Assembly: GCA_030591685.1 (NCBI GenBank)
Contig: JAUVAX010000010.1
Coordinates: forward strand, 1-64,000
Direction: 5' to 3'
Origin: Pseudobdellovibrionaceae bacterium
GTDB taxonomy: Bacteria > Bdellovibrionota > Bdellovibrionia > Bdellovibrionales > UBA1609
DNA length: 64,000 nucleotides
The position numbers and the translations under genes were made by a program. The notes under the pieces were generated by a model. The model saw only the letters and a list, made by a program, of their open reading frames with translations. It searched no databases and had not been told where the DNA came from. Shown here piece after piece: positions 1-64,000 of the stretch. The number at the start of each line of letters is the position of its first letter. Positions within the stretch are counted from its first letter, which is position 1.

Positions 1-196
1 GTAGCAATAAACCCAACCCAAAATCATCAACCCCGGCATTGTTAGAAATACAAGTAAACCCTGATTTACCCGTTTTTTTTAAGGCTGATATAAGGGTCTC
101 AGGTATGCCACAAAGGCCAAAACCACCCACTAAAATAGTCATGTTATCTTTAATGCCCTTTAGGGCCTCGTCAGCGTTAGTAAAAACTTTGCTCAT
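1..196 (-). CDS. scoA: 3-oxoacid (succinyl-CoA type) CoA-transferase subunit A, partial
   Basis: This gene is not in the ORF track. It begins at the ATG ending at 196 and runs off the left edge, so only the first 65 codons are visible. The translation starts MSKVFTNADEALKGI and continues with 'GGFGLCGIPETLI' and 'SNNAGVDDFGLGLLL', the glycine-rich N-terminus typical of family I CoA-transferase alpha subunits (ScoA/AtoD), which activate acetoacetate by moving CoA from succinyl-CoA. Its ATG overlaps the TGA of the upstream thiolase gene (ATGA), which suggests translational coupling. The pairing with a thiolase fits ketone-body or short-chain acid metabolism. The beta subunit would be expected just outside the window. 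Exact CoA donor specificity cannot be read from this fragment. Confidence 0.88.
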   Translation of the reverse strand, partial: MSKVFTNADEALKGIKDNMTILVGGFGLCGIPETLISALKKTGKSGFTCISNNAGVDDFGLGLLL

Positions 197-1377
197 AAAG
201 CCCCCCTTTTTACAACAACAGCTACAGCCTCGCCGCCGCCGATACAAAGGCTTGCACAGCCATATTTTTTATTTTGTGTTTCTAAGGCATGTACAAGTGT
301 TGTTAAAATCCGAGCCCCGCTGGCCCCAATAGGGTGACCTATCGCGACTGAGCCGCCAAAAACATTCACCTTGTCTTTAGGGATTTCTAAATCTTTAATG
401 GCCGCCATTGTAACAGCGCTAAAGGCCTCATTGATCTCCCAGAGGTCAATGTCAGAAACATTCAATTGAGCTGAGCTTAAAGCTTTTTTCATAGCGCTCA
501 CAGGGGCCGTAGTAAACCACTTAGGGTCTTGGGCAAAAGTAGCGTCTGAAATAATCTCTACAAGCGGGGTGAGGTTATGTTTTTTTAAAGCCTCTTCGCT
601 GACCACCATTAAAGCCGCCGCCCCGTCGTTTAAGGTGCTGGCATTGGCCGCCGTAATACTGCCTTGCTTGTCAAAAGCGGGCCTAAGAGAGCTGATTTTT
701 TCAAATTTAACTTTAAACGGCTCTTCGTCCTCTGTGATCGTTGTGGTTGATTTTCTTGTTGAGATTTCAACAGGGGTGATTTCGTTTTTAAAAACCCCAT
801 CAGCGATCGATTTTTGAGCTTGGCTGTAGCTGTTAGCCGCAAACTCGTCTTGCTCTTCGCGGGTAAATTTATATTCACTTACGCATGCTTCAGCGGCACT
901 GCCCATATGAAAGTTATTATAAGGGTCCCAAAGCCCATCGTGAACCATGCTATCAAGAGAGTTAATCGGCCCTAGCCTGTACCCTGTTCGAGAGCCCATA
1001 AGTAAGTGAGGGGACGCGCTCATGTTTTCTTGACCGCCAGCAATAACCACTTGTGCTTTACCTAACTTGATAGAGTCACTGGCTAGCATAACGGCCTTAA
1101 GCCCCGAACCACACACTTTATTAATCGTCATGCACGGTACGCTTGTTGGCAGCCCGGCTGCGAGGGCCGCCTGGCGAGCAGGGGCTTGACCAACACCGGC
1201 AGTGAGTACGTTGCCCATAATGCATTCATCTACATTGTCAGCGGGCAACCCGGTTTCAGTAAGGAGTGATTTTATAACCTGAGCCCCCAGTTGAGGGGCG
1301 GGGAGGGTTGAAAGACCCCCTAGAAAGCTCCCTATAGGAGTTCTTTTTGCGCTGACTATAAAAACTCGCTGACTCAT
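193..1377 (-). CDS. atoB: acetyl-CoA C-acetyltransferase (thiolase)
   Basis: A full-length 394-residue type II thiolase that condenses two acetyl-CoA to acetoacetyl-CoA or cleaves it. The acylated cysteine is Cys89 in 'NKVCGSGLKA'. The C-terminal catalytic blocks 'GGSVAIGHPIGASGAR' (His) and 'CIGGGEA' (Cys) are intact. The start is well supported by AAGGAGAG just upstream of the ATG. It is the first gene of a leftward pair with the CoA-transferase alpha subunit, joined by an ATGA overlap. Together they would form an acetoacetate/acetyl-CoA interconversion module. A role in beta-oxidation or polyhydroxyalkanoate supply is possible, but no neighbouring gene points to it. Confidence 0.95.
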   Translation of the reverse strand: MSQRVFIVSAKRTPIGSFLGGLSTLPAPQLGAQVIKSLLTETGLPADNVDECIMGNVLTAGVGQAPARQAALAAGLPTSVPCMTINKVCGSGLKAVMLASDSIKLGKAQVVIAGGQENMSASPHLLMGSRTGYRLGPINSLDSMVHDGLWDPYNNFHMGSAAEACVSEYKFTREEQDEFAANSYSQAQKSIADGVFKNEITPVEISTRKSTTTITEDEEPFKVKFEKISSLRPAFDKQGSITAANASTLNDGAAALMVVSEEALKKHNLTPLVEIISDATFAQDPKWFTTAPVSAMKKALSSAQLNVSDIDLWEINEAFSAVTMAAIKDLEIPKDKVNVFGGSVAIGHPIGASGARILTTLVHALETQNKKYGCASLCIGGGEAVAVVVKRGAL

Positions 1378-1815
1378 AACCTCTCCTTAATATTTACTAT
1401 TGGTGTACCTAAAAATTATTACTCAAACCTATACATGAAATTATTATAAGGGTCTATTGTTGTCGAAGTATTGAGATACATTTTTACGCCCTTGAAAGTT
1501 TACAAAGTAAGCCCTTAAACCTATTTATTGTGAGGCCTAGAGTTATTACCAATGCACGTCATTTTTAATTGGTCGTTTTTAGAGTTATAATGCCTAAATG
1601 TCGTGCTTTAAAAAAAATATTATTTTGTACTAAAAGCCTTTTTGTGAGTAATTGCTCGGGCTCAATTAAACTTTTAAAAAGGCTAAAAAGTTAATGAGCG
1701 AAATCAAGAGAAGAGGCTTAATGAGGCAACGCAACGCGATAACTCCTATGCCCTCTCCCATTAAGACCATACATATGCAATGCTTTTCTTTTAAGCTTAA
1801 GTTTGGAGATTAAAA
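1378..1815. other. intergenic region between divergent genes, no gene seen
   Basis: About 440 bases between the leftward thiolase and the rightward exported protein, presumably holding both promoters. A TATAAT hexamer lies at 1586-1591 but has no convincing -35 at normal spacing. The only firm signals are the SD sites, AAGGAGAG for the thiolase and GGAG for the exported protein. I found no coding ORF, tRNA or convincing hairpin. Confidence 0.5.
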
Positions 1816-2826
1816 ATGAAATTTTACATGATCACAGTAGTAATGCTCGTTCTTTTTTCGATTGTTTCTCGTGCAGAAATTATAAAGGTAAAGGCCGCGA
1901 CAGTTAAAGAAATTAATATTACGGGTCTTAAAGGTGGTGTGATCTTAGTGGCCAAAGAGGGTGCCGAGTTTATACAAGTTAAATACAAAAAAAAATCAGA
2001 CACAGCCACAGCCTCTGAAGTGGGGTTTAATGAGTGGAGCCTTCAAAAAAATATCAAAGACGGAGTGTTCAGTTTAAATGTTGTAAACAACCTCTCTAAA
2101 CTTGAATGGAAGGATCAGCTGCATAAAAACGTTTGGCCCAGTTACCAAATCACTATTACGGGCCCCTCTAAAAAACTTCAATTGTTTTGGCGAGAAGGGG
2201 TGGTCTCGATAACGGGCTGGACAAGCCCTGTTGAGTTTCAAACGGTTTCAGCAAAGGTTAAGGCGCATAATAATAATTCAGATATAAAAATATCTAATCA
2301 AGATGGCAAAATTTGGGTCTCTAACCACAAAGGTGGTGTTGAAATTGAGACGTACTCAGCAGATGTTAATTTGCAGTCCATTGTGGGCCCCGTAAAGGTG
2401 TATAATTTTTCAGGGCAAAATATAATTAAAAATACAGATGGAGCGATTCATTTAGAGCTGCAGTCGGGGCGAGTAAAAATAGAGGACTCTATAGGTAAGA
2501 TCGATTTTAAAAACAAAAGGGCGACTATACATCTTAAAAAATTCAAGGGCCGCATTCGAGGTAAATCTGGCAGCGGTGACATATTAGCTGAGCTCATTGG
2601 CGAGGCCGACTTCAGAGTGCGAGCTAAAGAGGGCAAGGTGAGAGTGCGTGCCCTGTCTTCGGGGGCATTTGTGAGTGTGGGCAGCAATGAAGGAGACCTA
2701 CTTATGCCTAAGTACATGAAGATGACACGCCACACCAGTGTTAAGGTTATAAATGGTCATTTGCGAGGGCCACAAAAGGGCCGAATTTATGTGCGCACTC
2801 AATCGGGATCTATTAGTGTGAGATAG
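1816..2826 (+). CDS. exported beta-strand-repeat protein (DUF4097-like)
   Basis: 336 residues with an N-terminal signal peptide (hydrophobic core 'ITVVMLVLFSIVSRA', likely cleaved after SRA). The rest is a succession of short repeating units with alternating hydrophobic residues and Gly/Asn/Asp turns, such as 'ISNQDGKIWVSNHKGGVEI', 'SGSGDILAELIGEADF' and a final 'RTQSGSISVR'. This is the pattern of DUF4097/DUF4098 adhesin-like parallel beta-solenoid proteins, whose role is poorly known. It probably sits in the periplasm or at the outer surface. The ATG is preceded by GGAG at good spacing. It is followed after 55 bases by the lysine-repeat gene. The family assignment is by pattern only. Confidence 0.7.
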   Translation: MKFYMITVVMLVLFSIVSRAEIIKVKAATVKEINITGLKGGVILVAKEGAEFIQVKYKKKSDTATASEVGFNEWSLQKNIKDGVFSLNVVNNLSKLEWKDQLHKNVWPSYQITITGPSKKLQLFWREGVVSITGWTSPVEFQTVSAKVKAHNNNSDIKISNQDGKIWVSNHKGGVEIETYSADVNLQSIVGPVKVYNFSGQNIIKNTDGAIHLELQSGRVKIEDSIGKIDFKNKRATIHLKKFKGRIRGKSGSGDILAELIGEADFRVRAKEGKVRVRALSSGAFVSVGSNEGDLLMPKYMKMTRHTSVKVINGHLRGPQKGRIYVRTQSGSISVR

Positions 2827-2881
2827 TTTGATTTTGATTTATGAGGTTGACGAACGCTAAGAAATAGCTCAATTTGTTGCC

Positions 2882-3730
2882 ATGGCAAAGAAAAAAGCAA
2901 AGAAAAAAACAATGAAAAAGAAGAGCACGGCTAAAAAAGTGACTAAAAAAAAGGTCGCTAAAAAAGCAGTGAAAAAAAAGCTCACCAAAAAAACGGCTAA
3001 AAAGGCTGCGAAAAAGGTGACTAAAAAAAAGGTCGTTAAAAAGGCTGCGAAAAAGGTGACCAAAAAGAAGGTCGCTAAAAAAGTAGCTAAAAAAGTGACC
3101 AAAAAGAAGGTCGTTAAAAAAGCAGCTAAAAAGGTGACTAAAAAGAAGGTCGTTAAAAAAGCAGCTATAAAAAAGATCGCAAAAAAAGCTACAAAAAAAC
3201 AAGCCCCTAAAAAGGTGGCTAAAAAAGCAACTCCGTTAAAAACTAAAAAAACAAAATCAGACACTTCAAAGCCAACTAAGGCCAGCTCTGCGGATATGAG
3301 TTTAGAGGAGCTAACTGATTTATCAGCCTCTTCAGACGACGTTGAGGTTGTTTTAACAGACGCCGAGGGGCGCAGGTATTGCCGCGTGCACGACTGTGAC
3401 CAAGCCGCGATGGTTGAGACCTATTGCCGTTATCATTATTTAGTATATTGGAAGCGCATTCAAATGCGTAAAAAAATCCTGTCAGAAGGTAAGCTTGAAA
3501 ATTATATCGAAGAGATGATCTCCAGGTACCCTGATAAGTACTTAGACGTACTCAGAAAGGATCTGGCTTCGGAGAAAGACTTTTTAAGTGTTGTTCATGA
3601 GCTGAACCTCGATGAGACCCAAGAGGTCAACACCGAAGAGTACGAAGAAGAGGCTCAGAGATATAATGATGAGATGCAGGGCGTGGCCTCAAACTCTGGC
3701 AAAGAGAATTCTAAAGATGACGAGTATTAA
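2882..3730 (+). CDS. lysine-repeat histone-like protein with C-terminal Cys/His module
   Basis: 282 residues in two parts. Residues 1-125 are an almost pure Lys/Ala/Val/Thr tract built from a 13-residue unit like 'AAKKVTKKKVVKK', resembling bacterial histone H1-like tails and expected to bind DNA or RNA non-specifically. After an acidic linker (about 135-160) comes a compact domain with 'CRVHDC' and 'YCRYHYLVYWKRI'. Cys167, Cys172, Cys182 and His185 are spaced like a small zinc site, and an alpha-helical region follows to about residue 260. I believe this C-terminal module recurs in Bdellovibrio and myxobacteria-like genomes without an assigned function. No clear SD is seen before the ATG. 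It is most likely a nucleoid- or RNA-associated protein. Confidence 0.7.
   Translation: MAKKKAKKKTMKKKSTAKKVTKKKVAKKAVKKKLTKKTAKKAAKKVTKKKVVKKAAKKVTKKKVAKKVAKKVTKKKVVKKAAKKVTKKKVVKKAAIKKIAKKATKKQAPKKVAKKATPLKTKKTKSDTSKPTKASSADMSLEELTDLSASSDDVEVVLTDAEGRRYCRVHDCDQAAMVETYCRYHYLVYWKRIQMRKKILSEGKLENYIEEMISRYPDKYLDVLRKDLASEKDFLSVVHELNLDETQEVNTEEYEEEAQRYNDEMQGVASNSGKENSKDDEY
2888..3240 (+). repeat. degenerate tandem repeats encoding KKV/KKA units
   Basis: An A-rich in-frame repeat array inside the lysine-repeat gene. The core unit is about 39 bases, for example 'aaggtgactaaaaagaaggt' followed by 'cgttaaaaaagcagctaaa', and is repeated four to five times with substitutions. The sequence similarity between copies implies expansion by slippage or recombination, so copy number may differ between strains. 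Confidence 0.8.
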
Positions 3731-3749
3731 TTGCTTGAAGCATTAGTAT

Positions 3750-3776
3750 TTAACTCTCGCCGCGAGCGAGAGTTAA
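3750..3776 (+). terminator. strong hairpin downstream of lysine-repeat gene
   Basis: A perfect 11-bp inverted repeat, ttaactctcgc / gcgagagttaa, with a 5-base loop, 20 bases after the stop codon at 3730. There is no U-tract after it, so it may be a transcript-stabilising hairpin or a Rho-associated end rather than a classical intrinsic terminator. A weaker ctcagg/cctgag stem follows. Confidence 0.5.
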
Positions 3777-3841
3777 TTGCTGACACCTCAGGGGTTTAGA
3801 CCTGAGTACCTACGGCAAAATAACTTGAGCGGATCAATAGG

Positions 3842-3867
3842 GCCCTAATTTTTTTAATAATTAGGGC
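3842..3867. terminator. hairpin between convergent genes
   Basis: A 9-bp perfect inverted repeat, gccctaatt / aattagggc, with a T-rich 8-base loop, placed between the ends of the convergent genes at 3730 and 3893. It could stop transcription from either side. The U-run lies in the loop rather than after the stem, so efficiency is uncertain. Confidence 0.4.
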
Positions 3868-3892
3868 ACAGACTGTAAATATATTTAAATAA

Positions 3893-4420
3893 TTAGTGTT
3901 TTGTTTCGTCATCATCTTCGCTGATGCCGATCATACTTTTAGCAGCGGCTATTTCTTCATCAAGGTCCTCGCCCTGTACTAATGAGCCCGAACCGCCTTC
4001 GCCGAGTAGTTTATCGGCATCTGCCTCTAAAGCAGAGTTAACAGTGCTGAACTGTACATGGACTTGCTTTTTATCTACTTTAAAGGGCATCCATTGCCGT
4101 GGGGGCTCTTCTTTTTTTTTCGAAAAAAAGTTCTCTATCATAGAACCCGCACAGTCAAAGGCTAGATTTAAAATATTTTGTACCTTTTCAGTTTTATAGT
4201 CGTACTCAATAGAGACTTCAGCGTTTGTCTGCACCAAGCGGCCGTTTTCTAAGTACCCAATGCGGATTAAAACTTCGCTGGAGTAGATTTGGCCCTCAAT
4301 AAAAAATTTACCAATTTTTGATTTTTGAACAAAGTTCTCTTTCAAGACCTCTAAGACTTGCTCACAGAGTTCTTCGGGCACTGAGGTCCATTTTTTTGAT
4401 TCCTTTAAGCGTGGCTTCAT
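3893..4420 (-). CDS. hypothetical protein with acidic C-terminus
   Basis: I moved the start from 4495 to the ATG at 4420 (MKPRLKESKKW) because GGAG lies six bases upstream. The extra N-terminal residues in the track have no SD and look non-coding. The product is 175 residues, soluble and mixed alpha/beta, with no signal peptide or membrane segment. It ends in an acidic stretch ('GEDLDEEIAAAKSMIGISEDDDE'). I do not recognise a family. It is monocistronic, convergent with the lysine-repeat gene and divergent from miaB. An acidic protein beside a highly basic one is suggestive but not evidence of interaction. Confidence 0.75.
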   Translation of the reverse strand: MKPRLKESKKWTSVPEELCEQVLEVLKENFVQKSKIGKFFIEGQIYSSEVLIRIGYLENGRLVQTNAEVSIEYDYKTEKVQNILNLAFDCAGSMIENFFSKKKEEPPRQWMPFKVDKKQVHVQFSTVNSALEADADKLLGEGGSGSLVQGEDLDEEIAAAKSMIGISEDDDETKH

Positions 4421-4635
4421 GGGGGTCTCCAAATAGTTAAAAAATAAGCGCGTATTGTTGCAACTGTTTGAAATGACGTCAAGTGACCCTGGCATTAGCT
4501 TTTAGGGGCCTGTCAGCTAATACAGAGAGCTTTTGGACCATAATTCGGCCCTCAGGGGGCGCTTGAAACAAGCCCAGTAACCACCCGTAATTCCATGATT
4601 ATTTGTACAATTTGGGCTTTTATAGCTAGCAAAAG

Positions 4636-4664
4636 TTGACCTTTATGGAACGCTGGATTATAAG
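4636..4664 (+). promoter_or_regulatory. sigma-70-type promoter for the miaB-guaA run
   Basis: TTGACC (4636-4641) and TATAAG (4659-4664) are separated by exactly 17 bases, each one mismatch from the vegetative consensus. The predicted transcript start would lie about 36 bases before the miaB ATG. It is the clearest promoter seen in the window and faces the five-gene run miaB to guaA. Confidence 0.6.
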
Positions 4665-4707
4665 TGTTTTCACAAATTAAAAATTTAAGATTAATTTTGA
4701 GGAGTTT

Positions 4708-6057
4708 ATGCCGTCAACTGACCAAATGGCACCTAAAATAGTAGAAAAAAGTGGTGTGTATATTTCAACTTACGGCTGTCAGATGAATGTTAATGACAGT
4801 GAGCGGATGTATACCCTTCTTGAAATGTCTAACTATGTGCCCGTAACATCTGCTGACCAGGCCTCGTTAATAATTATTAACTCCTGTAGTGTGCGTGAAA
4901 AACCGGTTCATAAGGTGCACTCCGAGGTGGGGCGGTACAGAAAACTAAAAGAAAAAAACCCCAGTTTAAAAATTGGAGTGGCTGGCTGTGTCGCTCAACA
5001 AGAAAAGAAAAAGCTCCTTAAAGACGTCCCTTTGGTTGATTTTGTAATAGGGACGGACTCAATAGACGAGCTCCCTCAAATTATTGCTAAAATAAAGTCT
5101 GAAAACAAAAAATCGGTAGATGCTAAATTTAAACACCAACAGCCCTACCAAATAGAAACCTTAATAAGAAACCCTGGGGTTTCAACTTTTATTAACATCA
5201 CTAAGGGGTGTGATAATTTTTGTACCTTTTGTGTGGTCCCCTTTACCAGGGGGCGAGAGCGATCACGACCTTATAAACAAATCGTTGAAGATGTTAATAA
5301 GTTAATCAGTCGCGGAGTAAAAGAAGTTTATTTTTTAGGGCAAAACGTAAACTCTTACACCTCAGATTGCGGGGTTAACTTTGCTCAACTGTTAAAGGGC
5401 ATCGCCCTTGAAACTGACATTGAACGCATCCGTTATACTACAAGCCACCCTAAAGATTTTAATCAAGAGCTTATTGATATAAGCCAAGAGTATCGAGAAA
5501 AAATCTGTGAGTATATTCATTTACCTGTTCAATCGGGTAGCACCAGTGTACTTGAGCGTATGAACCGTGTTTATACAAGAGAGGGGTATCTAAAAAAAGT
5601 AAAAATGATTTTAGACACCATCCCAGGGGTTGCCCTTTCGACTGATATCATTGTTGGGTTCCCCGGAGAGACAGACGAGGACTTTGAACAAACACTCACT
5701 TTACTTGAAGAGGTCCCCTTTGAAACCCTCTATGCTTATAAATACTCCCCTCGCCCTTTTACAAAAGCAGCACGATATACCGATCAAGTCCCCGAAGAGA
5801 TAAAATCTGAGAGGCTCACACGACTTTTTAAAATACATAAAGCTATAGCGGCTCAGTTAGCTAAAAAGTACTTAGGTCAAACTCTAAGGGTATTGGTTGA
5901 GCAAAGTAATGGCGAGAGGTCCTTTGGGCGATCTCAACACAATAAAGTTGTTCATTTTAAAACCACAAATAATTTAGTGGGGCAAACAGTAGACGTTAAA
6001 ATCCATACGGCCTTTCCGGCCACTCTTCGTGGTGAGTTAGTGGGTGCCCATGAGTGA
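4708..6057 (+). CDS. miaB: tRNA-2-methylthio-N6-dimethylallyladenosine synthase
   Basis: A 449-residue radical-SAM methylthiotransferase that adds the 2-methylthio group to i6A37 in tRNAs reading UNN codons. The N-terminal UPF0004 domain supplies the auxiliary cluster cysteines Cys24 ('TYGCQMN'), Cys60 ('NSCSVRE') and Cys94 ('AGCVAQQ'). The radical-SAM motif is 'CDNFCTFC' (Cys168, 172, 175). A C-terminal TRAM region follows ('LGQTLRVLVEQ'). Length and order match MiaB rather than MtaB or RimO. The ATG has a GAGGAG site. It is first in a rightward run, overlaps the next gene by a few bases, and has its own promoter upstream. Confidence 0.96.
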   Translation: MPSTDQMAPKIVEKSGVYISTYGCQMNVNDSERMYTLLEMSNYVPVTSADQASLIIINSCSVREKPVHKVHSEVGRYRKLKEKNPSLKIGVAGCVAQQEKKKLLKDVPLVDFVIGTDSIDELPQIIAKIKSENKKSVDAKFKHQQPYQIETLIRNPGVSTFINITKGCDNFCTFCVVPFTRGRERSRPYKQIVEDVNKLISRGVKEVYFLGQNVNSYTSDCGVNFAQLLKGIALETDIERIRYTTSHPKDFNQELIDISQEYREKICEYIHLPVQSGSTSVLERMNRVYTREGYLKKVKMILDTIPGVALSTDIIVGFPGETDEDFEQTLTLLEEVPFETLYAYKYSPRPFTKAARYTDQVPEEIKSERLTRLFKIHKAIAAQLAKKYLGQTLRVLVEQSNGERSFGRSQHNKVVHFKTTNNLVGQTVDVKIHTAFPATLRGELVGAHE

Positions 6058-6562
6058 TAAACTAAAAATTAAAACAAGCAGTAGTGACGAGTGGATAGAG
6101 CTCTTCCCGTATAACTTAGCCCTAGGCCTTAATGAACTGCGCCCTATTATGATTTTTAAAGATAAATCAGAGTCTTTTGTCTTGCCCGTAAATGTGGGGA
6201 TGATGGATGCTAACCTTTTAGCGGAGGGGTGCTTTCAGCCCACATTAAATACGCCTCACGTCATTGCCTTAGAGGTTTTTAAAAAATTAGATATTACTTT
6301 AAAAAAATGTTTATTTAAAGATGTCGTCGGCCATCGTCAAATTGTAGATTTGTATTTTGAGGGTTTAGATACTTTAAAAACTCTCGAGTTTAAGGCCGAG
6401 ATGGTCATGAGTTTTTGTTTGCAATCAAATGTTAAGTTTTATTCAAACATTGCGACCATTAAAAAAAGTCAACTAATGACCTCTGAGCTAGAGAACAAAA
6501 CTCAATCGATGGATCAGTTTTCAGGGCCAAACACCCCAACAACAGTGCCGTACTTAAATTAA
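6050..6562 (+). CDS. bifunctional nuclease domain (DUF151-like) protein
   Basis: About 170 residues. The ORF track starts at GTG 6044; the ATG at 6050 (MSDKLKIK) is an equally good or better start, inside the end of miaB, so translation is probably coupled. Residues 15-130 resemble the DUF151 bifunctional-nuclease fold: 'LGLNELRPIMIFKDKSESFVLPV', then 'DANLLAEG' where the family has its 'EAxAIA' helix, and finally 'VMSFCLQSNVKFYSN' matching 'AIALALRxxxPIYV'. Several conserved residues differ, so nuclease activity should not be assumed. The tail after about 135 is polar and low complexity. Confidence in the family is moderate. Confidence 0.65.
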   Translation: MSDKLKIKTSSSDEWIELFPYNLALGLNELRPIMIFKDKSESFVLPVNVGMMDANLLAEGCFQPTLNTPHVIALEVFKKLDITLKKCLFKDVVGHRQIVDLYFEGLDTLKTLEFKAEMVMSFCLQSNVKFYSNIATIKKSQLMTSELENKTQSMDQFSGPNTPTTVPYLN

Positions 6563-6572
6563 GGTATAAAAA

Positions 6573-7085
6573 ATGATTATTGAAATTTCAGGCGATAAAA
6601 AACCAACCATCGAACAAAATGTTTTCATAGCCAGTAGTGCTGATATTATTGGGGATGTGAGCATTGGTGAAAACTCGTCAGTTTGGTACCAAGTTGTTTT
6701 AAGGGGTGACGTGATGCCCATTAAAATTGGCAAAAAGACTAATATTCAAGACCAAGTTTGTATACATGGGACTTATAAAAAAGCCGCCGCTGTTATTGGT
6801 GACAATGTCACTGTGGGGCATAGGGCTGTACTGCATGGCTGTACAATTGAAAACAACTGCCTCATTGGTATGGGCGCTATTGTTATGGACAATGCCCATA
6901 TACCTCATGACTGCATTGTTGGGGCAGGGGCCGTTGTGCTGGGTGGGGCAAAGTTTGAGCCTTACTCACTTATTATCGGTAGCCCCGCTAAAGTAAAAAG
7001 AAAGCTCACTAAAGATGAAATCAGCTTTCTTGTACAATCAGCAGATAATTATGTGTTTTACCAGAGTTGGTATAAAAACCTTTAA
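6573..7085 (+). CDS. gamma carbonic anhydrase-like (YrdA/PaaY-type) hexapeptide protein
   Basis: 170 residues of left-handed beta-helix hexapeptide repeats ('IGDVSIGENSSVW', 'IGDNVTVGHRAVLHGC', 'IGMGAIVMDNA'). The metal-binding histidines of the gamma-carbonic anhydrase family are present at His65 ('CIHGT'), His83 and His88 ('GHRAVLHG'). Members bind zinc or iron and may hydrate CO2, although many bacterial YrdA-type proteins have no measured activity. It lies 10 bases after the DUF151-like gene and 25 bases before guaB, within the same run. Confidence 0.9.
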   Translation: MIIEISGDKKPTIEQNVFIASSADIIGDVSIGENSSVWYQVVLRGDVMPIKIGKKTNIQDQVCIHGTYKKAAAVIGDNVTVGHRAVLHGCTIENNCLIGMGAIVMDNAHIPHDCIVGAGAVVLGGAKFEPYSLIIGSPAKVKRKLTKDEISFLVQSADNYVFYQSWYKNL

Positions 7086-7110
7086 CTTTTTTTAAAAAAA
7101 GAGGCCTCGA

Positions 7111-8565
7111 ATGACTGAGTTTAGAAAAGCATTAACCTATGATGATATTTTATTAATCCCCAAGTACTCAGAGGTCATACCTTCTCAGGTGAGTTGTCGA
7201 AGTTTTTTTGCGAGAGATTTGTTTTTAAATGCTCCCATTGTATCGGCAGCGATGGACACGGTGACGGAGCATAAGGTGGCTCAAATTATGGCCCAAATGG
7301 GCGGCTTAGGTATTATTCATAAAAACATGTCTATTAAGTCACATGCTTTTCAGGTGGAGAGAGTCAAAAAATACGAAAGCGGCATGATTACAGAGCCCAT
7401 TACCCTACACCCTGACAATAAGGTCAGTGATGCTTTAGAGTTAATGTCAAAATACAGAATTAGTGGTGTGCCAATTGTTATTGAAAATAAACTTGTAGGC
7501 ATATTAACAAATAGAGATTTAAGGTTTGAAACCAATCTGACTCAGCCGATTTCTAATATAATGACTAAAGAGGGCCTTGTGACGGCCCCTATAGGTACTG
7601 ACTTAGAGCAGGCTAAAATAATTTTACAAAAACATCGCATTGAAAAGCTCCCTGTTGTTGATTCAGCGGGGGCATTAAAGGGCTTGATTACAATTAAAGA
7701 CATTGAAAAGGCAAAGGCCTTCCCTCAGGCCACTAAAGACGCTAAGGGGCGGCTACTTGTTGGGGCCGCTATAGGTATTGATCAACAGAGTCGCGAGAGG
7801 GCTGATGCGCTCATATCCTCAGGGGTGGATGTATTAACAATTGATACCGCTCACGGGCACTCTAAAAATGTTATTGAACAAATTAAATATATCCACTCAC
7901 ATCACCCTGATGTCATCATTGTTGCCGGTAACGTTGTTACAGGTGAGGCCACACAAGATTTAATGAAAGCAGGGGCCGATGTGGTCAAAGTCGGTGTTGG
8001 GCCTGGTAGCATATGCACCACACGGATTGTTGCCGGCGTAGGGATGCCCCAGATTTCGGCTGTGATGGAGTGCTCAAAGGTCGCCCAAAAATTAGGTAAA
8101 ACAATTATCGCCGACGGTGGCATTAAATACTCAGGGGATATAACTAAGGCTTTAGCATTAGGGGCCAATACTGTAATGATAGGCTCTGTATTAGCAGGGT
8201 GTGATGAAAGCCCTGGTGAAACGGTTTTATATCAAGGTCGTACTTATAAAGTTTATCGTGGCATGGGGAGCCTAGGTGCTATGGAGCAAGGCTCTAAAGA
8301 CCGTTACGGGCAGTATGATGTTGCGGATAATAGCAAACTCGTCCCCGAGGGGATTGAGGGTAAAGTACCCTACAAAGGGTCAAGCTCTGGTATTATACAC
8401 CAGCTCACTGGTGGAGTTAAATCAGGGATGGGGTACTTAGGGGCCGTTGATATTGAGGAACTTCAAGAAAAGGCAGAGTTCGTGCAAATCACCCATCAAG
8501 GGCTCACAGAGTCTCATGTGCATGATGTGACAATTACTAAAGAGGCGCCCAATTACCGGCTGTAA
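7111..8565 (+). CDS. guaB: inosine-5'-monophosphate dehydrogenase
   Basis: A 484-residue IMPDH catalysing NAD-dependent oxidation of IMP to XMP, the committed step of GMP synthesis. The TIM barrel is interrupted by two CBS domains (about residues 93-200, '[21 protein letters not shown]' region). The catalytic loop 'GPGSICTTR' contains Cys302. The flap 'RGMGSLGAM' and the C-terminal '[12 protein letters not shown]' region are present. Length matches bacterial GuaB. It lies 16 bases upstream of guaA, so both steps from IMP to GMP are co-transcribed. CBS domains commonly bind purine nucleotides and regulate the enzyme. Confidence 0.97.
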
Positions 8566-8581
8566 AGGATAGAGAGTAAAA

Positions 8582-10123
8582 GTGGAAAATAAAATATTAA
8601 TTTTAGACTTTGGCTCACAGTTTACCCAACTCATCGCAAGACGTTTGCGAGAGTTTCATGTGTACTGTGAAATTCACCCTTTTAATTACCCCCTAGAGAA
8701 AATAAAACAGTTTAACCCCAAGGGTATTATACTTAGCGGGGGGCCGTTTTCAGTTTACGATAAGGGGGCACCGCTCAGAGAGGTGAAGCCGCTCTCTCAA
8801 ATAGCCCCTCTTTTAGGGGTTTGTTACGGGATGCAGTTAATTATTAAAGAGTTTGGTGGCCTTGTTGAGAGCTCCGGTAAAAGAGAGTACGGCGAGAGCG
8901 TTATACAGTGGGAAGCCCCCTTAGTGGAGCACATTAGTAAAACCCAAACCGTATGGATGAGTCATGGGGATGTAGTTAAAGCCCCCCCTGAGGGGTTTGA
9001 AATTTTAGCCCATTCAGAAAACAATCACCCTGCCGTTATGAAGTCAAAAAACGTATGGTGTTACCAGTTTCACCCAGAGGTTTCGCACACCGAAAACGGG
9101 GGGGACCTTATAAAGGCTTTCGCTTTTGGGCTCTGTGGTGTAAAGCCCTCATGGTCTATGAAGAGCATCAAAGATGAGCTCATAGCTGAAATACAAAACT
9201 CTGTGGCCGAGGGTGAAAGTGTACTCTGTGCCCTGAGTGGCGGAGTGGACTCGACCGTTGTAGGCACCCTGCTCACTCAAGCATTAGGCCATGAAAGAGT
9301 GCACTGTGTGTTTGTCGACAATGGATTATTGAGAAAAGATGAGTTTGAAAGAGTCATAAAACTTTATAGTCAATTAGGTCTAAATGTTGATGGGGTTGAT
9401 GCTCGTCAAAAGTTTATGACTGAGCTTAAGGGGCTGACAGACCCTGAACAAAAGCGTAAAACCATTGGGCGAGTTTTTATTGAAGTTTTTAAAGAATCTA
9501 TAGATAAAATAACCACCACAGGTGGTGAAAAAATAAAATGGCTAGCCCAGGGTACACTTTATCCGGACCGAATAGAGAGTGTGAGCGTTTATGGTAAGAG
9601 CTCTACCATAAAATCACACCATAATGTTGGTGGCCTGCCAAAGGACCTAAATTTAAGCTTAGTTGAGCCGCTAAAGAACCTATTTAAAGACGAGGTGCGA
9701 GAGCTTGGCAAGGCCTTAGGTATACCCCATAATGCCCTCTGGAGGCACCCCTTCCCCGGCCCCGGCTTAGCCATTCGGTGTATTGGCGAGGTGAATGAAG
9801 AGGACTTAAACACTCTCAGAGAGGTCGACAGTGTTTTTATCAATGAGCTCGTTAAGCACAATTTATACGACTCTATTTGGCAGGCATTTTGTGTTCTATT
9901 GCCCGTTCAAACAGTCGGCGTACAGGGGGATCAAAGAACCTACGATAAAGTCGTTGCCCTAAGAGCGGTCACAAGTAAAGACGGCATGACAGCTGACTGG
10001 TTTGACTTTCCTTATGAGTTTTTAAAATCTGTGTCTAACAAAATAACTAATGAGGTTCGAGGGGTAAACCGTGTGGTTTATGATATTACTAGCAAACCAC
10101 CCGGCACCATAGAGTGGGAGTAG
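8582..10123 (+). CDS. guaA: GMP synthase (glutamine-hydrolysing)
   Basis: 513 residues, GTG start. It converts XMP to GMP using glutamine and ATP. The N-terminal class I glutamine amidotransferase has nucleophile Cys81 ('GVCYGMQLI') and the His/Glu pair in 'FHPEVSH'. The ATP-pyrophosphatase domain carries the P-loop 'ALSGGVDSTV'. The C-terminal dimerisation domain ends with the family's usual 'KPPGTIEWE'. It directly follows guaB. Its end is four bases from the convergent HAMP-like gene, and no separating terminator hairpin is visible. Confidence 0.97.
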   Translation: MENKILILDFGSQFTQLIARRLREFHVYCEIHPFNYPLEKIKQFNPKGIILSGGPFSVYDKGAPLREVKPLSQIAPLLGVCYGMQLIIKEFGGLVESSGKREYGESVIQWEAPLVEHISKTQTVWMSHGDVVKAPPEGFEILAHSENNHPAVMKSKNVWCYQFHPEVSHTENGGDLIKAFAFGLCGVKPSWSMKSIKDELIAEIQNSVAEGESVLCALSGGVDSTVVGTLLTQALGHERVHCVFVDNGLLRKDEFERVIKLYSQLGLNVDGVDARQKFMTELKGLTDPEQKRKTIGRVFIEVFKESIDKITTTGGEKIKWLAQGTLYPDRIESVSVYGKSSTIKSHHNVGGLPKDLNLSLVEPLKNLFKDEVRELGKALGIPHNALWRHPFPGPGLAIRCIGEVNEEDLNTLREVDSVFINELVKHNLYDSIWQAFCVLLPVQTVGVQGDQRTYDKVVALRAVTSKDGMTADWFDFPYEFLKSVSNKITNEVRGVNRVVYDITSKPPGTIEWE

Positions 10124-10127
10124 ATTT

Positions 10128-10568
10128 TTACTTTTTCGTGCTTTCGACATAATCATTAATAGAGCGTGCAACGCCCTCGACTAAGTCCCCTTTTCTGAAC
10201 TTTATGGGGGTGAGCTCGTTTTTTTCAGCACATGTTTTAAAGTGCATTCTGATTCGGTAAAGCGGGCCTGCAAATTTATGAGAAAATATAATACCTAAAA
10301 TACACGAAAAAATAACTATAATCGCCGCTAATAAATAAAAAGTTTTAATTAAAATAATTTCCTGATTTTGTAGTATTTCAAAATACTGTGGAGCAAGGGC
10401 AGGGGGGAGTTGTTGGCCCCCTTTATGTAAAGTTTCAAATAAATTATTTAACTGAAGCTTTTGTGCAAATCCAAAAATAGTTAAAAAGATAAGTGATAAA
10501 GCCGCCGAAAAGGCCACCATCTGAAACTGAAGGTGAGGTTCAATTAAAAATTTAATACGGATCTTCAT
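10128..10568 (-). CDS. two-helix membrane protein with HAMP-like region
   Basis: The ORF track extends this frame to 10802, but that N-terminus runs into the tRNA gene at 10773-10849. I chose the ATG at 10568 (MKIRIKFLIEPHLQFQM), which has GAGG six bases upstream and gives 146 residues. Two transmembrane helices (about residues 17-35 and 73-96) flank a short periplasmic segment. They are followed by 'SHKFAGPLYRIRMHFK' and 'FRKGDLVEGVARSIND', the pattern of HAMP linkers in sensor proteins of this type. There is no output domain, so it may be an accessory sensor or structural subunit. It stands alone, convergent with guaA. Confidence 0.7.
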   Translation of the reverse strand: MKIRIKFLIEPHLQFQMVAFSAALSLIFLTIFGFAQKLQLNNLFETLHKGGQQLPPALAPQYFEILQNQEIILIKTFYLLAAIIVIFSCILGIIFSHKFAGPLYRIRMHFKTCAEKNELTPIKFRKGDLVEGVARSINDYVESTKK

Positions 10569-10772
10569 TTGTAGCCTCATTTTTAAGGGAGTTATAAATC
10601 TAAATTCTAACCGAGAAATCCTTAAAAGAAAAACCCCGACTAGACCTTGCAGGGGTTTGAAGAGCCAAAAAAACAGGGAGTTAGTAGGAAGGTTGCGTAT
10701 TTCTAGGTTCTTCAGGCTCCACTGCATAAAGCAGTGAAGTGAGGAAATCCAGTTGTAGAGGTGTAAAGTTAA

Positions 10773-10849
10773 TGGTGCACCCGGAAGGATTCGAACCTTC
10801 AACCCTCGGATTCGAAGTCCGATACTCTATCCAGTTGAGCCACGGGTGC
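10773..10849 (-). tRNA. tRNA-Arg (anticodon UCG)
   Basis: A 77-nt cloverleaf on the minus strand. The acceptor stem is GCACCCG/CGGGTGC with discriminator A and an encoded CCA end. The anticodon stem-loop TCGGA-CTTCGAA-TCCGA gives anticodon UCG, reading CGA-type arginine codons. The T-arm contains GGTTCGAATCC. All stems pair. It sits between queF and the HAMP-like gene, both on the same strand. Confidence 0.96.
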
Positions 10850-10909
10850 AAATACTCTTTGAGTTCATGAGTTTTTAAATGAAATGAGCAAAACAAGCAA
10901 CGAAAATAA

Positions 10910-11293
10910 TTAGGACTCTTTTTGGTGCTGAGCCTTAATAATAGTTTTAATGTTGCCGCGTACGCTAAAATCACCGATCACCTCTATTTCTAGGGGGTCG
11001 AGTAGCTTAATGAAGTCGTCCATAATATTGTTAGTGACGTCTTCGTGAAAGACGCGTTTATCTCTAAAGCCATTAATATAGAGTTTTAAAGATTTTAACT
11101 CGACGCACCATTTTTCGGGGATGTATTTGATCTTAATGGTCGCAAAGTCAGGAAAGCCGCTTCGGGGGCACACACAGGTGAACTCGGGGCACTCAAAGTA
11201 AATTTCATACCGTCGGACTTGGGTTCGGTTTTCAAAGCGTTCAAGTTTATTATTTTCAATGGCGATTTCGCCGTAGAGCTTGTCTTGGCCCAT
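10910..11293 (-). CDS. queF: NADPH-dependent 7-cyano-7-deazaguanine reductase (QueF, short type)
   Basis: About 127 residues, the single-domain type I QueF that reduces preQ0 to preQ1 in queuosine biosynthesis. The catalytic Cys and Asp lie in 'FTCVCPRSGFPDF' (Cys43 and Asp50 in ORF-track numbering), and the family motif is 'ELKSLKLYINGFRD'. Two adjacent ATGs (11296 and 11293) follow GGAG; the second has better spacing and is used here. No other queuosine genes are nearby. The upstream gap shows no preQ1-riboswitch pattern that I can recognise. The tRNA-Arg gene lies 60 bases downstream. Confidence 0.93.
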   Translation of the reverse strand: MGQDKLYGEIAIENNKLERFENRTQVRRYEIYFECPEFTCVCPRSGFPDFATIKIKYIPEKWCVELKSLKLYINGFRDKRVFHEDVTNNIMDDFIKLLDPLEIEVIGDFSVRGNIKTIIKAQHQKES

Positions 11294-11499
11294 CATCTCT
11301 CCGTAAAAGTAAATTTAGTTTTTATAATTTACCATTAACAACTTGCTTTTATTAAACGCAAGAAATAAATTTATAAAGATGGTTTCTTTGCTTTTTTAGT
11401 TTATGATTTTAACCATTAAGGTCGTTTGTTTTGCCTTTTCAGGCCAAGTAGCAAATGTTTTTTGTAGCTTTATGTAAAAAAAAATGGATATTTAGTTTT

Positions 11500-12009
11500 A
11501 TGAAATTATTATTTAGTTTGTTGTGTTTAGTTTTAGGGGCCTGTTCAACGCCTGATAAGCTCGCTTGTGTCAGCCAAGACTGGTATGAGGTGGCTCGCAC
11601 GGTGGCGGCTCAAGGTAAAAAAGCTCATAATTTGCAAACCCTATTTAACCAGTGCAGTAATGGGGATGAAAAACAAGCTCAAGTTCTTTACGTAAATGGT
11701 CGCAATGCGGGCCTCTCGCGGTACTGCGACCCTGAAAATGGGTTTGAACTAGGTAGGGTTAACGTGCCCTACAACTCTGTGTGCCCTAAAGACTTAGAGG
11801 ATGATTTTTTAAGTTCTTATGGTAAAGGGCAACATTTTTCTCGATTAAAAAATATCAATAGAAACTTGAAAGAAAAAATAAAAAAAATTAAAAGCAAGTG
11901 GGTTAAGGGGCGAATAAACAACGATGTTTTATTTGAACTCAAAAAAATGCGACAACAAGTCGAGAAAAACCAGCGCGCCCTAACTGTGCTGAGAAATAAA
12001 TTTATTTAG
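11500..12009 (+). CDS. DUF2799-family lipoprotein
   Basis: The start is moved from 11455 to the ATG at 11500 so that the product begins MKLLFSLLCLVLGACSTP, a lipoprotein signal with lipobox LGAC. The mature part has the DUF2799 pattern 'YVNGRNAGLSRYC', followed by 'GFELGR' and 'VPYNSVCP', with paired conserved cysteines. After that comes a Lys-rich, probably coiled-coil C-terminus from about residue 115. The function of DUF2799 is unknown; members are small Gram-negative lipoproteins. Its 3' end overlaps the convergent trmH-like gene by 8 bases. Confidence 0.8.
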   Translation: MKLLFSLLCLVLGACSTPDKLACVSQDWYEVARTVAAQGKKAHNLQTLFNQCSNGDEKQAQVLYVNGRNAGLSRYCDPENGFELGRVNVPYNSVCPKDLEDDFLSSYGKGQHFSRLKNINRNLKEKIKKIKSKWVKGRINNDVLFELKKMRQQVEKNQRALTVLRNKFI

Positions 12010-12739
12010 AGAACTTAATATTTTTTAGGATTTTTCGAGCGTTATTAGTAGCCAATAAAAAATAATGAGCCCTTAAAAAGTGCTCTTCTTTTTCGGTGAG
12101 ATCACCACTCAACCCAAGTCTATTTTTACGATCATTAAAAACATGTTGATAACTTAAAGACGCCGCGACTGAAATATTAAAACTTTGGGTAAACCCATGC
12201 ATTGGTAAAATAACACTAGCATCGCAAAGGTCACGAACCTCATTTGAGACCCCGTCTTTTTCGTTGCCAAAAACAAGGGCCGTGGGTTTTGAAAAATCAA
12301 TATCACTAATTGTGACAGCGGCCTGTAAGTCGGTAGCAAATATTTGGTAGCCAGAGTTTTTTAAGGATTGAATGCAAGGCTCTGGGCGGGAGTATTTTTT
12401 TATATCTAACCATTTTTCGGCACCAGTTGTTACACGGTTTGCTGTTTTAAATTTTGAGTTTTCTTGTTGAATAATATGAAAGTGATAAAACCCAAAAGCT
12501 TCAGCTGACCTCATAGCGGCACTAATGTTACCAAAATCATAAATATTCTCAGTAATGGTGGCAAAATTGTAGGTGCGGTGCTTGAGGGTGCGGTTTATTA
12601 TGCGTTGCCTCTCTGGGGAGAGGTAAGTGCTCAGGGCCTCGATAACCTGCGTGGCCGTAAGAGTACGGCCGTCGATATCAAACGGCTCCTGTAGAGGGAG
12701 GCCTTGCGGGCCCCAAGGGGGGGTGTTTTCAGTGTCCAT
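12002..12739 (-). CDS. trmH: TrmH-family (SpoU) tRNA/rRNA 2'-O-methyltransferase
   Basis: 245 residues of the SPOUT class with a deep trefoil knot that binds SAM. The three signature motifs are present: 'NISAAMRSAEAFGFYH' (motif 1), 'ALVFGNEKDGVSNEV' (motif 2) and 'ILPMHGFTQSFNISVAASL' (motif 3). The short N-terminal helical extension and C-terminal tail resemble TrmH, which methylates G18 of tRNA, rather than RlmB with its L30e-like domain. A 23S rRNA target cannot be excluded. It is followed after a short gap by the THUMP methyltransferase gene on the same strand, so both may form an RNA-modification pair. Confidence 0.85.
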   Translation of the reverse strand: MDTENTPPWGPQGLPLQEPFDIDGRTLTATQVIEALSTYLSPERQRIINRTLKHRTYNFATITENIYDFGNISAAMRSAEAFGFYHFHIIQQENSKFKTANRVTTGAEKWLDIKKYSRPEPCIQSLKNSGYQIFATDLQAAVTISDIDFSKPTALVFGNEKDGVSNEVRDLCDASVILPMHGFTQSFNISVAASLSYQHVFNDRKNRLGLSGDLTEKEEHFLRAHYFLLATNNARKILKNIKFSK

Positions 12740-12757
12740 AGGGCTAATACCTTTAAA

Positions 12758-13888
12758 TTAAAATGAGGACTTTTCAACAAATAAATGAAAAGTCACATCA
12801 ATGGAGCCATTTTTTATTTTGAGCTCCGATTTTTTTTTGTATTCACTCGGCGGTTTGACTTGTGTATTAGAGGGCAAAAGAAGGCCTATGGCTTGAGGGT
12901 GGTACTGTTCGGCAATAGAGGTCATAAGTAGGTTTGAGGGTATTTTACTAAGCCTCTCCCCATAAGGGGGGTTTGTTATAACAATTGACGGAGCGAGACC
13001 CTGAGTATCAGAGGGGGGGCTTAGAAGGTCTCGATGACTTATTTGAATATCTGACCCCCCAAAATTTTTGATGTTCTCAGTACAGGCCTTGATGGCCTCT
13101 TCAGAGTTATCGAATCCAAAAAAGTTTTTAAAGGTTGTTTTATTAACTGTGGGAGGGAGGACTTTAAGTTGTAACTTTTCAAGCAAACGAAAGTGCATAA
13201 AGCTAAAGGTTCTAAAAGCGTTCGTAGGCTTATACAGCCCAGCGGCTTCGGTTAAAAAAGTCCCACTGCCTACAAGAGGGTCAATAAGGGTTAAATCACT
13301 TGGGCTTAAAGGCAGTTCATTGATTGAAAACAATAAAAGGCCTGCGGCTAAGTTTTCTCTCAAGGGGGCTTTTGTTGAAAAGGTCTTATAGCCCCTTTTA
13401 AATAAGTGCTCACCAGAGGTGTCAACGCTCAGTGTGCAGATGTCATCATAAAACTGCACATGAAAAGCCTGAGGCTCAGAACCTTGCGTAGTCCTAGGGG
13501 GTTGCCCTATGCGGTATTTGGTATAAGCTTTATTGCACACCTCAAGAAGACGTCTTTTATGAAACAATCGAGAGGTTTTACTTGAGATCTTCCACTGCAC
13601 CTCGCCTTTAGTGGCGTAATCCCCCCATGGGATTTTTTTAAGTTTTTGGTAGAGCTTTTCAAAGTCTGTGCATTTAAATTTTTTTAGTCTTAGTAATATT
13701 CTTGTGGGGACTTTAAGTACTAAGTTTAAACTTAGGCCCACTTCAAGGGGGGCTAAAAGAGAAATCCCCCCTTTGGATCTTGTAATAGCCTTACTGTCCA
13801 GTTGAACCCAGGACTGAAGCTCAGATAAGGCAACCCCCTCTAAGCCTAAGGGGATGACTAAATAAAATTCGTAGACTTGATCTTTCAT
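12758..13888 (-). CDS. THUMP-domain class I SAM-dependent RNA methyltransferase
   Basis: 376 residues. The N-terminus ('FYLVIPLGLEGVALSEL') and the region to about 150 form the THUMP/ferredoxin-like RNA-binding part of RlmL/YpsC/TrmG-type enzymes. The catalytic domain has 'LIDPLVGSGTFLTEAA' for SAM binding and 'VITNPPYGERL', the NPPY motif of N-methyltransferases acting on exocyclic amino groups. It is most likely a 23S rRNA m2G or tRNA m2G methyltransferase. It lacks the second (RlmK-like) half, so it is not the fused E. coli RlmKL. It is upstream of the TrmH-family gene on the same strand. Confidence 0.85.
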   Translation of the reverse strand: MKDQVYEFYLVIPLGLEGVALSELQSWVQLDSKAITRSKGGISLLAPLEVGLSLNLVLKVPTRILLRLKKFKCTDFEKLYQKLKKIPWGDYATKGEVQWKISSKTSRLFHKRRLLEVCNKAYTKYRIGQPPRTTQGSEPQAFHVQFYDDICTLSVDTSGEHLFKRGYKTFSTKAPLRENLAAGLLLFSINELPLSPSDLTLIDPLVGSGTFLTEAAGLYKPTNAFRTFSFMHFRLLEKLQLKVLPPTVNKTTFKNFFGFDNSEEAIKACTENIKNFGGSDIQISHRDLLSPPSDTQGLAPSIVITNPPYGERLSKIPSNLLMTSIAEQYHPQAIGLLLPSNTQVKPPSEYKKKSELKIKNGSIDVTFHLFVEKSSF

Positions 13889-13967
13889 AGGTCAATAATG
13901 CTTGCGTTTGTTACTTTTTCAAGTGATGCTTTACTAGATTATAAAAATAACAAAAGGGGATGAGCCT

Positions 13968-14486
13968 ATGAAGTTACTATTAAGTTTTATATTAGCCCTA
14001 GGGGTGTTTGCAGCGACTGAAAAATCTCAAGCCCTGCTGCTTGAGCCCATATTTGGCATTGGCCCAGGTACTTTGCACTTTGAAACCATTGTCCCTGGCA
14101 CATTTTTAGATGACAAGCACACTGGCACCTATTTTGGTGGGCGCGTTGGTACTGACATTATGGGTATGTTTTTTACGGCCCTTGATTACAGGGTCGGCTC
14201 TCTTAAGGCTGACCTTAATGGGTCGTTAGATCGAACTATGATGGGTCTTATTTTTGGTGTAGATTTACCACTAGTGAGAGCCTGGGCTGGTTATAACTTT
14301 CAAGACGACATTAAGGGTACAATATCAGGTGTGCAAAGAACCATTAAAGGCTCTTCAATAACCCTTGGTGCAGGCTTAGGCTTGATCCCCTTTATCGAAG
14401 TGGGGCTAGAGTACATAATGATGACTAAAGGCTCTGAAAAAGACAATACGGCCCTTTTAAACATAAGCGTACCGTTTGATTTGTAA
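13968..14486 (+). CDS. small exported beta-barrel-like protein
   Basis: 172 residues with a signal peptide ('LLLSFILALGVFAATEKSQA') and then alternating hydrophobic strands rich in Gly and aromatics ('TGTYFGGRVGTDIMGMFFTALDYRVG', 'SSITLGAGLGLIPFIEVGLEYIMM'), ending in a hydrophobic residue. This looks like an eight-strand outer-membrane barrel. There is no named family that I can assign. It has its own intrinsic terminator 24 bases after the stop codon and appears monocistronic. Confidence 0.7.
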   Translation: MKLLLSFILALGVFAATEKSQALLLEPIFGIGPGTLHFETIVPGTFLDDKHTGTYFGGRVGTDIMGMFFTALDYRVGSLKADLNGSLDRTMMGLIFGVDLPLVRAWAGYNFQDDIKGTISGVQRTIKGSSITLGAGLGLIPFIEVGLEYIMMTKGSEKDNTALLNISVPFDL

Positions 14487-14510
14487 TATTTTTTTAAGTT
14501 GATGCTTTTG

Positions 14511-14542
14511 ACCCCAGTAAATAAATTTTGCTGGGGTTTTTT
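14511..14542 (+). terminator. intrinsic terminator after barrel gene
   Basis: A 7-bp stem, accccag / ctggggt, with a 13-base loop and a run of Ts immediately after. It lies 24 bases past the stop of the exported barrel gene and abuts the stop codon of the convergent heme A synthase gene. Confidence 0.8.
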
Positions 14543-15554
14543 ATTTAAAGCTATGTGCTGAGTACAAGCTGGCCATTAATACAACGACGGCCCCTGTTTG
14601 GTGTGCAATAGCGAGTGTTAATGGGACAAAGTAAATTAAAGTAAGTACACCTAAAGAAAACTGCAATAAAATACAAACAAACAATATATATGAGGTCTTT
14701 GTTTGGCGAGAGTTAAACGCCCCTGTTGTTGCTTTGTAATATAAAAAGGCTGAGGTAAAAAACAAAGACCAGCCCAGGGTGCGATGTATAAACTGCACTG
14801 TGATTTTGTTTTCAAAAATATTTATCCAAAAACTGTTAAACATCCCTAAGCCATTTGGGACCCACTGGTCACCCATTAAAGGAAAGGTGTTATAACCAAA
14901 ACCCGCTTTTAACCCGGCGGTAAAAGCACCGTAGGTGAGTTGTAAGGTAACAAGAGCCAGTATAATAAGGGTAAATTTAAACCAAAATTTGTGAGGCTGT
15001 TTTTTAAGGTCAAGTAGGTCTAAAATAATCCAGAACAGGTAACTAAATATAACTAAGGCTAACATAAAGTGAGCAGCTAACCGGTAGTGGCTCACATCGG
15101 GGTTATTAATAAGCCCACTTTTAACCATGTACCAACCCATAAGCCCCTGTAGAGCACCGAGAGAAAAACCAACCCAAAGTTTTTTAGTTAACCCATGGGC
15201 TTTAAGAGTCCCTTTAAATTGCATAATAAGCATTGGGATTAAAAATACGAGCCCTACAAGTCGACCGAGCAACCGGTGAAAGTACTCCCAGTAAAAAATA
15301 TACTTAAACTCACTAAGGCTCATGTTGGTGTTGATTATTTTATACTCTGGATAGAGTTTATATTTATTAAAAACACTCATCCAGTCGCCTTCATTAAGGG
15401 GTGGCAGTACGCCCATTAATGGGCGCCATTCGACCATTGAGAGGCCAGAGTCGGTGAGCCTTGTCATGCCGCCGACGAAAACCATGGCGTAGACTAAAAA
15501 ACATACAATGGAGAGCCAAATAATAAGGCCGAGCTTGTTTTTATGTGTATTCAT
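14541..15554 (-). CDS. ctaA: heme A synthase, COX15/CtaA family
   Basis: A 337-residue polytopic membrane protein with about eight helices that oxidises heme O to heme A for aa3-type cytochrome oxidases. Diagnostic blocks are 'GGMTRLTDSGLSMVEWRP', 'YWEYFHRLLGRLVGL', 'YRLAAHFMLALVIF', 'FIHRTLGWSLFF' and 'AIAHQTGAVVVL'; their four histidines are the expected heme ligands. The KF/YWEYFHR form is the proteobacterial/mitochondrial COX15 subtype. No other oxidase assembly genes are adjacent. It implies aerobic respiration with heme A. Confidence 0.93.
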   Translation of the reverse strand: MNTHKNKLGLIIWLSIVCFLVYAMVFVGGMTRLTDSGLSMVEWRPLMGVLPPLNEGDWMSVFNKYKLYPEYKIINTNMSLSEFKYIFYWEYFHRLLGRLVGLVFLIPMLIMQFKGTLKAHGLTKKLWVGFSLGALQGLMGWYMVKSGLINNPDVSHYRLAAHFMLALVIFSYLFWIILDLLDLKKQPHKFWFKFTLIILALVTLQLTYGAFTAGLKAGFGYNTFPLMGDQWVPNGLGMFNSFWINIFENKITVQFIHRTLGWSLFFTSAFLYYKATTGAFNSRQTKTSYILFVCILLQFSLGVLTLIYFVPLTLAIAHQTGAVVVLMASLYSAHSFK

Positions 15555-15954
15555 AAGACTTAAGTTTCTAGCAGGTTTATATCCAACTGGCTAGGGTAAT
15601 GAACAGCGATTATTTAGCAGTATTAGGGCTTTTTTAAAATAACTTAGGGGGCGAACCCACAAATAAGGGGGCTTTGATGAGAGGGCCCTGTAACAAAAGG
15701 GCTGGCCTTGAGCCTCTCTAGTACAGCGGATCAATAAGAAGGTTTAATAATTTAGGGGGGGCCACAGAGAGAACGACTAAGGTCTTGAAAAGGATTAGAA
15801 AGGGCTAGACCCTTCTAATGTGTGGGTCTGTTATGCCAAAACACTAAGGTCAAACTGAGGGATTTAGTGGCAATGTAAAAAGCTTATGTAAATACTTAAT
15901 ATATCATGAGTTTTTAGTTTAGAAGTTTGACTCAAAAGCCGATTTATAAACACT
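15555..15954. other. 400-base intergenic region with one hairpin
   Basis: The gap between the divergent heme A synthase and glycosyltransferase genes should hold both promoters. The one clear structure is an inverted repeat, attagaaaggg (15794-15804) / cccttctaat (15810-15819), with one bulged base and no U-tract. Several G-runs occur. I see no ORF, tRNA or known riboswitch. Confidence 0.45.
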
Positions 15955-17124
15955 ATGCCTCGTATTTTACAAGTATGTAATACTGACTTTTATTTATCTA
16001 AATTTTTAAGGCCTCTTATTTTAGAGTTGCATCATCGTGGCTATGAAGTGGAGTGCCTTTGTAGTGGCACAAATACTCCCAGTGAATTTAAAACTCTTGG
16101 CATTAAGGTGCATAATTTTGATTTTCCGCAAAAAGCTTCAGTGAGTTCTTTTATACGAAGTACTCAAAAGATGACTGAATTTTTAAAAGAAAATAATTTT
16201 GATTGCATAAACAGCCACAACAGAAACGCTAGCATAGTGGCAAGGCTAGCAGCATGGCGTGCTAAAGTGCCAGTGAACTTATACACAGCGCACGGATTTT
16301 ATTTTCATGATGATCAGCCCTTTATAATAAATCAATTAACTGAACTTTTTGAAGGCCTGCTTTCAAAAATTACAACACACACTTTAAGTCAAAGCCACGA
16401 GGACACATTAAAGATGGTGAAGCATGGTTGGATTGATGAGAGCAAAATAACAACCATCGGCAACGGTATTAACGTTGAAAAGTTCTCACCAAAATCAAAT
16501 AAATCACAGCTTTGTAAAAAACTATCGTTAACTGAAAAATTTAGAGTGGTCACTGTCGGTCGCCTGGTAAAGGGTAAAGGCTTTAGAGACTTAATACATG
16601 CTTTTAATGACTTTCAAGAGGGCAAGGATGTTGAGCTTCTTTTTATAGGCGGAAACCTTAAAAACGATATAGAACCAGAGCATGATAGTTATACTGATCT
16701 TATTAAAAGCCTAGGGCTTGAGGATAAAGTTAAAATAACTGGCCTTATTGATAATGTCGAAGAGTACTTAGGGGCAAGTGATGTTTTTGTTCTGCCCTCG
16801 TACCGTGAAGGTGTACCCAGGGCACTACTAGAGGCTATGTGTATGCAGTTGCCAGTGATTGCTACTAATATAAGAGGCGCTAGAGAGATAATAAGAGTCA
16901 ACAGTAATGGGTTGTTATTTACGCCACATAACGTAACTCTGTTGACAGAACTTTTAGATGAGATTTTTTCTGATCATTGCAATCGCAAACGTATTGGCGA
17001 AGAGGGACGGTCCACAGTGCTCAAAAATTTTAATGAAATACAGTACACTAAAGTACAAGCAAACTTAATTGATCAACTTTTAATGTCACCAGGTAAAGGG
17101 GAGAGTCATGCCATCAGCAGTTAA
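15955..17124 (+). CDS. glycosyltransferase family 4 (GT-B fold)
   Basis: 389 residues. The N-terminal half has a Rossmann-like acceptor domain ('ILQVCNTDFYLSKFLRPLILEL'); the C-terminal half has 'VVTVGRLVKGKGFRDLI' and the nucleotide-sugar motif 'PSYREGVPRALLEAMCMQLP', the retaining GT4 E-x7-E region. It resembles enzymes that add a sugar to lipid-linked exopolysaccharide or capsule intermediates. Specificity is unknown. It overlaps the next gene (methyltransferase) by 17 bases and leads a three-gene surface-polysaccharide cassette. Confidence 0.9.
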   Translation: MPRILQVCNTDFYLSKFLRPLILELHHRGYEVECLCSGTNTPSEFKTLGIKVHNFDFPQKASVSSFIRSTQKMTEFLKENNFDCINSHNRNASIVARLAAWRAKVPVNLYTAHGFYFHDDQPFIINQLTELFEGLLSKITTHTLSQSHEDTLKMVKHGWIDESKITTIGNGINVEKFSPKSNKSQLCKKLSLTEKFRVVTVGRLVKGKGFRDLIHAFNDFQEGKDVELLFIGGNLKNDIEPEHDSYTDLIKSLGLEDKVKITGLIDNVEEYLGASDVFVLPSYREGVPRALLEAMCMQLPVIATNIRGAREIIRVNSNGLLFTPHNVTLLTELLDEIFSDHCNRKRIGEEGRSTVLKNFNEIQYTKVQANLIDQLLMSPGKGESHAISS

Positions 17125-17773
17125 ACAACAACAGGTGAAGCAATTTTTTGATGGGTACGCAAAAGACTTTAATAGTATTTACCAAGAGCATGAAAAGTCA
17201 GTTTTTAATCGCTCACGAGATCGATTTTTAAGGGCGAGCATGTTTAGTCGATTTGAAGAGGCTTATAATTACTTTAAGGCTCACAATATTAAGTCATTGA
17301 TAGACGTGGGCTGCGGGCCAGGGGTTCATGATGTGTTACTGGCAAAGGGCTTAGATATGAACATAACGGGCGTAGATATTTCAACGTCAATGATTGAGGT
17401 GGCAAAAAAAAATGCAAACGATAATAACTTAAGTGAAAAGTGTAACTTCAAAGTGGGTAACTTTTTTGATTTAAATTTTGATCAAAACTTTGAGGCGAGT
17501 TTGTGTGTAGGAGTGCTTGAGTATATTGAGGACCCCTCTTCGTTTATTAAAAAAATGATAGACTGTACAAGTAAAGCCGTGCTGTTTAGTTTGCCTGTAA
17601 AATACCACTGGCTCACACCACAGAGGTCACTGAGATATAAATTAAGAAAATGTCCCCTGTGGTTTTACACAGAAAATGACATACATAAACTCATGAAAAC
17701 AGTTGGAGTTGAGAGGTACATAATAAAAAAATTAAATCGAGACTACCTCGTTATTGTTGAAAAGGCTGAATAA
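17108..17773 (+). CDS. class I SAM-dependent methyltransferase
   Basis: 221 residues of a Rossmann-fold methyltransferase. Motif I is 'LIDVGCGPGVHDVLLA', motif II 'ITGVDISTSMIEVAKKNA', and motif IV 'EASLCVGVLEYIEDP'. The substrate is not evident. Its position between a glycosyltransferase and a polysaccharide deacetylase suggests methylation of a sugar or lipid-linked glycan. It starts within the end of the glycosyltransferase gene and its TAA is followed after one base by the deacetylase GTG, so all three appear co-translated. Confidence 0.88.
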   Translation: MPSAVKQQQVKQFFDGYAKDFNSIYQEHEKSVFNRSRDRFLRASMFSRFEEAYNYFKAHNIKSLIDVGCGPGVHDVLLAKGLDMNITGVDISTSMIEVAKKNANDNNLSEKCNFKVGNFFDLNFDQNFEASLCVGVLEYIEDPSSFIKKMIDCTSKAVLFSLPVKYHWLTPQRSLRYKLRKCPLWFYTENDIHKLMKTVGVERYIIKKLNRDYLVIVEKAE

Positions 17774-17774
17774 G

Positions 17775-18650
17775 GTGCATCTTTTAAGCATTGATTTAGA
17801 GGATTGGTTTCACCTTATTGAGGTCGAGCAAACGGCTCGACCAGAGCAATGGCAGTCCATGCCCTCAAGAGTCGAATTGATGACTCATAAACTATTAGAT
17901 TTTTTTGACACTCATCAGGTTAAGGCCACATTTTTTTGCCTAGGCTGGGTGGCAACAAAATACCCCTTTTTACTTAAAGACATTGTAAATCGAGGGCATG
18001 AGTTAGGGTGTCATTCAAATCACCACAGGTTAGTACATAAAATGACTCAGCTTGAGTTTAAAAAAGATCTTTTAGTCGCCATAGAGGCTATTTATAAGGC
18101 CTCAGGGGTCCATGTAAAAAGCTACCGCGCACCAGGGTTTTCAATCACAAAGGAGTGCTTTTGGGCTTTTGAGGAGCTCGCCTCTGCGGGTATTGTTTAT
18201 GACTCCTCTGTGTTTCCGGCCACTCACGCTCATGGGGGGATACCTGGGGCTCCAAAATGGCCATTTATTATTTCTACAAAATCGGGGGACATAAAAGAGT
18301 TTCCTATTTCTACTTTTAATTTTTTTAGCAAAGCAGTGGCTTTTAGCGGGGGAGGGTACTTTAGGCTGTTCCCTTTAAGGTTTCATAAGTTTAAGTTTCT
18401 AGATTATGAAGCACAAGATAAGCCTGTGATTACCTATTTGCACCCAAGAGATTTTGACCATGAACAGCCTAAAATTAAGTTGCCAGTGATAAGGACATTT
18501 AAAAACAATGTTAATATTAGTTCTACTTTTTACAAACTAGGTGAGCTTTTGAAGCTTTTTAACTTTGGCACACTCACTCAAGTAAGTGAGTGTGTTTCAT
18601 GGGATCAAGTTGAGGTGATTGAGTTAGAGACCTTTAAGGACGTGGCTTAG
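17775..18650 (+). CDS. polysaccharide deacetylase, DUF3473 type
   Basis: I start this at the GTG at 17775, one base past the upstream stop; the track uses a TTG at 17754 without an SD. About 291 residues. The NodB-like barrel has 'SIDLEDWFH' (Asp7/Asp10), 'ELGCHSNHHRLVH' (metal histidines) and 'SYRAPGFSI'. The C-terminal part ('FSGGGYFRLFPL', 'ITYLHPRDFD') matches the DUF3473 extension of deacetylases in exopolysaccharide/exosortase clusters. It likely de-N-acetylates a surface polysaccharide. No signal peptide is visible, so it would act on cytoplasmic, lipid-linked intermediates. It is last in the cassette. Confidence 0.88.
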   Translation: MHLLSIDLEDWFHLIEVEQTARPEQWQSMPSRVELMTHKLLDFFDTHQVKATFFCLGWVATKYPFLLKDIVNRGHELGCHSNHHRLVHKMTQLEFKKDLLVAIEAIYKASGVHVKSYRAPGFSITKECFWAFEELASAGIVYDSSVFPATHAHGGIPGAPKWPFIISTKSGDIKEFPISTFNFFSKAVAFSGGGYFRLFPLRFHKFKFLDYEAQDKPVITYLHPRDFDHEQPKIKLPVIRTFKNNVNISSTFYKLGELLKLFNFGTLTQVSECVSWDQVEVIELETFKDVA

Positions 18651-18685
18651 GCTTAAGTGAAGCTTTAAACCACAAAATATTCAAA

Positions 18686-18716
18686 GCTCTCGCTCGGAAC
18701 AACCCAAAGTGAGAGC
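18686..18716 (-). terminator. hairpin between convergent genes
   Basis: gctctcgct / agtgagagc forms nine pairs with one G-U wobble and a 13-base loop. Read on the minus strand it is followed by a loosely T-rich stretch, so it may end the exported-protein transcript. It could also mark the end of the polysaccharide cassette. Confidence 0.4.
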
Positions 18717-18746
18717 ATAAAAAATATAGAAAAATCTGAGCTTTAC

Positions 18747-19352
18747 TTATAAAGCCACGTAAAAATTAAATCCACCAGCGTTGACGGTCATTTTTTTAGG
18801 TTTATCGTTGGTTTGAGTTCGAACTTTATACTCTAAAGTTTTTTGAACGAAAAAGTAAAAGCTACCAACGACAGGCTCATTATTTTTAAGCTGTTCGAGT
18901 TGGTCTTCATCAAGAAGTTCAGACTTTAATAAGGTCACTTGAATATACTGAGTACGATAGTTTGCAAGAGGGATATCAAAAAGTAGTTTATTTACCCCAG
19001 GCTTGTAAGCCTTTAATGAAACATCTAAAGGTGTTGCCTGCATGTGTTTAATGTCACGCGGGTTATCTGTGGTGAAATAAAAAGCGGTAAAAGGCAAATG
19101 GGGTGTAAATCGATACCCTGATTGAGAGAGTGTACATTTTACAAAGTTAAGTTGAATAGTAAAACTAACTGAATCATTTAGTTTTTGAATTTTTATAACG
19201 TTGGCTCTGTACGCTCCGTTTAACGGCTGTGCCCCCTGTGTGTCAGATTCCGAAAGGCAGTGGTTGACCGTGCCAAACTCCATAACAGTTTTACTCTCTG
19301 CGTGAACAAGGCCACAAGTGAGGGTCAGTAGTACTAATAATATATTTTTCAT
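18747..19352 (-). CDS. exported hypothetical protein
   Basis: 201 residues with a clear signal peptide (MKNILLVLLTLTCGLVHA, cleavage after VHA). The mature part is beta-rich with two cysteines (in 'NHCLSES' and 'VKCTLSQ') that could form a disulfide, and no membrane anchor. I do not recognise a family. The start is supported by GGAG a short distance upstream. It is monocistronic and convergent with the polysaccharide cassette. A periplasmic or secreted location is likely. Confidence 0.75.
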   Translation of the reverse strand: MKNILLVLLTLTCGLVHAESKTVMEFGTVNHCLSESDTQGAQPLNGAYRANVIKIQKLNDSVSFTIQLNFVKCTLSQSGYRFTPHLPFTAFYFTTDNPRDIKHMQATPLDVSLKAYKPGVNKLLFDIPLANYRTQYIQVTLLKSELLDEDQLEQLKNNEPVVGSFYFFVQKTLEYKVRTQTNDKPKKMTVNAGGFNFYVAL

Positions 19353-19606
19353 TGGTGGGCTCTCCTATTATGGTGTTCTCTATTGAATTATTTCCTTTTG
19401 GATCGAAATTCGCTGAGAACATTAGTTTAATGAGATTTAATATTATGGGTGAAATATAACATGATTCTGATTTTTTTATGAAGGTAATTGGCTAAATCGA
19501 AGGCTTTGAAAAAATGTAAACCTATTAATTGGTAATTTTAACAAAGAGGTCACAGAAATTTACCTTTTAAGTTTAATGAGGGGCGAAAAAATGAGAGATA
19601 TTTAAC

Positions 19607-20113
19607 ATGTATAATATTTTTGTAAGCTCTTGTCTTTTGGGTCTTGATTGTAACTATAAGGCTGAGAATAATTATTTTGATCCAATTAAAACCCTTATTA
19701 CCCTGGAGTCTAAGGGTCTGTGCAGCATTAGCAATTTTTGCCCTGAGCAAAGTGAGTTCCCTACACCTCGGGAGCCTATGAATATTCATTTCGGTGATGG
19801 GTTTGATGTCTTAGAGGGGGGCTCGCAGGTCATTACCCACTCAGGTGTTGAAGTGTCGACAGCCCTAATAAAAGCAGCGCAAAATACACTTTCTTTTTGC
19901 AAGCAAAACAAGGTCACACATGCTGTGCTTATGGAGGGGAGCCCCTCATGCGGAGCTCAATGGGTCTATAAGGGGGAGTGCTGGCCTAAGAGAGTTAAAA
20001 AAGAGGGTATGGGTGTTGCTGCAGCGCTGCTAAAGAAACATAATATTTCAGTGGTGAGTCATCTGAACCTTGCTGTATTTGTAAAGGAAATAGCAGAGCA
20101 GTCTAAAATATAG
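19607..20113 (+). CDS. DUF523 family protein
   Basis: 168 residues. 'VSSCLLGLDCNY' at the N-terminus, 'CPEQ' and 'LMEGSPSCGAQWVY' in the middle are the signature blocks of DUF523 (YbbK-like) proteins, which have several conserved cysteines and no settled biochemical role. It is soluble with no signal peptide. The ORF starts after the A-rich segment 'gagagatatttaac'; SD GAGAG is weak but in place. It stands alone, followed by a lipoprotein gene in the same direction. Confidence 0.85.
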   Translation: MYNIFVSSCLLGLDCNYKAENNYFDPIKTLITLESKGLCSISNFCPEQSEFPTPREPMNIHFGDGFDVLEGGSQVITHSGVEVSTALIKAAQNTLSFCKQNKVTHAVLMEGSPSCGAQWVYKGECWPKRVKKEGMGVAAALLKKHNISVVSHLNLAVFVKEIAEQSKI

Positions 20114-20257
20114 GCACAGGCGAGGGGCTTTGTTTTAAAACTGAACCTTGGGCTCTTATTTAAAGTGAACTGAACAAAAATTATAAAAAAACAATTGTCT
20201 TTTATATCTCGATTTAGAGACAATGGCGCTACAGTTAAACCCGATTTTGGAGGATTT

Positions 20258-20830
20258 ATGTTAAAAATTTTAACACTTGTTTTAGCTCTTGGTTTTATAG
20301 GTTGTTCAGCCTCTCATAAGAAAAAAAGCAAAGTGCACGACTTAAAAGAGATGCAACTGGAAAAAGAACAAGAAATCTCTGGTGGTGATAAGGTGGGCAT
20401 AAGAGATGATACTTTTAAAGTACAAAAAAAAGTGATGCTCGTTGAAAGCCTGAGAGACCTTGAGAACACTGCTTTTGGTATGGAGTATGAGGTCTACGGT
20501 AACCGAGTTTACGGAACTAAGGGGCTTTACGGAGCGTACAGAGACTGTCGCACCGAGGTGAACTCTATTATTTATGGTGGTTCAGGTAAAATGAAACCCA
20601 TAGAGCCACCGGCTTCGGTTGTAAATGAGGATAAAAAGTTTAAATACGGGATTGATAAAAAAGGTGACCTGGTTGGTGTGACAGAAGAGTTTCTCAGTGA
20701 GCGCATTGAGCGTTTTAAAAAATATAAGGTCAAATTAACTAAGAGACTTAATGAGTACGAGACAAAAGTCCGTATTTGTGAAAATGACTTAAAGCAGGCT
20801 AAACTAAAACAGAATCAAAAAAGTCAATAA
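20258..20830 (+). CDS. lipoprotein of unknown function
   Basis: The start is moved to the ATG at 20258, which follows GGAGGA and gives the lipoprotein signal MLKILTLVLALGFIGCSAS (lipobox FIGC). The mature 175 residues are highly charged, with a Lys-rich segment after the lipid anchor, one central globular part ('YGTKGLYGAYRDCRTEVN') and a long probably coiled-coil C-terminus ending in Lys/Gln. I do not recognise a family. It is monocistronic and has its own intrinsic terminator. Confidence 0.78.
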   Translation: MLKILTLVLALGFIGCSASHKKKSKVHDLKEMQLEKEQEISGGDKVGIRDDTFKVQKKVMLVESLRDLENTAFGMEYEVYGNRVYGTKGLYGAYRDCRTEVNSIIYGGSGKMKPIEPPASVVNEDKKFKYGIDKKGDLVGVTEEFLSERIERFKKYKVKLTKRLNEYETKVRICENDLKQAKLKQNQKSQ

Positions 20831-20873
20831 AACTCAAGTAAGTGGCTGGGTTCATGTCAGCTTTATAACGACG

Positions 20874-20902
20874 AAGAGGGCTAAAGTACGGCCCTCTTTT
20901 TT
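20874..20902 (+). terminator. intrinsic terminator after lipoprotein gene
   Basis: The stem aagagggc / gccctctt with a 9-base loop leads straight into a T-run, about 44 bases after the lipoprotein stop codon. It is a textbook Rho-independent terminator. Confidence 0.85.
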
Positions 20903-20938
20903 ATTGTACTCGTGCTATGAATTACAGATAATTGTCAG

Positions 20939-21595
20939 ATGTCAGATGGTTTAATAAATAAATACTTAAAGACGATTAATAGGCTCAGCGTGAGCGTGCC
21001 GTTTTCTGTTTTTTGGGTGGGCAGTTATCTTTTTATTAACTTTATATTAAATCAGCTTTTAGAGACTGATTTAATCATTGATCCTTATATCGTAGACATA
21101 TCTTTTGTTCTGATTTCTTTGGTCATTTATTGGCAAAACTTAAGGTTTAAATTTAAACTGAAGACTGTTAATAGCTTTTATTTAATACTGTCTGTAATTG
21201 CAGGAATGAGTGTTTATTTTTTAGCTGTTAAAAATTTATTTATGATACCTTTTGATTTTTCTCATATTAAAAACATAATGCTTTTAATTTTACTGGGTCC
21301 TCTTTTAGAAGAGTTGATCTTTAGGTTTTCCCTTTGGGTGCCTTTAATGAGAATCATTAAAAATAAAAAAATAGTAATTTTATTAACCGCTTTTGTGTTT
21401 TCATATGCTCACTACCAAGTGATTTACTTGTTGCCCAAAGACTTATATTCGTTCATTTATTTTCAAACCTTTTATACATTTATTTTAGGGATATTTTGGG
21501 GGTGGCGTTTGGTGAAAACGTCAAATTTTCTTTCCCCTTTGCTGCTTCATATATTTTTTAACACAGGTTTTTATTTTGGATATCTATTAAGTTAA
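20939..21595 (+). CDS. CPBP (CAAX-like) intramembrane metalloprotease
   Basis: 218 residues with about six to seven transmembrane helices. The CPBP/Abi catalytic motifs are present: 'LLEELIFRF' (EExxxR), 'FVFSYAHYQ' (FxxxH) and 'LLLHIFFNTGF' (HxxxN). Prokaryotic members act as intramembrane proteases or bacteriocin-maturation/immunity factors; this one has no peptide gene beside it. The ATG follows a short gap after the lipoprotein terminator. It is convergent with the 888-residue exported protein. Confidence 0.88.
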   Translation: MSDGLINKYLKTINRLSVSVPFSVFWVGSYLFINFILNQLLETDLIIDPYIVDISFVLISLVIYWQNLRFKFKLKTVNSFYLILSVIAGMSVYFLAVKNLFMIPFDFSHIKNIMLLILLGPLLEELIFRFSLWVPLMRIIKNKKIVILLTAFVFSYAHYQVIYLLPKDLYSFIYFQTFYTFILGIFWGWRLVKTSNFLSPLLLHIFFNTGFYFGYLLS

Positions 21596-21634
21596 TGAGC
21601 TTACGTCAGAGTAAGCCCATGAACGGACGTTAGG

Positions 21635-24301
21635 TTACTTGTCTGTAAACTCTCTTTTTTTAACAGTATTAAGCAAGATTTCATTTTGTTCAGAAACCCA
21701 AGACCCCTCGTCATTAACAACGGTAGCAAGAACAGTATATTTTTTGTCATTGATAAGTTGGTTGAGTTTGTTTCTCATAAAATCAGGAGGGGAGAGTTTA
21801 AAGAAATAGCGATAGTGCTCCCAGCCAATCCCGCTGACCTTAGTGGGTTGAGGTAGTCTTTCAAAATAGTTTTCAAAAATAATTTCATCCTTTAACACAG
21901 GCACAAACCTTCTGAAATCCATTTTAAGGGTCATGGGGTGGTCAGGAGCTTGCTCAAATTTTTGTAAGGACTTAATTTCAACATAGTAGTCCGGGGTTAG
22001 GTGGTGGCTATTTAAGTCGACATAAAAACTGATGGATCGCAATCGATCACTTGAATTACTAGCGTTCTCAATGTCATCGACAACATCTTTTGAAAAATCA
22101 TCAGGGTAATGGTAAAGAGGCCCATTAATATGAGTCATTTTATTGACCATGTTTTGAACAAAAAATTCACTTAGATACTTAACGGGTTCGGCTGTGTTTT
22201 CGGGGTTATACCCGCCAGCTAATTTAGCCATTAATAACTGAACTGGCGGCATGATAATTAGATTATTAAAGTTGCTGATAAGACCTTTTAGCTTTTTTTG
22301 AGTCGATGTTTCATGCTTAAGCTCGTTGAGAGAGCTGACAAACTTACTGGTCCATCTGTAAAGTGAGTAACAACTGTCCCCTGATTTAAGGGGGTTTGCA
22401 GAGAGTTTTTTAAAGGCATTCTCCCAGCCCTTAAGGCACTTGAATTTTCTAGAGATATGAGGGCGCTTAGGGCCACTTTTTTTTCTGTTATTAGGGTGGC
22501 TCTTACTCCACTCTCTTCTGTTGTTGTTCCACTCGTCTTTATGTTTCTCACCTAAGAACACCTCGGCGGCGATTTTGTAGACTTCACTCTCTGGCAGGTT
22601 GATCATGTTTTGTACATGCTCTTTGTTAAAGGTTAATGTAAGCCCCCAGTTAACAGGTGTGTTGTTAACAATAGTTCCAGCGGCTTGCCTTAATTGGTCG
22701 TATGTATTTTTACTAGGAGTATTATTTAATATTCGCTTTTCCATTGAAATAAGGTCTTCAAAAAGTTGATGATTTCCATATTTATTTTTAAGTAATGAGG
22801 TGAAGGTGAGTACGTAGTCTCGGTTATCAATGGGCACGGGGGTCGCAAAGACGTCTAATACGGAACCTGTTTGTACTTTAACATGGCTTCTGAGTTGAAT
22901 GTCCTTTCTGTCCCAGAGTTTCCACCATCTATTTAAGTTTCTTTCATTGCCTATGAGCTTTTCAGAGCGGTATTGACGTTTTCTGTTAAACTCAGACTCA
23001 AAAGTCTCTTTACTGTGATTAGTTAAGTTTTGGGTTCTGACTCTTGTAAGTAAAGGGAGCTTTAAGTAGTACGATTTATCGTGTCTTTTGGCGTTAGTTT
23101 TAATTTTATTAATAAACGTGACTCCCCTTGGTAGGTCCACAAGGTCGTCTTGATTTTTAAAGTTAATTAAATCAACGAGGTAGTTGTTATTTATAATAGA
23201 CTGAAGCCTCTCTCTGGCTTCGGGTTGTGAAATGTCGAATTCGAAAAGATATTTATTTTGTTTATTTTCATAATCCTCATACTCCCAATCTAAAATAGTG
23301 TAACCGGGCCCAATACTTAGCGAAGGTCTGAGCTTAGCCCATTGAATGCGGCCTCCAAGAGAGGTGATAAACTTAGCCTGTAAGATCACTTTGTTGTTGG
23401 CTTTTTTAACAAGTGAAATCTCTTCGATAAAGCGAGCAAACAGACCACCATTTGATTTGATCCACAAAAACTCACTGCCAACGGTAACGGGGCGAAAAGT
23501 AAAAAAGGAGGTGTGCTTGACGATGTCTCCAATTTGTAAACGTTCATCGTTGGCGCTAAATACATTTACATCTAAGGGGAGGCCATAAATATTGAGTAAT
23601 TTTAAGGCTTCAAGAGGGTTTTTGTTGTACTCTTTAAACTTTTCATTGTCTATGAAGGGCTTTACTATCCATGATAATACGTTTTCAGCCTGACCAACGC
23701 CAGCCTTCCAGATATCACCTAAAACAGCAAAAGTTCTAGAGATAAAACTTTGTTTATTAATGCATATAGTGCATTTTCCAGGAGTCATTAGTTGGTTGAT
23801 GTCAGACTTAGCAAGTGTTGCATTTACTATTGAGGGGTTTCGATTGTTCGCATAAGGAGACCCTTCATTTGAGTCATCAGGAGTTACAAGTTTACCGACC
23901 GAAAATAGTACTCCGTACTCAGCGCCTGAGCCGAGGTTAATAGGCCCAAAAGTCTTTGAGGCCCTTATTTTCGCATATAGGCTGTTAATGACTATGAGTT
24001 TCGAGTGATCTCTAGGGGTGTATGTTGAACTTTTAGATTCATGTTTGTTATGAACTCGTCGAAACCACTTGGTTTCTAAGTCAATGCTTGAGGAGAAATC
24101 AAAATTAAATTTTATGTCGGTTTCTTTAAAAATTCTGTTTTTATCTTCAAACTCTTGATAGAGCTGGTTTCCTATGTAGTCTCCAAAAGTGGCATCTTCA
24201 GAAAGAGACTTACCCCCGACAAAACGATAGTTGGCATTATTAGCGTAGATATTTTGAGTCGTTAAGAAAAGTGCTATTAAAAATAAAAACCCTATGCGCA
24301 T
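21635..24301 (-). CDS. large exported protein of unknown function
   Basis: 888 residues with a signal peptide (MRIGFLFLIALFLTTQNIYA, cleavage after IYA). The rest is polar with no further membrane helix. It contains mixed beta-rich segments in the first 350 residues, where 'GRIQWAKLRPSLSIGPGY' and similar stretches recall barrel or lipocalin-like strands. A CxxC pair ('GKCTICINK', near residue 180) and two more cysteines ('KCLKGW', 'DSCYSLY') are present. The middle (about 430-640) is rich in Arg/Lys/Asn. I recognise no family. It is monocistronic, with a 170-base upstream gap shared with the NamZ gene. A periplasmic or outer-membrane role is likely. Confidence 0.75.
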   Translation of the reverse strand: MRIGFLFLIALFLTTQNIYANNANYRFVGGKSLSEDATFGDYIGNQLYQEFEDKNRIFKETDIKFNFDFSSSIDLETKWFRRVHNKHESKSSTYTPRDHSKLIVINSLYAKIRASKTFGPINLGSGAEYGVLFSVGKLVTPDDSNEGSPYANNRNPSIVNATLAKSDINQLMTPGKCTICINKQSFISRTFAVLGDIWKAGVGQAENVLSWIVKPFIDNEKFKEYNKNPLEALKLLNIYGLPLDVNVFSANDERLQIGDIVKHTSFFTFRPVTVGSEFLWIKSNGGLFARFIEEISLVKKANNKVILQAKFITSLGGRIQWAKLRPSLSIGPGYTILDWEYEDYENKQNKYLFEFDISQPEARERLQSIINNNYLVDLINFKNQDDLVDLPRGVTFINKIKTNAKRHDKSYYLKLPLLTRVRTQNLTNHSKETFESEFNRKRQYRSEKLIGNERNLNRWWKLWDRKDIQLRSHVKVQTGSVLDVFATPVPIDNRDYVLTFTSLLKNKYGNHQLFEDLISMEKRILNNTPSKNTYDQLRQAAGTIVNNTPVNWGLTLTFNKEHVQNMINLPESEVYKIAAEVFLGEKHKDEWNNNRREWSKSHPNNRKKSGPKRPHISRKFKCLKGWENAFKKLSANPLKSGDSCYSLYRWTSKFVSSLNELKHETSTQKKLKGLISNFNNLIIMPPVQLLMAKLAGGYNPENTAEPVKYLSEFFVQNMVNKMTHINGPLYHYPDDFSKDVVDDIENASNSSDRLRSISFYVDLNSHHLTPDYYVEIKSLQKFEQAPDHPMTLKMDFRRFVPVLKDEIIFENYFERLPQPTKVSGIGWEHYRYFFKLSPPDFMRNKLNQLINDKKYTVLATVVNDEGSWVSEQNEILLNTVKKREFTDK

Positions 24302-24471
24302 GATGTCCCCCCGAACTTCGTATAAATAATTAAATTATTTATATATATTTATTTTTATACTAGAATGTACTCTAAAAGCTTAATACCATTAGATTATTGA
24401 TGCACGTTTTTTGTTCATGATAGCGGTAAGTTTTATGGTAATATTTGGTAACTGTTTAAAATGAGGGGCTT

Positions 24472-25662
24472 ATGAACTTAGGTATCGATGTTTTTTTAAA
24501 TTCAAAGAGTCATATTGATGAATTAATAGGCAAAAGAGTGGCTCTTCTGGCTCATCCAGCCTCTGTTAATGCTCAGCTTAAGCATAGTATAGATTTATTA
24601 TGGGCCTGTGAGCCGATCAATTTAGTATGTGCATTTGGCCCACAACATGGGATCACGGGTGATAAGCAATATAACATGGATGAATCAGAAGACTTCATTG
24701 ACCCTAAGTACAATATACCAATTTATAGTTTATACGGAGAGCATCGGCGCCCCACCGCCAAAATGATGGAGTCTTTTGATGTTTTGCTTTTTGATTTACA
24801 AGATGTTGGTTGCCGTATTTATACATATGTAGCCTCTTTAATATATATGATCGAGGCTTGTGCTCAGTCGAATAAGCCCATATGGATTTTAGATCGCCCT
24901 AACCCTGTTGGTCGCAAAGTTGAGGGTAGTTATTTGCGACCCGAGTGGAAGAGTTTTGTGGGTGAGGTAGAGCTACCCATGCGGCATGGGCTCACGCTAG
25001 CAGAATTGGCTTTATGGTATAAAGAGACACAAAAATTAGATGTTGAAATTAATGTAATAAAAATGCAAGGGTATGACCCTCAAAAAATAAGTGAGAGCCC
25101 TGTGCCTTGGGTGAACCCGAGCCCTCAAATACCGAGCCTAAAAACGTGCCGTGTATATAATGGGACCGTATTATTAGAGGGCACTCATTGGTCTGAGGGG
25201 CGTGGCACAACTCTGCCCTTTGAGCTCCTAGGGGCCCCCGAATTCCCCGCGGAGGCACTTGTTAAACAATTGTACGCCTTAAAGCCCGAATGGGTTGAGG
25301 GCTGTAAACTGAGGCCTTGTTATTTTACACCGACCTTTAATAAACATACTTCACAATTGTGCTCAGGGCTTCAAATACATACTGATGATATTATTTTTGA
25401 GGACCATAAATTTAACCCCTATAGGTTGATGGGTTTGATTTTTAAGGCTTATAAAAAAATAAGCCCCCAAGGGGCCACTTTATGGAGTCAGTTTCACTAT
25501 GAGTACGAAAAAGACCGTCGCCCGATAGATTTGCTCTCGGGGAGTGAATATTTTGCCAACTGGGTCGATGATAGCGAGGCGACCCCTGAAGACTTAGAGG
25601 GGTATTTACACCCTGATGAAGCCAGGTGGACTCAGGAAAGAATACCTTTTTTACTCTATTAA
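24472..25662 (+). CDS. namZ: NamZ-like (DUF1343) exo-beta-N-acetylmuramidase family protein
   Basis: 396 residues matching the DUF1343/NamZ family (GH171), which in Bacillus removes terminal MurNAc from peptidoglycan fragments. Conserved blocks are 'RVALLAHPAS', 'IPIYSLYGEHRRPT', 'LFDLQDVGCRIYTYV', 'ILDRPNPVG', 'PMRHGLTLAELA', and 'EGTHWSEGRGTTLPFE'. Where most members read 'GPEHG', this one reads 'FGPQHGITG' (Gln58), so the residue I believe to be the catalytic acid is changed. No signal peptide is visible, suggesting a cytoplasmic location. It is followed 48 bases later by a class II aldolase gene. A role in cell-wall sugar salvage is inference. Confidence 0.88.
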   Translation: MNLGIDVFLNSKSHIDELIGKRVALLAHPASVNAQLKHSIDLLWACEPINLVCAFGPQHGITGDKQYNMDESEDFIDPKYNIPIYSLYGEHRRPTAKMMESFDVLLFDLQDVGCRIYTYVASLIYMIEACAQSNKPIWILDRPNPVGRKVEGSYLRPEWKSFVGEVELPMRHGLTLAELALWYKETQKLDVEINVIKMQGYDPQKISESPVPWVNPSPQIPSLKTCRVYNGTVLLEGTHWSEGRGTTLPFELLGAPEFPAEALVKQLYALKPEWVEGCKLRPCYFTPTFNKHTSQLCSGLQIHTDDIIFEDHKFNPYRLMGLIFKAYKKISPQGATLWSQFHYEYEKDRRPIDLLSGSEYFANWVDDSEATPEDLEGYLHPDEARWTQERIPFLLY

Positions 25663-25710
25663 AACTCTACTGCTTGTGTTTAGTGTTATTTTTAAGTAAA
25701 TGTACTTTAT

Positions 25711-26370
25711 ATGTTGAATAACAATGAATTACTTTTAGCTGAAGAAATAGTGAGTGTATGTAAACGGCTACATGCTAGAAACCTATTAGCCGCTGCTGAC
25801 GGTAATGTGAGTTATAAAATAAATAATGATAAAATTATAATCACGCCCAGTGGGGTTCAAAAAGCATTAATGCAACCTGATCAAATGGCCATTATTAACT
25901 TGGAGGGGCAGGTTATTTTAGGAGCTCCTTCAAGTGAAATGCTCATGCACTTACAAATTTATAAAGACTGCCCTAAAGCTAAATCGGTTGTGCACGCTCA
26001 CCCCCCAACAGGGGTTGCATGGACGGTGGCCCACCCAGAGTTAGAGTATTTACCAAGAGAGTGCTTAAGTGAGGTGATTTTGGCGCTAGGAGAGGTCCCT
26101 ATAGTTCCCTATGCGCCCCCAGGGAGTCAAAAAATGGGTCTAGTACTAAAACCCTATTTACCAAAAAATAGAGCATTGTTGCTCGCTCGTCACGGGGCCA
26201 TTACTTGGGGTGAGAGTTTACAAGAAGCCTTTATGGGCATGGAGAGGGTTGAGCATGTGAGTGAGATCCTCTTTAAAGCTAAGCTTTTAGGGGGGCTAAC
26301 ATCTTTGCCCCCTCAAGATGTTGAGGACTTAAAGCTTCAACGTAAAAAAATGGGGGATCGACTTTTATGA
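25711..26370 (+). CDS. class II aldolase/adducin-family protein
   Basis: 219 residues. The zinc-binding histidines are His95 and His97 ('VVHAHPPTG') and His161 ('ARHGAITWG'), with Glu76 in 'SSEMLMHL' as the likely acid/base. This is the L-fuculose/L-rhamnulose-phosphate aldolase fold, also used by MtnB-type dehydratases; the length fits fuculose-1-phosphate aldolase (FucA-like). Substrate cannot be fixed from sequence. Its position after the NamZ-like gene suggests use of a sugar released from the cell wall, but this is inference. The 3' end overlaps the convergent histidine kinase gene by six bases. Confidence 0.85.
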   Translation: MLNNNELLLAEEIVSVCKRLHARNLLAAADGNVSYKINNDKIIITPSGVQKALMQPDQMAIINLEGQVILGAPSSEMLMHLQIYKDCPKAKSVVHAHPPTGVAWTVAHPELEYLPRECLSEVILALGEVPIVPYAPPGSQKMGLVLKPYLPKNRALLLARHGAITWGESLQEAFMGMERVEHVSEILFKAKLLGGLTSLPPQDVEDLKLQRKKMGDRLL

Positions 26371-27597
26371 TTCGACAAGGTCTAATAAATCGTCCGTTCT
26401 AGATCTATACATTTTTTCAGGTAAAATTTGAGTTGTAGGTACATCTATCCAAAAAGTAGAGCCAAATCCTGGTTTACTTTTTAGGCCTATAATGCCTCCC
26501 ATAGATTCAATGATACTTTTACTTATAGGTAGGCCCAGACCAGTGCCGTTATGGTGTTGAGATACTTTGTTTAAGGTTTCAAATTCATTAAATATTTTTA
26601 ATTTTTCGCTATCGTTTATTCCATGGCCTGTATCTTGAATAAAAACACGAATCCAACTAGGGCGGCTTTCTGCCCAAATAGTAACAGAGCCTTTTTCACG
26701 ATTATATTTTATGGCATTACTAAGGAGGTTTCTTAATACTTGTCTTAACCGAAGCCCATCAAAGTATGAGAGGAGCTCATTACTAGGAATTTTAAAATTA
26801 ACAGTTACTTGGTTTTGCTTTGCAAAACTTTTTGAGGTTTCTATTTCACCTTTTAAAAGTGTGGTGAGTGATAGATGTTCAATAAAATACTCCATTTTAC
26901 GAGCCTGAATTTTAGATAAATCCAGAATATCATTTATGAGTTCTAATAGATGATGCCCTTGTTCATGCAGTATGTTAATAAACTTTGTAAGTTCTTCATC
27001 GGTATCATAGAGTTTATTTTTTAATAAATCAGCAGTGGCGAACATGGCCGCAGCTGGAGTTCTTAATTCGTGTGTTGTTAGGGCTACAAAGCGATCTTTC
27101 GCTATGTCCAGTTGCTTTAACTTTTCATTTTGATTAACGAGCTCTTCGTAGGCTGATTTGATTTCAATTTGCTTTGCAATAACATCTTTTTGCAATTTAT
27201 TTTGTATGGTCGTATCTTGAAGCATTATTAAAAGGTGCTCTTCGTTTTTTAACAGGACTTTTCTGACGCCTACATTGGCGACAAACTGTGTTCCATTTTT
27301 TTTTTGAACTAAAATGCTTTGATAAAACCCCTCATGCAAGAGCAAATTAAAATTAAGGGGCGTAAAGCCCTTTTCTTTTGCTTTTTTTAAATTTATTTTA
27401 GGGAACAAATCATTGATGCTCAATTGGGATAGGTCTTCAATGGGAGAGGTATCATCTGCGTTCATGCTAATGCCAAGAAGTTGTAGGGACAGTTTATTGG
27501 CATAATTACAGTAGTAGTCCGCAGTATTGAAACTTATAAAGCCCATGATGGCATCGTTGACCATGACTTCAAACATTTTGAGGTTTTTATTGCTCAT
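26365..27597 (-). CDS. PAS-type sensor histidine kinase
   Basis: The start is placed at ATG 27597 (MSNKNLKMFEVMV), overlapping the HDOD gene end by 11 bases; the track start lies deep inside that gene. 410 residues, cytoplasmic. Residues 5-135 look like a PAS sensor domain, then a coiled-coil (to about 165), the HisKA box 'TTHELRTP' with His176, and the HATPase domain with N box 'LRNLLSNAIKYN', G1 'DTGHGI' and G2 'GTGLGLPIS'. No transmembrane helix, so it senses an internal signal. Third gene of a response-regulator/HDOD/kinase operon, probably the cognate kinase of the regulator. Confidence 0.9.
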   Translation of the reverse strand: MSNKNLKMFEVMVNDAIMGFISFNTADYYCNYANKLSLQLLGISMNADDTSPIEDLSQLSINDLFPKINLKKAKEKGFTPLNFNLLLHEGFYQSILVQKKNGTQFVANVGVRKVLLKNEEHLLIMLQDTTIQNKLQKDVIAKQIEIKSAYEELVNQNEKLKQLDIAKDRFVALTTHELRTPAAAMFATADLLKNKLYDTDEELTKFINILHEQGHHLLELINDILDLSKIQARKMEYFIEHLSLTTLLKGEIETSKSFAKQNQVTVNFKIPSNELLSYFDGLRLRQVLRNLLSNAIKYNREKGSVTIWAESRPSWIRVFIQDTGHGINDSEKLKIFNEFETLNKVSQHHNGTGLGLPISKSIIESMGGIIGLKSKPGFGSTFWIDVPTTQILPEKMYRSRTDDLLDLVES

Positions 27598-28489
27598 CGT
27601 CTTTACCTGCAATAAGGCGAATGAAACCTTCGCCGCGTATGAGAGCATGATTTATTTTTAACGCTAGCGCTGTAAAGCCAGAGTCAGGGTCTATAGTGAG
27701 CCTTTCAAAAATTTTTTTAGGGGCATTGAGAACTTTTTTATAACCAGAGTTTCCAAAGTCTAAGGCATGGATAAAGGTATTAGCAAGAGTAACGATGTCT
27801 ACGGTTTGATTGAGCTCAGCACTGAGCCCAGATCTTAATTTTGGGTCATATTGATGATGATACTTAATGGCCGCTTGTAAGTGAGGGGGCAGTTGCCAGT
27901 TAATGGCTAACAAGTTACCAATAGTTGTATGCATTGGCGTGTTGAGCTCCTTTTCGGAGGCGAGATAGGTTATGTTTTTCTCTCTTGCATTGCTTGATAT
28001 TTTATCGACGCCCTCAGGGTCAATTGTGTAGTGGGCGACCTTCCCCATGTCGTGTACAAGGCCGCTTGTAAACATATCAGACGGCAGGGGGTGGTGAGTA
28101 AAGTTCGCTATTGTCTCGGCGGCAATCCCGACTCCAATACTGTGTTTCCAAAATACTTTGACGTTAAATGAGCTGCTTCCGGATACGCTGAGTGTGTCTA
28201 AAATAGAGGTAGATAGTACAAGCTGGTTAACAGTATCAAACCCCAAATTACTAATCGCTCGATCAAGGGAACTCACTCCGCCAGGTATGGCATAATAGGC
28301 GGAGTTTGCGAGTTTAAGTACTTTAGTTGTTAAGCTTAAATCATTAGACATAAGTACTTCTACTTCTGAGGTAGAGCTCATGGGGTTATTAATGACCTGA
28401 CTTAATTCATAAATAATTGAGGGCAACGTGGGGAGCTCATCTAGCTTTTCTGTAATTTGCTCCATGGATATTATTTTTGCATCACTCAT
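27587..28489 (-). CDS. HDOD-domain signalling protein
   Basis: 300 residues. The HDOD domain covers about residues 10-210: 'LPTLPSIIYELSQVINNP', 'LTTKVLKLANSAYYA', 'SLDRAISNLGFDTVNQLVL' and 'TSGLVHDMGKVAHY'. HDOD proteins are found in bacterial signalling pathways (c-di-GMP, chemotaxis, stress) and mostly lack phosphohydrolase activity. This one retains His-Asp in 'VHDMGKV' and later histidines ('KYHHQY'), so hydrolysis is not ruled out. It lies nine bases after the response regulator gene and overlaps the kinase gene, implying a single pathway. Confidence 0.9.
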   Translation of the reverse strand: MSDAKIISMEQITEKLDELPTLPSIIYELSQVINNPMSSTSEVEVLMSNDLSLTTKVLKLANSAYYAIPGGVSSLDRAISNLGFDTVNQLVLSTSILDTLSVSGSSSFNVKVFWKHSIGVGIAAETIANFTHHPLPSDMFTSGLVHDMGKVAHYTIDPEGVDKISSNAREKNITYLASEKELNTPMHTTIGNLLAINWQLPPHLQAAIKYHHQYDPKLRSGLSAELNQTVDIVTLANTFIHALDFGNSGYKKVLNAPKKIFERLTIDPDSGFTALALKINHALIRGEGFIRLIAGKDDEQ

Positions 28490-28498
28490 AGTTTAATC

Positions 28499-28915
28499 TC
28501 AATTTTTAAGTATTTTGTTATTTAGTTTTCTCGGGAAAATTTCTTTTAATTTATTTGAAACATTATCAAAAGTTACGGGCTTTAAAAGATAACCGGTCAC
28601 GTTGAGTTCTTTTGCCTCAAGTATGTATTCTCTTTCGGCTACAGCGGAAATGCATAAAAAGGGTAGTTTTTTAAACGGCTCAGTACTTCTAACAAGCTTT
28701 AGTAGCTGAAGACCATCCATTCTAGGCATCATAATGTCTGAGATAACTGCGACTAGGTTTTTTTGATCCTTTGATTGCATAAAATCCCAAGCCTCTTGGC
28801 CGTCTTTAAATGAGTTGACCTCAAACCCAAGCCTTATAAGTAAGTGAACTAAAATATTTCTATTAGGGGCGGAATCTTCAGCGACTACAATGCGGTCTTT
28901 TGGTGGGATACCCAT
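28499..28915 (-). CDS. single-domain response regulator (CheY-like)
   Basis: I chose ATG 28915 (MGIPPKDRIVV), preceded by GAGGAG; the track's longer N-terminus has no SD. 138 residues, a stand-alone receiver domain. The acidic pair is Glu13/Asp14 ('VVAEDSAPNRN'), phospho-acceptor Asp60 ('VISDIMMPRMDG'), switch Ser90 and Lys112 ('YLLKPVT'). There is no output domain, so it acts through protein contact, likely on the adjacent HDOD protein or on a kinase. First gene of the leftward signalling operon; no terminator separates it from the HDOD gene. Confidence 0.92.
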   Translation of the reverse strand: MGIPPKDRIVVAEDSAPNRNILVHLLIRLGFEVNSFKDGQEAWDFMQSKDQKNLVAVISDIMMPRMDGLQLLKLVRSTEPFKKLPFLCISAVAEREYILEAKELNVTGYLLKPVTFDNVSNKLKEIFPRKLNNKILKN

Positions 28916-29198
28916 AAAAAATGACTCCTCTTTTTGTATACTATATATCGGTATAAAAACATTTTTTTTAAAACGAATCATCACGCGTAACATAATATTT
29001 TATTGAGATGACTCCTTACAAAGGTCAATGGTAGCGCGTACTAGAGCGGATATAAAAGAGAGCCAGAAAAAGTATTTTTAAGCTCATTTTAAAGGGATGC
29101 TTTAAGCGTAAAGCTTTTTACTGCACTTAAGTGACTCGACTTAAATATTAAAAAGTTAGGGTCAGCCGACGAAGCGGGTGAACTGCCAATAAGAGCGC

Positions 29199-29684
29199 TT
29201 AACCTTTAAGGTCTTTGTTCATAAGATGTACTTTTTGTTTTTGTTTCTCGCGAAATTTTAAAAGCTGGGTTTCTAATTGAGAATCTACAAGTGCGAGTAT
29301 TCTTATCGCTAAAAGTCCAGCGTTATATGAGTTGTCAACGGCCATAGTCGCAACAGGGACACCCTTAGGCATTTGTACAATAGAAAGGAGGGCATCAACA
29401 CCCTCTAAAGAAGTCACATTTACCGGAACTCCGATAACAGGAAGGGTTGTTAATGAGGCCACCATGCCTGGTAGGTGAGCCGCGCCCCCAGCACCGGCTA
29501 TAATTACAGAGTATCCATTAGCTTTGGCCTTAAGGGCAAAGTCCATCATTTCCTCTGGGGTCCTGTGTGCTGAAACGACGTGTAAATCATAGCTTACGCC
29601 AAACTCTTCGAGAGCCTTCGAGGCATCGGCCATAACTGTTTTATCTGAGGTGCTCCCCATAATTATTGCGACCTTATGATTCAT
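29199..29684 (-). CDS. purE: N5-carboxyaminoimidazole ribonucleotide mutase
   Basis: 161 residues, class I PurE. It moves the carboxyl group of N5-CAIR to give CAIR in purine synthesis. Active-site blocks '[11 protein letters not shown]', '[10 protein letters not shown]' (catalytic His) and '[11 protein letters not shown]' are present. It overlaps purK by four bases (ATGA), so the two subunits of the carboxylation step are coupled. It is the last gene of the leftward permease-glutaredoxin-purK-purE run. No clear terminator is seen downstream. Confidence 0.96.
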
Positions 29685-30802
29685 ATTTTAAAATCTCCCC
29701 GAGCCTTTTTAAGGCGGTTTAAGGCTTTGTCGGCAGAAGAGTCCGTCGTGCTTAAGTGCCCCATCTTACGTCCAGGTTTATGCTCTGACTTTCCATACCA
29801 ATGAAGGTTTACATTTTTAAGGAGCGGGAGGTGTATTCTTTTAGGGGCCACTGAAATCAAATTATACATAGCAAAACCAGAGCTTAAAATTTTTGGACGA
29901 GTGAGGGGTTGATTTAAAATAGCTTTAATATGCAACTCAAACTGGTCTTCACTCAGCGCATTCATGCTATAGTGAGCCGAGTTATGCACCCGCGGAGCCA
30001 GCTCGTTGATTAAAAGCCCGGCTTTAGTTTCAAAGAGTTCAAAGGCTAAAAGCCCCTGATAATTAATGTTGTTCATAAATTTTTTAATTTTTAACTTCAA
30101 AGAGGTCAGCTTGTCAGTAGCCACTGGGCCCTTCACCCAAAGGCACTTTGCGTTTTCTTGGTGGGACTGAACAAGAGGTAAAAAAGCAAACTCACCCCTT
30201 TTGTTTCTACAGACAGAAAGGGCCAACTCTCTTTTAAAAGGGATAAAGGCTTCTGCAATAAACCCATAAGGGTTATTATTGAGGGTGTTCTTAAGTTTAT
30301 TTAAGTCAATTTTGCTTTTAATAATAAAGGTTCCGTAGCCATCGTACCCAAAATGTCGTTGTTTGATAACCATTTGGGAATTAAAATTTTTAAAAGCATC
30401 AAGGGCCTGCGCGAAGTTTGAAACAGAAAGGTAAGAGGCCGAAGGGAGTTTGTTTTTTAAAAGTAATTCTTTTTGTGTTTTTCGGTCTTGGATAAGGCTC
30501 ATTACCCTCACTGATGGCAGTATTGTTGTTTTTGATTTTTTTTGTGCTTCTTTTAAAATATTAGAATTTAAAAACTCACTTTCAAAAGTAGCTATGTCGA
30601 CAAGTTTTAAAAACTTTAGAAGGTCTGAGCGTTTATAGAGATCCCCTTTGTGCCAATGTTGTACCACTTGGGCTGCGGGGTCATGACTTGAGGGGCTGAG
30701 TACATAGGGGATAATCCCCATTTGATGGCATTTCAAGGCGAGCATGCGAGCCAGTTGACCACCACCTAAAAAACCAATTTTAGTTATTTTTTGTACGGCC
30801 AT
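29681..30802 (-). CDS. purK: 5-(carboxyamino)imidazole ribonucleotide synthase
   Basis: A 373-residue ATP-grasp enzyme that uses ATP and bicarbonate to make N5-CAIR from AIR, the substrate for PurE. The N-terminal '[20 protein letters not shown]', the central '[17 protein letters not shown]' and '[18 protein letters not shown]', and the '[15 protein letters not shown]' block are characteristic. It lies three bases after the glutaredoxin gene and overlaps purE. The C-terminal part is rich in Lys/Arg, slightly longer than in E. coli. Confidence 0.95.
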
Positions 30803-30805
30803 TTT

Positions 30806-31069
30806 TTAACCTTGCTCGTTGTTAATTAGAGCATCAAGCTCGCCACTACTATTCAGTTGTGCAAGTTCAGTGTACCCGCCGATAAATTTACTACCGATAA
30901 ATATTTGTGGCACGGTGTAATGTTTTGTTGTGCTTTTTAACTCTTGAAGCTCTTTTGGTTTATTGTCGAGAATAATAGTTTCAGCTAAAATATTTTTTTG
31001 CTTTAATAGATCCAGAGCGCTAATGCAAAAAGGGCAATGGGTCCAAATGTAAATTTTAACTTTACCCAT
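30806..31069 (-). CDS. glutaredoxin
   Basis: 87 residues, a class I (dithiol) glutaredoxin with active site 'CPFC' (Cys12/Cys15), the cis-proline block 'TVPQIFIG' and the glutathione-binding 'GGYTEL'. It reduces protein disulfides using glutathione. It resembles GrxC in length. Its gene lies between the permease (14-base gap) and purK (three-base gap), so it is probably co-transcribed with purine genes, although a functional tie is not evident. Confidence 0.92.
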   Translation of the reverse strand: MGKVKIYIWTHCPFCISALDLLKQKNILAETIILDNKPKELQELKSTTKHYTVPQIFIGSKFIGGYTELAQLNSSGELDALINNEQG

Positions 31070-31083
31070 GTGAGGGCTCCTTT

Positions 31084-32913
31084 TTAAACGGGGACCGTTA
31101 TAACGTTAACCTCAAGTTCGTCTTCAATTTCGAGAGCTCGCTCTTTTGCTGCAGTGGCATTTCGCCCTGTCCCGAATAAAATATGTTGGTAATCAATAGA
31201 TTTCTTTAGTGTTTGTAAACCTTCAGAGAGACTTCCGGGTAAAATTTTAACAGTTAAAATAAAATCCTGACTGTACGTAGGCGCAATCTGCTGTGAGACC
31301 ACTCGCTGAAGCAACTCGTAGAAAAACCCTTTAGGGTCTTTGTTCTCTTCGGCATGAAAGACAATAAGTTCAAAGGGCTCTTTTGAATTTTTTAAAATAT
31401 ACTTTAAGCTTGAATTAATAAGCCTTCGAGCCCCATTACCACCGGCAGCTAAGACATACTTAGGTAAATCATTAGGTAACTCAGAGCTGGAGGAGTACTT
31501 ACCAATGCCAAGCCTTAAATCATTACGACTCTCAAGGCGGCTCTCTAAAACACCCCACCTAAAGTAAGCCATTAATAAAATTGTGCCTGAGAGTAAGGTG
31601 ATTAACATTAATAAGACTTCGTCTTTTGCATGACTTAAAATCACAAGTGTGCTGAATCCTAAAACAATACCAGAAATTAATGGAACAACCGGGATAACAA
31701 AGTTCTTAATCTTAAATACTTTTTTAGTTAAAAACTCCGAGGGGAGGTCTCGCCGCATGGGGCGGTTTCGCATAAGCACCACCCCGACACAAAAACTCAC
31801 CATAACTCCTAAAAAGGCAATTTCATAAACTTTGGCTGCGATTTCGACTTCTCCGGCAACAAGTGCTGACATGGTCATCGCAATAAACATAAAAGGGATG
31901 GCGATAAACGGGTACCCCTGTAAACTAGGGAACTTATGTGCAAGCCTATAGAGCAGAGTCTGCGGTAAGTTCCCCTGTTTGGCCATTGTGGTGGCCAGTC
32001 CAATAAAGCCCACAAAAGCCGTGTTTGTGGCCGCAAATAAAGTAAGGGTGGCATCAATAACAATAAGTGTGCGTAAAGAGGTGCCTCCAAGTAGGTAAGA
32101 GAGCTCCGAGAGGAGAGTTTCAGTATGCGCCTCCACAGTAGATTGAGGGAGTAGTATTAAACATAAGAAAGAAATAGCCGGAGCCGTAATAGAGACTAAA
32201 ATAACAACAGTCTTATAAAGTTTTTTTACGGTGTGTAGGGTTGGGGTTTCCAGTTCTTCAACGATTTGCGCGGCCGACTCAAACCCAGTAATACCTAAAA
32301 AGGCAGCAGCAAATCCGTACATCAACATGGCGAGAGTAAGCTCACCGTTGGGTTTAATATTATTCAACTTTGAAAAATCAAGGTCACCAAAATTAATAAG
32401 TAGGTATAAAAAACCCCATATGGCGATAATAATTAAAAAAGCAAAATGTATGGCAGCAATAACAGTTACAATTTTAGCAGGCTCTCTAATGCCTTTGGTG
32501 TTTAAAAGTCCAAATAAAATAATGGGTATAAAAGAGCCAAAAACAATAAATGTCGTCGAGGAGGCCCCTTCAAATAGCGACCCCAGGTAGTAGGCGCCGG
32601 ATAAAGAGCTCACCGCCGCTGTGGCCAGATAGGACACAAAAGTAAGAGCTCCTGCCATAACAGCTGCGCGACGACCAAAGCTTCTTAAGATCATAGAGTA
32701 AGCGCCGCCGTTAAAGGGGCTCAGCGCTAAGCCCTCTTCGTAGGTCATTTTAAACAACCACATCATTAAGCATGTTGTCAGAACAAATACAGGGGCCAAG
32801 TACCCAACGATGGGGTACAGAATGCCTGTGCCATAAAAAACAGAAGTTCCAATGTCGGCACCGACAATACCTGCCGCAATGACCCAGCTCAGTTGGTGTT
32901 TGTTCGCACTCAA
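31084..32913 (-). CDS. APC-superfamily amino acid permease with C-terminal USP-like domain
   Basis: The track begins at a GTG at 32958, but TTG at 32913 (LSANKHQLSWV) has AAGGAG eight bases upstream, so I start there: 609 residues. Twelve or more transmembrane helices carry APC motifs 'GIVGADIGTSVFYGTG' and 'GFAAAFLGITGFESAAQIVEE'. After about residue 485 comes a cytosolic alpha/beta domain with 'YVLAAGGNGARRLINSSLKY' and 'FGTGRNATAAKERA', like universal-stress-protein nucleotide-binding domains. The substrate is unknown, probably an amino acid. It leads the run with glutaredoxin, purK and purE. Confidence 0.85.
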   Translation of the reverse strand: MSANKHQLSWVIAAGIVGADIGTSVFYGTGILYPIVGYLAPVFVLTTCLMMWLFKMTYEEGLALSPFNGGAYSMILRSFGRRAAVMAGALTFVSYLATAAVSSLSGAYYLGSLFEGASSTTFIVFGSFIPIILFGLLNTKGIREPAKIVTVIAAIHFAFLIIIAIWGFLYLLINFGDLDFSKLNNIKPNGELTLAMLMYGFAAAFLGITGFESAAQIVEELETPTLHTVKKLYKTVVILVSITAPAISFLCLILLPQSTVEAHTETLLSELSYLLGGTSLRTLIVIDATLTLFAATNTAFVGFIGLATTMAKQGNLPQTLLYRLAHKFPSLQGYPFIAIPFMFIAMTMSALVAGEVEIAAKVYEIAFLGVMVSFCVGVVLMRNRPMRRDLPSEFLTKKVFKIKNFVIPVVPLISGIVLGFSTLVILSHAKDEVLLMLITLLSGTILLMAYFRWGVLESRLESRNDLRLGIGKYSSSSELPNDLPKYVLAAGGNGARRLINSSLKYILKNSKEPFELIVFHAEENKDPKGFFYELLQRVVSQQIAPTYSQDFILTVKILPGSLSEGLQTLKKSIDYQHILFGTGRNATAAKERALEIEDELEVNVITVPV

Positions 32914-33048
32914 GTTAGTGGCTCCTTTATGATTTTTATAAGTATCAAAAAATGCCACATAAATGTCTATAATTACATAAATAAATTATTTATTAACGCA
33001 AGAATAAATATTTACAAAGGCCCCTCCTGCCTAAATAATACACAAGCT

Positions 33049-33732
33049 ATGAACTTAAGCTGCCCTCTGTGTGCTGATGAATTTTGTGAGAGTTTTTTCG
33101 TTAAAAATGACCCCCCATTTTTAAGTCAAAAGGTGTTGAGGTATTACAATTGTAAAAACTGCCACCTTGTTTTTCAAGATACAAACTCAAGACTTACCCT
33201 TTTAGAGGAAAAGGCACGTTATGAGACCCATAATAATGACCCCGCAGACACAAGGTACTTAAATTATTTAAATCCCACCTGGAACCTGGGCTTAAGAGCT
33301 ACTTTGGCCCATTATAAAAAAAATGAAATTAAAGTTTTAGATTATGGGTGCGGGGCGGGGCGACCGTTAGAGGTTTTTTGTAAAAAGGAGGGTGTATATG
33401 GGGCGCATTATGACCCCATCTACTCCCCGCAAGCCTCTATCTTTAAAGCCAAGTATTCACTTATATTTTGTATTGAGACCTGTGAGCATTTTTATGAGCC
33501 TTTAATAGAGTTTAAAAAACTAGCTGAGTTAATGTTGGATGGCGGGATGCTTGTGATAAGAACAGGCGTGCTCTCAGGTTTAGAGATGTTCCCTGATTGG
33601 TGGTACCATAGAGACCCAACACATGTTTGTTTTTTTCAAAAAGAAACCTTTGAGTACTTAGCCGATCATTTAAATTTAACATTAGAATTCCCAGAAAAAA
33701 ACACCGTTATATTTAGAAAAACAAAGGTTTAG
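33049..33732 (+). CDS. zinc-ribbon class I SAM methyltransferase
   Basis: I start at ATG 33049 (MNLSCPLCADEF); the longer track N-terminus overlaps the divergent permease start and looks non-coding. 227 residues. The N-terminal Cys pairs 'CPLC' and 'CKNC' form a likely zinc ribbon. The methyltransferase motif I is 'VLDYGCGAGRPLE' and motif IV-like 'LIFCIETCEHFYEP'. This Methyltransf_23-like layout is common in enzymes acting on sugars or small metabolites. The substrate is unknown. It is transcribed divergently from the permease and convergently to the DusC-like gene. Confidence 0.82.
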   Translation: MNLSCPLCADEFCESFFVKNDPPFLSQKVLRYYNCKNCHLVFQDTNSRLTLLEEKARYETHNNDPADTRYLNYLNPTWNLGLRATLAHYKKNEIKVLDYGCGAGRPLEVFCKKEGVYGAHYDPIYSPQASIFKAKYSLIFCIETCEHFYEPLIEFKKLAELMLDGGMLVIRTGVLSGLEMFPDWWYHRDPTHVCFFQKETFEYLADHLNLTLEFPEKNTVIFRKTKV

Positions 33733-33762
33733 TTCAGATGACCTTATGTTTTACTCAATACA

Positions 33763-33789
33763 AACGATCATAGGTATCGTTATTTTTTA
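33763..33789 (+). terminator. weak terminator-like hairpin after methyltransferase gene
   Basis: aacgat / atcgtt form six pairs around a 7-base loop, followed by a T-rich tail. It overlaps the stop codon of the convergent DusC-like gene. The short stem makes it only a possible terminator. Confidence 0.35.
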
Positions 33790-34721
33790 AAGTGATTGTT
33801 GAGGTCTTTTAGGTCTTTAATGGTTTTAATAGTTTCAAAGTCGGCATGGGCCAGTTTATAGTTTCGGGATAAAAATTTAACCCACTGCTTTGTTCGTCGA
33901 AGGGCATAGGACGGGTTGACGAGTTCTTCGCTGAGATCAATAAATTTTGGTATAATATTAGTCCTAAATTCGCCCCACGAGGCGGCGGGGCTTAATGTTA
34001 AGTTGGCTTTGATAGCTTGAGCTAAAAAGGGGTTCGCGTAGGCCCCCCGGCCCAGGGCTACATCTGTGCAGAGGCTTTCTTTGACACATTTGTGGTAGTC
34101 GCTAGTATCCCAAATATCTCCGTTTGCAACTATGGGCAGAGGTGAAATGATGGATTTTATTTTAGCAATATAATGCCAATGAGCGGGGGGGGCGTACCCC
34201 TCAGCCTTTGTGCGGGCGTGGACAGTGACAGATGTGGGTGCGGCCTCTTTTAAACAATGAGCAATTTCATGAACTAATGATTTGTCGTCAAACCCTAGAC
34301 GTATTTTGGCCGTCACGGGGACGGCATTGCTTGTAGCCTTTTTTACTTGAGTGATAATATCAAAAAGTCTTGATGGTTGTTTTAAAATTGCGGCCCCGCC
34401 ATCGTGTCGATTGACAGTTTTTGCCGGGCAGCCAAAGTTCAGATCAATGCCCGGTGCGCCCAATTGAACGGCAAGACTTGCATTTTCACTTAAGGGGCCC
34501 GGTTGGCCACCCAGGAGCTGCACGTATACAGGGGTGCCATATTTAGTAAGCCCATTGTTTTTGAGTTCAGGGCAGTATTTGTAAAAAACCTTGGGAGGAT
34601 TGAGTTTGTCGGTGACCCTAATAAATTCGGTGCACATTTGATCAAAGCCGCCAATTTTTGAAAAAAGCTCTCTGATAACTGGGTCAACAACGCCTTCCAT
34701 AGGGGCTAAGAGGATTTTCAT
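33780..34721 (-). CDS. dusC: tRNA-dihydrouridine synthase (DusC-like)
   Basis: A 313-residue flavoenzyme that reduces uridine to dihydrouridine in tRNA D-loops. The TIM barrel starts 'KILLAPMEGVVDP'. 'DLNFGCPAKTVNRHDGGAAIL' carries the catalytic Cys; 'VTAKIRLGFDD', 'TVHARTKAEGY' and 'VANGDIWD' are the FMN-binding strands. The subtype blocks 'GCPAKTVNRHDGGA' resemble DusC (U16) more than DusA or DusB, but this was judged by eye. The start overlaps the EVE-domain gene by four bases (ATGA). Confidence 0.9.
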   Translation of the reverse strand: MKILLAPMEGVVDPVIRELFSKIGGFDQMCTEFIRVTDKLNPPKVFYKYCPELKNNGLTKYGTPVYVQLLGGQPGPLSENASLAVQLGAPGIDLNFGCPAKTVNRHDGGAAILKQPSRLFDIITQVKKATSNAVPVTAKIRLGFDDKSLVHEIAHCLKEAAPTSVTVHARTKAEGYAPPAHWHYIAKIKSIISPLPIVANGDIWDTSDYHKCVKESLCTDVALGRGAYANPFLAQAIKANLTLSPAASWGEFRTNIIPKFIDLSEELVNPSYALRRTKQWVKFLSRNYKLAHADFETIKTIKDLKDLNNHFKK

Positions 34722-35197
34722 TTTTTTACTAAATCTTTTTCAGCGAGTTTACATATGTATGTATATTGAGCCAAGGTGACTGGCTGTATAGAGAGTCGCA
34801 CGCCCGGTTTAATTAATACCATATCACTGAGCTTTTTGTCAGCCTTTAGGGTTTCAAGGGGCAGTAAATGTTTGAATTTTTTTTTATACTTAACCTCAAC
34901 ACAGTTCCACCTAGGATTTTCAGTTGTGGATTTAGGGTCATAATATTTTGAAGTTTTAATAAACTGTGTTGGATCTGGTTGAGCGAGCTGACTCACTATA
35001 GCCAGCCCGGCTACCCCTGGAGGTTTCGCATTAGAGTGATAAAACAGCACATGGTCGCCTACTTTCATGTTTTTCATCATAAAATTGCGAGCTTGGTAGT
35101 TTCTAATGCCATCCCAGAGGGTTGTATTGAGCTTTTTTAAGTCATCAATAGAAAAGGCCTCGGGCTCAGACTTCATTAGCCAATATTTTTTGCTCAT
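34718..35197 (-). CDS. EVE-domain protein
   Basis: 159 residues. 'YWLMKSEPEAFSIDDL', 'LWDGIRNYQARNFM' and 'VLFYHSNAKPPGVAGLA' are hallmark EVE/PUA-like motifs (as in human THYN1). EVE domains bind modified bases in DNA or RNA; bacterial stand-alone members have no settled role. It is translationally coupled (ATGA) to the dihydrouridine synthase gene, hinting at work on tRNA or RNA modification, which is inference. The ATG has AGGAG upstream. Confidence 0.9.
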   Translation of the reverse strand: MSKKYWLMKSEPEAFSIDDLKKLNTTLWDGIRNYQARNFMMKNMKVGDHVLFYHSNAKPPGVAGLAIVSQLAQPDPTQFIKTSKYYDPKSTTENPRWNCVEVKYKKKFKHLLPLETLKADKKLSDMVLIKPGVRLSIQPVTLAQYTYICKLAEKDLVKK

Positions 35198-35408
35198 GTA
35201 AAATAACTCCTTTAAGGGCCGTATAGAAGATACATAAATAAATAATTACTGCTTCGCAATAAAGAACGTCATTTTTATAGTTTTTTTAAAGGCTTTAAGG
35301 GAGATCATAGGTATTTACTAAGATGCAGCTCGTAAACAGAGTAATGAACTTAATAATTCTCTTAATGTGGGGTATTTATAAAAATCAACTCTAATCGAGG
35401 TCAATAGT

Positions 35409-36809
35409 ATGCAGTATCGAATAGAAAAAGATTCAATGGGTGAAGTTCAAGTGCCTGCGGGTAAGTATTGGGGGGCTCAAACGCAAAGATCCCTTGAGAA
35501 CTTTAAAATAGGTGGAGATCGGTTTCCGAGAGAAATGATTCGAGCCCTTGGTGTGCTTAAAAAATGCGCAGCGATGACAAATAAGCAACTTGGCCTTTTG
35601 GACTCTAAAAAATCTGAATTTATAGTTAAAGCGGCGGATGAGGTGATACAGGGTCAGTTAGATGAGCATTTCCCCTTAGTTGTTTGGCAGACGGGCAGCG
35701 GGACTCAAACCAATATGAACTCTAATGAGGTGATTGCAAATAGAGCTATTGATATGCAAGGGGGGGTGATTGGAGATAAAAGCATTCACCCCAATGATGA
35801 TGTCAATAAGGCGCAGTCCTCAAATGATACCTTTCCAACGGCTATGCATATCGCAGTGGGGGAGCAGGTCACTCATAAATTGATCCCGAGTCTTAAAAAA
35901 ATAGAGGCAGCCCTTAAGGATAAGCAAAATGAATTTAAAAGCATTGTAAAAATTGGCCGAACTCACGCTATGGATGCGACCCCTCTAACTGTGGGTCAGG
36001 AGTTTTCAGGGTATGTCACGCAGGTCACCCATGGCCTTCGCCGCGTTGAAAAATCCTTAGAGTACGTGTACCCACTAGCTTTAGGGGGCACTGCCGTAGG
36101 CACGGGGCTAAATACTCATACTGAGTTTGCAACACTTTCGACTCAAATGATAGCGGCCGAAACAGGACTACCTTTTATGAGTGCTGAAAACAAATTTGAA
36201 GCCCTTGCGGCCCATGATGCCTTGGTTGAGGTCAGTGGAACCTTAAAAGTATTGGCCTGTAGTTTAATGAAGATTGCTAATGATATTCGTTTTTTAGGCA
36301 GTGGCCCAAGATGTGGCCTTGGAGAATTAATTTTACCCGCAAATGAGCCCGGGAGCTCAATAATGCCAGGTAAGGTCAACCCCACGCAATGTGAGGCCAT
36401 AACAATGGTGTGTGCTCAAGTGATAGGCAATGATATGGCTGTTGCCGTAGGCGGGAGCAGTGGTCACTTTGAGTTAAATGTTTTTAAACCCATGATTGTT
36501 TTTAATGTATTAAACTCTATTCGCTTGATTTCGGATGCCTGTAACTCTTTTACAGATCACTGTATTGTTGGGATTCAGGCAAATAAAAGTAATATTAAAA
36601 AGCATTTAGAAAACTCTTTAATGCTTGTGACCGCACTTAATCCACATATTGGCTATGATAAAGCGGCAAAAATTGCCAAAAATGCCTACGAAAACGGGAC
36701 CACGTTAAAAGAAGAGGCTGTAAATTTAGGGTTTTTAACGGCCGATGAATTTGATGATTTTGTTAAGCCAGAGAACATGACGAGCCCTAACATTAAGTCT
36801 AAAAAATGA
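35409..36809 (+). CDS. fumC: fumarate hydratase class II
   Basis: 466 residues, iron-free fumarase of the TCA cycle interconverting fumarate and L-malate. '[14 protein letters not shown]', '[19 protein letters not shown]' and the superfamily signature '[16 protein letters not shown]' are intact. '[17 protein letters not shown]' supplies the catalytic His. Length matches bacterial FumC. It overlaps the LOG gene by four bases (ATGA). Confidence 0.97.
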
Positions 36810-37345
36810 AAAGTGTTTGTGTATTTTGCAGCTCAAGTGATCAGTTGAGCCCGTTTTTTTTTGAAGAAGTAGGAAAGCTGGGCCGAGTTCTTGCTGAGAA
36901 TAAATATAAAATTATTTATGGTGGTGCCAACTGCGGGTTAATGGGCCGGTTAGCTGATGAGGCCTTAAAAACAGGGGGTCTTGTTCAAGGCATTATGCCT
37001 AATATATTTGAAAAATCGGTAACCCATAACGGATTATCAGAGCTAAAGACGGTCGCTGATATGAGTGAGCGAAAACAGCATATGTTAGATCAATCAGATG
37101 CCTTTATAGTTTTCCCCGGGGGGATTGGCACCCTCGACGAGGCCATTGAAATGATTTGTTACAAGCAAATTAATACCCACAGTAAGCCTATTTTATTTGT
37201 AAATTATTTAAACTTTTGGGACCCATTTTTTGAAATGTTAGACCTGTTTAAAGATCAACATATGATTTCCGGTCCATTGTCTGATTATTATCATGTTGTA
37301 GACACTTCAGAGGAAGTTGTGGGATACTTAAGCCAGAACCTTTAA
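36806..37345 (+). CDS. LOG-family protein (TIGR00730)
   Basis: 179 residues. The LOG/lysine-decarboxylase-like motif '[12 protein letters not shown]' and '[17 protein letters not shown]' are present. Family members hydrolyse cytokinin riboside 5'-monophosphates or AMP-like nucleotides to the free base and ribose 5-phosphate; the bacterial role is probably nucleotide salvage. It is coupled to fumC by a four-base overlap and is followed after nine bases by a hypothetical gene. Confidence 0.92.
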
Positions 37346-37354
37346 AGGATATTA

Positions 37355-38245
37355 ATGGCTAACCTAGAGAGTCTTACCCCTAAATTAAGCTGGCTTAAAA
37401 GTGAGGACGTTCGCCCCTTTCTTTTAATTAGAAAAGACAGTCGATTAAAAAAACCAGGGCAGTATTTTGACTTAAACGAGTTCTCCAAAGAGCCGTTGTT
37501 TATGGATCCTTTAAGGATGGGGGATGTTTACTTTTCTAATGCTTTGTTAAATATGGAGTCACGAGCCTTTCAAAATTCAGATATGCCAATGCCTCGTTGG
37601 GTTTTTTTTGATTGCGCCGTGATGCCGGGGTTTATTTCGGGGTTTGCTATTCGAACAAAAATGTTACCGCAGTCTATTGTTCAACTTATAGGGTATGAAA
37701 ATTTAATTGGTGATTGGACCCCTGTCTCGATGTTTATAGTGATCCCAACGATGGTTCAAGGGGAGTGGGTGGCCCATAATTTAAGCTCTATAAACTCATT
37801 AATACCTGAAGATGACCGCCTGTATGGGCTAGGTTTTTTGTCAAAGGCTTTTGGATTAGCCTATGCAAATATTCAGGTGTGTTGTGGGATGACGCAGTGG
37901 GGGAGCCCGGCTCTTCGGCTGCACTCGCATTACGGGGAAATCGAAGTTGTGACGGCTTATACCCCGGGTCACACATACGCAAGTACGTTAACGTATCGAT
38001 TGCAGGTGAACACTAAGCAGTGGTCCCGGTTTTTTACGAAAAGCAGTAGTGAAGAGTTTGCAAATAGGTTTGACCCCGCCGGGTTTTCAATAGATCCTAC
38101 AAGTGAAAGGTCTCAAATTGCTTTTCAAGAAAAACTTGAAAAAAAATTCGGACCATTTTATTTAAGAGCCTCTGAAATTAGAAGCCAGCCCTTGAATAAA
38201 CCGCTGACCGTTTATAAGAAAAAACAAGAAGGAAACATAACATGA
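37355..38245 (+). CDS. hypothetical protein
   Basis: 296 residues, soluble, with no signal peptide or clear membrane helix. Segments such as 'PMPRWVFFDCAVMPGFISGFAI' and 'ALRLHSHYGEIEVVTAYTPGH' suggest a beta-rich, ligand-binding fold. I recognise no family. It lies nine bases after the LOG gene and its end overlaps the zinc-ribbon protein gene by four bases, so the four genes from fumC onward appear co-transcribed. Confidence 0.75.
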   Translation: MANLESLTPKLSWLKSEDVRPFLLIRKDSRLKKPGQYFDLNEFSKEPLFMDPLRMGDVYFSNALLNMESRAFQNSDMPMPRWVFFDCAVMPGFISGFAIRTKMLPQSIVQLIGYENLIGDWTPVSMFIVIPTMVQGEWVAHNLSSINSLIPEDDRLYGLGFLSKAFGLAYANIQVCCGMTQWGSPALRLHSHYGEIEVVTAYTPGHTYASTLTYRLQVNTKQWSRFFTKSSSEEFANRFDPAGFSIDPTSERSQIAFQEKLEKKFGPFYLRASEIRSQPLNKPLTVYKKKQEGNIT

Positions 38246-38679
38246 GTGCTGAACAAACTGACGAAAATATTGATCAACTGCCAGCTGTAGCAAAAAATAT
38301 ATATTTACCGTGTAAGAAGTGTGATGAGAACCGATATCACCGAGTGCTTGCGCATAAGTCAAAAAATTCAGCAAAGCTTGAGTGCGAAATTTGTTCGGGT
38401 AAAAAAACTTTCACCTTAAAAAAAGCGCGTAAAAAGGCGACAGGAGCCAAAAAGAAAACCGCAACAAAAAGAGTTAAAAAAAATTCGTTTGCCGCACTAT
38501 TAACTGATATAGGTACCGAAGGCACTGTGCCCTATAGTATGAAATCTAAATTTGATGAAAAAGCAGCTATTGACCACAGTAAATTTGGCCTCGGCTTTGT
38601 TACAGAGTCTACGGCTTTAAAGGTTCAGGTTGTTTTTGAAGACGCCACTCGTGAACTTGTTCACAATAGAGGCAACTAA
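38242..38679 (+). CDS. zinc-ribbon basic nucleic-acid-binding protein
   Basis: 145 residues in three parts. Residues 20-55 have a zinc ribbon ('CKKC' and 'CEIC'). Residues 60-85 form a Lys/Ala/Thr-rich linker like a histone tail ('ARKKATGAKKKTATKRVKK'). The C-terminal 45 residues ('IDHSKFGLGFVTE...VVFEDATRELVHNR') match a short beta-rich module common in myxobacterial and Bdellovibrio-type proteins of unknown function. The combination suggests nucleic-acid binding. It overlaps the upstream gene by four bases. Confidence 0.75.
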   Translation: MSAEQTDENIDQLPAVAKNIYLPCKKCDENRYHRVLAHKSKNSAKLECEICSGKKTFTLKKARKKATGAKKKTATKRVKKNSFAALLTDIGTEGTVPYSMKSKFDEKAAIDHSKFGLGFVTESTALKVQVVFEDATRELVHNRGN

Positions 38680-38691
38680 AGGCACTTATTT

Positions 38692-39474
38692 TTGGATATT
38701 AATTTATATGTTTTATTACTTGGCTTAGCCATTGGTTTAATCTCTGGTTTTTTAGGCTTAGGTGGAGGGATTTTAATAGTCCCACTTTTGCCGATGGTGT
38801 CAGGGATGGGGCACCATGAAATTATTGGAACCTCTTTATTTACAATACTTATTGTTGTTTCAAATAATACCTTTCATTTTTTCAAGGCGAGATTAGTCAA
38901 TTGGAATATTGCTTTGGTGATGGGCCCTATTACGGGAGTGTTCTCTTTTTTATTGGCTCGTTTAGGGCTCACTTTAAACCCTACAGATTTAAAAATCATT
39001 TTAGTTGTGCTCTACTTTGCTTTAGCTTTATGGACGCTTTTAAGAACGCAGCCTAAAAAAAATGAGCCTCGGAGCCCATTAACCACCTCAAGATTTACTT
39101 TTTTAATATTAGCAGCAGGCTTGGCAGGAGCTCTGAGTGGGTTGACGGGCATTGGGTCGGGGATGATTTTAGGGGCGGTGCTATTAAACCTCAAAGTTAT
39201 AGACAATGCGAAGCTCGCACCCACTTCAAATGCAATTATGGTTTTTACTTGCTTGTCCGGTGTGATCGCTTATGCGCAAGGAGGCTTTAGTTACGATGAG
39301 CTTTTATTAGGGAAGATTCATTTAAAAGAAGCCTCTATGTTGAGTGTTGGCGCTTTTGTTTCGTCGTATTTTGCTCGAAAATGGCAGCATAAATTGTCAG
39401 CACATCGGCGAAAATGGATGCTTGGTGGCTTACTTGTGGTGTTGGGGTTTAAAGTACTCAGCTCATTACTGTAA
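38692..39474 (+). CDS. TauE/SafE-family membrane transporter
   Basis: 260 residues, TTG start with AAAGG upstream. Seven or eight transmembrane helices in two halves, each with the family's Gly-rich motif ('GFLGLGGGILIVPLL' and 'GLTGIGSGMILGAVLL'). TauE/SafE proteins export sulfite or sulfoacetate or import related anions; substrate cannot be inferred here. It lies 12 bases after the zinc-ribbon gene, so it may be the last gene of the fumC run. Confidence 0.9.
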   Translation: MDINLYVLLLGLAIGLISGFLGLGGGILIVPLLPMVSGMGHHEIIGTSLFTILIVVSNNTFHFFKARLVNWNIALVMGPITGVFSFLLARLGLTLNPTDLKIILVVLYFALALWTLLRTQPKKNEPRSPLTTSRFTFLILAAGLAGALSGLTGIGSGMILGAVLLNLKVIDNAKLAPTSNAIMVFTCLSGVIAYAQGGFSYDELLLGKIHLKEASMLSVGAFVSSYFARKWQHKLSAHRRKWMLGGLLVVLGFKVLSSLL

Positions 39475-39615
39475 GTAATATGACGCTCAACCCAATTTTT
39501 AGTGCAAGTTCTCGTAAGTACGGTTGTTTTCTTGCTATAGTTATTAATGTTCATTATATTTTACCTGTTTTAAATTTATAGTTTAATTAAAATATTCATC
39601 TGGGGGGGTGTGGTT

Positions 39616-40284
39616 GTGAGGTTTATTAGTCTAGCGCTATTTTTTGTTTTATTTTCGCAAACTAGTTTTGCGATTGTTTTTAAAAATTTGAGAAATGATC
39701 AGTATGTCCCCCCTCACTGTAAACTAACTAAGCCTGAGTTTTTTAATGTAAACATGCTTGAGGTATTTACGATATCTATAAGGGGGGCCGTTGAACGTGG
39801 TTTTACCTTTGAATACCCAATGAGTCGCGAGAATGCGGCTTTTTTGTTTCGCTCGTTTAAAAATGGAGACATTTACACAAAAAAGTTTATGGATAAAGTA
39901 AATCGCAATTTTGAACTCAAAAGAGATTTTAAAATCATACAGGACCAACACAATTATCGAGGGTTTCACTTTCAATCAGAGGGTGAGGTTCTTGAGATTT
40001 TAGCGCTTACAACAATCCAGAGTAACTTAGATGCTTTAAACTCCAACCTTTTTGTGACAGGGTCTGTAGAGTACTACGGAGATCGCTCTCACGCCCCTAA
40101 AGGGGAGTTAGATGTGTTAATTGCTGATAAAACAAATTGTTTAGCCATCGGGTATGGTGAGGTGAAACTGGGGTTACGTTCTCGCTCAAAGGCTTCAAGG
40201 CAGGTGAGAAGGTTTTCAGAAAACCTGATTTATAGTGGTTTTACTCGTGGGGTCTCTAGCCCGAGCTTTAATTATATGCAGTAA
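39616..40284 (+). CDS. exported protein with PD-(D/E)XK-like nuclease signature
   Basis: About 222 residues with a signal peptide (MRFISLALFFVLFSQTSFA). I use GTG 39616; the track starts two codons earlier at another GTG. The C-terminal half has 'GELDVLIADKTNCLAIGYGEVKLG', the PD-(D/E)XK arrangement with Asp166, Glu182 and Lys184, a preceding helix Glu ('SEGEVLEILALTTIQ') and a downstream 'RQVRRF' helix. Such folds are normally cytoplasmic nucleases; export suggests a secreted or periplasmic nuclease. This was assigned from the motif alone. An upstream G7 run may interfere with the SD. The neighbouring BolA gene is unrelated. Confidence 0.7.
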   Translation: MRFISLALFFVLFSQTSFAIVFKNLRNDQYVPPHCKLTKPEFFNVNMLEVFTISIRGAVERGFTFEYPMSRENAAFLFRSFKNGDIYTKKFMDKVNRNFELKRDFKIIQDQHNYRGFHFQSEGEVLEILALTTIQSNLDALNSNLFVTGSVEYYGDRSHAPKGELDVLIADKTNCLAIGYGEVKLGLRSRSKASRQVRRFSENLIYSGFTRGVSSPSFNYMQ

Positions 40285-40303
40285 AAAAAATGAGGCCCTT
40301 AAC

Positions 40304-40621
40304 ATGAGCGATGTAGTTGAAAATGCGATCATTAATTGTTTAAAACTTGAGTTTGCCCCATTACACATGGAGGTTTTAAATGAAAGCTTTAAACATCATG
40401 TGCCTAAGGGGTCTGAAACACATTTTTTAGTTATTTTGGTGTCTACGGCTTTTGAGGGCCAAACCTTGATTCAAAAACAAAGGGCTGTTAATTGCTGTTT
40501 AGAGACTTTTTTAGGTCCTAAGGGGCCTGTCCATGCCCTGTCACAAAAACTATATACCCCACAGCAGTGGCAGGCCTTAGAGAATAAAGATTTTAGCACC
40601 CCTAATTGCCAAGGCTGGTAA
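40304..40621 (+). CDS. BolA-family protein
   Basis: The start is moved to ATG 40304 (MSDVVENAII), with GAGG upstream; the track start lies inside the upstream gene. 105 residues with the BolA fold: 'LHMEVLNESFKHHVPKGSETHFLVILVS', the loop and helix 'TLIQKQRAVNCCLETFL' and 'GPVHALSQKLYTPQQW'. BolA/IbaG proteins work with monothiol glutaredoxins in iron-sulfur handling and stress responses. The 'VHALS' block matches the canonical BolA type. Confidence 0.9.
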   Translation: MSDVVENAIINCLKLEFAPLHMEVLNESFKHHVPKGSETHFLVILVSTAFEGQTLIQKQRAVNCCLETFLGPKGPVHALSQKLYTPQQWQALENKDFSTPNCQGW

Positions 40622-40634
40622 ATTATTATTTATC

Positions 40635-40826
40635 TTATGATAAGTCGGCAAGCTGTTGCTTGAGTTTACTAAACGTGGACTCGTTAGCGGTGCATTTGTC
40701 TTGAACTTTTTTATCAAACTCTTGCTGCAGGGTTTCTGCCTCGGCCTCCATTTGTTCAAAAAGTTGGCCTAGGTCTGAACAAATATTTTTAATATTTTGA
40801 ATAGAACTTTTTTTCTCTCGACTCAT
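40635..40826 (-). CDS. small hypothetical coiled-coil protein
   Basis: 63 residues: MSREKKSSIQNIKNICSDL then heptad-like 'LGQLFEQMEAEAETLQQEFDKKV'. It is highly charged and helical throughout. It is opposite in direction to BolA and divergent from ettA; the competing frame at 40577-40759 has no coherent composition. The SD is weak, so confidence is moderate. I do not recognise a family. Confidence 0.5.
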   Translation of the reverse strand: MSREKKSSIQNIKNICSDLGQLFEQMEAEAETLQQEFDKKVQDKCTANESTFSKLKQQLADLS

Positions 40827-40934
40827 GCAAAATATTCTAAATGGAGCTGGGACTTAAAAGCAAGTGTTTAAATAATTAATTTTTTGCCTTTTTTTTAGTA
40901 GTAAGTTATGAGTGTCACTCCCTAGGAGAAAGTA

Positions 40935-42608
40935 ATGAGCGAAGAGATTATATATACTATGAAGGGCGTGGGTAAAGTTTACCCCCCTAATAACTATGTT
41001 TTAAAAAATATTTATTTATCATATTTTTATGGGGCTAAAATTGGTGTTTTAGGTCTCAACGGGTCCGGCAAGTCAACATTGCTTAAAATAATGGCGGGAG
41101 AGGATCAAGAGTTTTTAGGAGAGGCCTTCCCAGCCAGAGACTTTAAAGTGGGTTATTTAAAGCAAGAACCTGAATTAGATAACTCTAAAACAGTAAAAGA
41201 AAATGTTTTAGAGGGCTTGGGTGAAGTGACCGAATGGTTAAAAGAGTTTAATGCCTTAAGTGAGCGATTATGTGACGAAGATATTACCCCTGAAAAAATG
41301 GAAGAGCTCATAAATATACAAGGGGACATACAAACAAAAATTGAATCGGTTGATGGTTGGGAGGTTGACCAAAAAGTAGAAAGAGCTATGGATGCTCTGA
41401 GGTGCCCGCCCGGCGAGAGTTCTGTTGTTAACCTCTCTGGGGGTGAAAAACGAAGAGTGGCTTTATGTAAGCTGCTATTATCTAACCCTGATATTTTGTT
41501 GCTCGATGAGCCGACAAACCACCTTGATGCGGAAAGTGTAGGTTGGTTAGAGCGCTTTTTAGAGAAGTTCCCCGGCACAGTCATTGCGGTCACTCATGAT
41601 CGATATTTTTTAGACAATGTTGCCGGCTGGATTTTAGAGCTTGATCGAGGCGAGGGGATCCCTTTTAAGGGCAACTACTCAAGCTGGTTAGAGCAAAAAA
41701 ATAAAAGGCTGCTGAGTGAGCAAAAGGGCCAAGAGAGGCGATCTAAATCTTTGCAAAGTGAGTTGGACTGGATACGTCAAGGGGCCAAAGGGCGTCAGAC
41801 AAAGGCTAAAGCTAGGATTAGCGCCTATGAGAGCTTACTCAAGGAGCCGTCTCCTGAGAAATTAAAAGAGATGCAGATTTATATACCTCCAGGCCCAAGG
41901 CTTGGTGGGTCTGTTATTGAGGCTAAAAATGTTTCTAAATCATATGGTGACAAGCTTTTGTTTGAAAATTTAAATTTCACGATGCCTCCGGGCAGTATAG
42001 TTGGTGTTATTGGCCCCAATGGGGCTGGTAAAACAACGCTATTTCGTTTAATCACGGAGCAAGAGAGCCCAGATGGAGGATCGTTTAACATTGGTCAAAC
42101 GGTTAAGTTGGCTTACATTGATCAGAGCCGCGAACTGGCTGCTGATAAGTCTGTATGGGAAGAGATCTCAGGCAATAATGATGTCATTGAGCTTGGTGGT
42201 AAAGAGGTGAACTCTAGAAACTATGTTTCAAGGTTTAACTTTACAGGTGGAGAGCAGCAAAAAAAGGTGGGCACTCTTTCAGGCGGAGAGAGGGGGCGTG
42301 TTCATTTAGCAAAAATGCTTAAGGAGCAGGCTAATTTATTGCTTCTTGATGAGCCGACTAATGATTTAGACGTAAACACTATGAGGGCTTTAGAAGAAGC
42401 GCTCTTAGATTTTGGTGGCAGTGCTGTGATCATAAGTCATGACAGATGGTTTTTAGACCGTGTGTGCACACATATATTAGCCTTTGAGGGCGATAGCCAG
42501 GTGGAGTGGCACGTGGGTAACTACACCGAGTATAAAGAGGCTAAAAGGGCCAGACTAGGTGATCAGGCCTCTGAACCTAAGCCTATTAAATATAGGTCTC
42601 TACAGTAG
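40935..42608 (+). CDS. ettA: energy-dependent translational throttle protein EttA (ABC-F)
   Basis: 557 residues, soluble ABC-F ATPase with two nucleotide-binding domains. Walker A motifs are 'GLNGSGKSTLL' and 'GPNGAGKTTLF'; signatures are 'LSGGEKRRV' and 'LSGGERGRV'; Walker B 'LLLDEPTNHLD' and 'LLLDEPTNDLD'. The arm and P-site tRNA-interaction linker ('GRQTKAKARISAYESLL') lie between them. The N-terminus 'IIYTMKGVGKVYPPNNYVLKNI' is typical of EttA, which gates the ribosome according to ATP/ADP ratio. AGGAGA precedes the ATG. Confidence 0.95.
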   Translation: MSEEIIYTMKGVGKVYPPNNYVLKNIYLSYFYGAKIGVLGLNGSGKSTLLKIMAGEDQEFLGEAFPARDFKVGYLKQEPELDNSKTVKENVLEGLGEVTEWLKEFNALSERLCDEDITPEKMEELINIQGDIQTKIESVDGWEVDQKVERAMDALRCPPGESSVVNLSGGEKRRVALCKLLLSNPDILLLDEPTNHLDAESVGWLERFLEKFPGTVIAVTHDRYFLDNVAGWILELDRGEGIPFKGNYSSWLEQKNKRLLSEQKGQERRSKSLQSELDWIRQGAKGRQTKAKARISAYESLLKEPSPEKLKEMQIYIPPGPRLGGSVIEAKNVSKSYGDKLLFENLNFTMPPGSIVGVIGPNGAGKTTLFRLITEQESPDGGSFNIGQTVKLAYIDQSRELAADKSVWEEISGNNDVIELGGKEVNSRNYVSRFNFTGGEQQKKVGTLSGGERGRVHLAKMLKEQANLLLLDEPTNDLDVNTMRALEEALLDFGGSAVIISHDRWFLDRVCTHILAFEGDSQVEWHVGNYTEYKEAKRARLGDQASEPKPIKYRSLQ

Positions 42609-42739
42609 TGATTAGAGCTTAAGTCAGTGTCGAGGGCTTTAGTCGGGAAGGTCCTATTAAGGACTATAAACACTCTCTGTCACTTAAGGCTATAGGGGTT
42701 ACTAGTAAGACTTCTCTTTGCAGTTGCCGATAGGTAATT

Positions 42740-43295
42740 ATGCCTAAGACAGAGAGAACATTTAGCGAGATATTACAAAAAAAAATAGATCAAAACCATG
42801 TTGATGCCTCGTCATTATCAGAGGTCTATTTTGATGAAATGCCATTTATGACCCAAGTTTTTTATGGTCTCTCTCGAGTCAAACTCAGTCAAACATCACA
42901 AATTAATGAATATATGAAGCAGAGCGCAAAGAATTATAAAAGGCAAAATTTAAGAGATTTTACAGTGGCTCCCCCCCCCGCAACAGCACCCCCATGTGGA
43001 TGTTAAAAAAGAGCCCGAAGAGCCAAAAATTCACTTCTCTAAACTCTCAATAAAAGCACAACAATGTTGCGTGCTACTAAGAAGTTTTGGGGCCGAGTTC
43101 GTCGACCAAGAACTGACTAAAACCCTTATAAAACAAGAGTTTCGGAGGATGGCTAAAAAACTACATCCAGATTTAAATGGTGAAAATAGTGAGTTAAAAA
43201 AACAAGAGTTTGCCTTACAGTTTCATAAAATGAATGAAGCTTACAACGTTTTAAAATTAGAGGTGGACGAGGCACTCTTGCCCCCCCCTATGTGA
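42740..43295 (+). pseudogene. J-domain protein split by a frameshift at a C9 tract
   Basis: The track lists two ORFs, 42740-43006 and 42996-43295. The first ends in '...FTVAPPPATAPPCGC', running through a C9 tract; the second, read upstream of its GTG, gives '...PPPQQHPHVDVKKEPEEP', a natural continuation. Losing one C (or gaining two) would join them into one protein of about 185 residues: an N-terminal region without a recognised domain, a Pro/Glu linker, and a J-domain ('EFRRMAKKLHPDLNGEN', HPD motif intact) that would stimulate an Hsp70. The cause may be a sequencing error, a true frameshift or a phase-variable switch. If not, the second ORF is a separate short J-domain protein. Confidence 0.6.
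42971..42979 (+). repeat. C9 homopolymer within J-domain gene
   Basis: A run of nine Cs, the point where the reading frames of the two halves of the J-domain gene diverge. A second C8 run lies at 43281-43288 near the end of the gene. Such tracts slip readily and are also prone to sequencing error. Confidence 0.9.
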
Positions 43296-43456
43296 TTCAC
43301 ACAATAAGGCCAGTTAATCGGCGAACAAATAAAAAAATAAAAAAAAATGTATTTTTTATTTGGATAAAAAAAAACCTTTAGCTATGATTGCCTCACTAGC
43401 ACAAACTTCCTAGGATGGAAGACAACTCAACAACCATAATTATGGGGGATTAAAAC

Positions 43457-43981
43457 ATGGCTAAGAAAAAAGCTAAGAAAAAAGCAACGAAGAAAAAGGC
43501 AGTTAAGAAAAAAGCCACTAAGAAAAAAGTAGCTAAGAAAGCCACTAAGAAAAAAGCGGCTAAGAAAAAAGCCACTAAAAAGAAGGCTACTAAGAAAAAA
43601 GCCGCCAAAAAAGCGACTAAAAAGAAGGCCACTAAGAAAAAAGTAGCTAAAAAAGCGACTAAAAAGAAAGCCACTAAGAAAAAAGTAGCTAAAAAAGCGA
43701 CTAAAAAGAAAGCCGCTAAGAAGAAGACGAAAAGAAAGCCAAATGCCGCTTTCATGCGTCCTTTAACTCCTAGTTCTGCACTTGCAGCTGTTGTAGGGAC
43801 ATCACCACTTCCAAGAACCCAAGTGGTAAAAAAATTATGGCAGTACATTAAAAGACATGATCTTCAAGATCCTAAAAACAGAAGAAACATCCTTGCTGAT
43901 ACTAAGCTAAAGCCAGTATTTGGTAAAAACTGTGTTTCTATGTTTGAAATGACAAAACTTATTAGCAAACATTTAAAATAA
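43457..43981 (+). CDS. lysine-repeat SWIB-domain protein
   Basis: 174 residues. The first 95 are a Lys/Ala/Thr repeat ('KKATKKKVAKKATKKK' units), like the tails of histone H1-like proteins. The C-terminal 75 residues ('MRPLTPSSALAAVVG', 'QVVKKLWQYIKRHDLQDP', 'FGKNCVSMFEMTKLISKHL') form a SWIB/MDM2 domain, found in eukaryotic chromatin remodelers and in Chlamydia and some Bdellovibrio-like bacteria. It is expected to bind DNA and organise the nucleoid. GGGGG precedes the ATG. An intrinsic terminator follows. Confidence 0.9.
   Translation: MAKKKAKKKATKKKAVKKKATKKKVAKKATKKKAAKKKATKKKATKKKAAKKATKKKATKKKVAKKATKKKATKKKVAKKATKKKAAKKKTKRKPNAAFMRPLTPSSALAAVVGTSPLPRTQVVKKLWQYIKRHDLQDPKNRRNILADTKLKPVFGKNCVSMFEMTKLISKHLK
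43460..43739 (+). repeat. tandem repeats encoding KKAT/KKVA units
   Basis: In-frame, A-rich degenerate repeats such as 'aagaaaaaagccactaagaa' within the SWIB gene. Repeat number may vary between strains by slippage. The antisense ORF here (43450-43848) is an artefact of the repeat. Confidence 0.8.
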
Positions 43982-44004
43982 GTTTTTTAGAAGTTATATT
44001 TAAA

Positions 44005-44035
44005 AGCCTACCCTTTATGGGGTGGGCTTTTTTTG
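44005..44035 (+). terminator. intrinsic terminator after SWIB gene
   Basis: agcctaccc / gggtgggct pair over nine positions with one G-U wobble and a 6-base loop, followed by a T7 tract. It lies 24 bases after the SWIB stop codon. Confidence 0.85.
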
Positions 44036-44213
44036 TTTTATAGGCCTTTTTTGAGGAACCTTAAGGCTATATAAGTGGTATTTTTTTAAGAATGTACGTT
44101 TGAGCGGCATTAGTGATCAGCCCCAATCCCTATTAAAAGTGAGCACAGTGAGGGTTTTGCTTGACCTTAGCCCCTCAAAAAAGTTTTGATGTTTAGCATT
44201 GGAGACTATTTTT

Positions 44214-44972
44214 ATGAAGCCTATGACAATGGATGAAGTAAAACTGATGGAGAAGGCCGGACGCTTGGCTGGGGAGACCTTAAAACACGTTGGCCAGTTT
44301 GTGAAAAGCGGAGTCTCTACAAATGAACTGGACAAAATAGTACATGATTACACTTTAACCAATGGGGCCGTACCGGCCACATTGGGTTATAATGGGTTTC
44401 CTAAGAGTGTGTGCACATCAGTGAATGAGTGTATTTGTCATGGGGTGCCGAGTGAGTATATTTTAAAAGATGGGGACATGTTGAATATTGATGTCACAAG
44501 CATTCTCAATGGGTTTCACGGTGATACATCGGGGATGTTTACTGTAGGCACGACTAAAAAAGAAACCTTAGATTTAATTAGCTGCGCTCAGCAGGCCATG
44601 GAAAAGGGGATAGAGGCCATTATGCCTAAAGGGACCACCGGTGATATTGGTTTTGCTATAAATAAGATTGTGACTAAAAAAGGGTACTACGTGGTCAAAG
44701 AAATTGGTGGCCATGGCATTGGAAGAACCTTTCATGGAGACCCTTTTGTGCCCTCGTTTGGTAAAAAGGGAAAGGGCGAGCTTATAAAGCCCTGGACGTG
44801 CTTAACCGTTGAGCCCATGGTCAATGAGAGCCCGGCCCCTATAAAGGAGTTTGCCATACCTAATTCTAACGTAAAGTACTATGAAACAGGTGATAACGCC
44901 CTGTCGGCACAGTTTGAGCATACAATATTAATAACAGACGAGTCTTTTGAGGTTTTAACCCTTGTGGATTAG
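44214..44972 (+). CDS. map: methionine aminopeptidase type I
   Basis: ATG 44214 (MKPMTMDEVK) with GGAG upstream replaces the TTG start at 44199. 252 residues. It removes N-terminal Met from nascent proteins. Metal ligands are in 'NIDVTSILNGFHGDTSG' (two Asp), 'GGHGIGRTFH' (His), 'LTVEPMV' (Glu) and 'FEHTILI' (Glu). The 'CHGVPSEY' substrate-pocket block is present. It stands alone with no N-terminal zinc finger extension. Confidence 0.96.
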   Translation: MKPMTMDEVKLMEKAGRLAGETLKHVGQFVKSGVSTNELDKIVHDYTLTNGAVPATLGYNGFPKSVCTSVNECICHGVPSEYILKDGDMLNIDVTSILNGFHGDTSGMFTVGTTKKETLDLISCAQQAMEKGIEAIMPKGTTGDIGFAINKIVTKKGYYVVKEIGGHGIGRTFHGDPFVPSFGKKGKGELIKPWTCLTVEPMVNESPAPIKEFAIPNSNVKYYETGDNALSAQFEHTILITDESFEVLTLVD

Positions 44973-45119
44973 AGAACTTTGCCTATGGGCGTAAAGTGAC
45001 TTTTTTAAGGAGTCGTTGTTTTATAAAGCGCAAGGCATAAAAAGTGAATAAAAGAGCTTCATTATAGCCTTGGTTCCATGTAATATATTTTAAATAAATT
45101 CTACTCTAAGGAGAATACG

Positions 45120-46508
45120 GTGAGCACTATGGCTATAAATGATATCCCCACACATGGGCCTTTTAAAGCAGGCACAAAAGAAGTTGATTACACAGTTTGT
45201 AAAGAAGCCATGGATAACCCCGAGAGGTTTAAAGAACTCGCGACTTGGGGTCGTAAAGAGATGAACATTGCCGAAGTTGAAATGCCAGGCCTTATGGCTT
45301 TAAGAAAAGAATTCGGAGACACCCAGCCTTTAAAGGGTGCACGAATTGCGGGTTGCTTACATATGACCATTCAAACAGCGGTACTTATTGAGACCCTTCA
45401 AGCTCTTGGGGCTTTTGTAAGATGGTCTTCTTGTAATATATTTTCAACTCAAGACCATGCGGCTTGTGCTGTAGCGGCTGCTGGTACTCCAGTGTTTGCC
45501 TGGAAAGGGCTCACCGAAGAAGAGTTCGTATGGTGTATAGAGCAAACTATTACGGGCTGGGGGGATGAAGGTTATGACCTGATCCTTGATGATGGAGGCG
45601 ACCTCACAAACATGATGCATGAGGACCGTTTTGCCGGCGAAATGAGACAAATAGTAGGTATTTCAGAAGAAACAACAACTGGAGTGCATAACCTTATTAA
45701 ACTAGCAGAGGCCGGAAAATTAAAAAAACCAGCCATTAATATTAATGACTCGGTGACAAAGTCAAAATTTGATAACCTCTATGGGTGTCGGGAGTCTCTT
45801 GCCGATGGTATTAAGCGGGCCACTGATGTTATGTTGGCCGGTAAAGTTGCCGTTGTTGCTGGCTACGGTGACGTGGGTAAAGGAAGCGCTCAGTCTTTAG
45901 GTAATTACGGAGCCCGAGTCTTGATTACTGAAATAGACCCTATATGCGCCCTTCAGGCTGCTATGGAGGGTTATGAAGTTGTAACTATGGATGAGGCTTG
46001 CTCTCGTGCCGATATTTTTGTGACGGCCACCGGGTGCTGTGAGGTAATTATGCCCACTCATTTTAAAAAAATGAAATCAGGCGCTATTGTTTGCAACATT
46101 GGTCACTTTGATAATGAAATTGATATGGATTGGTTGAACAAAAATTCTGAAATGGATGAAGTAAAGCCACAGGTTGATGTTCATAAGTTTTCAGATGGTC
46201 GTGAAATCATTGTGTTAGCAAAAGGCCGTTTAGTGAACCTAGGTTGTGCTACAGGCCACCCTTCGTTTGTGATGAGTAATTCGTTTAGTAACCAAGTGCT
46301 CGCTCAAATGGAACTATGGATGAATAAAGGTCAAAGTAAGTACGAAAAACTAGATGTCTACCGTTTACCAAAAGAACTAGATGAAAAGGTGGCGGCTTTG
46401 CACTTAGAAAAAATAGGCGTGAAGCTCTCTGTTTTATCAGACAAACAGTCGGCTTATTTGGGACTAAATCAAACAGGCCCATTTAAACCTGAACACTATA
46501 GGTACTAG
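45120..46508 (+). CDS. ahcY: adenosylhomocysteinase (S-adenosyl-L-homocysteine hydrolase)
   Basis: 462 residues, GTG start six bases after AAGGAG (an ATG three codons on is also possible but worse spaced). It splits SAH into adenosine and homocysteine, clearing the product of SAM-dependent methylations. '[17 protein letters not shown]', '[11 protein letters not shown]', the NAD-binding '[16 protein letters not shown]' and the C-terminal '[14 protein letters not shown]' are diagnostic. The 40-residue insertion typical of non-archaeal forms is present. I looked for an SAH riboswitch in the 147-base leader and did not recognise one. Two terminator hairpins follow. Confidence 0.96.
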
Positions 46509-46517
46509 GTACTATTA

Positions 46518-46552
46518 AGAGAAGAAAGTCTTTTTAAGCCTTCTTCTCTTTC
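46518..46552 (+). terminator. hairpin just after ahcY
   Basis: agagaagaa / ttcttctct form a perfect 9-bp stem with a 14-base loop and a short T-rich tail, nine bases after the ahcY stop codon. The likely primary terminator of ahcY. Confidence 0.65.
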
Positions 46553-46580
46553 TACATTACCTTTAGCCGTTACGAAAAAA

Positions 46581-46619
46581 AGCCTCGTTCGCCCTTTGCG
46601 CGAAAGAGGCTTTTTTTTT
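46581..46619 (+). terminator. strong intrinsic terminator downstream of ahcY
   Basis: A stem formed by agcctcgttcgc and gcgcgaaagaggct (one mismatch/bulge region) followed by a run of nine Ts and preceded by seven As, so it can act on both strands. It is about 70 bases after ahcY and would act as a back-up; on the other strand it would end the FMN reductase gene. Confidence 0.85.
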
Positions 46620-46725
46620 AAACGAGCAAGCAGGGATCAGTTTAAAATCTAATTATATTTTTATATTATTGTTTTACTCGTAGCCCTGCTGCACTGAGAG
46701 TGGCATCTAGAGATTAAAAAATGAT

Positions 46726-47304
46726 TTAACTGGGCTCAGTCAGTGAGTTCGCATGAAGGTTTTCTGAGTTCAGCGCTTTAACAAACTTTATAAACCCTTT
46801 GGTTTGTTTTTCTAATAGTGCATAAAGGGCTTCATCTTTTATTTCATTATTTTTAACAATATCCCAAACGTTTGTTATAAAAACCCGTTCAGGGTACATA
46901 AAAGCGTTTCTGTAGCCAAATACACCCTGAAGGTGTTCAACAGGCCTTAACCCACCAAATCGCCCCCCTAAGCCTATAAAGCATACAGGGCGGTACTCAA
47001 AACTTTTAGGGTAGCTCCAATGGTCTATGAAAGTCTTTAATGCTCCGGGGAAGGAGCCATTGTACTCAGGTACAACAACTATAAGCCCATCTGAGAGGTC
47101 AATTTTTTCTATGGCTTGGGCAATATCTTGGGGCTTTTTTTTATCACCATAATATTCATTGTCTAAGTTTTGTAAATTAAGAGTCTCTAAGTTTATAATC
47201 TCAGGGGTTTCAGTGTCATGCTTAGAGTAAAGTGCTTGGATAGCCCTTGAGACTTCAGCGCTCTTTGAGGCGGGCCTGTTTGTGCCACAAATTATATGTT
47301 TCAT
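46726..47304 (-). CDS. NADPH-dependent FMN reductase family protein
   Basis: 192 residues of the flavodoxin-like NADPH-dependent FMN reductase family: phosphate-binding loop 'CGTNRPASKSAEVSR', second FMN contact 'VVVPEYNGSFPGALKTFIDHWS' and 'IGLGGRFGGLRPVEHL'. Typical roles are quinone, azo-dye or chromate reduction, or FMN reduction for a partner oxygenase; none is indicated here. AAGGAG lies upstream of the ATG. It is monocistronic with a shared bidirectional terminator on its downstream side. Confidence 0.9.
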   Translation of the reverse strand: MKHIICGTNRPASKSAEVSRAIQALYSKHDTETPEIINLETLNLQNLDNEYYGDKKKPQDIAQAIEKIDLSDGLIVVVPEYNGSFPGALKTFIDHWSYPKSFEYRPVCFIGLGGRFGGLRPVEHLQGVFGYRNAFMYPERVFITNVWDIVKNNEIKDEALYALLEKQTKGFIKFVKALNSENLHANSLTEPS

Positions 47305-47360
47305 ACTTGAGGGACTCCTTTTTAAATGAACTTATCTGTGAAACAAGACTCTGTATACAA

Positions 47361-47390
47361 AAAAAAGAGGGCCAATGAGCCCTCTTTTTT
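47361..47390 (-). terminator. bidirectional terminator after carbonic anhydrase gene
   Basis: aaaaaagagggc / gccctctttttt is a 12-bp perfect stem with a 6-base loop and both A- and T-tracts. On the minus strand it lies 24 bases after the stop of the alpha carbonic anhydrase gene. Confidence 0.85.
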
Positions 47391-47413
47391 TTAAAAATAA
47401 AATATATAATAAA

Positions 47414-48235
47414 TTAATAGTTAGTGCTGGTCCTGCCATGGAGTCGTTGAACGGGGCGATTGTTGGTTTTATAAAAAGACTTTAGCTTTTTTATTTGCTG
47501 GGCTGAGGCGGTGATAGGGGTATTTAAAATGCTCCATAGTACGCCCTCTGTGCAAGGAGGTGTTGTTAATGAGCCCTTGTATGAGTAATGGGTCATAATA
47601 GGGGGCAACAGTTGGCCAGGGTTTAATTTCAATTTTGTGGAGTTAATCTTGTTTTTTTGAGAGGGGATACTTTTTAAAATAGTATCTAAATGGGGATTTG
47701 AGTTTCCTTGAGAGATCATCACGGCAATCACAGCAATGGCCCCTGAGGAGTTTTTATGAACAAAGTGAATCTCAGCAGGGTAGTGCTTGCCGCTGATTGT
47801 GTGCTCACTGGGTGAGTGAAAGTGGAGCTGTTGTAAGGAGTATATGGAGCTAGAGATGCTAGCTAACTGCTGAGAGGCAAAGTGAACTTTAACTGAATGC
47901 CCCGTGTCTGAGGTGGTTAAGGGCTCATCCATGTATTTAAATTGAAGTGTTCGTTTTTCATTAGGTTTTCTCCATATTAAATTAATTGGAGATTGAGACT
48001 TGCCATTTTTACAGGCCGCGTATTCGGGGCTTAGGTTACCCCAGAGTTCAGGGCCAAAGAGACCTTCGTAGCTCCAATGGGTGGTTAGTTTATTTGGGCT
48101 TTTGGGACTCAACATTTTCTTAGGGGCTTTTTGTTGTGCTTTTGTCCCTGGCAGAGTGGCTGACTTCTTTTTGTTTTTAGAGGAACAAGAGACAATAAGA
48201 GTTAATAACGATATGACAATTAGTAGATGTTTCAT
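47414..48235 (-). CDS. alpha-type carbonic anhydrase, lipoprotein
   Basis: I moved the start to ATG 48235, giving the signal MKHLLIVISLLTLIVSCSS (lipobox IVSC); the track N-terminus has no such feature. About 273 residues. The alpha-carbonic anhydrase zinc ligands are in 'LQQLHFHSPSEH' and 'AEIHFVH'. The substrate pocket block 'SLTTPPCTEGVLW' is intact. The Lys/Pro-rich stretch after the lipidated Cys is probably a linker. It would hydrate CO2 in the periplasm, complementing the cytoplasmic gamma-class protein in the window. Confidence 0.9.
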   Translation of the reverse strand: MKHLLIVISLLTLIVSCSSKNKKKSATLPGTKAQQKAPKKMLSPKSPNKLTTHWSYEGLFGPELWGNLSPEYAACKNGKSQSPINLIWRKPNEKRTLQFKYMDEPLTTSDTGHSVKVHFASQQLASISSSIYSLQQLHFHSPSEHTISGKHYPAEIHFVHKNSSGAIAVIAVMISQGNSNPHLDTILKSIPSQKNKINSTKLKLNPGQLLPPIMTHYSYKGSLTTPPCTEGVLWSILNTPITASAQQIKKLKSFYKTNNRPVQRLHGRTSTNY

Positions 48236-48354
48236 TGATGACCTTCTTTTATTAGAATTTTTTAGTTCAGTGTTTATTTTAATGAAGTTTTCAAAAAGCA
48301 CAAAAAGAAGTTCACATTTTAACGTGACGCGTAATATTGAGTAAAACATATATC

Positions 48355-49167
48355 ATGTCTTATGGAGAGGTTTTAGTATGGAGTCCTTTTATAAAAGGAG
48401 ACTTTAGTTTGCTATTAAAGCCAATATACCTACTTTGGGGACTTTTTTTAGGCGCTATTTTTATTATATACACAATGATCATTTCATTTGTGCTTGTAGT
48501 GATGGCGCTATTTATGAACGACAAAACATTTTTTCATAAATTCATCAGTGTTGTGTGGGGCCGTTCTTTATTGTTTATGTGCTCTGTTCGTCATGAAGCA
48601 AGAGGTTTAGAGCATTTAAAAGGCAATCAGGGGGGCTTACTATTATTTAATCATGCTAGTAATTTTGATATTGTCGCCTTAGTCGCCAGCTTTCCGCAGT
48701 TAAATTTTGGAGCCAAGGCTGAATTGTTTAGGGTGCCCTTTTTGAGTCGAGGGATGAAGCTTCTGGGGGCACTCCCCATTTATAGAAAAAAAAGATTTAA
48801 GGTTCTACAAATATATAAAGAGGCCGAGTCTCGTATGAAAGACGGTGAGTACTTTGCTTTAGCTCCTGAAGGCATGAGGGTTGATAACGACTCAATACAG
48901 CCCTTTCGATCAGGCCCCTTTTTATTTGCTGTGGGGGCTGGAGGAGACATCTATCCCACAGTTATAGCAGGTGCTCGTCAAGTAATGAAAAAAAACAGCC
49001 CATTTGTTAACCCAGGTCGCTTGGGCGGACGAATCATTGTAGAGATACTGCCTCCTCATTCAACAAAGGGGCTTTCTCAAGAGGATATCAAAACTCTAAA
49101 AAAACAAATATTTGAAAAAATGAACGATAAACATATTCTTTTAAGAAAAGAAATGGGCATTAATTAG
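48355..49167 (+). CDS. plsC: 1-acyl-sn-glycerol-3-phosphate acyltransferase (PlsC-like)
   Basis: ATG 48355 (MSYGEVLVW) replaces the track's TTG. 270 residues with an N-terminal membrane helix ('YLLWGLFLGAIFIIYTMIISFVL'). The acyltransferase motifs are 'FNHASNFDIVAL' (NHxxxxD), 'GALPIYRKKR', 'APEGMRVD' (motif III; Met replaces the common Thr) and 'YPTVIAG'. It acylates lysophosphatidic acid or a related glycerolipid in membrane-lipid synthesis. Its 3' end overlaps the convergent barrel gene by eight bases. Confidence 0.88.
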   Translation: MSYGEVLVWSPFIKGDFSLLLKPIYLLWGLFLGAIFIIYTMIISFVLVVMALFMNDKTFFHKFISVVWGRSLLFMCSVRHEARGLEHLKGNQGGLLLFNHASNFDIVALVASFPQLNFGAKAELFRVPFLSRGMKLLGALPIYRKKRFKVLQIYKEAESRMKDGEYFALAPEGMRVDNDSIQPFRSGPFLFAVGAGGDIYPTVIAGARQVMKKNSPFVNPGRLGGRIIVEILPPHSTKGLSQEDIKTLKKQIFEKMNDKHILLRKEMGIN

Positions 49168-49708
49168 AAGTGGTATTTTCATCACTGTCATCCCAAAAAT
49201 GATAGGTGAGCCCAACGCCGATATAAAGTGATTTACCAGGCCCTATGTTAAGTTTAATATCTGAGCGTATAAATAAAGGGCCAGAGATTTGACTGGTAAA
49301 GCCAAACCCTCCATGGATCCCTGATTTAGCTGTATAGTCAAAAGTAAAAACTTGAGTGGGGGCTCTTTTGTATCTGTGATAATCCATCCCTAGGGTCATA
49401 AACCCATTCACGACATCATAAGCCTCAAAATCTATACGCATCCCTATAGAGGCATTCATATAATCTACATCACCACCTCGCCCACTAATGTACATAAATT
49501 CAAAGTGAGTGAGTTTAGTCGGAAAGCTCGCATGGATGCCCGTAAATGTGAGCATTTCCTTAACCCCGCTAGAAACCCCTTTAGGTAAAAATTTACCCAT
49601 AGTAAGCCCAACTTCCCACGCCTTTTGCGGGTAAAACAAAACATCCTCAACACAGTGCGCCCTTGGTGCAGCGAGGAGTATAAATAAAAGTGTGAAAATC
49701 CGAATCAT
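49160..49708 (-). CDS. small outer-membrane beta-barrel-like protein
   Basis: 182 residues with a signal peptide (MIRIFTLLFILLAAPRAHC). The mature part has alternating strand patterns ('EVGLTMGKFLPKG', 'FMTLGMDYHRYKR', 'IHGGFGFTSQISGPLFIRSD', 'LYIGVGLTYHFWDD'), as in eight-strand barrels such as PagL- or acyloxyacyl-hydrolase-like proteins, but the catalytic residues of those are not recognised. It overlaps the upstream membrane gene by four bases (ATGA) and is last in a four-gene operon. Confidence 0.75.
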   Translation of the reverse strand: MIRIFTLLFILLAAPRAHCVEDVLFYPQKAWEVGLTMGKFLPKGVSSGVKEMLTFTGIHASFPTKLTHFEFMYISGRGGDVDYMNASIGMRIDFEAYDVVNGFMTLGMDYHRYKRAPTQVFTFDYTAKSGIHGGFGFTSQISGPLFIRSDIKLNIGPGKSLYIGVGLTYHFWDDSDENTTSN

Positions 49709-50487
49709 AGCTTTCCAAACGTATCTTGAGTTTTACTCTTAATATCAATGCTTTTGTTATCAAGCTCATCTAAAATAACTAAACAGGTGTCATGGACAAG
49801 CAAAAGTGCTGGATTTGAGTTAAATCTAGATAGAGACTTTAAAAAGGTGAGTGTTGTTTTTGCCCAAAATTCAACACTTTTAAAGGCTTCGGTATTATTG
49901 TTGTTAATAGTGCTTTTCCATTGAGCCGTTAAGTTTTTAACAGTTTCCATGAATTCACTTTGGGCCTTAAAAGCCAGTCTCAAAATTTTTGAAAATATTA
50001 ATAGTGGTAAAAGTATTCCAAAAGTAAAACTAAATATAAGGCTGAATATAAGTAACCCCTTGAGACTATTTAATGACTCTTGATTTTTACTAATTTTATT
50101 TGAATTATTAACAATCCATTTTGACAGATCCTTTTTTAGTAAAGTTAAATTAGCACTTGATTGGAAATTTATAAGGCCTTCTCTCAGAATTTGCTCAGAC
50201 CAATTAAAGCTCTGGGGTTTTAACTTTGACCTTTCAAGTTTTACGAGCTTATTCCAAAGGCCCATTTTTTTGATAGACTCTTTGTTTTCAACTTTAGTAA
50301 TGTCACTAATAAGGCTGTAAATCGTCCCCGTAACCTTTTGTAGTTCATTTGTACTACTTAAGGTGTCGTTGTTAGCTTTGTGGTAAAACACTATAAATCC
50401 AACTCCTGAGATCATAAAAAAAATATTAAAAAAGAGCACGAAAATAAAACACCATTTTAACAATTTTAATTTTGTAAATACGTTCAT
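49705..50487 (-). CDS. membrane protein with periplasmic helical domain
   Basis: 260 residues. Two transmembrane helices (about 10-35 and 140-165) flank a periplasmic, helix-rich domain resembling four-helix-bundle sensor domains of chemoreceptors. The cytosolic C-terminus (about 165-260) is helical. There is no HAMP or output domain that I can name. It lies 14 bases after the AI-2E transporter gene and overlaps the barrel gene. The function is unknown; co-transcription suggests a membrane-associated complex or shared regulation. Confidence 0.7.
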   Translation of the reverse strand: MNVFTKLKLLKWCFIFVLFFNIFFMISGVGFIVFYHKANNDTLSSTNELQKVTGTIYSLISDITKVENKESIKKMGLWNKLVKLERSKLKPQSFNWSEQILREGLINFQSSANLTLLKKDLSKWIVNNSNKISKNQESLNSLKGLLIFSLIFSFTFGILLPLLIFSKILRLAFKAQSEFMETVKNLTAQWKSTINNNNTEAFKSVEFWAKTTLTFLKSLSRFNSNPALLLVHDTCLVILDELDNKSIDIKSKTQDTFGKL

Positions 50488-50501
50488 AATAACAGCCTCA
50501 G

Positions 50502-51764
50502 TTAAATAATTTTATATGATTTAAGTTCTCTAAATAATGTTCCAAAAATAACTTTAAATATTACAATAGTGGGTATGGCTAAAAGCATACCCGCTACGCC
50601 TAAAATGAGAGACCCGCCCATTACACCAAGGACAATAACAAGTGGATGTAAGTTGACAACACTACCGAGCACAAAGGGTTGGTATATAGAGTTATCTAAG
50701 AACTGAACAAAAAGAACAATGACAAGAACTGCAAAAACTAAATTTTGATCTGTTATAAAAGGGAGTACAGAGTCGATGTTTTCAATAATAAGAGCATAAC
50801 TCATTCCGAAAACTAAACCGATAACTGGACCTAAAAAAGGAATGGCATTTGAAACTCCGGCAAATAAACCAATTAATATGGCCACTTTAAAGTTTAAGCC
50901 AATAATAAAAAGTCCCAATGTCAAACTTAGGCCCACAAGGGCACATTGTAATAGAGTTCCACGTAAATAATTGCCAAGGGCGATGTCAACCTCATCAATA
51001 ACGGTTAAAGAAAGTTCAAAATATTTATTGGGTATTTTTTGTATTAGGTATTTAGGAGTTTTGCCTTTATCAAATAATAAAAAAATAAATACAAATGGCA
51101 GCACAAGCCAGGTGGAGAGGGTGTTAACTATTTTACCGAGTAAAGAGGTGTTGTGATCAATAGAAGTGACGACGCTGCTGGCCACCGTATCCGCTGAGTC
51201 CTCAATGAGCGAGGATTTGCTGGATAACTTTTGATTGTGTAAGAAGTAGCTAAAGTACTTTCTCTTTATCTCAGCAGGGGTTGTGTTATTATAGTTAGAT
51301 ATAAAGAGGCTTTGCTGTTGCTTGTTGAGTTCGAGCCATTTATTTACTGTATCAATAAAAGGGGTGATTTCATTTTTAAGTAAGGAGTGAATAAAATTAC
51401 CATGAGCCTTGTCATTATCAAGACCCATAAGGGAGTTGTATTTTTCGTTAAATTTATATTGTACGCGCACCATAAGTTCAATTTTTTGATTTTCATCTGG
51501 GATTTGAGATTTTATAAAAATATAAGCATTAAAAAGGCCATAGCAAAATAAGGAAAGTAGGAGCACAACGCTTAGTCCTTCGGGTATTTTAAAAAATTTA
51601 AATGAATTAATAAGTGGCTTAAAAAGATAAGCAAGAAGAACTCCAATAATTGTAGGTAGTAGGAGAGGGCTTAATTTCCAAAATAGAAATAAAAATATAA
51701 AAGCAGATAGAATGCCAGTTAGAGCGTAAAGTATTTTTCTTCTACGGGCTCTAGAGGTTTCCAT
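50502..51764 (-). CDS. AI-2E family transporter
   Basis: 420 residues, about eight transmembrane helices. The family signatures 'LLPTIIGVLLAYLFKPLIN' near the N-terminus, 'GVSNAIPFLGPVIG' and 'LDNSIYQPFVLGSVVNLHPLVIVLGVMGG' are present. Family members are proton-coupled efflux or permease proteins (e.g. TqsA for AI-2; Na+/H+ antiport in others). The start codon overlaps the stop of the cNMP-binding gene (TAATG), so translation is coupled. Substrate is not evident. Confidence 0.9.
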   Translation of the reverse strand: METSRARRRKILYALTGILSAFIFLFLFWKLSPLLLPTIIGVLLAYLFKPLINSFKFFKIPEGLSVVLLLSLFCYGLFNAYIFIKSQIPDENQKIELMVRVQYKFNEKYNSLMGLDNDKAHGNFIHSLLKNEITPFIDTVNKWLELNKQQQSLFISNYNNTTPAEIKRKYFSYFLHNQKLSSKSSLIEDSADTVASSVVTSIDHNTSLLGKIVNTLSTWLVLPFVFIFLLFDKGKTPKYLIQKIPNKYFELSLTVIDEVDIALGNYLRGTLLQCALVGLSLTLGLFIIGLNFKVAILIGLFAGVSNAIPFLGPVIGLVFGMSYALIIENIDSVLPFITDQNLVFAVLVIVLFVQFLDNSIYQPFVLGSVVNLHPLVIVLGVMGGSLILGVAGMLLAIPTIVIFKVIFGTLFRELKSYKII

Positions 51765-52276
51765 TAAACCAACTTATTTGTGGCTTTTAGGCGTTCAGCA
51801 ATAAGTATTGAAAGCGATTGGTATATTTTCGAGGAAATCTCAGGCTCTGATGAAATCAATTTATCAAGTCCCTTCCTAAACAAGGCAAGAACTTTTGTAG
51901 GTTTTGTTGCTCTAGCGGAGGCTGATCGAGGGGAGTTGTCCAGCAAGGCCAGTTCTCCAAAAAAGGTACCATCTTCAAGGAGTGCAAGTTGAACTTTTTT
52001 TTCTTGCTCATTTATGATTTCAATTGAAACCTCACCTTCTTGAATTATAAAAATTGCGGCGCCTGGTTGGCCTTGCTCAAAAATACATTCATTAGGCTCA
52101 TACCTGCGGGTGTGTAGTACTTTTGTGAGTAATTTTAACTGATAGGGAACTAAACTTTCAAATAGCGGTATTTTTTGTAATACCTCTAGCGTTGATTTTT
52201 GCTCGCTACTAATTCTTCGATGAAATATATTCTTCCATAGGAGACTATGGGCTGTAGTTTCGTTTTGTTGACTCAT
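51764..52276 (-). CDS. cyclic-nucleotide-binding-domain protein
   Basis: ATG 52276 (MSQQNETTAHS) with AAAGGA upstream is used in place of the track's N-terminal extension. 170 residues: a short helical N-terminus and one cNMP-binding beta-barrel with 'GQPGAAIFIIQEGEVSIEI' and the phosphate-binding cassette 'FFGELALLDNSPRSASARA' with its Arg. There is no HTH, so it is not a CRP-type transcription factor; it may regulate the AI-2E transporter or another partner through cAMP or cGMP. It leads the operon. Confidence 0.88.
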   Translation of the reverse strand: MSQQNETTAHSLLWKNIFHRRISSEQKSTLEVLQKIPLFESLVPYQLKLLTKVLHTRRYEPNECIFEQGQPGAAIFIIQEGEVSIEIINEQEKKVQLALLEDGTFFGELALLDNSPRSASARATKPTKVLALFRKGLDKLISSEPEISSKIYQSLSILIAERLKATNKLV

Positions 52277-52942
52277 GGTTGCAAATCCTTTTTGTGCCTT
52301 ATGTTTTATCGGTATTTTAAGCTTAAGAATCAACGGATTTACGTCTAGCTCAAGTCAGATGTAATGCTGAAATCTTAAGTCAGGAGCCTAGTGTTTAGTT
52401 ATTAAGCCTATAGTCGTGTCATTTGCAGCCCCGTGGTTTAAGTATGAACTTATACATTACGTTTACAGGGCTTTTGATAAATAACAGTTAATCTGAGTTT
52501 AAAAAACCATGATTAACTCTAAATAATGATTACCGTGATTTAACCAGGTTTATGGAGTTCTAATGAGATGGCTTGAACTCTTTACGATCGTTACCTGAAT
52601 CGAACTGTAGATCTTCTTGTAAGTTCCCTAAAGTAACACTGAGGCCCTTTGTTAGTTCAAATTAACAGGGATAAAATTTTTTACAAAATAAAAGTGAGAT
52701 GCGCCCAATAAATGCTAATGGCATGTCCGGGCCCTCTACCTTACGGTGTTCTATATTGATAATACTGTCAGCATCTCACTTTAGCTCAGTTTTTTGAAAT
52801 TTGATCGCCTCTGGAGTGTTTTAGTACACTTACGAGTCATACTGATTCATAGGAGTTAATATATTCTAAATAATTGAGTAAAATAGCTAATCTTTAGTCG
52901 TTAAAAGACCGTTTAATATTGTATGTGTAAGGGAGTAAAATA
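52277..52942. other. 666-base intergenic region holding a candidate structured RNA
   Basis: Between the divergent cNMP-binding gene and the receiver-like gene. No ORF of sensible composition is present. It holds the long-range 12-bp inverted repeat annotated below, A/T-rich upstream regions, and no recognised riboswitch, tRNA, tmRNA or SRP core. At this size for a dense genome it is likely to hold regulatory or RNA elements. Confidence 0.5.
52691..52782. ncRNA. candidate structured RNA closed by a 12-bp stem
   Basis: aaagtgagatgc (52691-52702) and gcatctcacttt (52771-52782) pair perfectly over 12 bases around a 68-base interior containing smaller stems (atgc/gcat, gggccc). On the plus strand a T6 run follows 10 bases later, as at a terminator. 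It resembles a small RNA with a closing stem. It lacks the conserved cores of SRP and 6S RNA that I could check by eye. The strand is unproven. Confidence 0.4.
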
Positions 52943-54280
52943 ATGAAGCTGCGTGGTAAGAAGCTGCTTATACTTTGTGATAAAAAAGATAGCTTTGAAA
53001 GCCTTGAGGCTTACTTAGCTCATAAGGGTGTTTACATTAAATTAATAACATCTGTTGAGGGTTATTTTAAAGCTTTACAGGAGTTTGAGCCTCATTATTG
53101 TTTGGTCAGTATTGATAATAAGGACCCCTACGTTTCTGACTTAATTGAAAACTTAAGAAAGGCAGAATTTATTGTTATCCCAACGGCTGAGACACATAAT
53201 CTTGAGGCCAGCAAAAGAATTGATGAGTATGAAATTGAATACTCCTTGTTTCCGCCTATTAACGGGCAAAAATTAGAAAATATATTAATGTTTTTAGAGA
53301 AAAAACAAGAGTCTGAGTCTGAAACTCTGCGATCTTTAAAGTATGAGAAAAAAGAAAAGCTACAGGCAAAAGACAGTCTTGATTATACAAAAGAAGAGAG
53401 CAAAAGTTTAAAAGAGATTCAGGAGCTATTTTATGAGACCAAAAACAACTCTGAAAAAGTAAGCGAACCCGATGACGTTGCATTAATTAAGAAGGCCATT
53501 GAGTACGAAATGAAGGATGGCAATGCGCCGACCGAGGAGAGCTCAGAGGAGCCTCTAGAGGAGCCGCCAGAGTTCACTCACAGCGGAATTATAGAGGTTG
53601 AACCTAAGGTGGTTAAGGAGATTGATCGCCTTTTTAATGACTCTATGAGTTCAATTAAGGGGTGCAAAAAAGTTGAACCACCTGAGTCCTTAAGGTCGAC
53701 AAGGGACTTCACTGTCTACGCTATAACAACTGAAAAAATGAGTGGGTACATCCTGACCACAGTGGATGCAGCTGTTGGAGATACAAAGGAACAAACTAAA
53801 ATTGAAGGTAAATTTGTAGAGTCACTTACTCGCTCTGTTGACGGACCTTTTGAGCTACAAAGGCTCACTTTGAGCTTTGAAGAATTTGACTTTAAAGACT
53901 GGATAGAGACCTATGATGGTGTTCTTAAGAGTTTTCAGCTTCAGGATATGGTTGTCTCATGGGCCTTTTTACAAAAGACTGAAAATGATTTAATTATGAG
54001 CTCTACAGAGCGTGAGGACATGGTGGGAGTTAACCTCTCTGAAATCACCCCTGAGGTGAAGGCCAAGAATGATCTGTATTTGCATCTTCCAAGTAATAAT
54101 AAATTTTTACTGTACACAAAAGAGGGTAACAATATTGCTTCTAATCAATTTTTGCGATTAAATAAATTTCAGATAAAAGAAATGCACATTAAAAAGGATG
54201 ATATTGATAAATTTAAAGACTACAAGGTTGAAAAAGAAATCACCTCAATGGTAAAAGGTCATAAAAAAGACGCCGCCTAA
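52943..54280 (+). CDS. protein with degenerate receiver-like N-terminal domain
   Basis: 445 residues. The first 120 fold like a response-regulator receiver ('KKLLILCDKKDSFESLEAYLAHKGV', 'HYCLVSIDNKDPYVSDLIENLR') but the acidic cluster and the conserved Lys are missing or altered, so it is probably a pseudo-receiver. Residues 120-230 are a charged, low-complexity linker ('EESSEEPLEEPPEFTHS'). The C-terminal 200 residues form a globular domain with no family I know. It may scaffold a signalling complex. GGGAG precedes the ATG. It is upstream of the formyltransferase-deacetylase gene in the same direction. Confidence 0.72.
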   Translation: MKLRGKKLLILCDKKDSFESLEAYLAHKGVYIKLITSVEGYFKALQEFEPHYCLVSIDNKDPYVSDLIENLRKAEFIVIPTAETHNLEASKRIDEYEIEYSLFPPINGQKLENILMFLEKKQESESETLRSLKYEKKEKLQAKDSLDYTKEESKSLKEIQELFYETKNNSEKVSEPDDVALIKKAIEYEMKDGNAPTEESSEEPLEEPPEFTHSGIIEVEPKVVKEIDRLFNDSMSSIKGCKKVEPPESLRSTRDFTVYAITTEKMSGYILTTVDAAVGDTKEQTKIEGKFVESLTRSVDGPFELQRLTLSFEEFDFKDWIETYDGVLKSFQLQDMVVSWAFLQKTENDLIMSSTEREDMVGVNLSEITPEVKAKNDLYLHLPSNNKFLLYTKEGNNIASNQFLRLNKFQIKEMHIKKDDIDKFKDYKVEKEITSMVKGHKKDAA

Positions 54281-54365
54281 GTAAATTCTATTGTAAATTC
54301 GGCATTTAAACCCCATCATAGTATCGAGTATCAAATAAGGTAATATTAAATAAGGCATTAGTGAT

Positions 54366-56057
54366 TTGTTAGATCAAAAACGAATTATTGTATACACATC
54401 CGGCGGTGCAAATGCTGAACGGTTGGCGTTATTACAGAGTCTGTGTAATGACCCTGAAATAAAGATCATTGCTATTGTACAAGATAATTTTCGACTTTTT
54501 GGGTTAAAAAAAATTAAATTTCTATTTCAAAAATGGGGAGCTTTTGAATTTACTCGTTCAGTAAGCTTTCAAATGGCCAGGACTTTTTTTAGAAAAGTAT
54601 TCAGCAGTTTTGAGGCCTGGCATAATATTTTTGTTCCAATTCAACATAATCACTCTTATATGAAGTTTTGTAAATTACATTCTATTGAACTGTGGAAGGT
54701 TAAAGATATTAATTTAAAAGATAATACGGATAGATTAAAAGCATATAAGGCTGAGCTAGGTATAATTTTAGGTGGTCGCATTTTAAAACAACATGTACTG
54801 ATGGCCCCCAAAAAAGGAACTTTAAATATACATAAACATGATGCGAGGGCTTTTCGTGGTGGTTCACAGCTTGGGTTTATAGAGAAATTCAAAGGTGAAT
54901 CTAAAATTTGTGTCACCATTCATTTTGCAGTTTCAAAGGTAGATGCAGGGGACATTTTAGAGCTTGAGTGCATACCTATTGAAAAATATGACACCAATGA
55001 GAGCCTTTCAATTAAGGCTGGGCTATTAGGCAATAAGCTTTATTTAAAAGCAATTAAAGATACTTTGTCAGGTCAAGAGGTTAGGGTGCCCCAGGATTTA
55101 TCAAAAGGGGCCACTTATTACACCTCTCCTTATTGGCCGAGGTATAGGTTGTGGTCAAAAGTTAAAAAGCAGCAATTACAAGCCATCAATAAGGAGAGCC
55201 CAAGAGGGCCTTCAAGAAAAGCTAAAAAAATATTTTTTTATATAAGGCAATTGTATTTTTATTTAGCGCTCCCACTTTTAGCAAGAAAAAGACGAAACCT
55301 AGAGAAACATGGAAAGGCCCCTATCATTATCTTTTATTACCATGGAATTGGTAATTCAATGGAAAACTGGATGATGTTGCCTATAGAAACATTATGGAAG
55401 CAAATGGAGTATGCAAAAAAATATTTTAAAATAATAAGTCTCGGTGAGGCCGTTGAAAAGCTAAAAAGTGGTAGGAATGATAAAACGTCTGTCGTCTTTA
55501 CTTTTGACGATGGGTATAGAAGTTGCTTCACTCAGTTGAAGCCTCTTTTAGAAACATATAAAGTCCCAGCAACCTTTTTTGTTTGTTCTGAGTCTGCAAA
55601 ACATCAAGTTTCACATAGGCATGACTTTGACAAGGGATATCATGACGTGCAATTAATGACATCTCAACAAATTCTTGAGTCTTATAATTCTGGAATTGAA
55701 ATCGGTAGTCATGCGGAAAACCATGAAAACATGGCGAGCCTTAGTGACGAAAATTGTGAGCGAGTTCTTTTAGGTAGTAAAAATTCAATTGAAAATATCA
55801 TTAATAACGAAGTTTTATTTTTTTCTTACCCCTTTGGATCAATGAAACATCTCTCTAACTTTTCTATAAATGAGGCTCGTAAACATTACTCCGCTGTGTT
55901 TTCAGCTTATGGTGGATATAACATCCCGGATAAAGAGGACTTTCACTATCAAAGAATTGCCAACCCCGTTGAGCTGGCTTCGTTTAAAGCTATTGTGAAT
56001 GGTGTTCATCGATTTAAGCCCTATTATATGTGTCGACCAAAAAAATTTAATTCTTAG
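54366..56057 (+). CDS. fused formyltransferase-like and polysaccharide deacetylase protein
   Basis: 563 residues, TTG start. The N-terminal half (about 1-250) resembles formyltransferase N-domains: 'GTLNIHKHDARAFRGG' and 'IHFAVSKVDAGDIL' carry the Asn154/His156/Asp193 triad. A Lys/Arg-rich segment around 260-315 includes a hydrophobic stretch ('FFYIRQLYFYLALPLL') that may bind the membrane. The C-terminal half is a NodB deacetylase: 'FTFDDGYRS' (Asp381/382), 'IEIGSHAENHENM' (His449/453). The two halves could trim and acylate the same amino sugar. No glycan cluster is beside it. Confidence 0.82.
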   Translation: MLDQKRIIVYTSGGANAERLALLQSLCNDPEIKIIAIVQDNFRLFGLKKIKFLFQKWGAFEFTRSVSFQMARTFFRKVFSSFEAWHNIFVPIQHNHSYMKFCKLHSIELWKVKDINLKDNTDRLKAYKAELGIILGGRILKQHVLMAPKKGTLNIHKHDARAFRGGSQLGFIEKFKGESKICVTIHFAVSKVDAGDILELECIPIEKYDTNESLSIKAGLLGNKLYLKAIKDTLSGQEVRVPQDLSKGATYYTSPYWPRYRLWSKVKKQQLQAINKESPRGPSRKAKKIFFYIRQLYFYLALPLLARKRRNLEKHGKAPIIIFYYHGIGNSMENWMMLPIETLWKQMEYAKKYFKIISLGEAVEKLKSGRNDKTSVVFTFDDGYRSCFTQLKPLLETYKVPATFFVCSESAKHQVSHRHDFDKGYHDVQLMTSQQILESYNSGIEIGSHAENHENMASLSDENCERVLLGSKNSIENIINNEVLFFSYPFGSMKHLSNFSINEARKHYSAVFSAYGGYNIPDKEDFHYQRIANPVELASFKAIVNGVHRFKPYYMCRPKKFNS

Positions 56058-56112
56058 CCGATGTAATCTGATGGTCATTTGAGGGCCTGCGTGCTTTGGG
56101 TGATGAGAGGCC

Positions 56113-57123
56113 TTAATCATCACTCCATTTAAATAATATAGATGTAAGGGTAATGAGGATAGCGCTAGAGACTAGCATAATGGCAACACTAGGCCATACA
56201 TCTACGAGTGTTTTACCTTCAATCATAATGGCTCTTGTAGCGTCGACTAAGTGTGTGAGAGGAATGGCTTTAGAGAATAAAATGATACCTGGGTGGGCCC
56301 CTTCTAAACTAAACCAGACTCCAGAGAGCATCATCATGGGCCATGAGATAATATTTAACACCCCATCAGCAAACTCCTTACTTGTTGTTCTTGCTGAAAC
56401 AATTAGACCAAATGAAATTAAACAAGTAATGCCAACCGTGTAGACGACAACAAGGTCAAAATAGGACCCCTTCATACTAAAATCAATCATGAGCTTAGAA
56501 CCTAAAAATACAATAATAGTAACGCCAAATGCGACAATATACCTTGAAAACACCTGTCCGAGTAAGTACTGATAAGCTTTAAGTGGAGTGGCTTTAAGGC
56601 GTTTTAGAAACCCATTTTGACGATATTTAACAATAATATACCCAACACCCCAAAGACAATTGAACATTAAATTCATAGCAAGGATCCCTGGAAAGACCCA
56701 GTCTAGGTAAGAGATCTCGCGCTCTTTAATGACCCGTTGAGTGACAGGTGTGGACGTCATATTAATCAGTAATTTCTCAAGAATATATCCATTTTTAGAG
56801 GTACTATTGACCCAATATTCAAGATGAGTCGGGTCAGTGACGTCTATGCTTAAGTCAATTTTATGCTTTCTTGTTTTTTCAAGAGCTTGTTTTTGACTCA
56901 TTTCGTGTAGGGCTAAGTTTTTAAGTTTAAAGAACTCATGTGTACTTACATTTTTAACAGGGCCAATAATGGCCACTTGAAAAAGGTCTTTTTTGTCTTT
57001 AGAGAAAATAAACGAAAAAGCAAAAATAATAAAAAAAGGAAAAATAAAGTTCCAACCCAATGAGGCCTTGTCACGGTAAAATTCTTTGGTTCGCGCAGAG
57101 ATGATGGCTATGATTTTCTTCAC
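56113..57123 (-). CDS. ABC-2-type transporter permease
   Basis: 336 residues with six transmembrane helices: one N-terminal ('FPFFIIFAFSFIFS'), a large extracytoplasmic loop to about residue 145, then five more, with the ABC-2 block 'FADGVLNIISWPMMMLSGVWFSLEGAHPG'. It pairs with the ATPase gene two bases upstream to form an exporter (for drugs, lipids or surface polymer). Convergent with the formyltransferase-deacetylase gene. Confidence 0.9.
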   Translation of the reverse strand: MKKIIAIISARTKEFYRDKASLGWNFIFPFFIIFAFSFIFSKDKKDLFQVAIIGPVKNVSTHEFFKLKNLALHEMSQKQALEKTRKHKIDLSIDVTDPTHLEYWVNSTSKNGYILEKLLINMTSTPVTQRVIKEREISYLDWVFPGILAMNLMFNCLWGVGYIIVKYRQNGFLKRLKATPLKAYQYLLGQVFSRYIVAFGVTIIVFLGSKLMIDFSMKGSYFDLVVVYTVGITCLISFGLIVSARTTSKEFADGVLNIISWPMMMLSGVWFSLEGAHPGIILFSKAIPLTHLVDATRAIMIEGKTLVDVWPSVAIMLVSSAILITLTSILFKWSDD

Positions 57124-57124
57124 G

Positions 57125-58054
57125 CTAGTTCCTTGTTTTCTTTCCGGTGAGATCTAAAAATAAATCATCAAGGGTTTGTTTTTTAATTTCAACAGAGGAA
57201 ATATCAATATTTTTAGAGAGGAGATACTTTATAGAATCCCTCACATTATCAGTATGAAATTCAATTCGCTCATAGTTGGTATAGGTTTCGTAAGGAAAGT
57301 CCAAAGGCAGTAGAATGTTTTTATCCAGTGAAATATGCGCCCCTGAATAGTGTTTTTCTAAAAGCTTTCTTGGGGGTCCCTGAGCAATGATTTGACCTTT
57401 ATCAATAATGGCTATTTCGTCACATAAGATATAGGCTTCTTCCATGTAGTGTGTTGTTAATAATATGGTTTTCTTTTTATCTTTTTTAAGGTGGGTTATG
57501 AGGTCCCAAAAGTGTCTTCGAGATTGTGGGTCAAGGCCTGTTGTGGGTTCATCTAAAAATAAAATTTCTGGATCATTAAGCAGTGCTATAGCCAGCAGTG
57601 CTCGTTGCCTTTGGCCCCCTGAAATTTTTTGAGTATCTTGGTTTATAAAATCATTCAATTGGCAGGTTTCTATGATTTGATCTAGAGGTATAGTTTTTTT
57701 AAAAAAACTTTCAAATAGCTTTAGAGCCTCTAGGACGGTGAGGTGATCTTGAAGGCTTGTCGATTGAAACTGTATTCCTATGATGTCTTTGAAGTTTTTG
57801 TCTATAGGCTTTTGATTATAATATATTTCACCGCTTGTAGGTTTTTTGAGGCCCTCTATGATTTCAATAGTGGTGGATTTGCCGGCTCCATTAGGTCCTA
57901 ATAGTCCGTAACATAATCCTGTAGGAATGCTGAGGGTTAAATTATTGACAGCCGTTAAGGATCCATATTTTTTAACTAAATTTTTGATTTCAAGCACTTG
58001 TAGGGGGTCCTTAAGAGGGTCTGTGGATATACTTTTAGTCGTCATTATGGGCAT
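57125..58054 (-). CDS. ABC transporter ATP-binding protein
   Basis: 309 residues. Walker A 'GLLGPNGAGKSTTIEIIEGL', signature 'ISGGQRQRALLAIALL', Walker B 'EILFLDEPTTGLDPQSRRH' and the H-loop 'ILLTTHYMEEA' are intact. The C-terminal extension of DrrA/NatA-type ATPases is present ('ISSVEIKKQTLDDLFLDLTG'). It forms an exporter with the ABC-2 permease. Two ATGs (58054 and 58045) are close; no strong SD discriminates between them. Confidence 0.93.
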   Translation of the reverse strand: MPIMTTKSISTDPLKDPLQVLEIKNLVKKYGSLTAVNNLTLSIPTGLCYGLLGPNGAGKSTTIEIIEGLKKPTSGEIYYNQKPIDKNFKDIIGIQFQSTSLQDHLTVLEALKLFESFFKKTIPLDQIIETCQLNDFINQDTQKISGGQRQRALLAIALLNDPEILFLDEPTTGLDPQSRRHFWDLITHLKKDKKKTILLTTHYMEEAYILCDEIAIIDKGQIIAQGPPRKLLEKHYSGAHISLDKNILLPLDFPYETYTNYERIEFHTDNVRDSIKYLLSKNIDISSVEIKKQTLDDLFLDLTGKKTRN

Positions 58055-58306
58055 TAGGCAAGATATTTTTAAATTTATTTTATAGCTATATTTTTTAGGC
58101 TGAGAGGTTAAAAGTAGAGCTGTATTTACTAAGGTAAAAGTACCAGGACTAAGTAGGGGGAGAAAGGGTAAAAGTAAACAGTAATTGATATAACTGGCTG
58201 TTTTTTGTAAACTTAAATGATTATTGGGGCATAAATAGTGTATGTGTATACCCCTCTTATGCTTTAAACATTAAAAGTCCTTGAGGCTTAATAAAGGGGT
58301 GAAAAA

Positions 58307-58699
58307 ATGAGTAATGAAGACCCAAAAGGTGACCTAGCCACAAGGACTCTGGCCATGCCTAAGGACACCAACGTTCATGGCGATATTTTTGGCGGCTGGT
58401 TGCTATCACAAATGGATATTGCGGGCAGTTTAATTGCTGCAAAAACAATTAAATCAAAAGTTGTTACCGTGGCCGTAGATCAAATGAACTTTCACTTTCC
58501 CGTATACGTAGGTGATGTTGTTTGCTGTTATGGAGATGTGACAAAGGTCGGCACAACATCAATAGCTATTAAAGTAGAGGCTTTTGTTGTGCGTAAGTTC
58601 TCATCAGACAGGACCAAGGTCACTGAAGGAGTATTTACTTACGTTAATATAGATGACAAGGGCCAACCTAAACCAATTAGTGAAGAGTTTAAAAAATAA
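58307..58699 (+). CDS. yciA: acyl-CoA thioesterase, YciA-like hotdog protein
   Basis: 130 residues. The hotdog-fold thioesterase block 'NVHGDIFGGWLLSQMDIAGSL' with the catalytic Asp, plus 'AVDQMNFHFPVYVGDVVCCYG', match YciA/BACH-type acyl-CoA hydrolases. AAGGGGTG precedes the ATG. It is followed with no gap by greB (stop TAA then ATG), so both are co-translated; the functional link is unclear. Confidence 0.92.
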   Translation: MSNEDPKGDLATRTLAMPKDTNVHGDIFGGWLLSQMDIAGSLIAAKTIKSKVVTVAVDQMNFHFPVYVGDVVCCYGDVTKVGTTSIAIKVEAFVVRKFSSDRTKVTEGVFTYVNIDDKGQPKPISEEFKK

Positions 58700-59170
58700 A
58701 TGGCTCGAAACTATATAACCCCAGAGGGAATTTTAAAATTAAAAGAGGAGTTTAAAGAACTTCATCAGGTTGAGCGCCCGGCTTTAGTTAAAGTTATTGA
58801 GTGGGCGGCGAGCAATGGGGACCGTAGTGAAAATGCAGATTACATTTATGGAAAACGAAGGTTAAGGCAAATAGATGGCCGACTACGAGTGTTAATAAAA
58901 AAGATTGAGGCTGCTGAAGTGATCGACCCTATGACTCTAAAGTCAGAGAAAGTAATTTTTGGCGCGTCGGTTGCCGTTGAGGATGAAGAGGGCGAGCAAA
59001 AGAAATACAAAATAGTAGGTGAAGATGAGTATGACCCTGCGAATTTTAAAATTTCATGGCGTTCACCCCTTGCAACAGCTCTTTTGGGTAAATGTGTAGA
59101 TGATGAAATTACTTTAAAAATGCCAAAAGGAGATAAGTTTTATAGAATTTTAAGTATTGAGTTTGTTTAA
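58700..59170 (+). CDS. greB: transcription elongation factor GreB
   Basis: 156 residues. The N-terminal coiled-coil starts 'ARNYITPEGILKLKEEFKELHQVERPALVKVI' and continues 'AASNGDRSENADYIYGKRRLRQIDGRL', with the basic patch and acidic tip (Asp/Glu) that stimulate RNA cleavage in backtracked RNA polymerase. The C-terminal FKBP-like domain ends 'GDKFYRILSIEFV'. The 'IYGKRRLRQID' block is GreB-type rather than GreA. Abuts the thioesterase gene. Confidence 0.94.
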   Translation: MARNYITPEGILKLKEEFKELHQVERPALVKVIEWAASNGDRSENADYIYGKRRLRQIDGRLRVLIKKIEAAEVIDPMTLKSEKVIFGASVAVEDEEGEQKKYKIVGEDEYDPANFKISWRSPLATALLGKCVDDEITLKMPKGDKFYRILSIEFV

Positions 59171-59266
59171 ATAAAAATGACTTATGAATGAATTATAAAA
59201 AATAAGTCAGTTATGCTTAGACGAGATTGTAATAAAATTATAGAGTTTTTTGTTTTAAGAGGATGC

Positions 59267-60601
59267 ATGAGTCAATTATTTATTATTATATTAGCAAGTT
59301 TCATTTCAGGTTGCTTTTGGTCTGATGATTTCAGAAGTATAGAAACAATTAAGAACTCAGGTCAACTCACTGTTCTTACTCGAAGCTCAAGTACAACATT
59401 TTATAGAAATAAAGAGGGATTGTTCGCAGGCTTTGAATTTGAACTCGCAAGCTTGTATGCAAAGCATATTGGTGTTGAGTTAAAAATGATCAATGTCCCA
59501 TCTTTTGAAATAGTTCTCTCCGGAGTTAAAGAGGGACGAGGCGATATAGCCGCTGCGAGCTTAACTAAAACAGCTGAAAGGTTGAAAGATTACTCAGCAA
59601 GTAGGCCTATTAATACAATTCGTCAAAAACTAGTGTGCCACCCCAGTTTTAAGGGCGAAAGTTTTAAGGATATTATTGGTAAAAAATTAGTTGTTGTTGA
59701 CGGCTCCAGTTATGATGAACGCTTAAAATGGTTAAAAAAAGTTAAATACCCTAACCTCAAGTGGTCGACAATTGATAACCTTTCATCAGATCAGGTTCTA
59801 CAACTTGTTTGGGAGGGTGGGCCTGATTGTACGGTTTTAGACTCTAACATTGCACAGGTACAAAAACGCTTTATGCCTGAGTTGAGAATAATAGATGACG
59901 TCTCTGAGGACCAAGACATTGTTTGGTACACGAACAAGAAAAACTCCCCATTGATGGCGTCAATCAACAAGTGGCTTCAACAAGAGGACACGAAGGCCAA
60001 TGTTGAGCGGCTGACATCAAGGTATTATGGTGAGTTTGGTGGAGGGTATAAGTATAATTTAAAATCCTTTGTCTTACGAATAAAAGCTGATTTAAAAAAG
60101 TATAAAAAACTTTTTGTATCAACAGGTCAGAGGTATGATATACCCTGGCAACTGATCGCGGCGGCCTCTTACCAGTTGTCCAATTGGGATGAGAGAGCCT
60201 TTCACCCCTCTGGTGGAAAGGGCTTGATGCTAATCACCAAGGCAATGATTAATAAAGCAAGTACTGGAGACCCATTGGACCCTGGGCGCAATATTGTAAT
60301 AGGGGTCAGTCACCTAAAGGCTCTAATGAATGATATGCCCATATCTATCCCCCCTAATGAGAGGCTTTGGCTTGCACTGGCTGCGTATAATATTGGGTGG
60401 CATCATATAGAGGATGCTCGTAAAATTGCCGCAGGGTTAAATTATAACCCCAATACATGGAATGGGGTTAAAAAGGCACTCCCGCTACTTTCACAGAAGC
60501 ACTATTATAAAGATTTAAAATATGGTTTTGCACAAGGGGTTGAGCCCCTCCTGTTTGTAAAACGAATTAAACAGTACTATAATGTTTTAAAAAAACAGTA
60601 A
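59267..60601 (+). CDS. MltF-like lipoprotein with catalytic Glu replaced (probable pseudo-lytic transglycosylase)
   Basis: ATG 59267 with AGAGGA upstream yields the signal MSQLFIIILASFISGCFW (lipobox ISGC); 444 residues. Residues 28-255 form a family-3 solute-binding domain ('IETIKNSGQLTVLTRSSSTTFY', 'GVKEGRGDIAAASLTKTAER'). Residues 285-440 form a lytic transglycosylase SLT domain ('WQLIAAASYQLSNWDERAFHP', 'LWLALAAYNIGWHHIEDAR'). In MltF the catalytic Glu is in 'AYQES'; here it reads 'SYQLSNW', with Leu304 in place of Glu. It is therefore likely catalytically inactive and may bind peptidoglycan or a fragment as a sensor. Followed after nine bases by a peroxiredoxin gene. Confidence 0.9.
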   Translation: MSQLFIIILASFISGCFWSDDFRSIETIKNSGQLTVLTRSSSTTFYRNKEGLFAGFEFELASLYAKHIGVELKMINVPSFEIVLSGVKEGRGDIAAASLTKTAERLKDYSASRPINTIRQKLVCHPSFKGESFKDIIGKKLVVVDGSSYDERLKWLKKVKYPNLKWSTIDNLSSDQVLQLVWEGGPDCTVLDSNIAQVQKRFMPELRIIDDVSEDQDIVWYTNKKNSPLMASINKWLQQEDTKANVERLTSRYYGEFGGGYKYNLKSFVLRIKADLKKYKKLFVSTGQRYDIPWQLIAAASYQLSNWDERAFHPSGGKGLMLITKAMINKASTGDPLDPGRNIVIGVSHLKALMNDMPISIPPNERLWLALAAYNIGWHHIEDARKIAAGLNYNPNTWNGVKKALPLLSQKHYYKDLKYGFAQGVEPLLFVKRIKQYYNVLKKQ

Positions 60602-60610
60602 GGAACTATT

Positions 60611-61234
60611 TTGCCCCCAACAAAAAGTCAGAAAAGTAAAACTTCTAAAGTGAGTATTAAAAAAAAAGTAACGCTGAAGACTAATGCTAAAAAGAAATCT
60701 AAAAAAAAGATTTCGCGAATTCCTATAGCCAAGTCAAAAGCCTCATTGAAAGTTGATCGGCCTGAGAAATTATTTAAACTAAAGGCCGCTTCATTGAAGA
60801 TCACAGTGAGTGCAACGGGGCAGCAGAGTTTTTGTTTAAAAAACTTTTTAGGACAAAAAGTTGTTCTTTATTTTTACCCCAAGGACCTCACCCCAGGGTG
60901 CACTGTTGAAGGACAAGACTTTAACTCATTATATAATAAATTTAAAAACAGCAACACTGTTATACTTGGAGTGTCGAGAGACACAGTGTCCCTGCATGAA
61001 AGATTTAAGGAAAAGTACGGCTTTAAATTTGAACTTCTCTCAGATAAAGACGAAAAACTATGCAAAGCTTTTGATGTTATTAAACTAAAAAAACTTTATG
61101 GGAGAGAATATTTAGGGGTTGATCGATCGACCTTTGTTATTGATGAGTCGGGAAAGATCATACAGCAATGGCGAGGAGTAAAAGTTAAAGGTCATGCCAA
61201 AGAGGTATTAGAGTTCATTAAGGCCATCGGCTGA
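60611..61234 (+). CDS. bcp: BCP-type peroxiredoxin with lysine-rich N-terminal tail
   Basis: 207 residues, TTG start after AAGGA. Residues 1-60 are Lys-rich ('KKKVTLKTNAKKKSKKKISR'), an added basic tail not usual for the family. The peroxiredoxin domain has 'YPKDLTPGCTVEGQDF' with peroxidatic Cys near residue 97; the resolving Cys found five residues later in E. coli BCP is missing here, making it a 1-Cys form. It reduces peroxides with thioredoxin or another reductant. The 3' end overlaps the convergent threonine aldolase gene by 27 bases. Confidence 0.9.
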   Translation: MPPTKSQKSKTSKVSIKKKVTLKTNAKKKSKKKISRIPIAKSKASLKVDRPEKLFKLKAASLKITVSATGQQSFCLKNFLGQKVVLYFYPKDLTPGCTVEGQDFNSLYNKFKNSNTVILGVSRDTVSLHERFKEKYGFKFELLSDKDEKLCKAFDVIKLKKLYGREYLGVDRSTFVIDESGKIIQQWRGVKVKGHAKEVLEFIKAIG

Positions 61235-62260
61235 GCCATCACTGAGTTCATTAATGGCTTGGATGAAAAAATCTATATCTTGTTTTGTGGTGTCAAAAGA
61301 GCACATCCATCTAAGGGTCCAATTTGTTTCGTCCCAAACATAGAAAAAGCATTTATTTTTTAAGGGCTTTATCCAGGCCCTAGGCACTGAGGGGAAAACA
61401 CTGTTGGCTTGCACAGGGTGTTTAATTTTAATTTTTTTAAAGGGTTCAAGTTTTTGAAGTAAATATTTGGCCATACTGTGTTCGTGCCCTGCTATTTCAG
61501 GCCAAAGTTCAAACAGCTTTATAAATTGAGCCGCTAAAAACCTTGATTTACTTGGCAGTTGCATGGCTTGTTTACGTAAAAATTTAAAGTCTTTGGCTAA
61601 ATCTTTATTAAAAAATACGACCGCCTCCCCGAAAAGTAGTCCATTTTTTGTTCCACCAAAAGAAAGAGCATCGGGTTGAGCTATGTTTGTCAGTTCAAGA
61701 AGCGTTAAATTTAAATAGTGTGCGGCTAAGATATATCGTGCTCCATCGATATGTAGCTTTAATGAGTGCTTGAGGCATGTTTTTTTTATATCTTGAAGTT
61801 CTTCAATACTGTAAACGGTGCCCACTTCTGTGGGCTGAGTGATGGAGACACATCCAGGCTGGGTATGGTGCTGATCGCCTAGCCGAGTGAGTTTTTCTTC
61901 GATCTGTGGTGCGGTTAGTTTACCGTCAACACTTTTAATGACTTCAAGTTTACAACCAATAATGGCCTCAGGGGCCGCGCATTCATCTAAATTTAAATGT
62001 GATATATCTGTACAAATAACACTCTGGTAACTTTTTATAAGAGCTTTCAAACAAAGAACATTGGCTGCGGTGCCGTTGAAAACAAAAAAACTCTCTGACT
62101 GGCTACCGAAGTTTTTTTTAAAAAGTTTTAGAGCACATTTAGTAACACTGTCAGTGCCGTAACTAGGGGCATGGGAGTTATTAACATCGATAATAGATTT
62201 TAAAAATTCAGGATGAATACCAGAGTGATTGTCGCTGCCGAGTGATTTTTTAAAATGCAT
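61208..62260 (-). CDS. ltaE: L-threonine aldolase family (beta-eliminating lyase) protein
   Basis: 350 residues, fold type I PLP enzyme of the low-specificity threonine aldolase family, cleaving threonine to glycine and acetaldehyde. 'LGSDNHSGIHPEFL' (N-terminus), 'FNGTAANVLCLKAL', 'KLHIDGARYILAAHYL' and the PLP-lysine region 'ALSFGGTKNGLLFGEAVVFF' are diagnostic. It overlaps the arginase-family gene by 11 bases, so it is co-translated with it. Confidence 0.9.
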   Translation of the reverse strand: MHFKKSLGSDNHSGIHPEFLKSIIDVNNSHAPSYGTDSVTKCALKLFKKNFGSQSESFFVFNGTAANVLCLKALIKSYQSVICTDISHLNLDECAAPEAIIGCKLEVIKSVDGKLTAPQIEEKLTRLGDQHHTQPGCVSITQPTEVGTVYSIEELQDIKKTCLKHSLKLHIDGARYILAAHYLNLTLLELTNIAQPDALSFGGTKNGLLFGEAVVFFNKDLAKDFKFLRKQAMQLPSKSRFLAAQFIKLFELWPEIAGHEHSMAKYLLQKLEPFKKIKIKHPVQANSVFPSVPRAWIKPLKNKCFFYVWDETNWTLRWMCSFDTTKQDIDFFIQAINELSDGSADGLNEL

Positions 62261-63194
62261 AAGCGTTCATATAGCTATAAATAATTTGCGCCGCTAATTT
62301 ACTAGTACGATCGTCTAAATCAAGTGGTGGTGAGACTTCGTAAATACCAAGTGAGATAACATCGAGATGGCTAAGTAAGGCTTTGAAAAGTGGGAAAAAC
62401 ATTTCAGCAGTAAAACCGTTGGGCCAGGATTGACTACAGCCCATGGCTACGCTTGAAGAAAAGCAGTCAATATCTACGCTTATAAAGGTGGGGCGTTTTT
62501 TTTCTAACCAAGGTTGGAGCTCTTTAAGTATAAACTCAGTGCAGTTAAGGGGGCTATCTTGGATTGAGTTAAACTCAATAATCTTCGCACCCCTTTCTTT
62601 GCACCAGGAGTAGTGATTTAAACTATTGCATTGGGGTTGAATACCAATTTGTGCAAGATCAAATGAGGTTTCGTCATTGTAAAGTCTGTAAAAAGGGGTG
62701 CCACTGGAGAGGCCAGACTCTGAAGGTCGAACATCCAGGTGCGCATCGAAATTAAGAATAAGGGGCTTTTGGCCTTGTGTGCTTGTGTGTTTTAAAAAAG
62801 CACTTCCGTCAGGGTATCCATAATCATGACCTCCACCAATAGAGACCCACCTATGGCCTTTTTTTAAGTATTCATAGGAAGTGTTTTTTACGAACTCATG
62901 TCGTGATAAAAGGTCTAGGGAGGGGGTATTTAAATTACCCAGTTCATAAAGGGGTCTTGTTGATTTTTTAAACCCCGGGGTCATACGGTACAGTTGCTCG
63001 CGCACATGTTGGGGCCCGAGGTGGGCTCCTGGGCGGCCGTTATTAATTTTAATCCCTTCATCGTCAGGGTATCCGGCAAGTACAAGCCCAGGGCTATCTT
63101 GAGCAGACGTTGTGGGGGTTATTAAGTTGGCCAAGCGAGGATCTAGGTGGCTGGGATGCTGAGAGTATTTGCTTTCGGTGGGCAAAATAAACAT
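62250..63194 (-). CDS. arginase/agmatinase/formiminoglutamase-family hydrolase
   Basis: 314 residues of the ureohydrolase fold. Mn ligands: His123 ('GGGHDYGYPDG'), Asp150/His152/Asp154 ('LNFDAHLDVRP') and the 'SVDIDCF' pair. The pattern 'GRPGAHLGPQHVREQL' and 'GLSSGTPFYRL' resemble formimidoylglutamase (HutG), which would release formamide and glutamate in histidine breakdown; arginase is a second option. No other Hut genes are in the window. It begins two bases after the end of the upstream exported protein gene and overlaps the threonine aldolase gene. Confidence 0.82.
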   Translation of the reverse strand: MFILPTESKYSQHPSHLDPRLANLITPTTSAQDSPGLVLAGYPDDEGIKINNGRPGAHLGPQHVREQLYRMTPGFKKSTRPLYELGNLNTPSLDLLSRHEFVKNTSYEYLKKGHRWVSIGGGHDYGYPDGSAFLKHTSTQGQKPLILNFDAHLDVRPSESGLSSGTPFYRLYNDETSFDLAQIGIQPQCNSLNHYSWCKERGAKIIEFNSIQDSPLNCTEFILKELQPWLEKKRPTFISVDIDCFSSSVAMGCSQSWPNGFTAEMFFPLFKALLSHLDVISLGIYEVSPPLDLDDRTSKLAAQIIYSYMNAYAF

Positions 63195-63196
63195 TA

Positions 63197-63772
63197 TTAT
63201 TTTTTATTCACCGGAAGAAGATTGATGGTTCTAATCTTTTTTCCAGTAAGATTAAACACGGTGAGACTTAAGAGGCCATTAACAACTTGGATCCTTCCGG
63301 ATCCGCTGGAGAAGTTATCTGTAAAAATTATGGGCCATGATTTTTTAACCTCGTTAGGAGAAATATGATACTTAATAACTTTGTTAAGTTTAGGGGGAAG
63401 TGAGGTCGGCGTGGCTCCCGTGGTGTAATAATTAAGTGTGTTGAAGTCTTTAAAAACAAAATATTCAGAAAAAGGGGATCGCCAGGCCCCTAATATTTTT
63501 TTTAAACCAATGTATTTAATGGCGACCAATTTTACAGTTTGGTTAATAATATTTACATTGCCTTCACCATTAATGTAATCTCCGGAGCTGAGGCTGTTAA
63601 TGCTTTTTTTAATGCCGTTTGAGTTTGCTGAAATAATAAATGGAGTTTTGTAGTCCTCTAATTGGACGCAGGCTTTATGATCAATAAACTTAATTGTGCC
63701 TTTTATGGTGGCAGCAAGAGAGCAAAGGGGCGCAATTAAAATTGCTGCGGCAAGTAAATTTTTAATTTTCAT
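63197..63772 (-). CDS. exported hypothetical protein
   Basis: 191 residues with a signal peptide (MKIKNLLAAAILIAPLCSLA, cleavage after SLA). The mature part is beta-rich ('IKGTIKFIDHKACVQLEDYKTPFIIS', 'YINGEGNVNIINQTVKLVAIKYI'), suggesting an OB- or small beta-domain. I recognise no family. It is two bases upstream of the arginase-family gene, so it leads a leftward three-gene operon, though a periplasmic protein before two cytosolic enzymes suggests only transcriptional linkage. Confidence 0.72.
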   Translation of the reverse strand: MKIKNLLAAAILIAPLCSLAATIKGTIKFIDHKACVQLEDYKTPFIISANSNGIKKSINSLSSGDYINGEGNVNIINQTVKLVAIKYIGLKKILGAWRSPFSEYFVFKDFNTLNYYTTGATPTSLPPKLNKVIKYHISPNEVKKSWPIIFTDNFSSGSGRIQVVNGLLSLTVFNLTGKKIRTINLLPVNKK

Positions 63773-63850
63773 GTGTGGAAATTAATAGAAACCTCGCAAA
63801 AAATCAAAGGTTTATTAAGTTTAAGTTAAAAGGGCCTGCTGAACATTGCG

Positions 63851-64000
63851 TTAAACATCCACTCCACGCTTTGAAAAAACACTTTTTAGAGCCTCAAGGT
63901 GTGAGAGAGGGTAAAGCCCGACATGATCCCAGATGAGCTTTTTAAGCGCCTCTTTAGGGGTGAGCTTTTCAACGGTGACGAAGCGGTCATAAATATTGGC
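63851..64000 (-). CDS. C-terminal fragment of an unidentified gene
   Basis: An open frame of 49 codons enters from the right edge and ends with TAA at 63851-63853: 'ANIYDRFVTVEKLTPKEALK', then 'KLIWDHVGLYPLSHLEAL' and 'KSVFSKRGVDV'. Composition is protein-like and matches its neighbours' codon use. The family cannot be told from this fragment. Confidence 0.6.
   Translation of the reverse strand, partial: ANIYDRFVTVEKLTPKEALKKLIWDHVGLYPLSHLEALKSVFSKRGVDV

Follow-up and report, generated by a model that had tools for sequence, protein, structure and literature searches.

A gene joining formyltransferase and deacetylase domains

The 64,000-nucleotide stretch of DNA analysed here as a whole (the window) carries on its forward strand a gene (54366..56057, TTG start) encoding a putatively bifunctional protein of 563 residues, with an N-terminal formyltransferase and a C-terminal polysaccharide deacetylase, for which full-length homologues exist elsewhere. 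No internal stop interrupts the 563 codons read. The GC content of the gene is 0.35, as compared to 0.39 for the window, and its two halves share the same composition (0.350 and 0.351). The presence of a formyltransferase and a NodB deacetylase in one 563-residue protein, as claimed in the original prediction, is borne out by the open frame, by Pfam domain search and by the recurrence of the architecture.

Residues 106-230 (54681..55055) match Formyl_trans_N (PF00551) with 40.8 bits for a cut-off of 26.1 (E 2.5e-10). The preceding residues 1-105 correspond to the first part of the formyltransferase fold and to an insert (about 42-94) whose structure is poorly predicted. The catalytic residues N154-x-H156 (54825..54833) and D193 (54942..54944; within KVDAGD) were located by residue check and by alignment of the fusions, and are kept in all nine of them; in the window protein, whose formyltransferase half has a modest model confidence, the loop following H156 is divergent and unusual. 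The NCBIfam models matched by this half (fmt, ArnA and PurN) all remain below their cut-offs, that of the methionyl-tRNA formyltransferase Fmt at 50.7 versus 201.5 bits, and a separate Fmt-like gene is found elsewhere in the genome (G000:C41). The N-terminal half is predicted, from its domain match and catalytic residues, to be a 10-formyl-tetrahydrofolate-dependent formyltransferase of the Formyl_trans_N superfamily.

The C-terminal half matches Polysacc_deac_1 (NodB, CE4; PF01522) at residues 370-497 (55473..55856), with 78.9 bits for a cut-off of 23.1 (E 4e-22). Residue check and alignment identified motif 1, D381-D382 (55506..55511; in TFDDG), and motif 2, H449 and H453 in HAENH (an HxxxH motif; 55710..55724). 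These four residues are kept in eight of the nine fusions, the exception being the Planctomycetota protein G1349, where they are partly lost. All the catalytic residues originally listed are present at their predicted numbers, and neither half of the window protein has lost its set. Sequence comparison further revealed SAYGGYN (55902..55922), which marks the clade of deacetylases to which the fusions belong. The NCBIfam models PgaB, PdaB, IcaB and NodB were matched below their cut-offs (48.4 versus 321.9 bits for PgaB); none of the 16 families matched to E 0.1 is ArnD, a model whose presence in the library is unconfirmed. This half is predicted to be a metal-dependent amide hydrolase of the NodB/CE4 type.

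A basic, moderately hydrophobic helix (residues 284-314; 55215..55307) was delineated by alignment, structural model and hydropathy. It had been described as a segment joining the two halves; the segment is present, but it is no joining invention: stand-alone members of the deacetylase clade (L080 and L083) carry its counterpart in their N-terminal part, and it belongs to the deacetylase module. Its best 19-residue hydrophobicity mean (1.19) is too weak for a clear membrane span, and the helix could perhaps contact the membrane surface. No export signal was noticed by reading the fusion protein sequence.

An AlphaFold2 model built on a 16-row alignment has a mean pLDDT of 74.2, with values mostly above 90 in the deacetylase core, mixed in the formyltransferase half and below 50 in the insert at 42-94. 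In Foldseek searches, the ArnA formyltransferase domain was among the best fold matches of the N-terminal half, and the E. coli PgaB, IcaB and PplD deacetylases were among the best solved-structure matches of the C-terminal half.

Distribution and phylogeny of the fusion

Five Burkholderiales and three Planctomycetota have proteins with the same order of domains, giving with the window nine fusions in three phyla. Three Burkholderiales fusions, including one on a contig of Scleromatobacter humisilvae BS-T2-15, came from a scan of species genomes with a three-row alignment as query, and profile searches added two from Burkholderiales (G675 and G641) and three from Planctomycetota (G1319, G1594 and G1349). 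The nearest relative of the window protein is G1594 (34% identity over 547 residues, E 2e-87); identity to the Burkholderiales fusions is 24-30%. The fusion is rare: it occurs in one of 369 genomes of the window's phylum, 3 of 399 Burkholderiales and 3 of 392 Planctomycetota. N-formyl amino sugars are known from bacterial O antigens, such as D-GalNFmA in P. aeruginosa PAK (PMC4773840), and this lead was the reason for searching Pseudomonadales, where none of 392 genomes harbours the fusion.

No full-length homologue of the window protein was detected in 59 relatives or in the 369-genome phylum sample, so that an artefact stayed possible until the wider scans. A direct scan of genome contigs with the window sequence alone gave no match, plasmid and phage records matched one half only, and no fusion was found in viral contigs. 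Recurrence of the fusion in nine genomes, one of them from a named strain, and the equal GC content of the two halves rule out an erroneous joining or a chimera of two genes. We found no description of a formyltransferase-deacetylase fusion in the open-licence literature, a scope that makes this weak evidence of novelty, and the architecture may be catalogued (in InterPro, for example) without a function.

Phylogenies of each half, which the original prediction had called for, agree in their main groups. In the formyltransferase tree, with methionyl-tRNA formyltransferases and other glycan formyltransferases as comparison set, the nine fusions and the partner gene of WOR-3 bacterium SM23_42 form one clade (support 99/97), within which the window protein groups with G1594 and G1349 (98/97). 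In the deacetylase tree, the window protein groups with G1594 (97/86) and, not firmly, with G1349 (94/79), and the five fusions from Burkholderiales form a group of their own (92/92). A larger, quick tree made earlier had united the fusions then known with the WOR-3 gene and with several deacetylases that stand alone (support 97). Branches are long, leaving the details of the trees unsure. A single fusion event is not rejected by the formyltransferase tree (p 0.105), whereas in the deacetylase tree the fusions are not one clade (p 1.5e-51); either stand-alone members that lost their partner or more than one fusion event would explain this scatter.

Gene neighbourhoods and variant architectures

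In the window, the fusion is flanked by a gene that matches no Pfam family and by a convergent pair of ABC transporter genes. The former, upstream (52943..54280, forward strand, 445 aa), belongs to the context only. It had been called a pseudo-receiver gene; the gene exists, but the label is unsupported, because no Pfam family matches it at E 0.1. Its ortholog in genome G005 adjoins a lytic-transglycosylase-like gene and not a fusion, indicating that the neighbourhood is not conserved, and a link between this gene and the fusion is unsupported. No glycan genes adjoin the fusion in the window and, as anticipated, no Arn neighbours were seen beside it. About 36 kb away lie three overlapping genes (15955-18650) for a GT4 glycosyltransferase, a methyltransferase and a polysaccharide deacetylase with DUF3473; a NamZ-type exo-beta-N-acetylmuramidase gene is located at 24472-25662.

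The location outside a glycan cluster holds for the window's genome but not for the relatives, where a neighbourhood check placed fusions and split pairs in glycan loci. The four Burkholderiales with annotated neighbours (G641, G371, L076 and L077) all carry the fusion in an exosortase-A (XrtA/PEP-CTERM) exopolysaccharide locus, recognized across the four by the models TIGR03015, TIGR03109, TIGR03087, TIGR03088, TIGR04063 or TIGR03108. In G641, exosortase A (TIGR03109) and a TIGR03088 glycosyltransferase flank the fusion, and genes matching TIGR03015, TIGR03019 and TIGR03087 are found upstream. In G371 (Rubrivivax, L216) the order is exosortase A, nucleotide-sugar dehydrogenase, fusion; the dehydrogenase is nearest to TviB, its 485.5 bits being below the TviB cut-off (592) and above that of general NDP-sugar dehydrogenases. 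TIGR03015, TIGR03006, TIGR04063 and TIGR03108 genes were identified in L076 and L077. The TIGR03006 product, the XrtA system polysaccharide deacetylase, thus occurs in the same loci as a separate gene (L076:2074-3075) distinct from the fusion. In G675, translations read in order as exosortase-like, fusion, glycosyltransferase and asparagine-synthase-like proteins. An exosortase is present in the genomes of G641 and G371; the window's genome gave no match to PF09721.

Variants of the architecture were also observed. The G1594 protein (918 residues) combines formyltransferase, deacetylase and GT4 glycosyltransferase in one chain, directly after a 521-residue frame with multiple membrane spans that reads, from its sequence, like an O-antigen ligase or polymerase. 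In the G1349 fusion (L256:1141-2652) the formyltransferase motifs are intact and those of the deacetylase degraded (TLDGG, H449 replaced), which means that the two activities need not be coupled. In WOR-3 bacterium SM23_42 (L081) the deacetylase and the formyltransferase are adjacent separate genes. Haloarcula halobia possesses a formyltransferase/deacetylase gene pair overlapping by four bases, with a deacetylase of a different subfamily. Formyltransferases of the fusion clade were seen only fused or adjacent to a deacetylase; deacetylases of the clade also occur alone, four of them with no formyltransferase within 6 kb (L079, L080, L083 and L110).

Among relatives in the window's order, GT4-deacetylase fusions are common (L002, L005, L008, L023-L025). 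These Bdellovibrionota proteins resemble the fusion in joining a deacetylase to a glycan enzyme, and give the best deacetylase matches in the phylum; they differ by their glycosyltransferase partner and by belonging to another deacetylase clade. Translations from a viral contig (L220:2123-4204) show an LmbE/PIG-L-like deacetylase gene overlapping a formyltransferase gene, followed by a NeuB-like synthase. The LmbE-like deacetylase being non-homologous, this arrangement suggests that the same pairing logic may have been reached there with another enzyme.

Proposed function and alternatives

That a formyltransferase and a NodB-type deacetylase are truly fused is strongly supported by the recurrence of the architecture, the agreement of the two trees in their main groups, the split pairs elsewhere and the retention of all catalytic residues. 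The chemistry originally proposed, replacement of an N-acyl by an N-formyl group, is the best reading of this enzyme. The C-terminal NodB/CE4 half would strip the N-acyl group off an amino sugar bound to a nucleotide or to undecaprenyl phosphate, and the N-terminal half would then transfer a formyl group from 10-formyl-tetrahydrofolate onto the freed amine. N-acetyl would thereby be exchanged for N-formyl without release of a free-amine sugar. We infer the action of both halves on the same nitrogen, as well as the order of the steps, the substrate, the cytoplasmic location and the activity. The open frame with both catalytic sets, the matching main groups of the two trees, the split WOR-3 pair and the recurrence of the fusion in Betaproteobacteria and Planctomycetota, often in surface-sugar clusters, point to a probable two-step exchange enzyme; the absence of adjoining glycan genes in the window, the stand-alone clade deacetylases, the uncoupling in G1349 and the divergent loop after H156 argue against it. 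On balance, we give an even chance to a bifunctional enzyme that works in the cytoplasm during surface-glycan assembly and swaps N-acyl, probably N-acetyl, for N-formyl on one amino sugar.

Known enzymes share parts of this design. PgaB and IcaB, the poly-GlcNAc N-deacetylases, have the same NodB/CE4 fold and motifs but are exported or surface-located and act on a polymer, whereas the fusion lacks a noticeable export signal and carries a formyltransferase domain. The sugar N-formyltransferases WbkC, FdtF, WlaRD and PseJ, matched directly or via a relative, share the formyl-tetrahydrofolate-dependent fold and a role in glycan pathways; their solved members are not fused to a deacetylase.

It is rather unlikely, though worth weighing, that the two halves make separate decorations of one glycan, the formyltransferase acting on one amino sugar (a 4-amino sugar, for example) and the deacetylase on a different residue within the repeat unit, with the fusion serving only to keep them in step. 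Same-clade deacetylases living without this formyltransferase, the G1349 fusion that kept its formyltransferase and lost the deacetylase motifs, and the GT4 fusions of the window's order, in which deacetylases join various glycan enzymes, are all in keeping with such independence. However, each formyltransferase seen from the clade had a deacetylase from a single clade as its fusion partner or neighbour, a tighter association than independent decorations need.

The original prediction also saw a logic like that of ArnA plus ArnD. In the Arn pathway, formylation comes first and deformylation later. An enzyme working in this manner would formylate an amino sugar nucleotide, which a glycosyltransferase would pass to a lipid carrier before deformylation by the C-terminal half. 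Both systems pair a formyl step on an amino sugar with a NodB-type hydrolase, and the N-terminal half has the formyltransferase fold and N-H-D catalytic set of ArnA; the fold match to ArnA, the glycosyltransferases adjoining fusions and the GT4 domain within G1594 would suit such a protective role. However, the ArnA model scores 45.7 bits against a cut-off of 777, and ArnA has a UDP-glucuronic acid dehydrogenase domain where the fusion has Polysacc_deac_1. No ArnD model is among the NCBIfam matches of the deacetylase half, which are to PgaB, PdaB and IcaB, and this half is fused, with no Arn neighbours seen beside the gene; moreover, both activities on one chain would risk a futile cycle. The resemblance is therefore one of logic and not of membership, and we consider Arn-like protection improbable. 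Least probable of all is a horizontally acquired enzyme decaying in the window's genome, one or both halves being inactive or without a pathway: its isolation from glycan genes in a genome lacking an exosortase match, the absence of full-length homologues from the samples of its family and phylum, the low GC content and the unusual loop would fit, but the frame is intact, every catalytic residue of both halves is kept and the halves share one composition.

To our knowledge, the route from N-acetyl to N-formyl at one sugar position has seldom been assigned to an enzyme. We tentatively propose, as a possibility short of an even chance, that the fusion is a recurrent amide-exchange enzyme converting an N-acetyl to an N-formyl amino sugar on one polypeptide, for exosortase-A exopolysaccharides and other glycan pathways. 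XrtA loci of this kind hold an asparagine-synthase-like amidotransferase which, together with the UDP-HexNAc 6-dehydrogenase-like gene just before the Rubrivivax fusion, suggests 2-formamido-hexuronic acid or its amide as a candidate product. If both activities indeed reside in one protein, the step from N-acetyl to N-formyl would become directly testable, and N-formylated sugars would be predicted in the poorly known exosortase-A exopolysaccharides.
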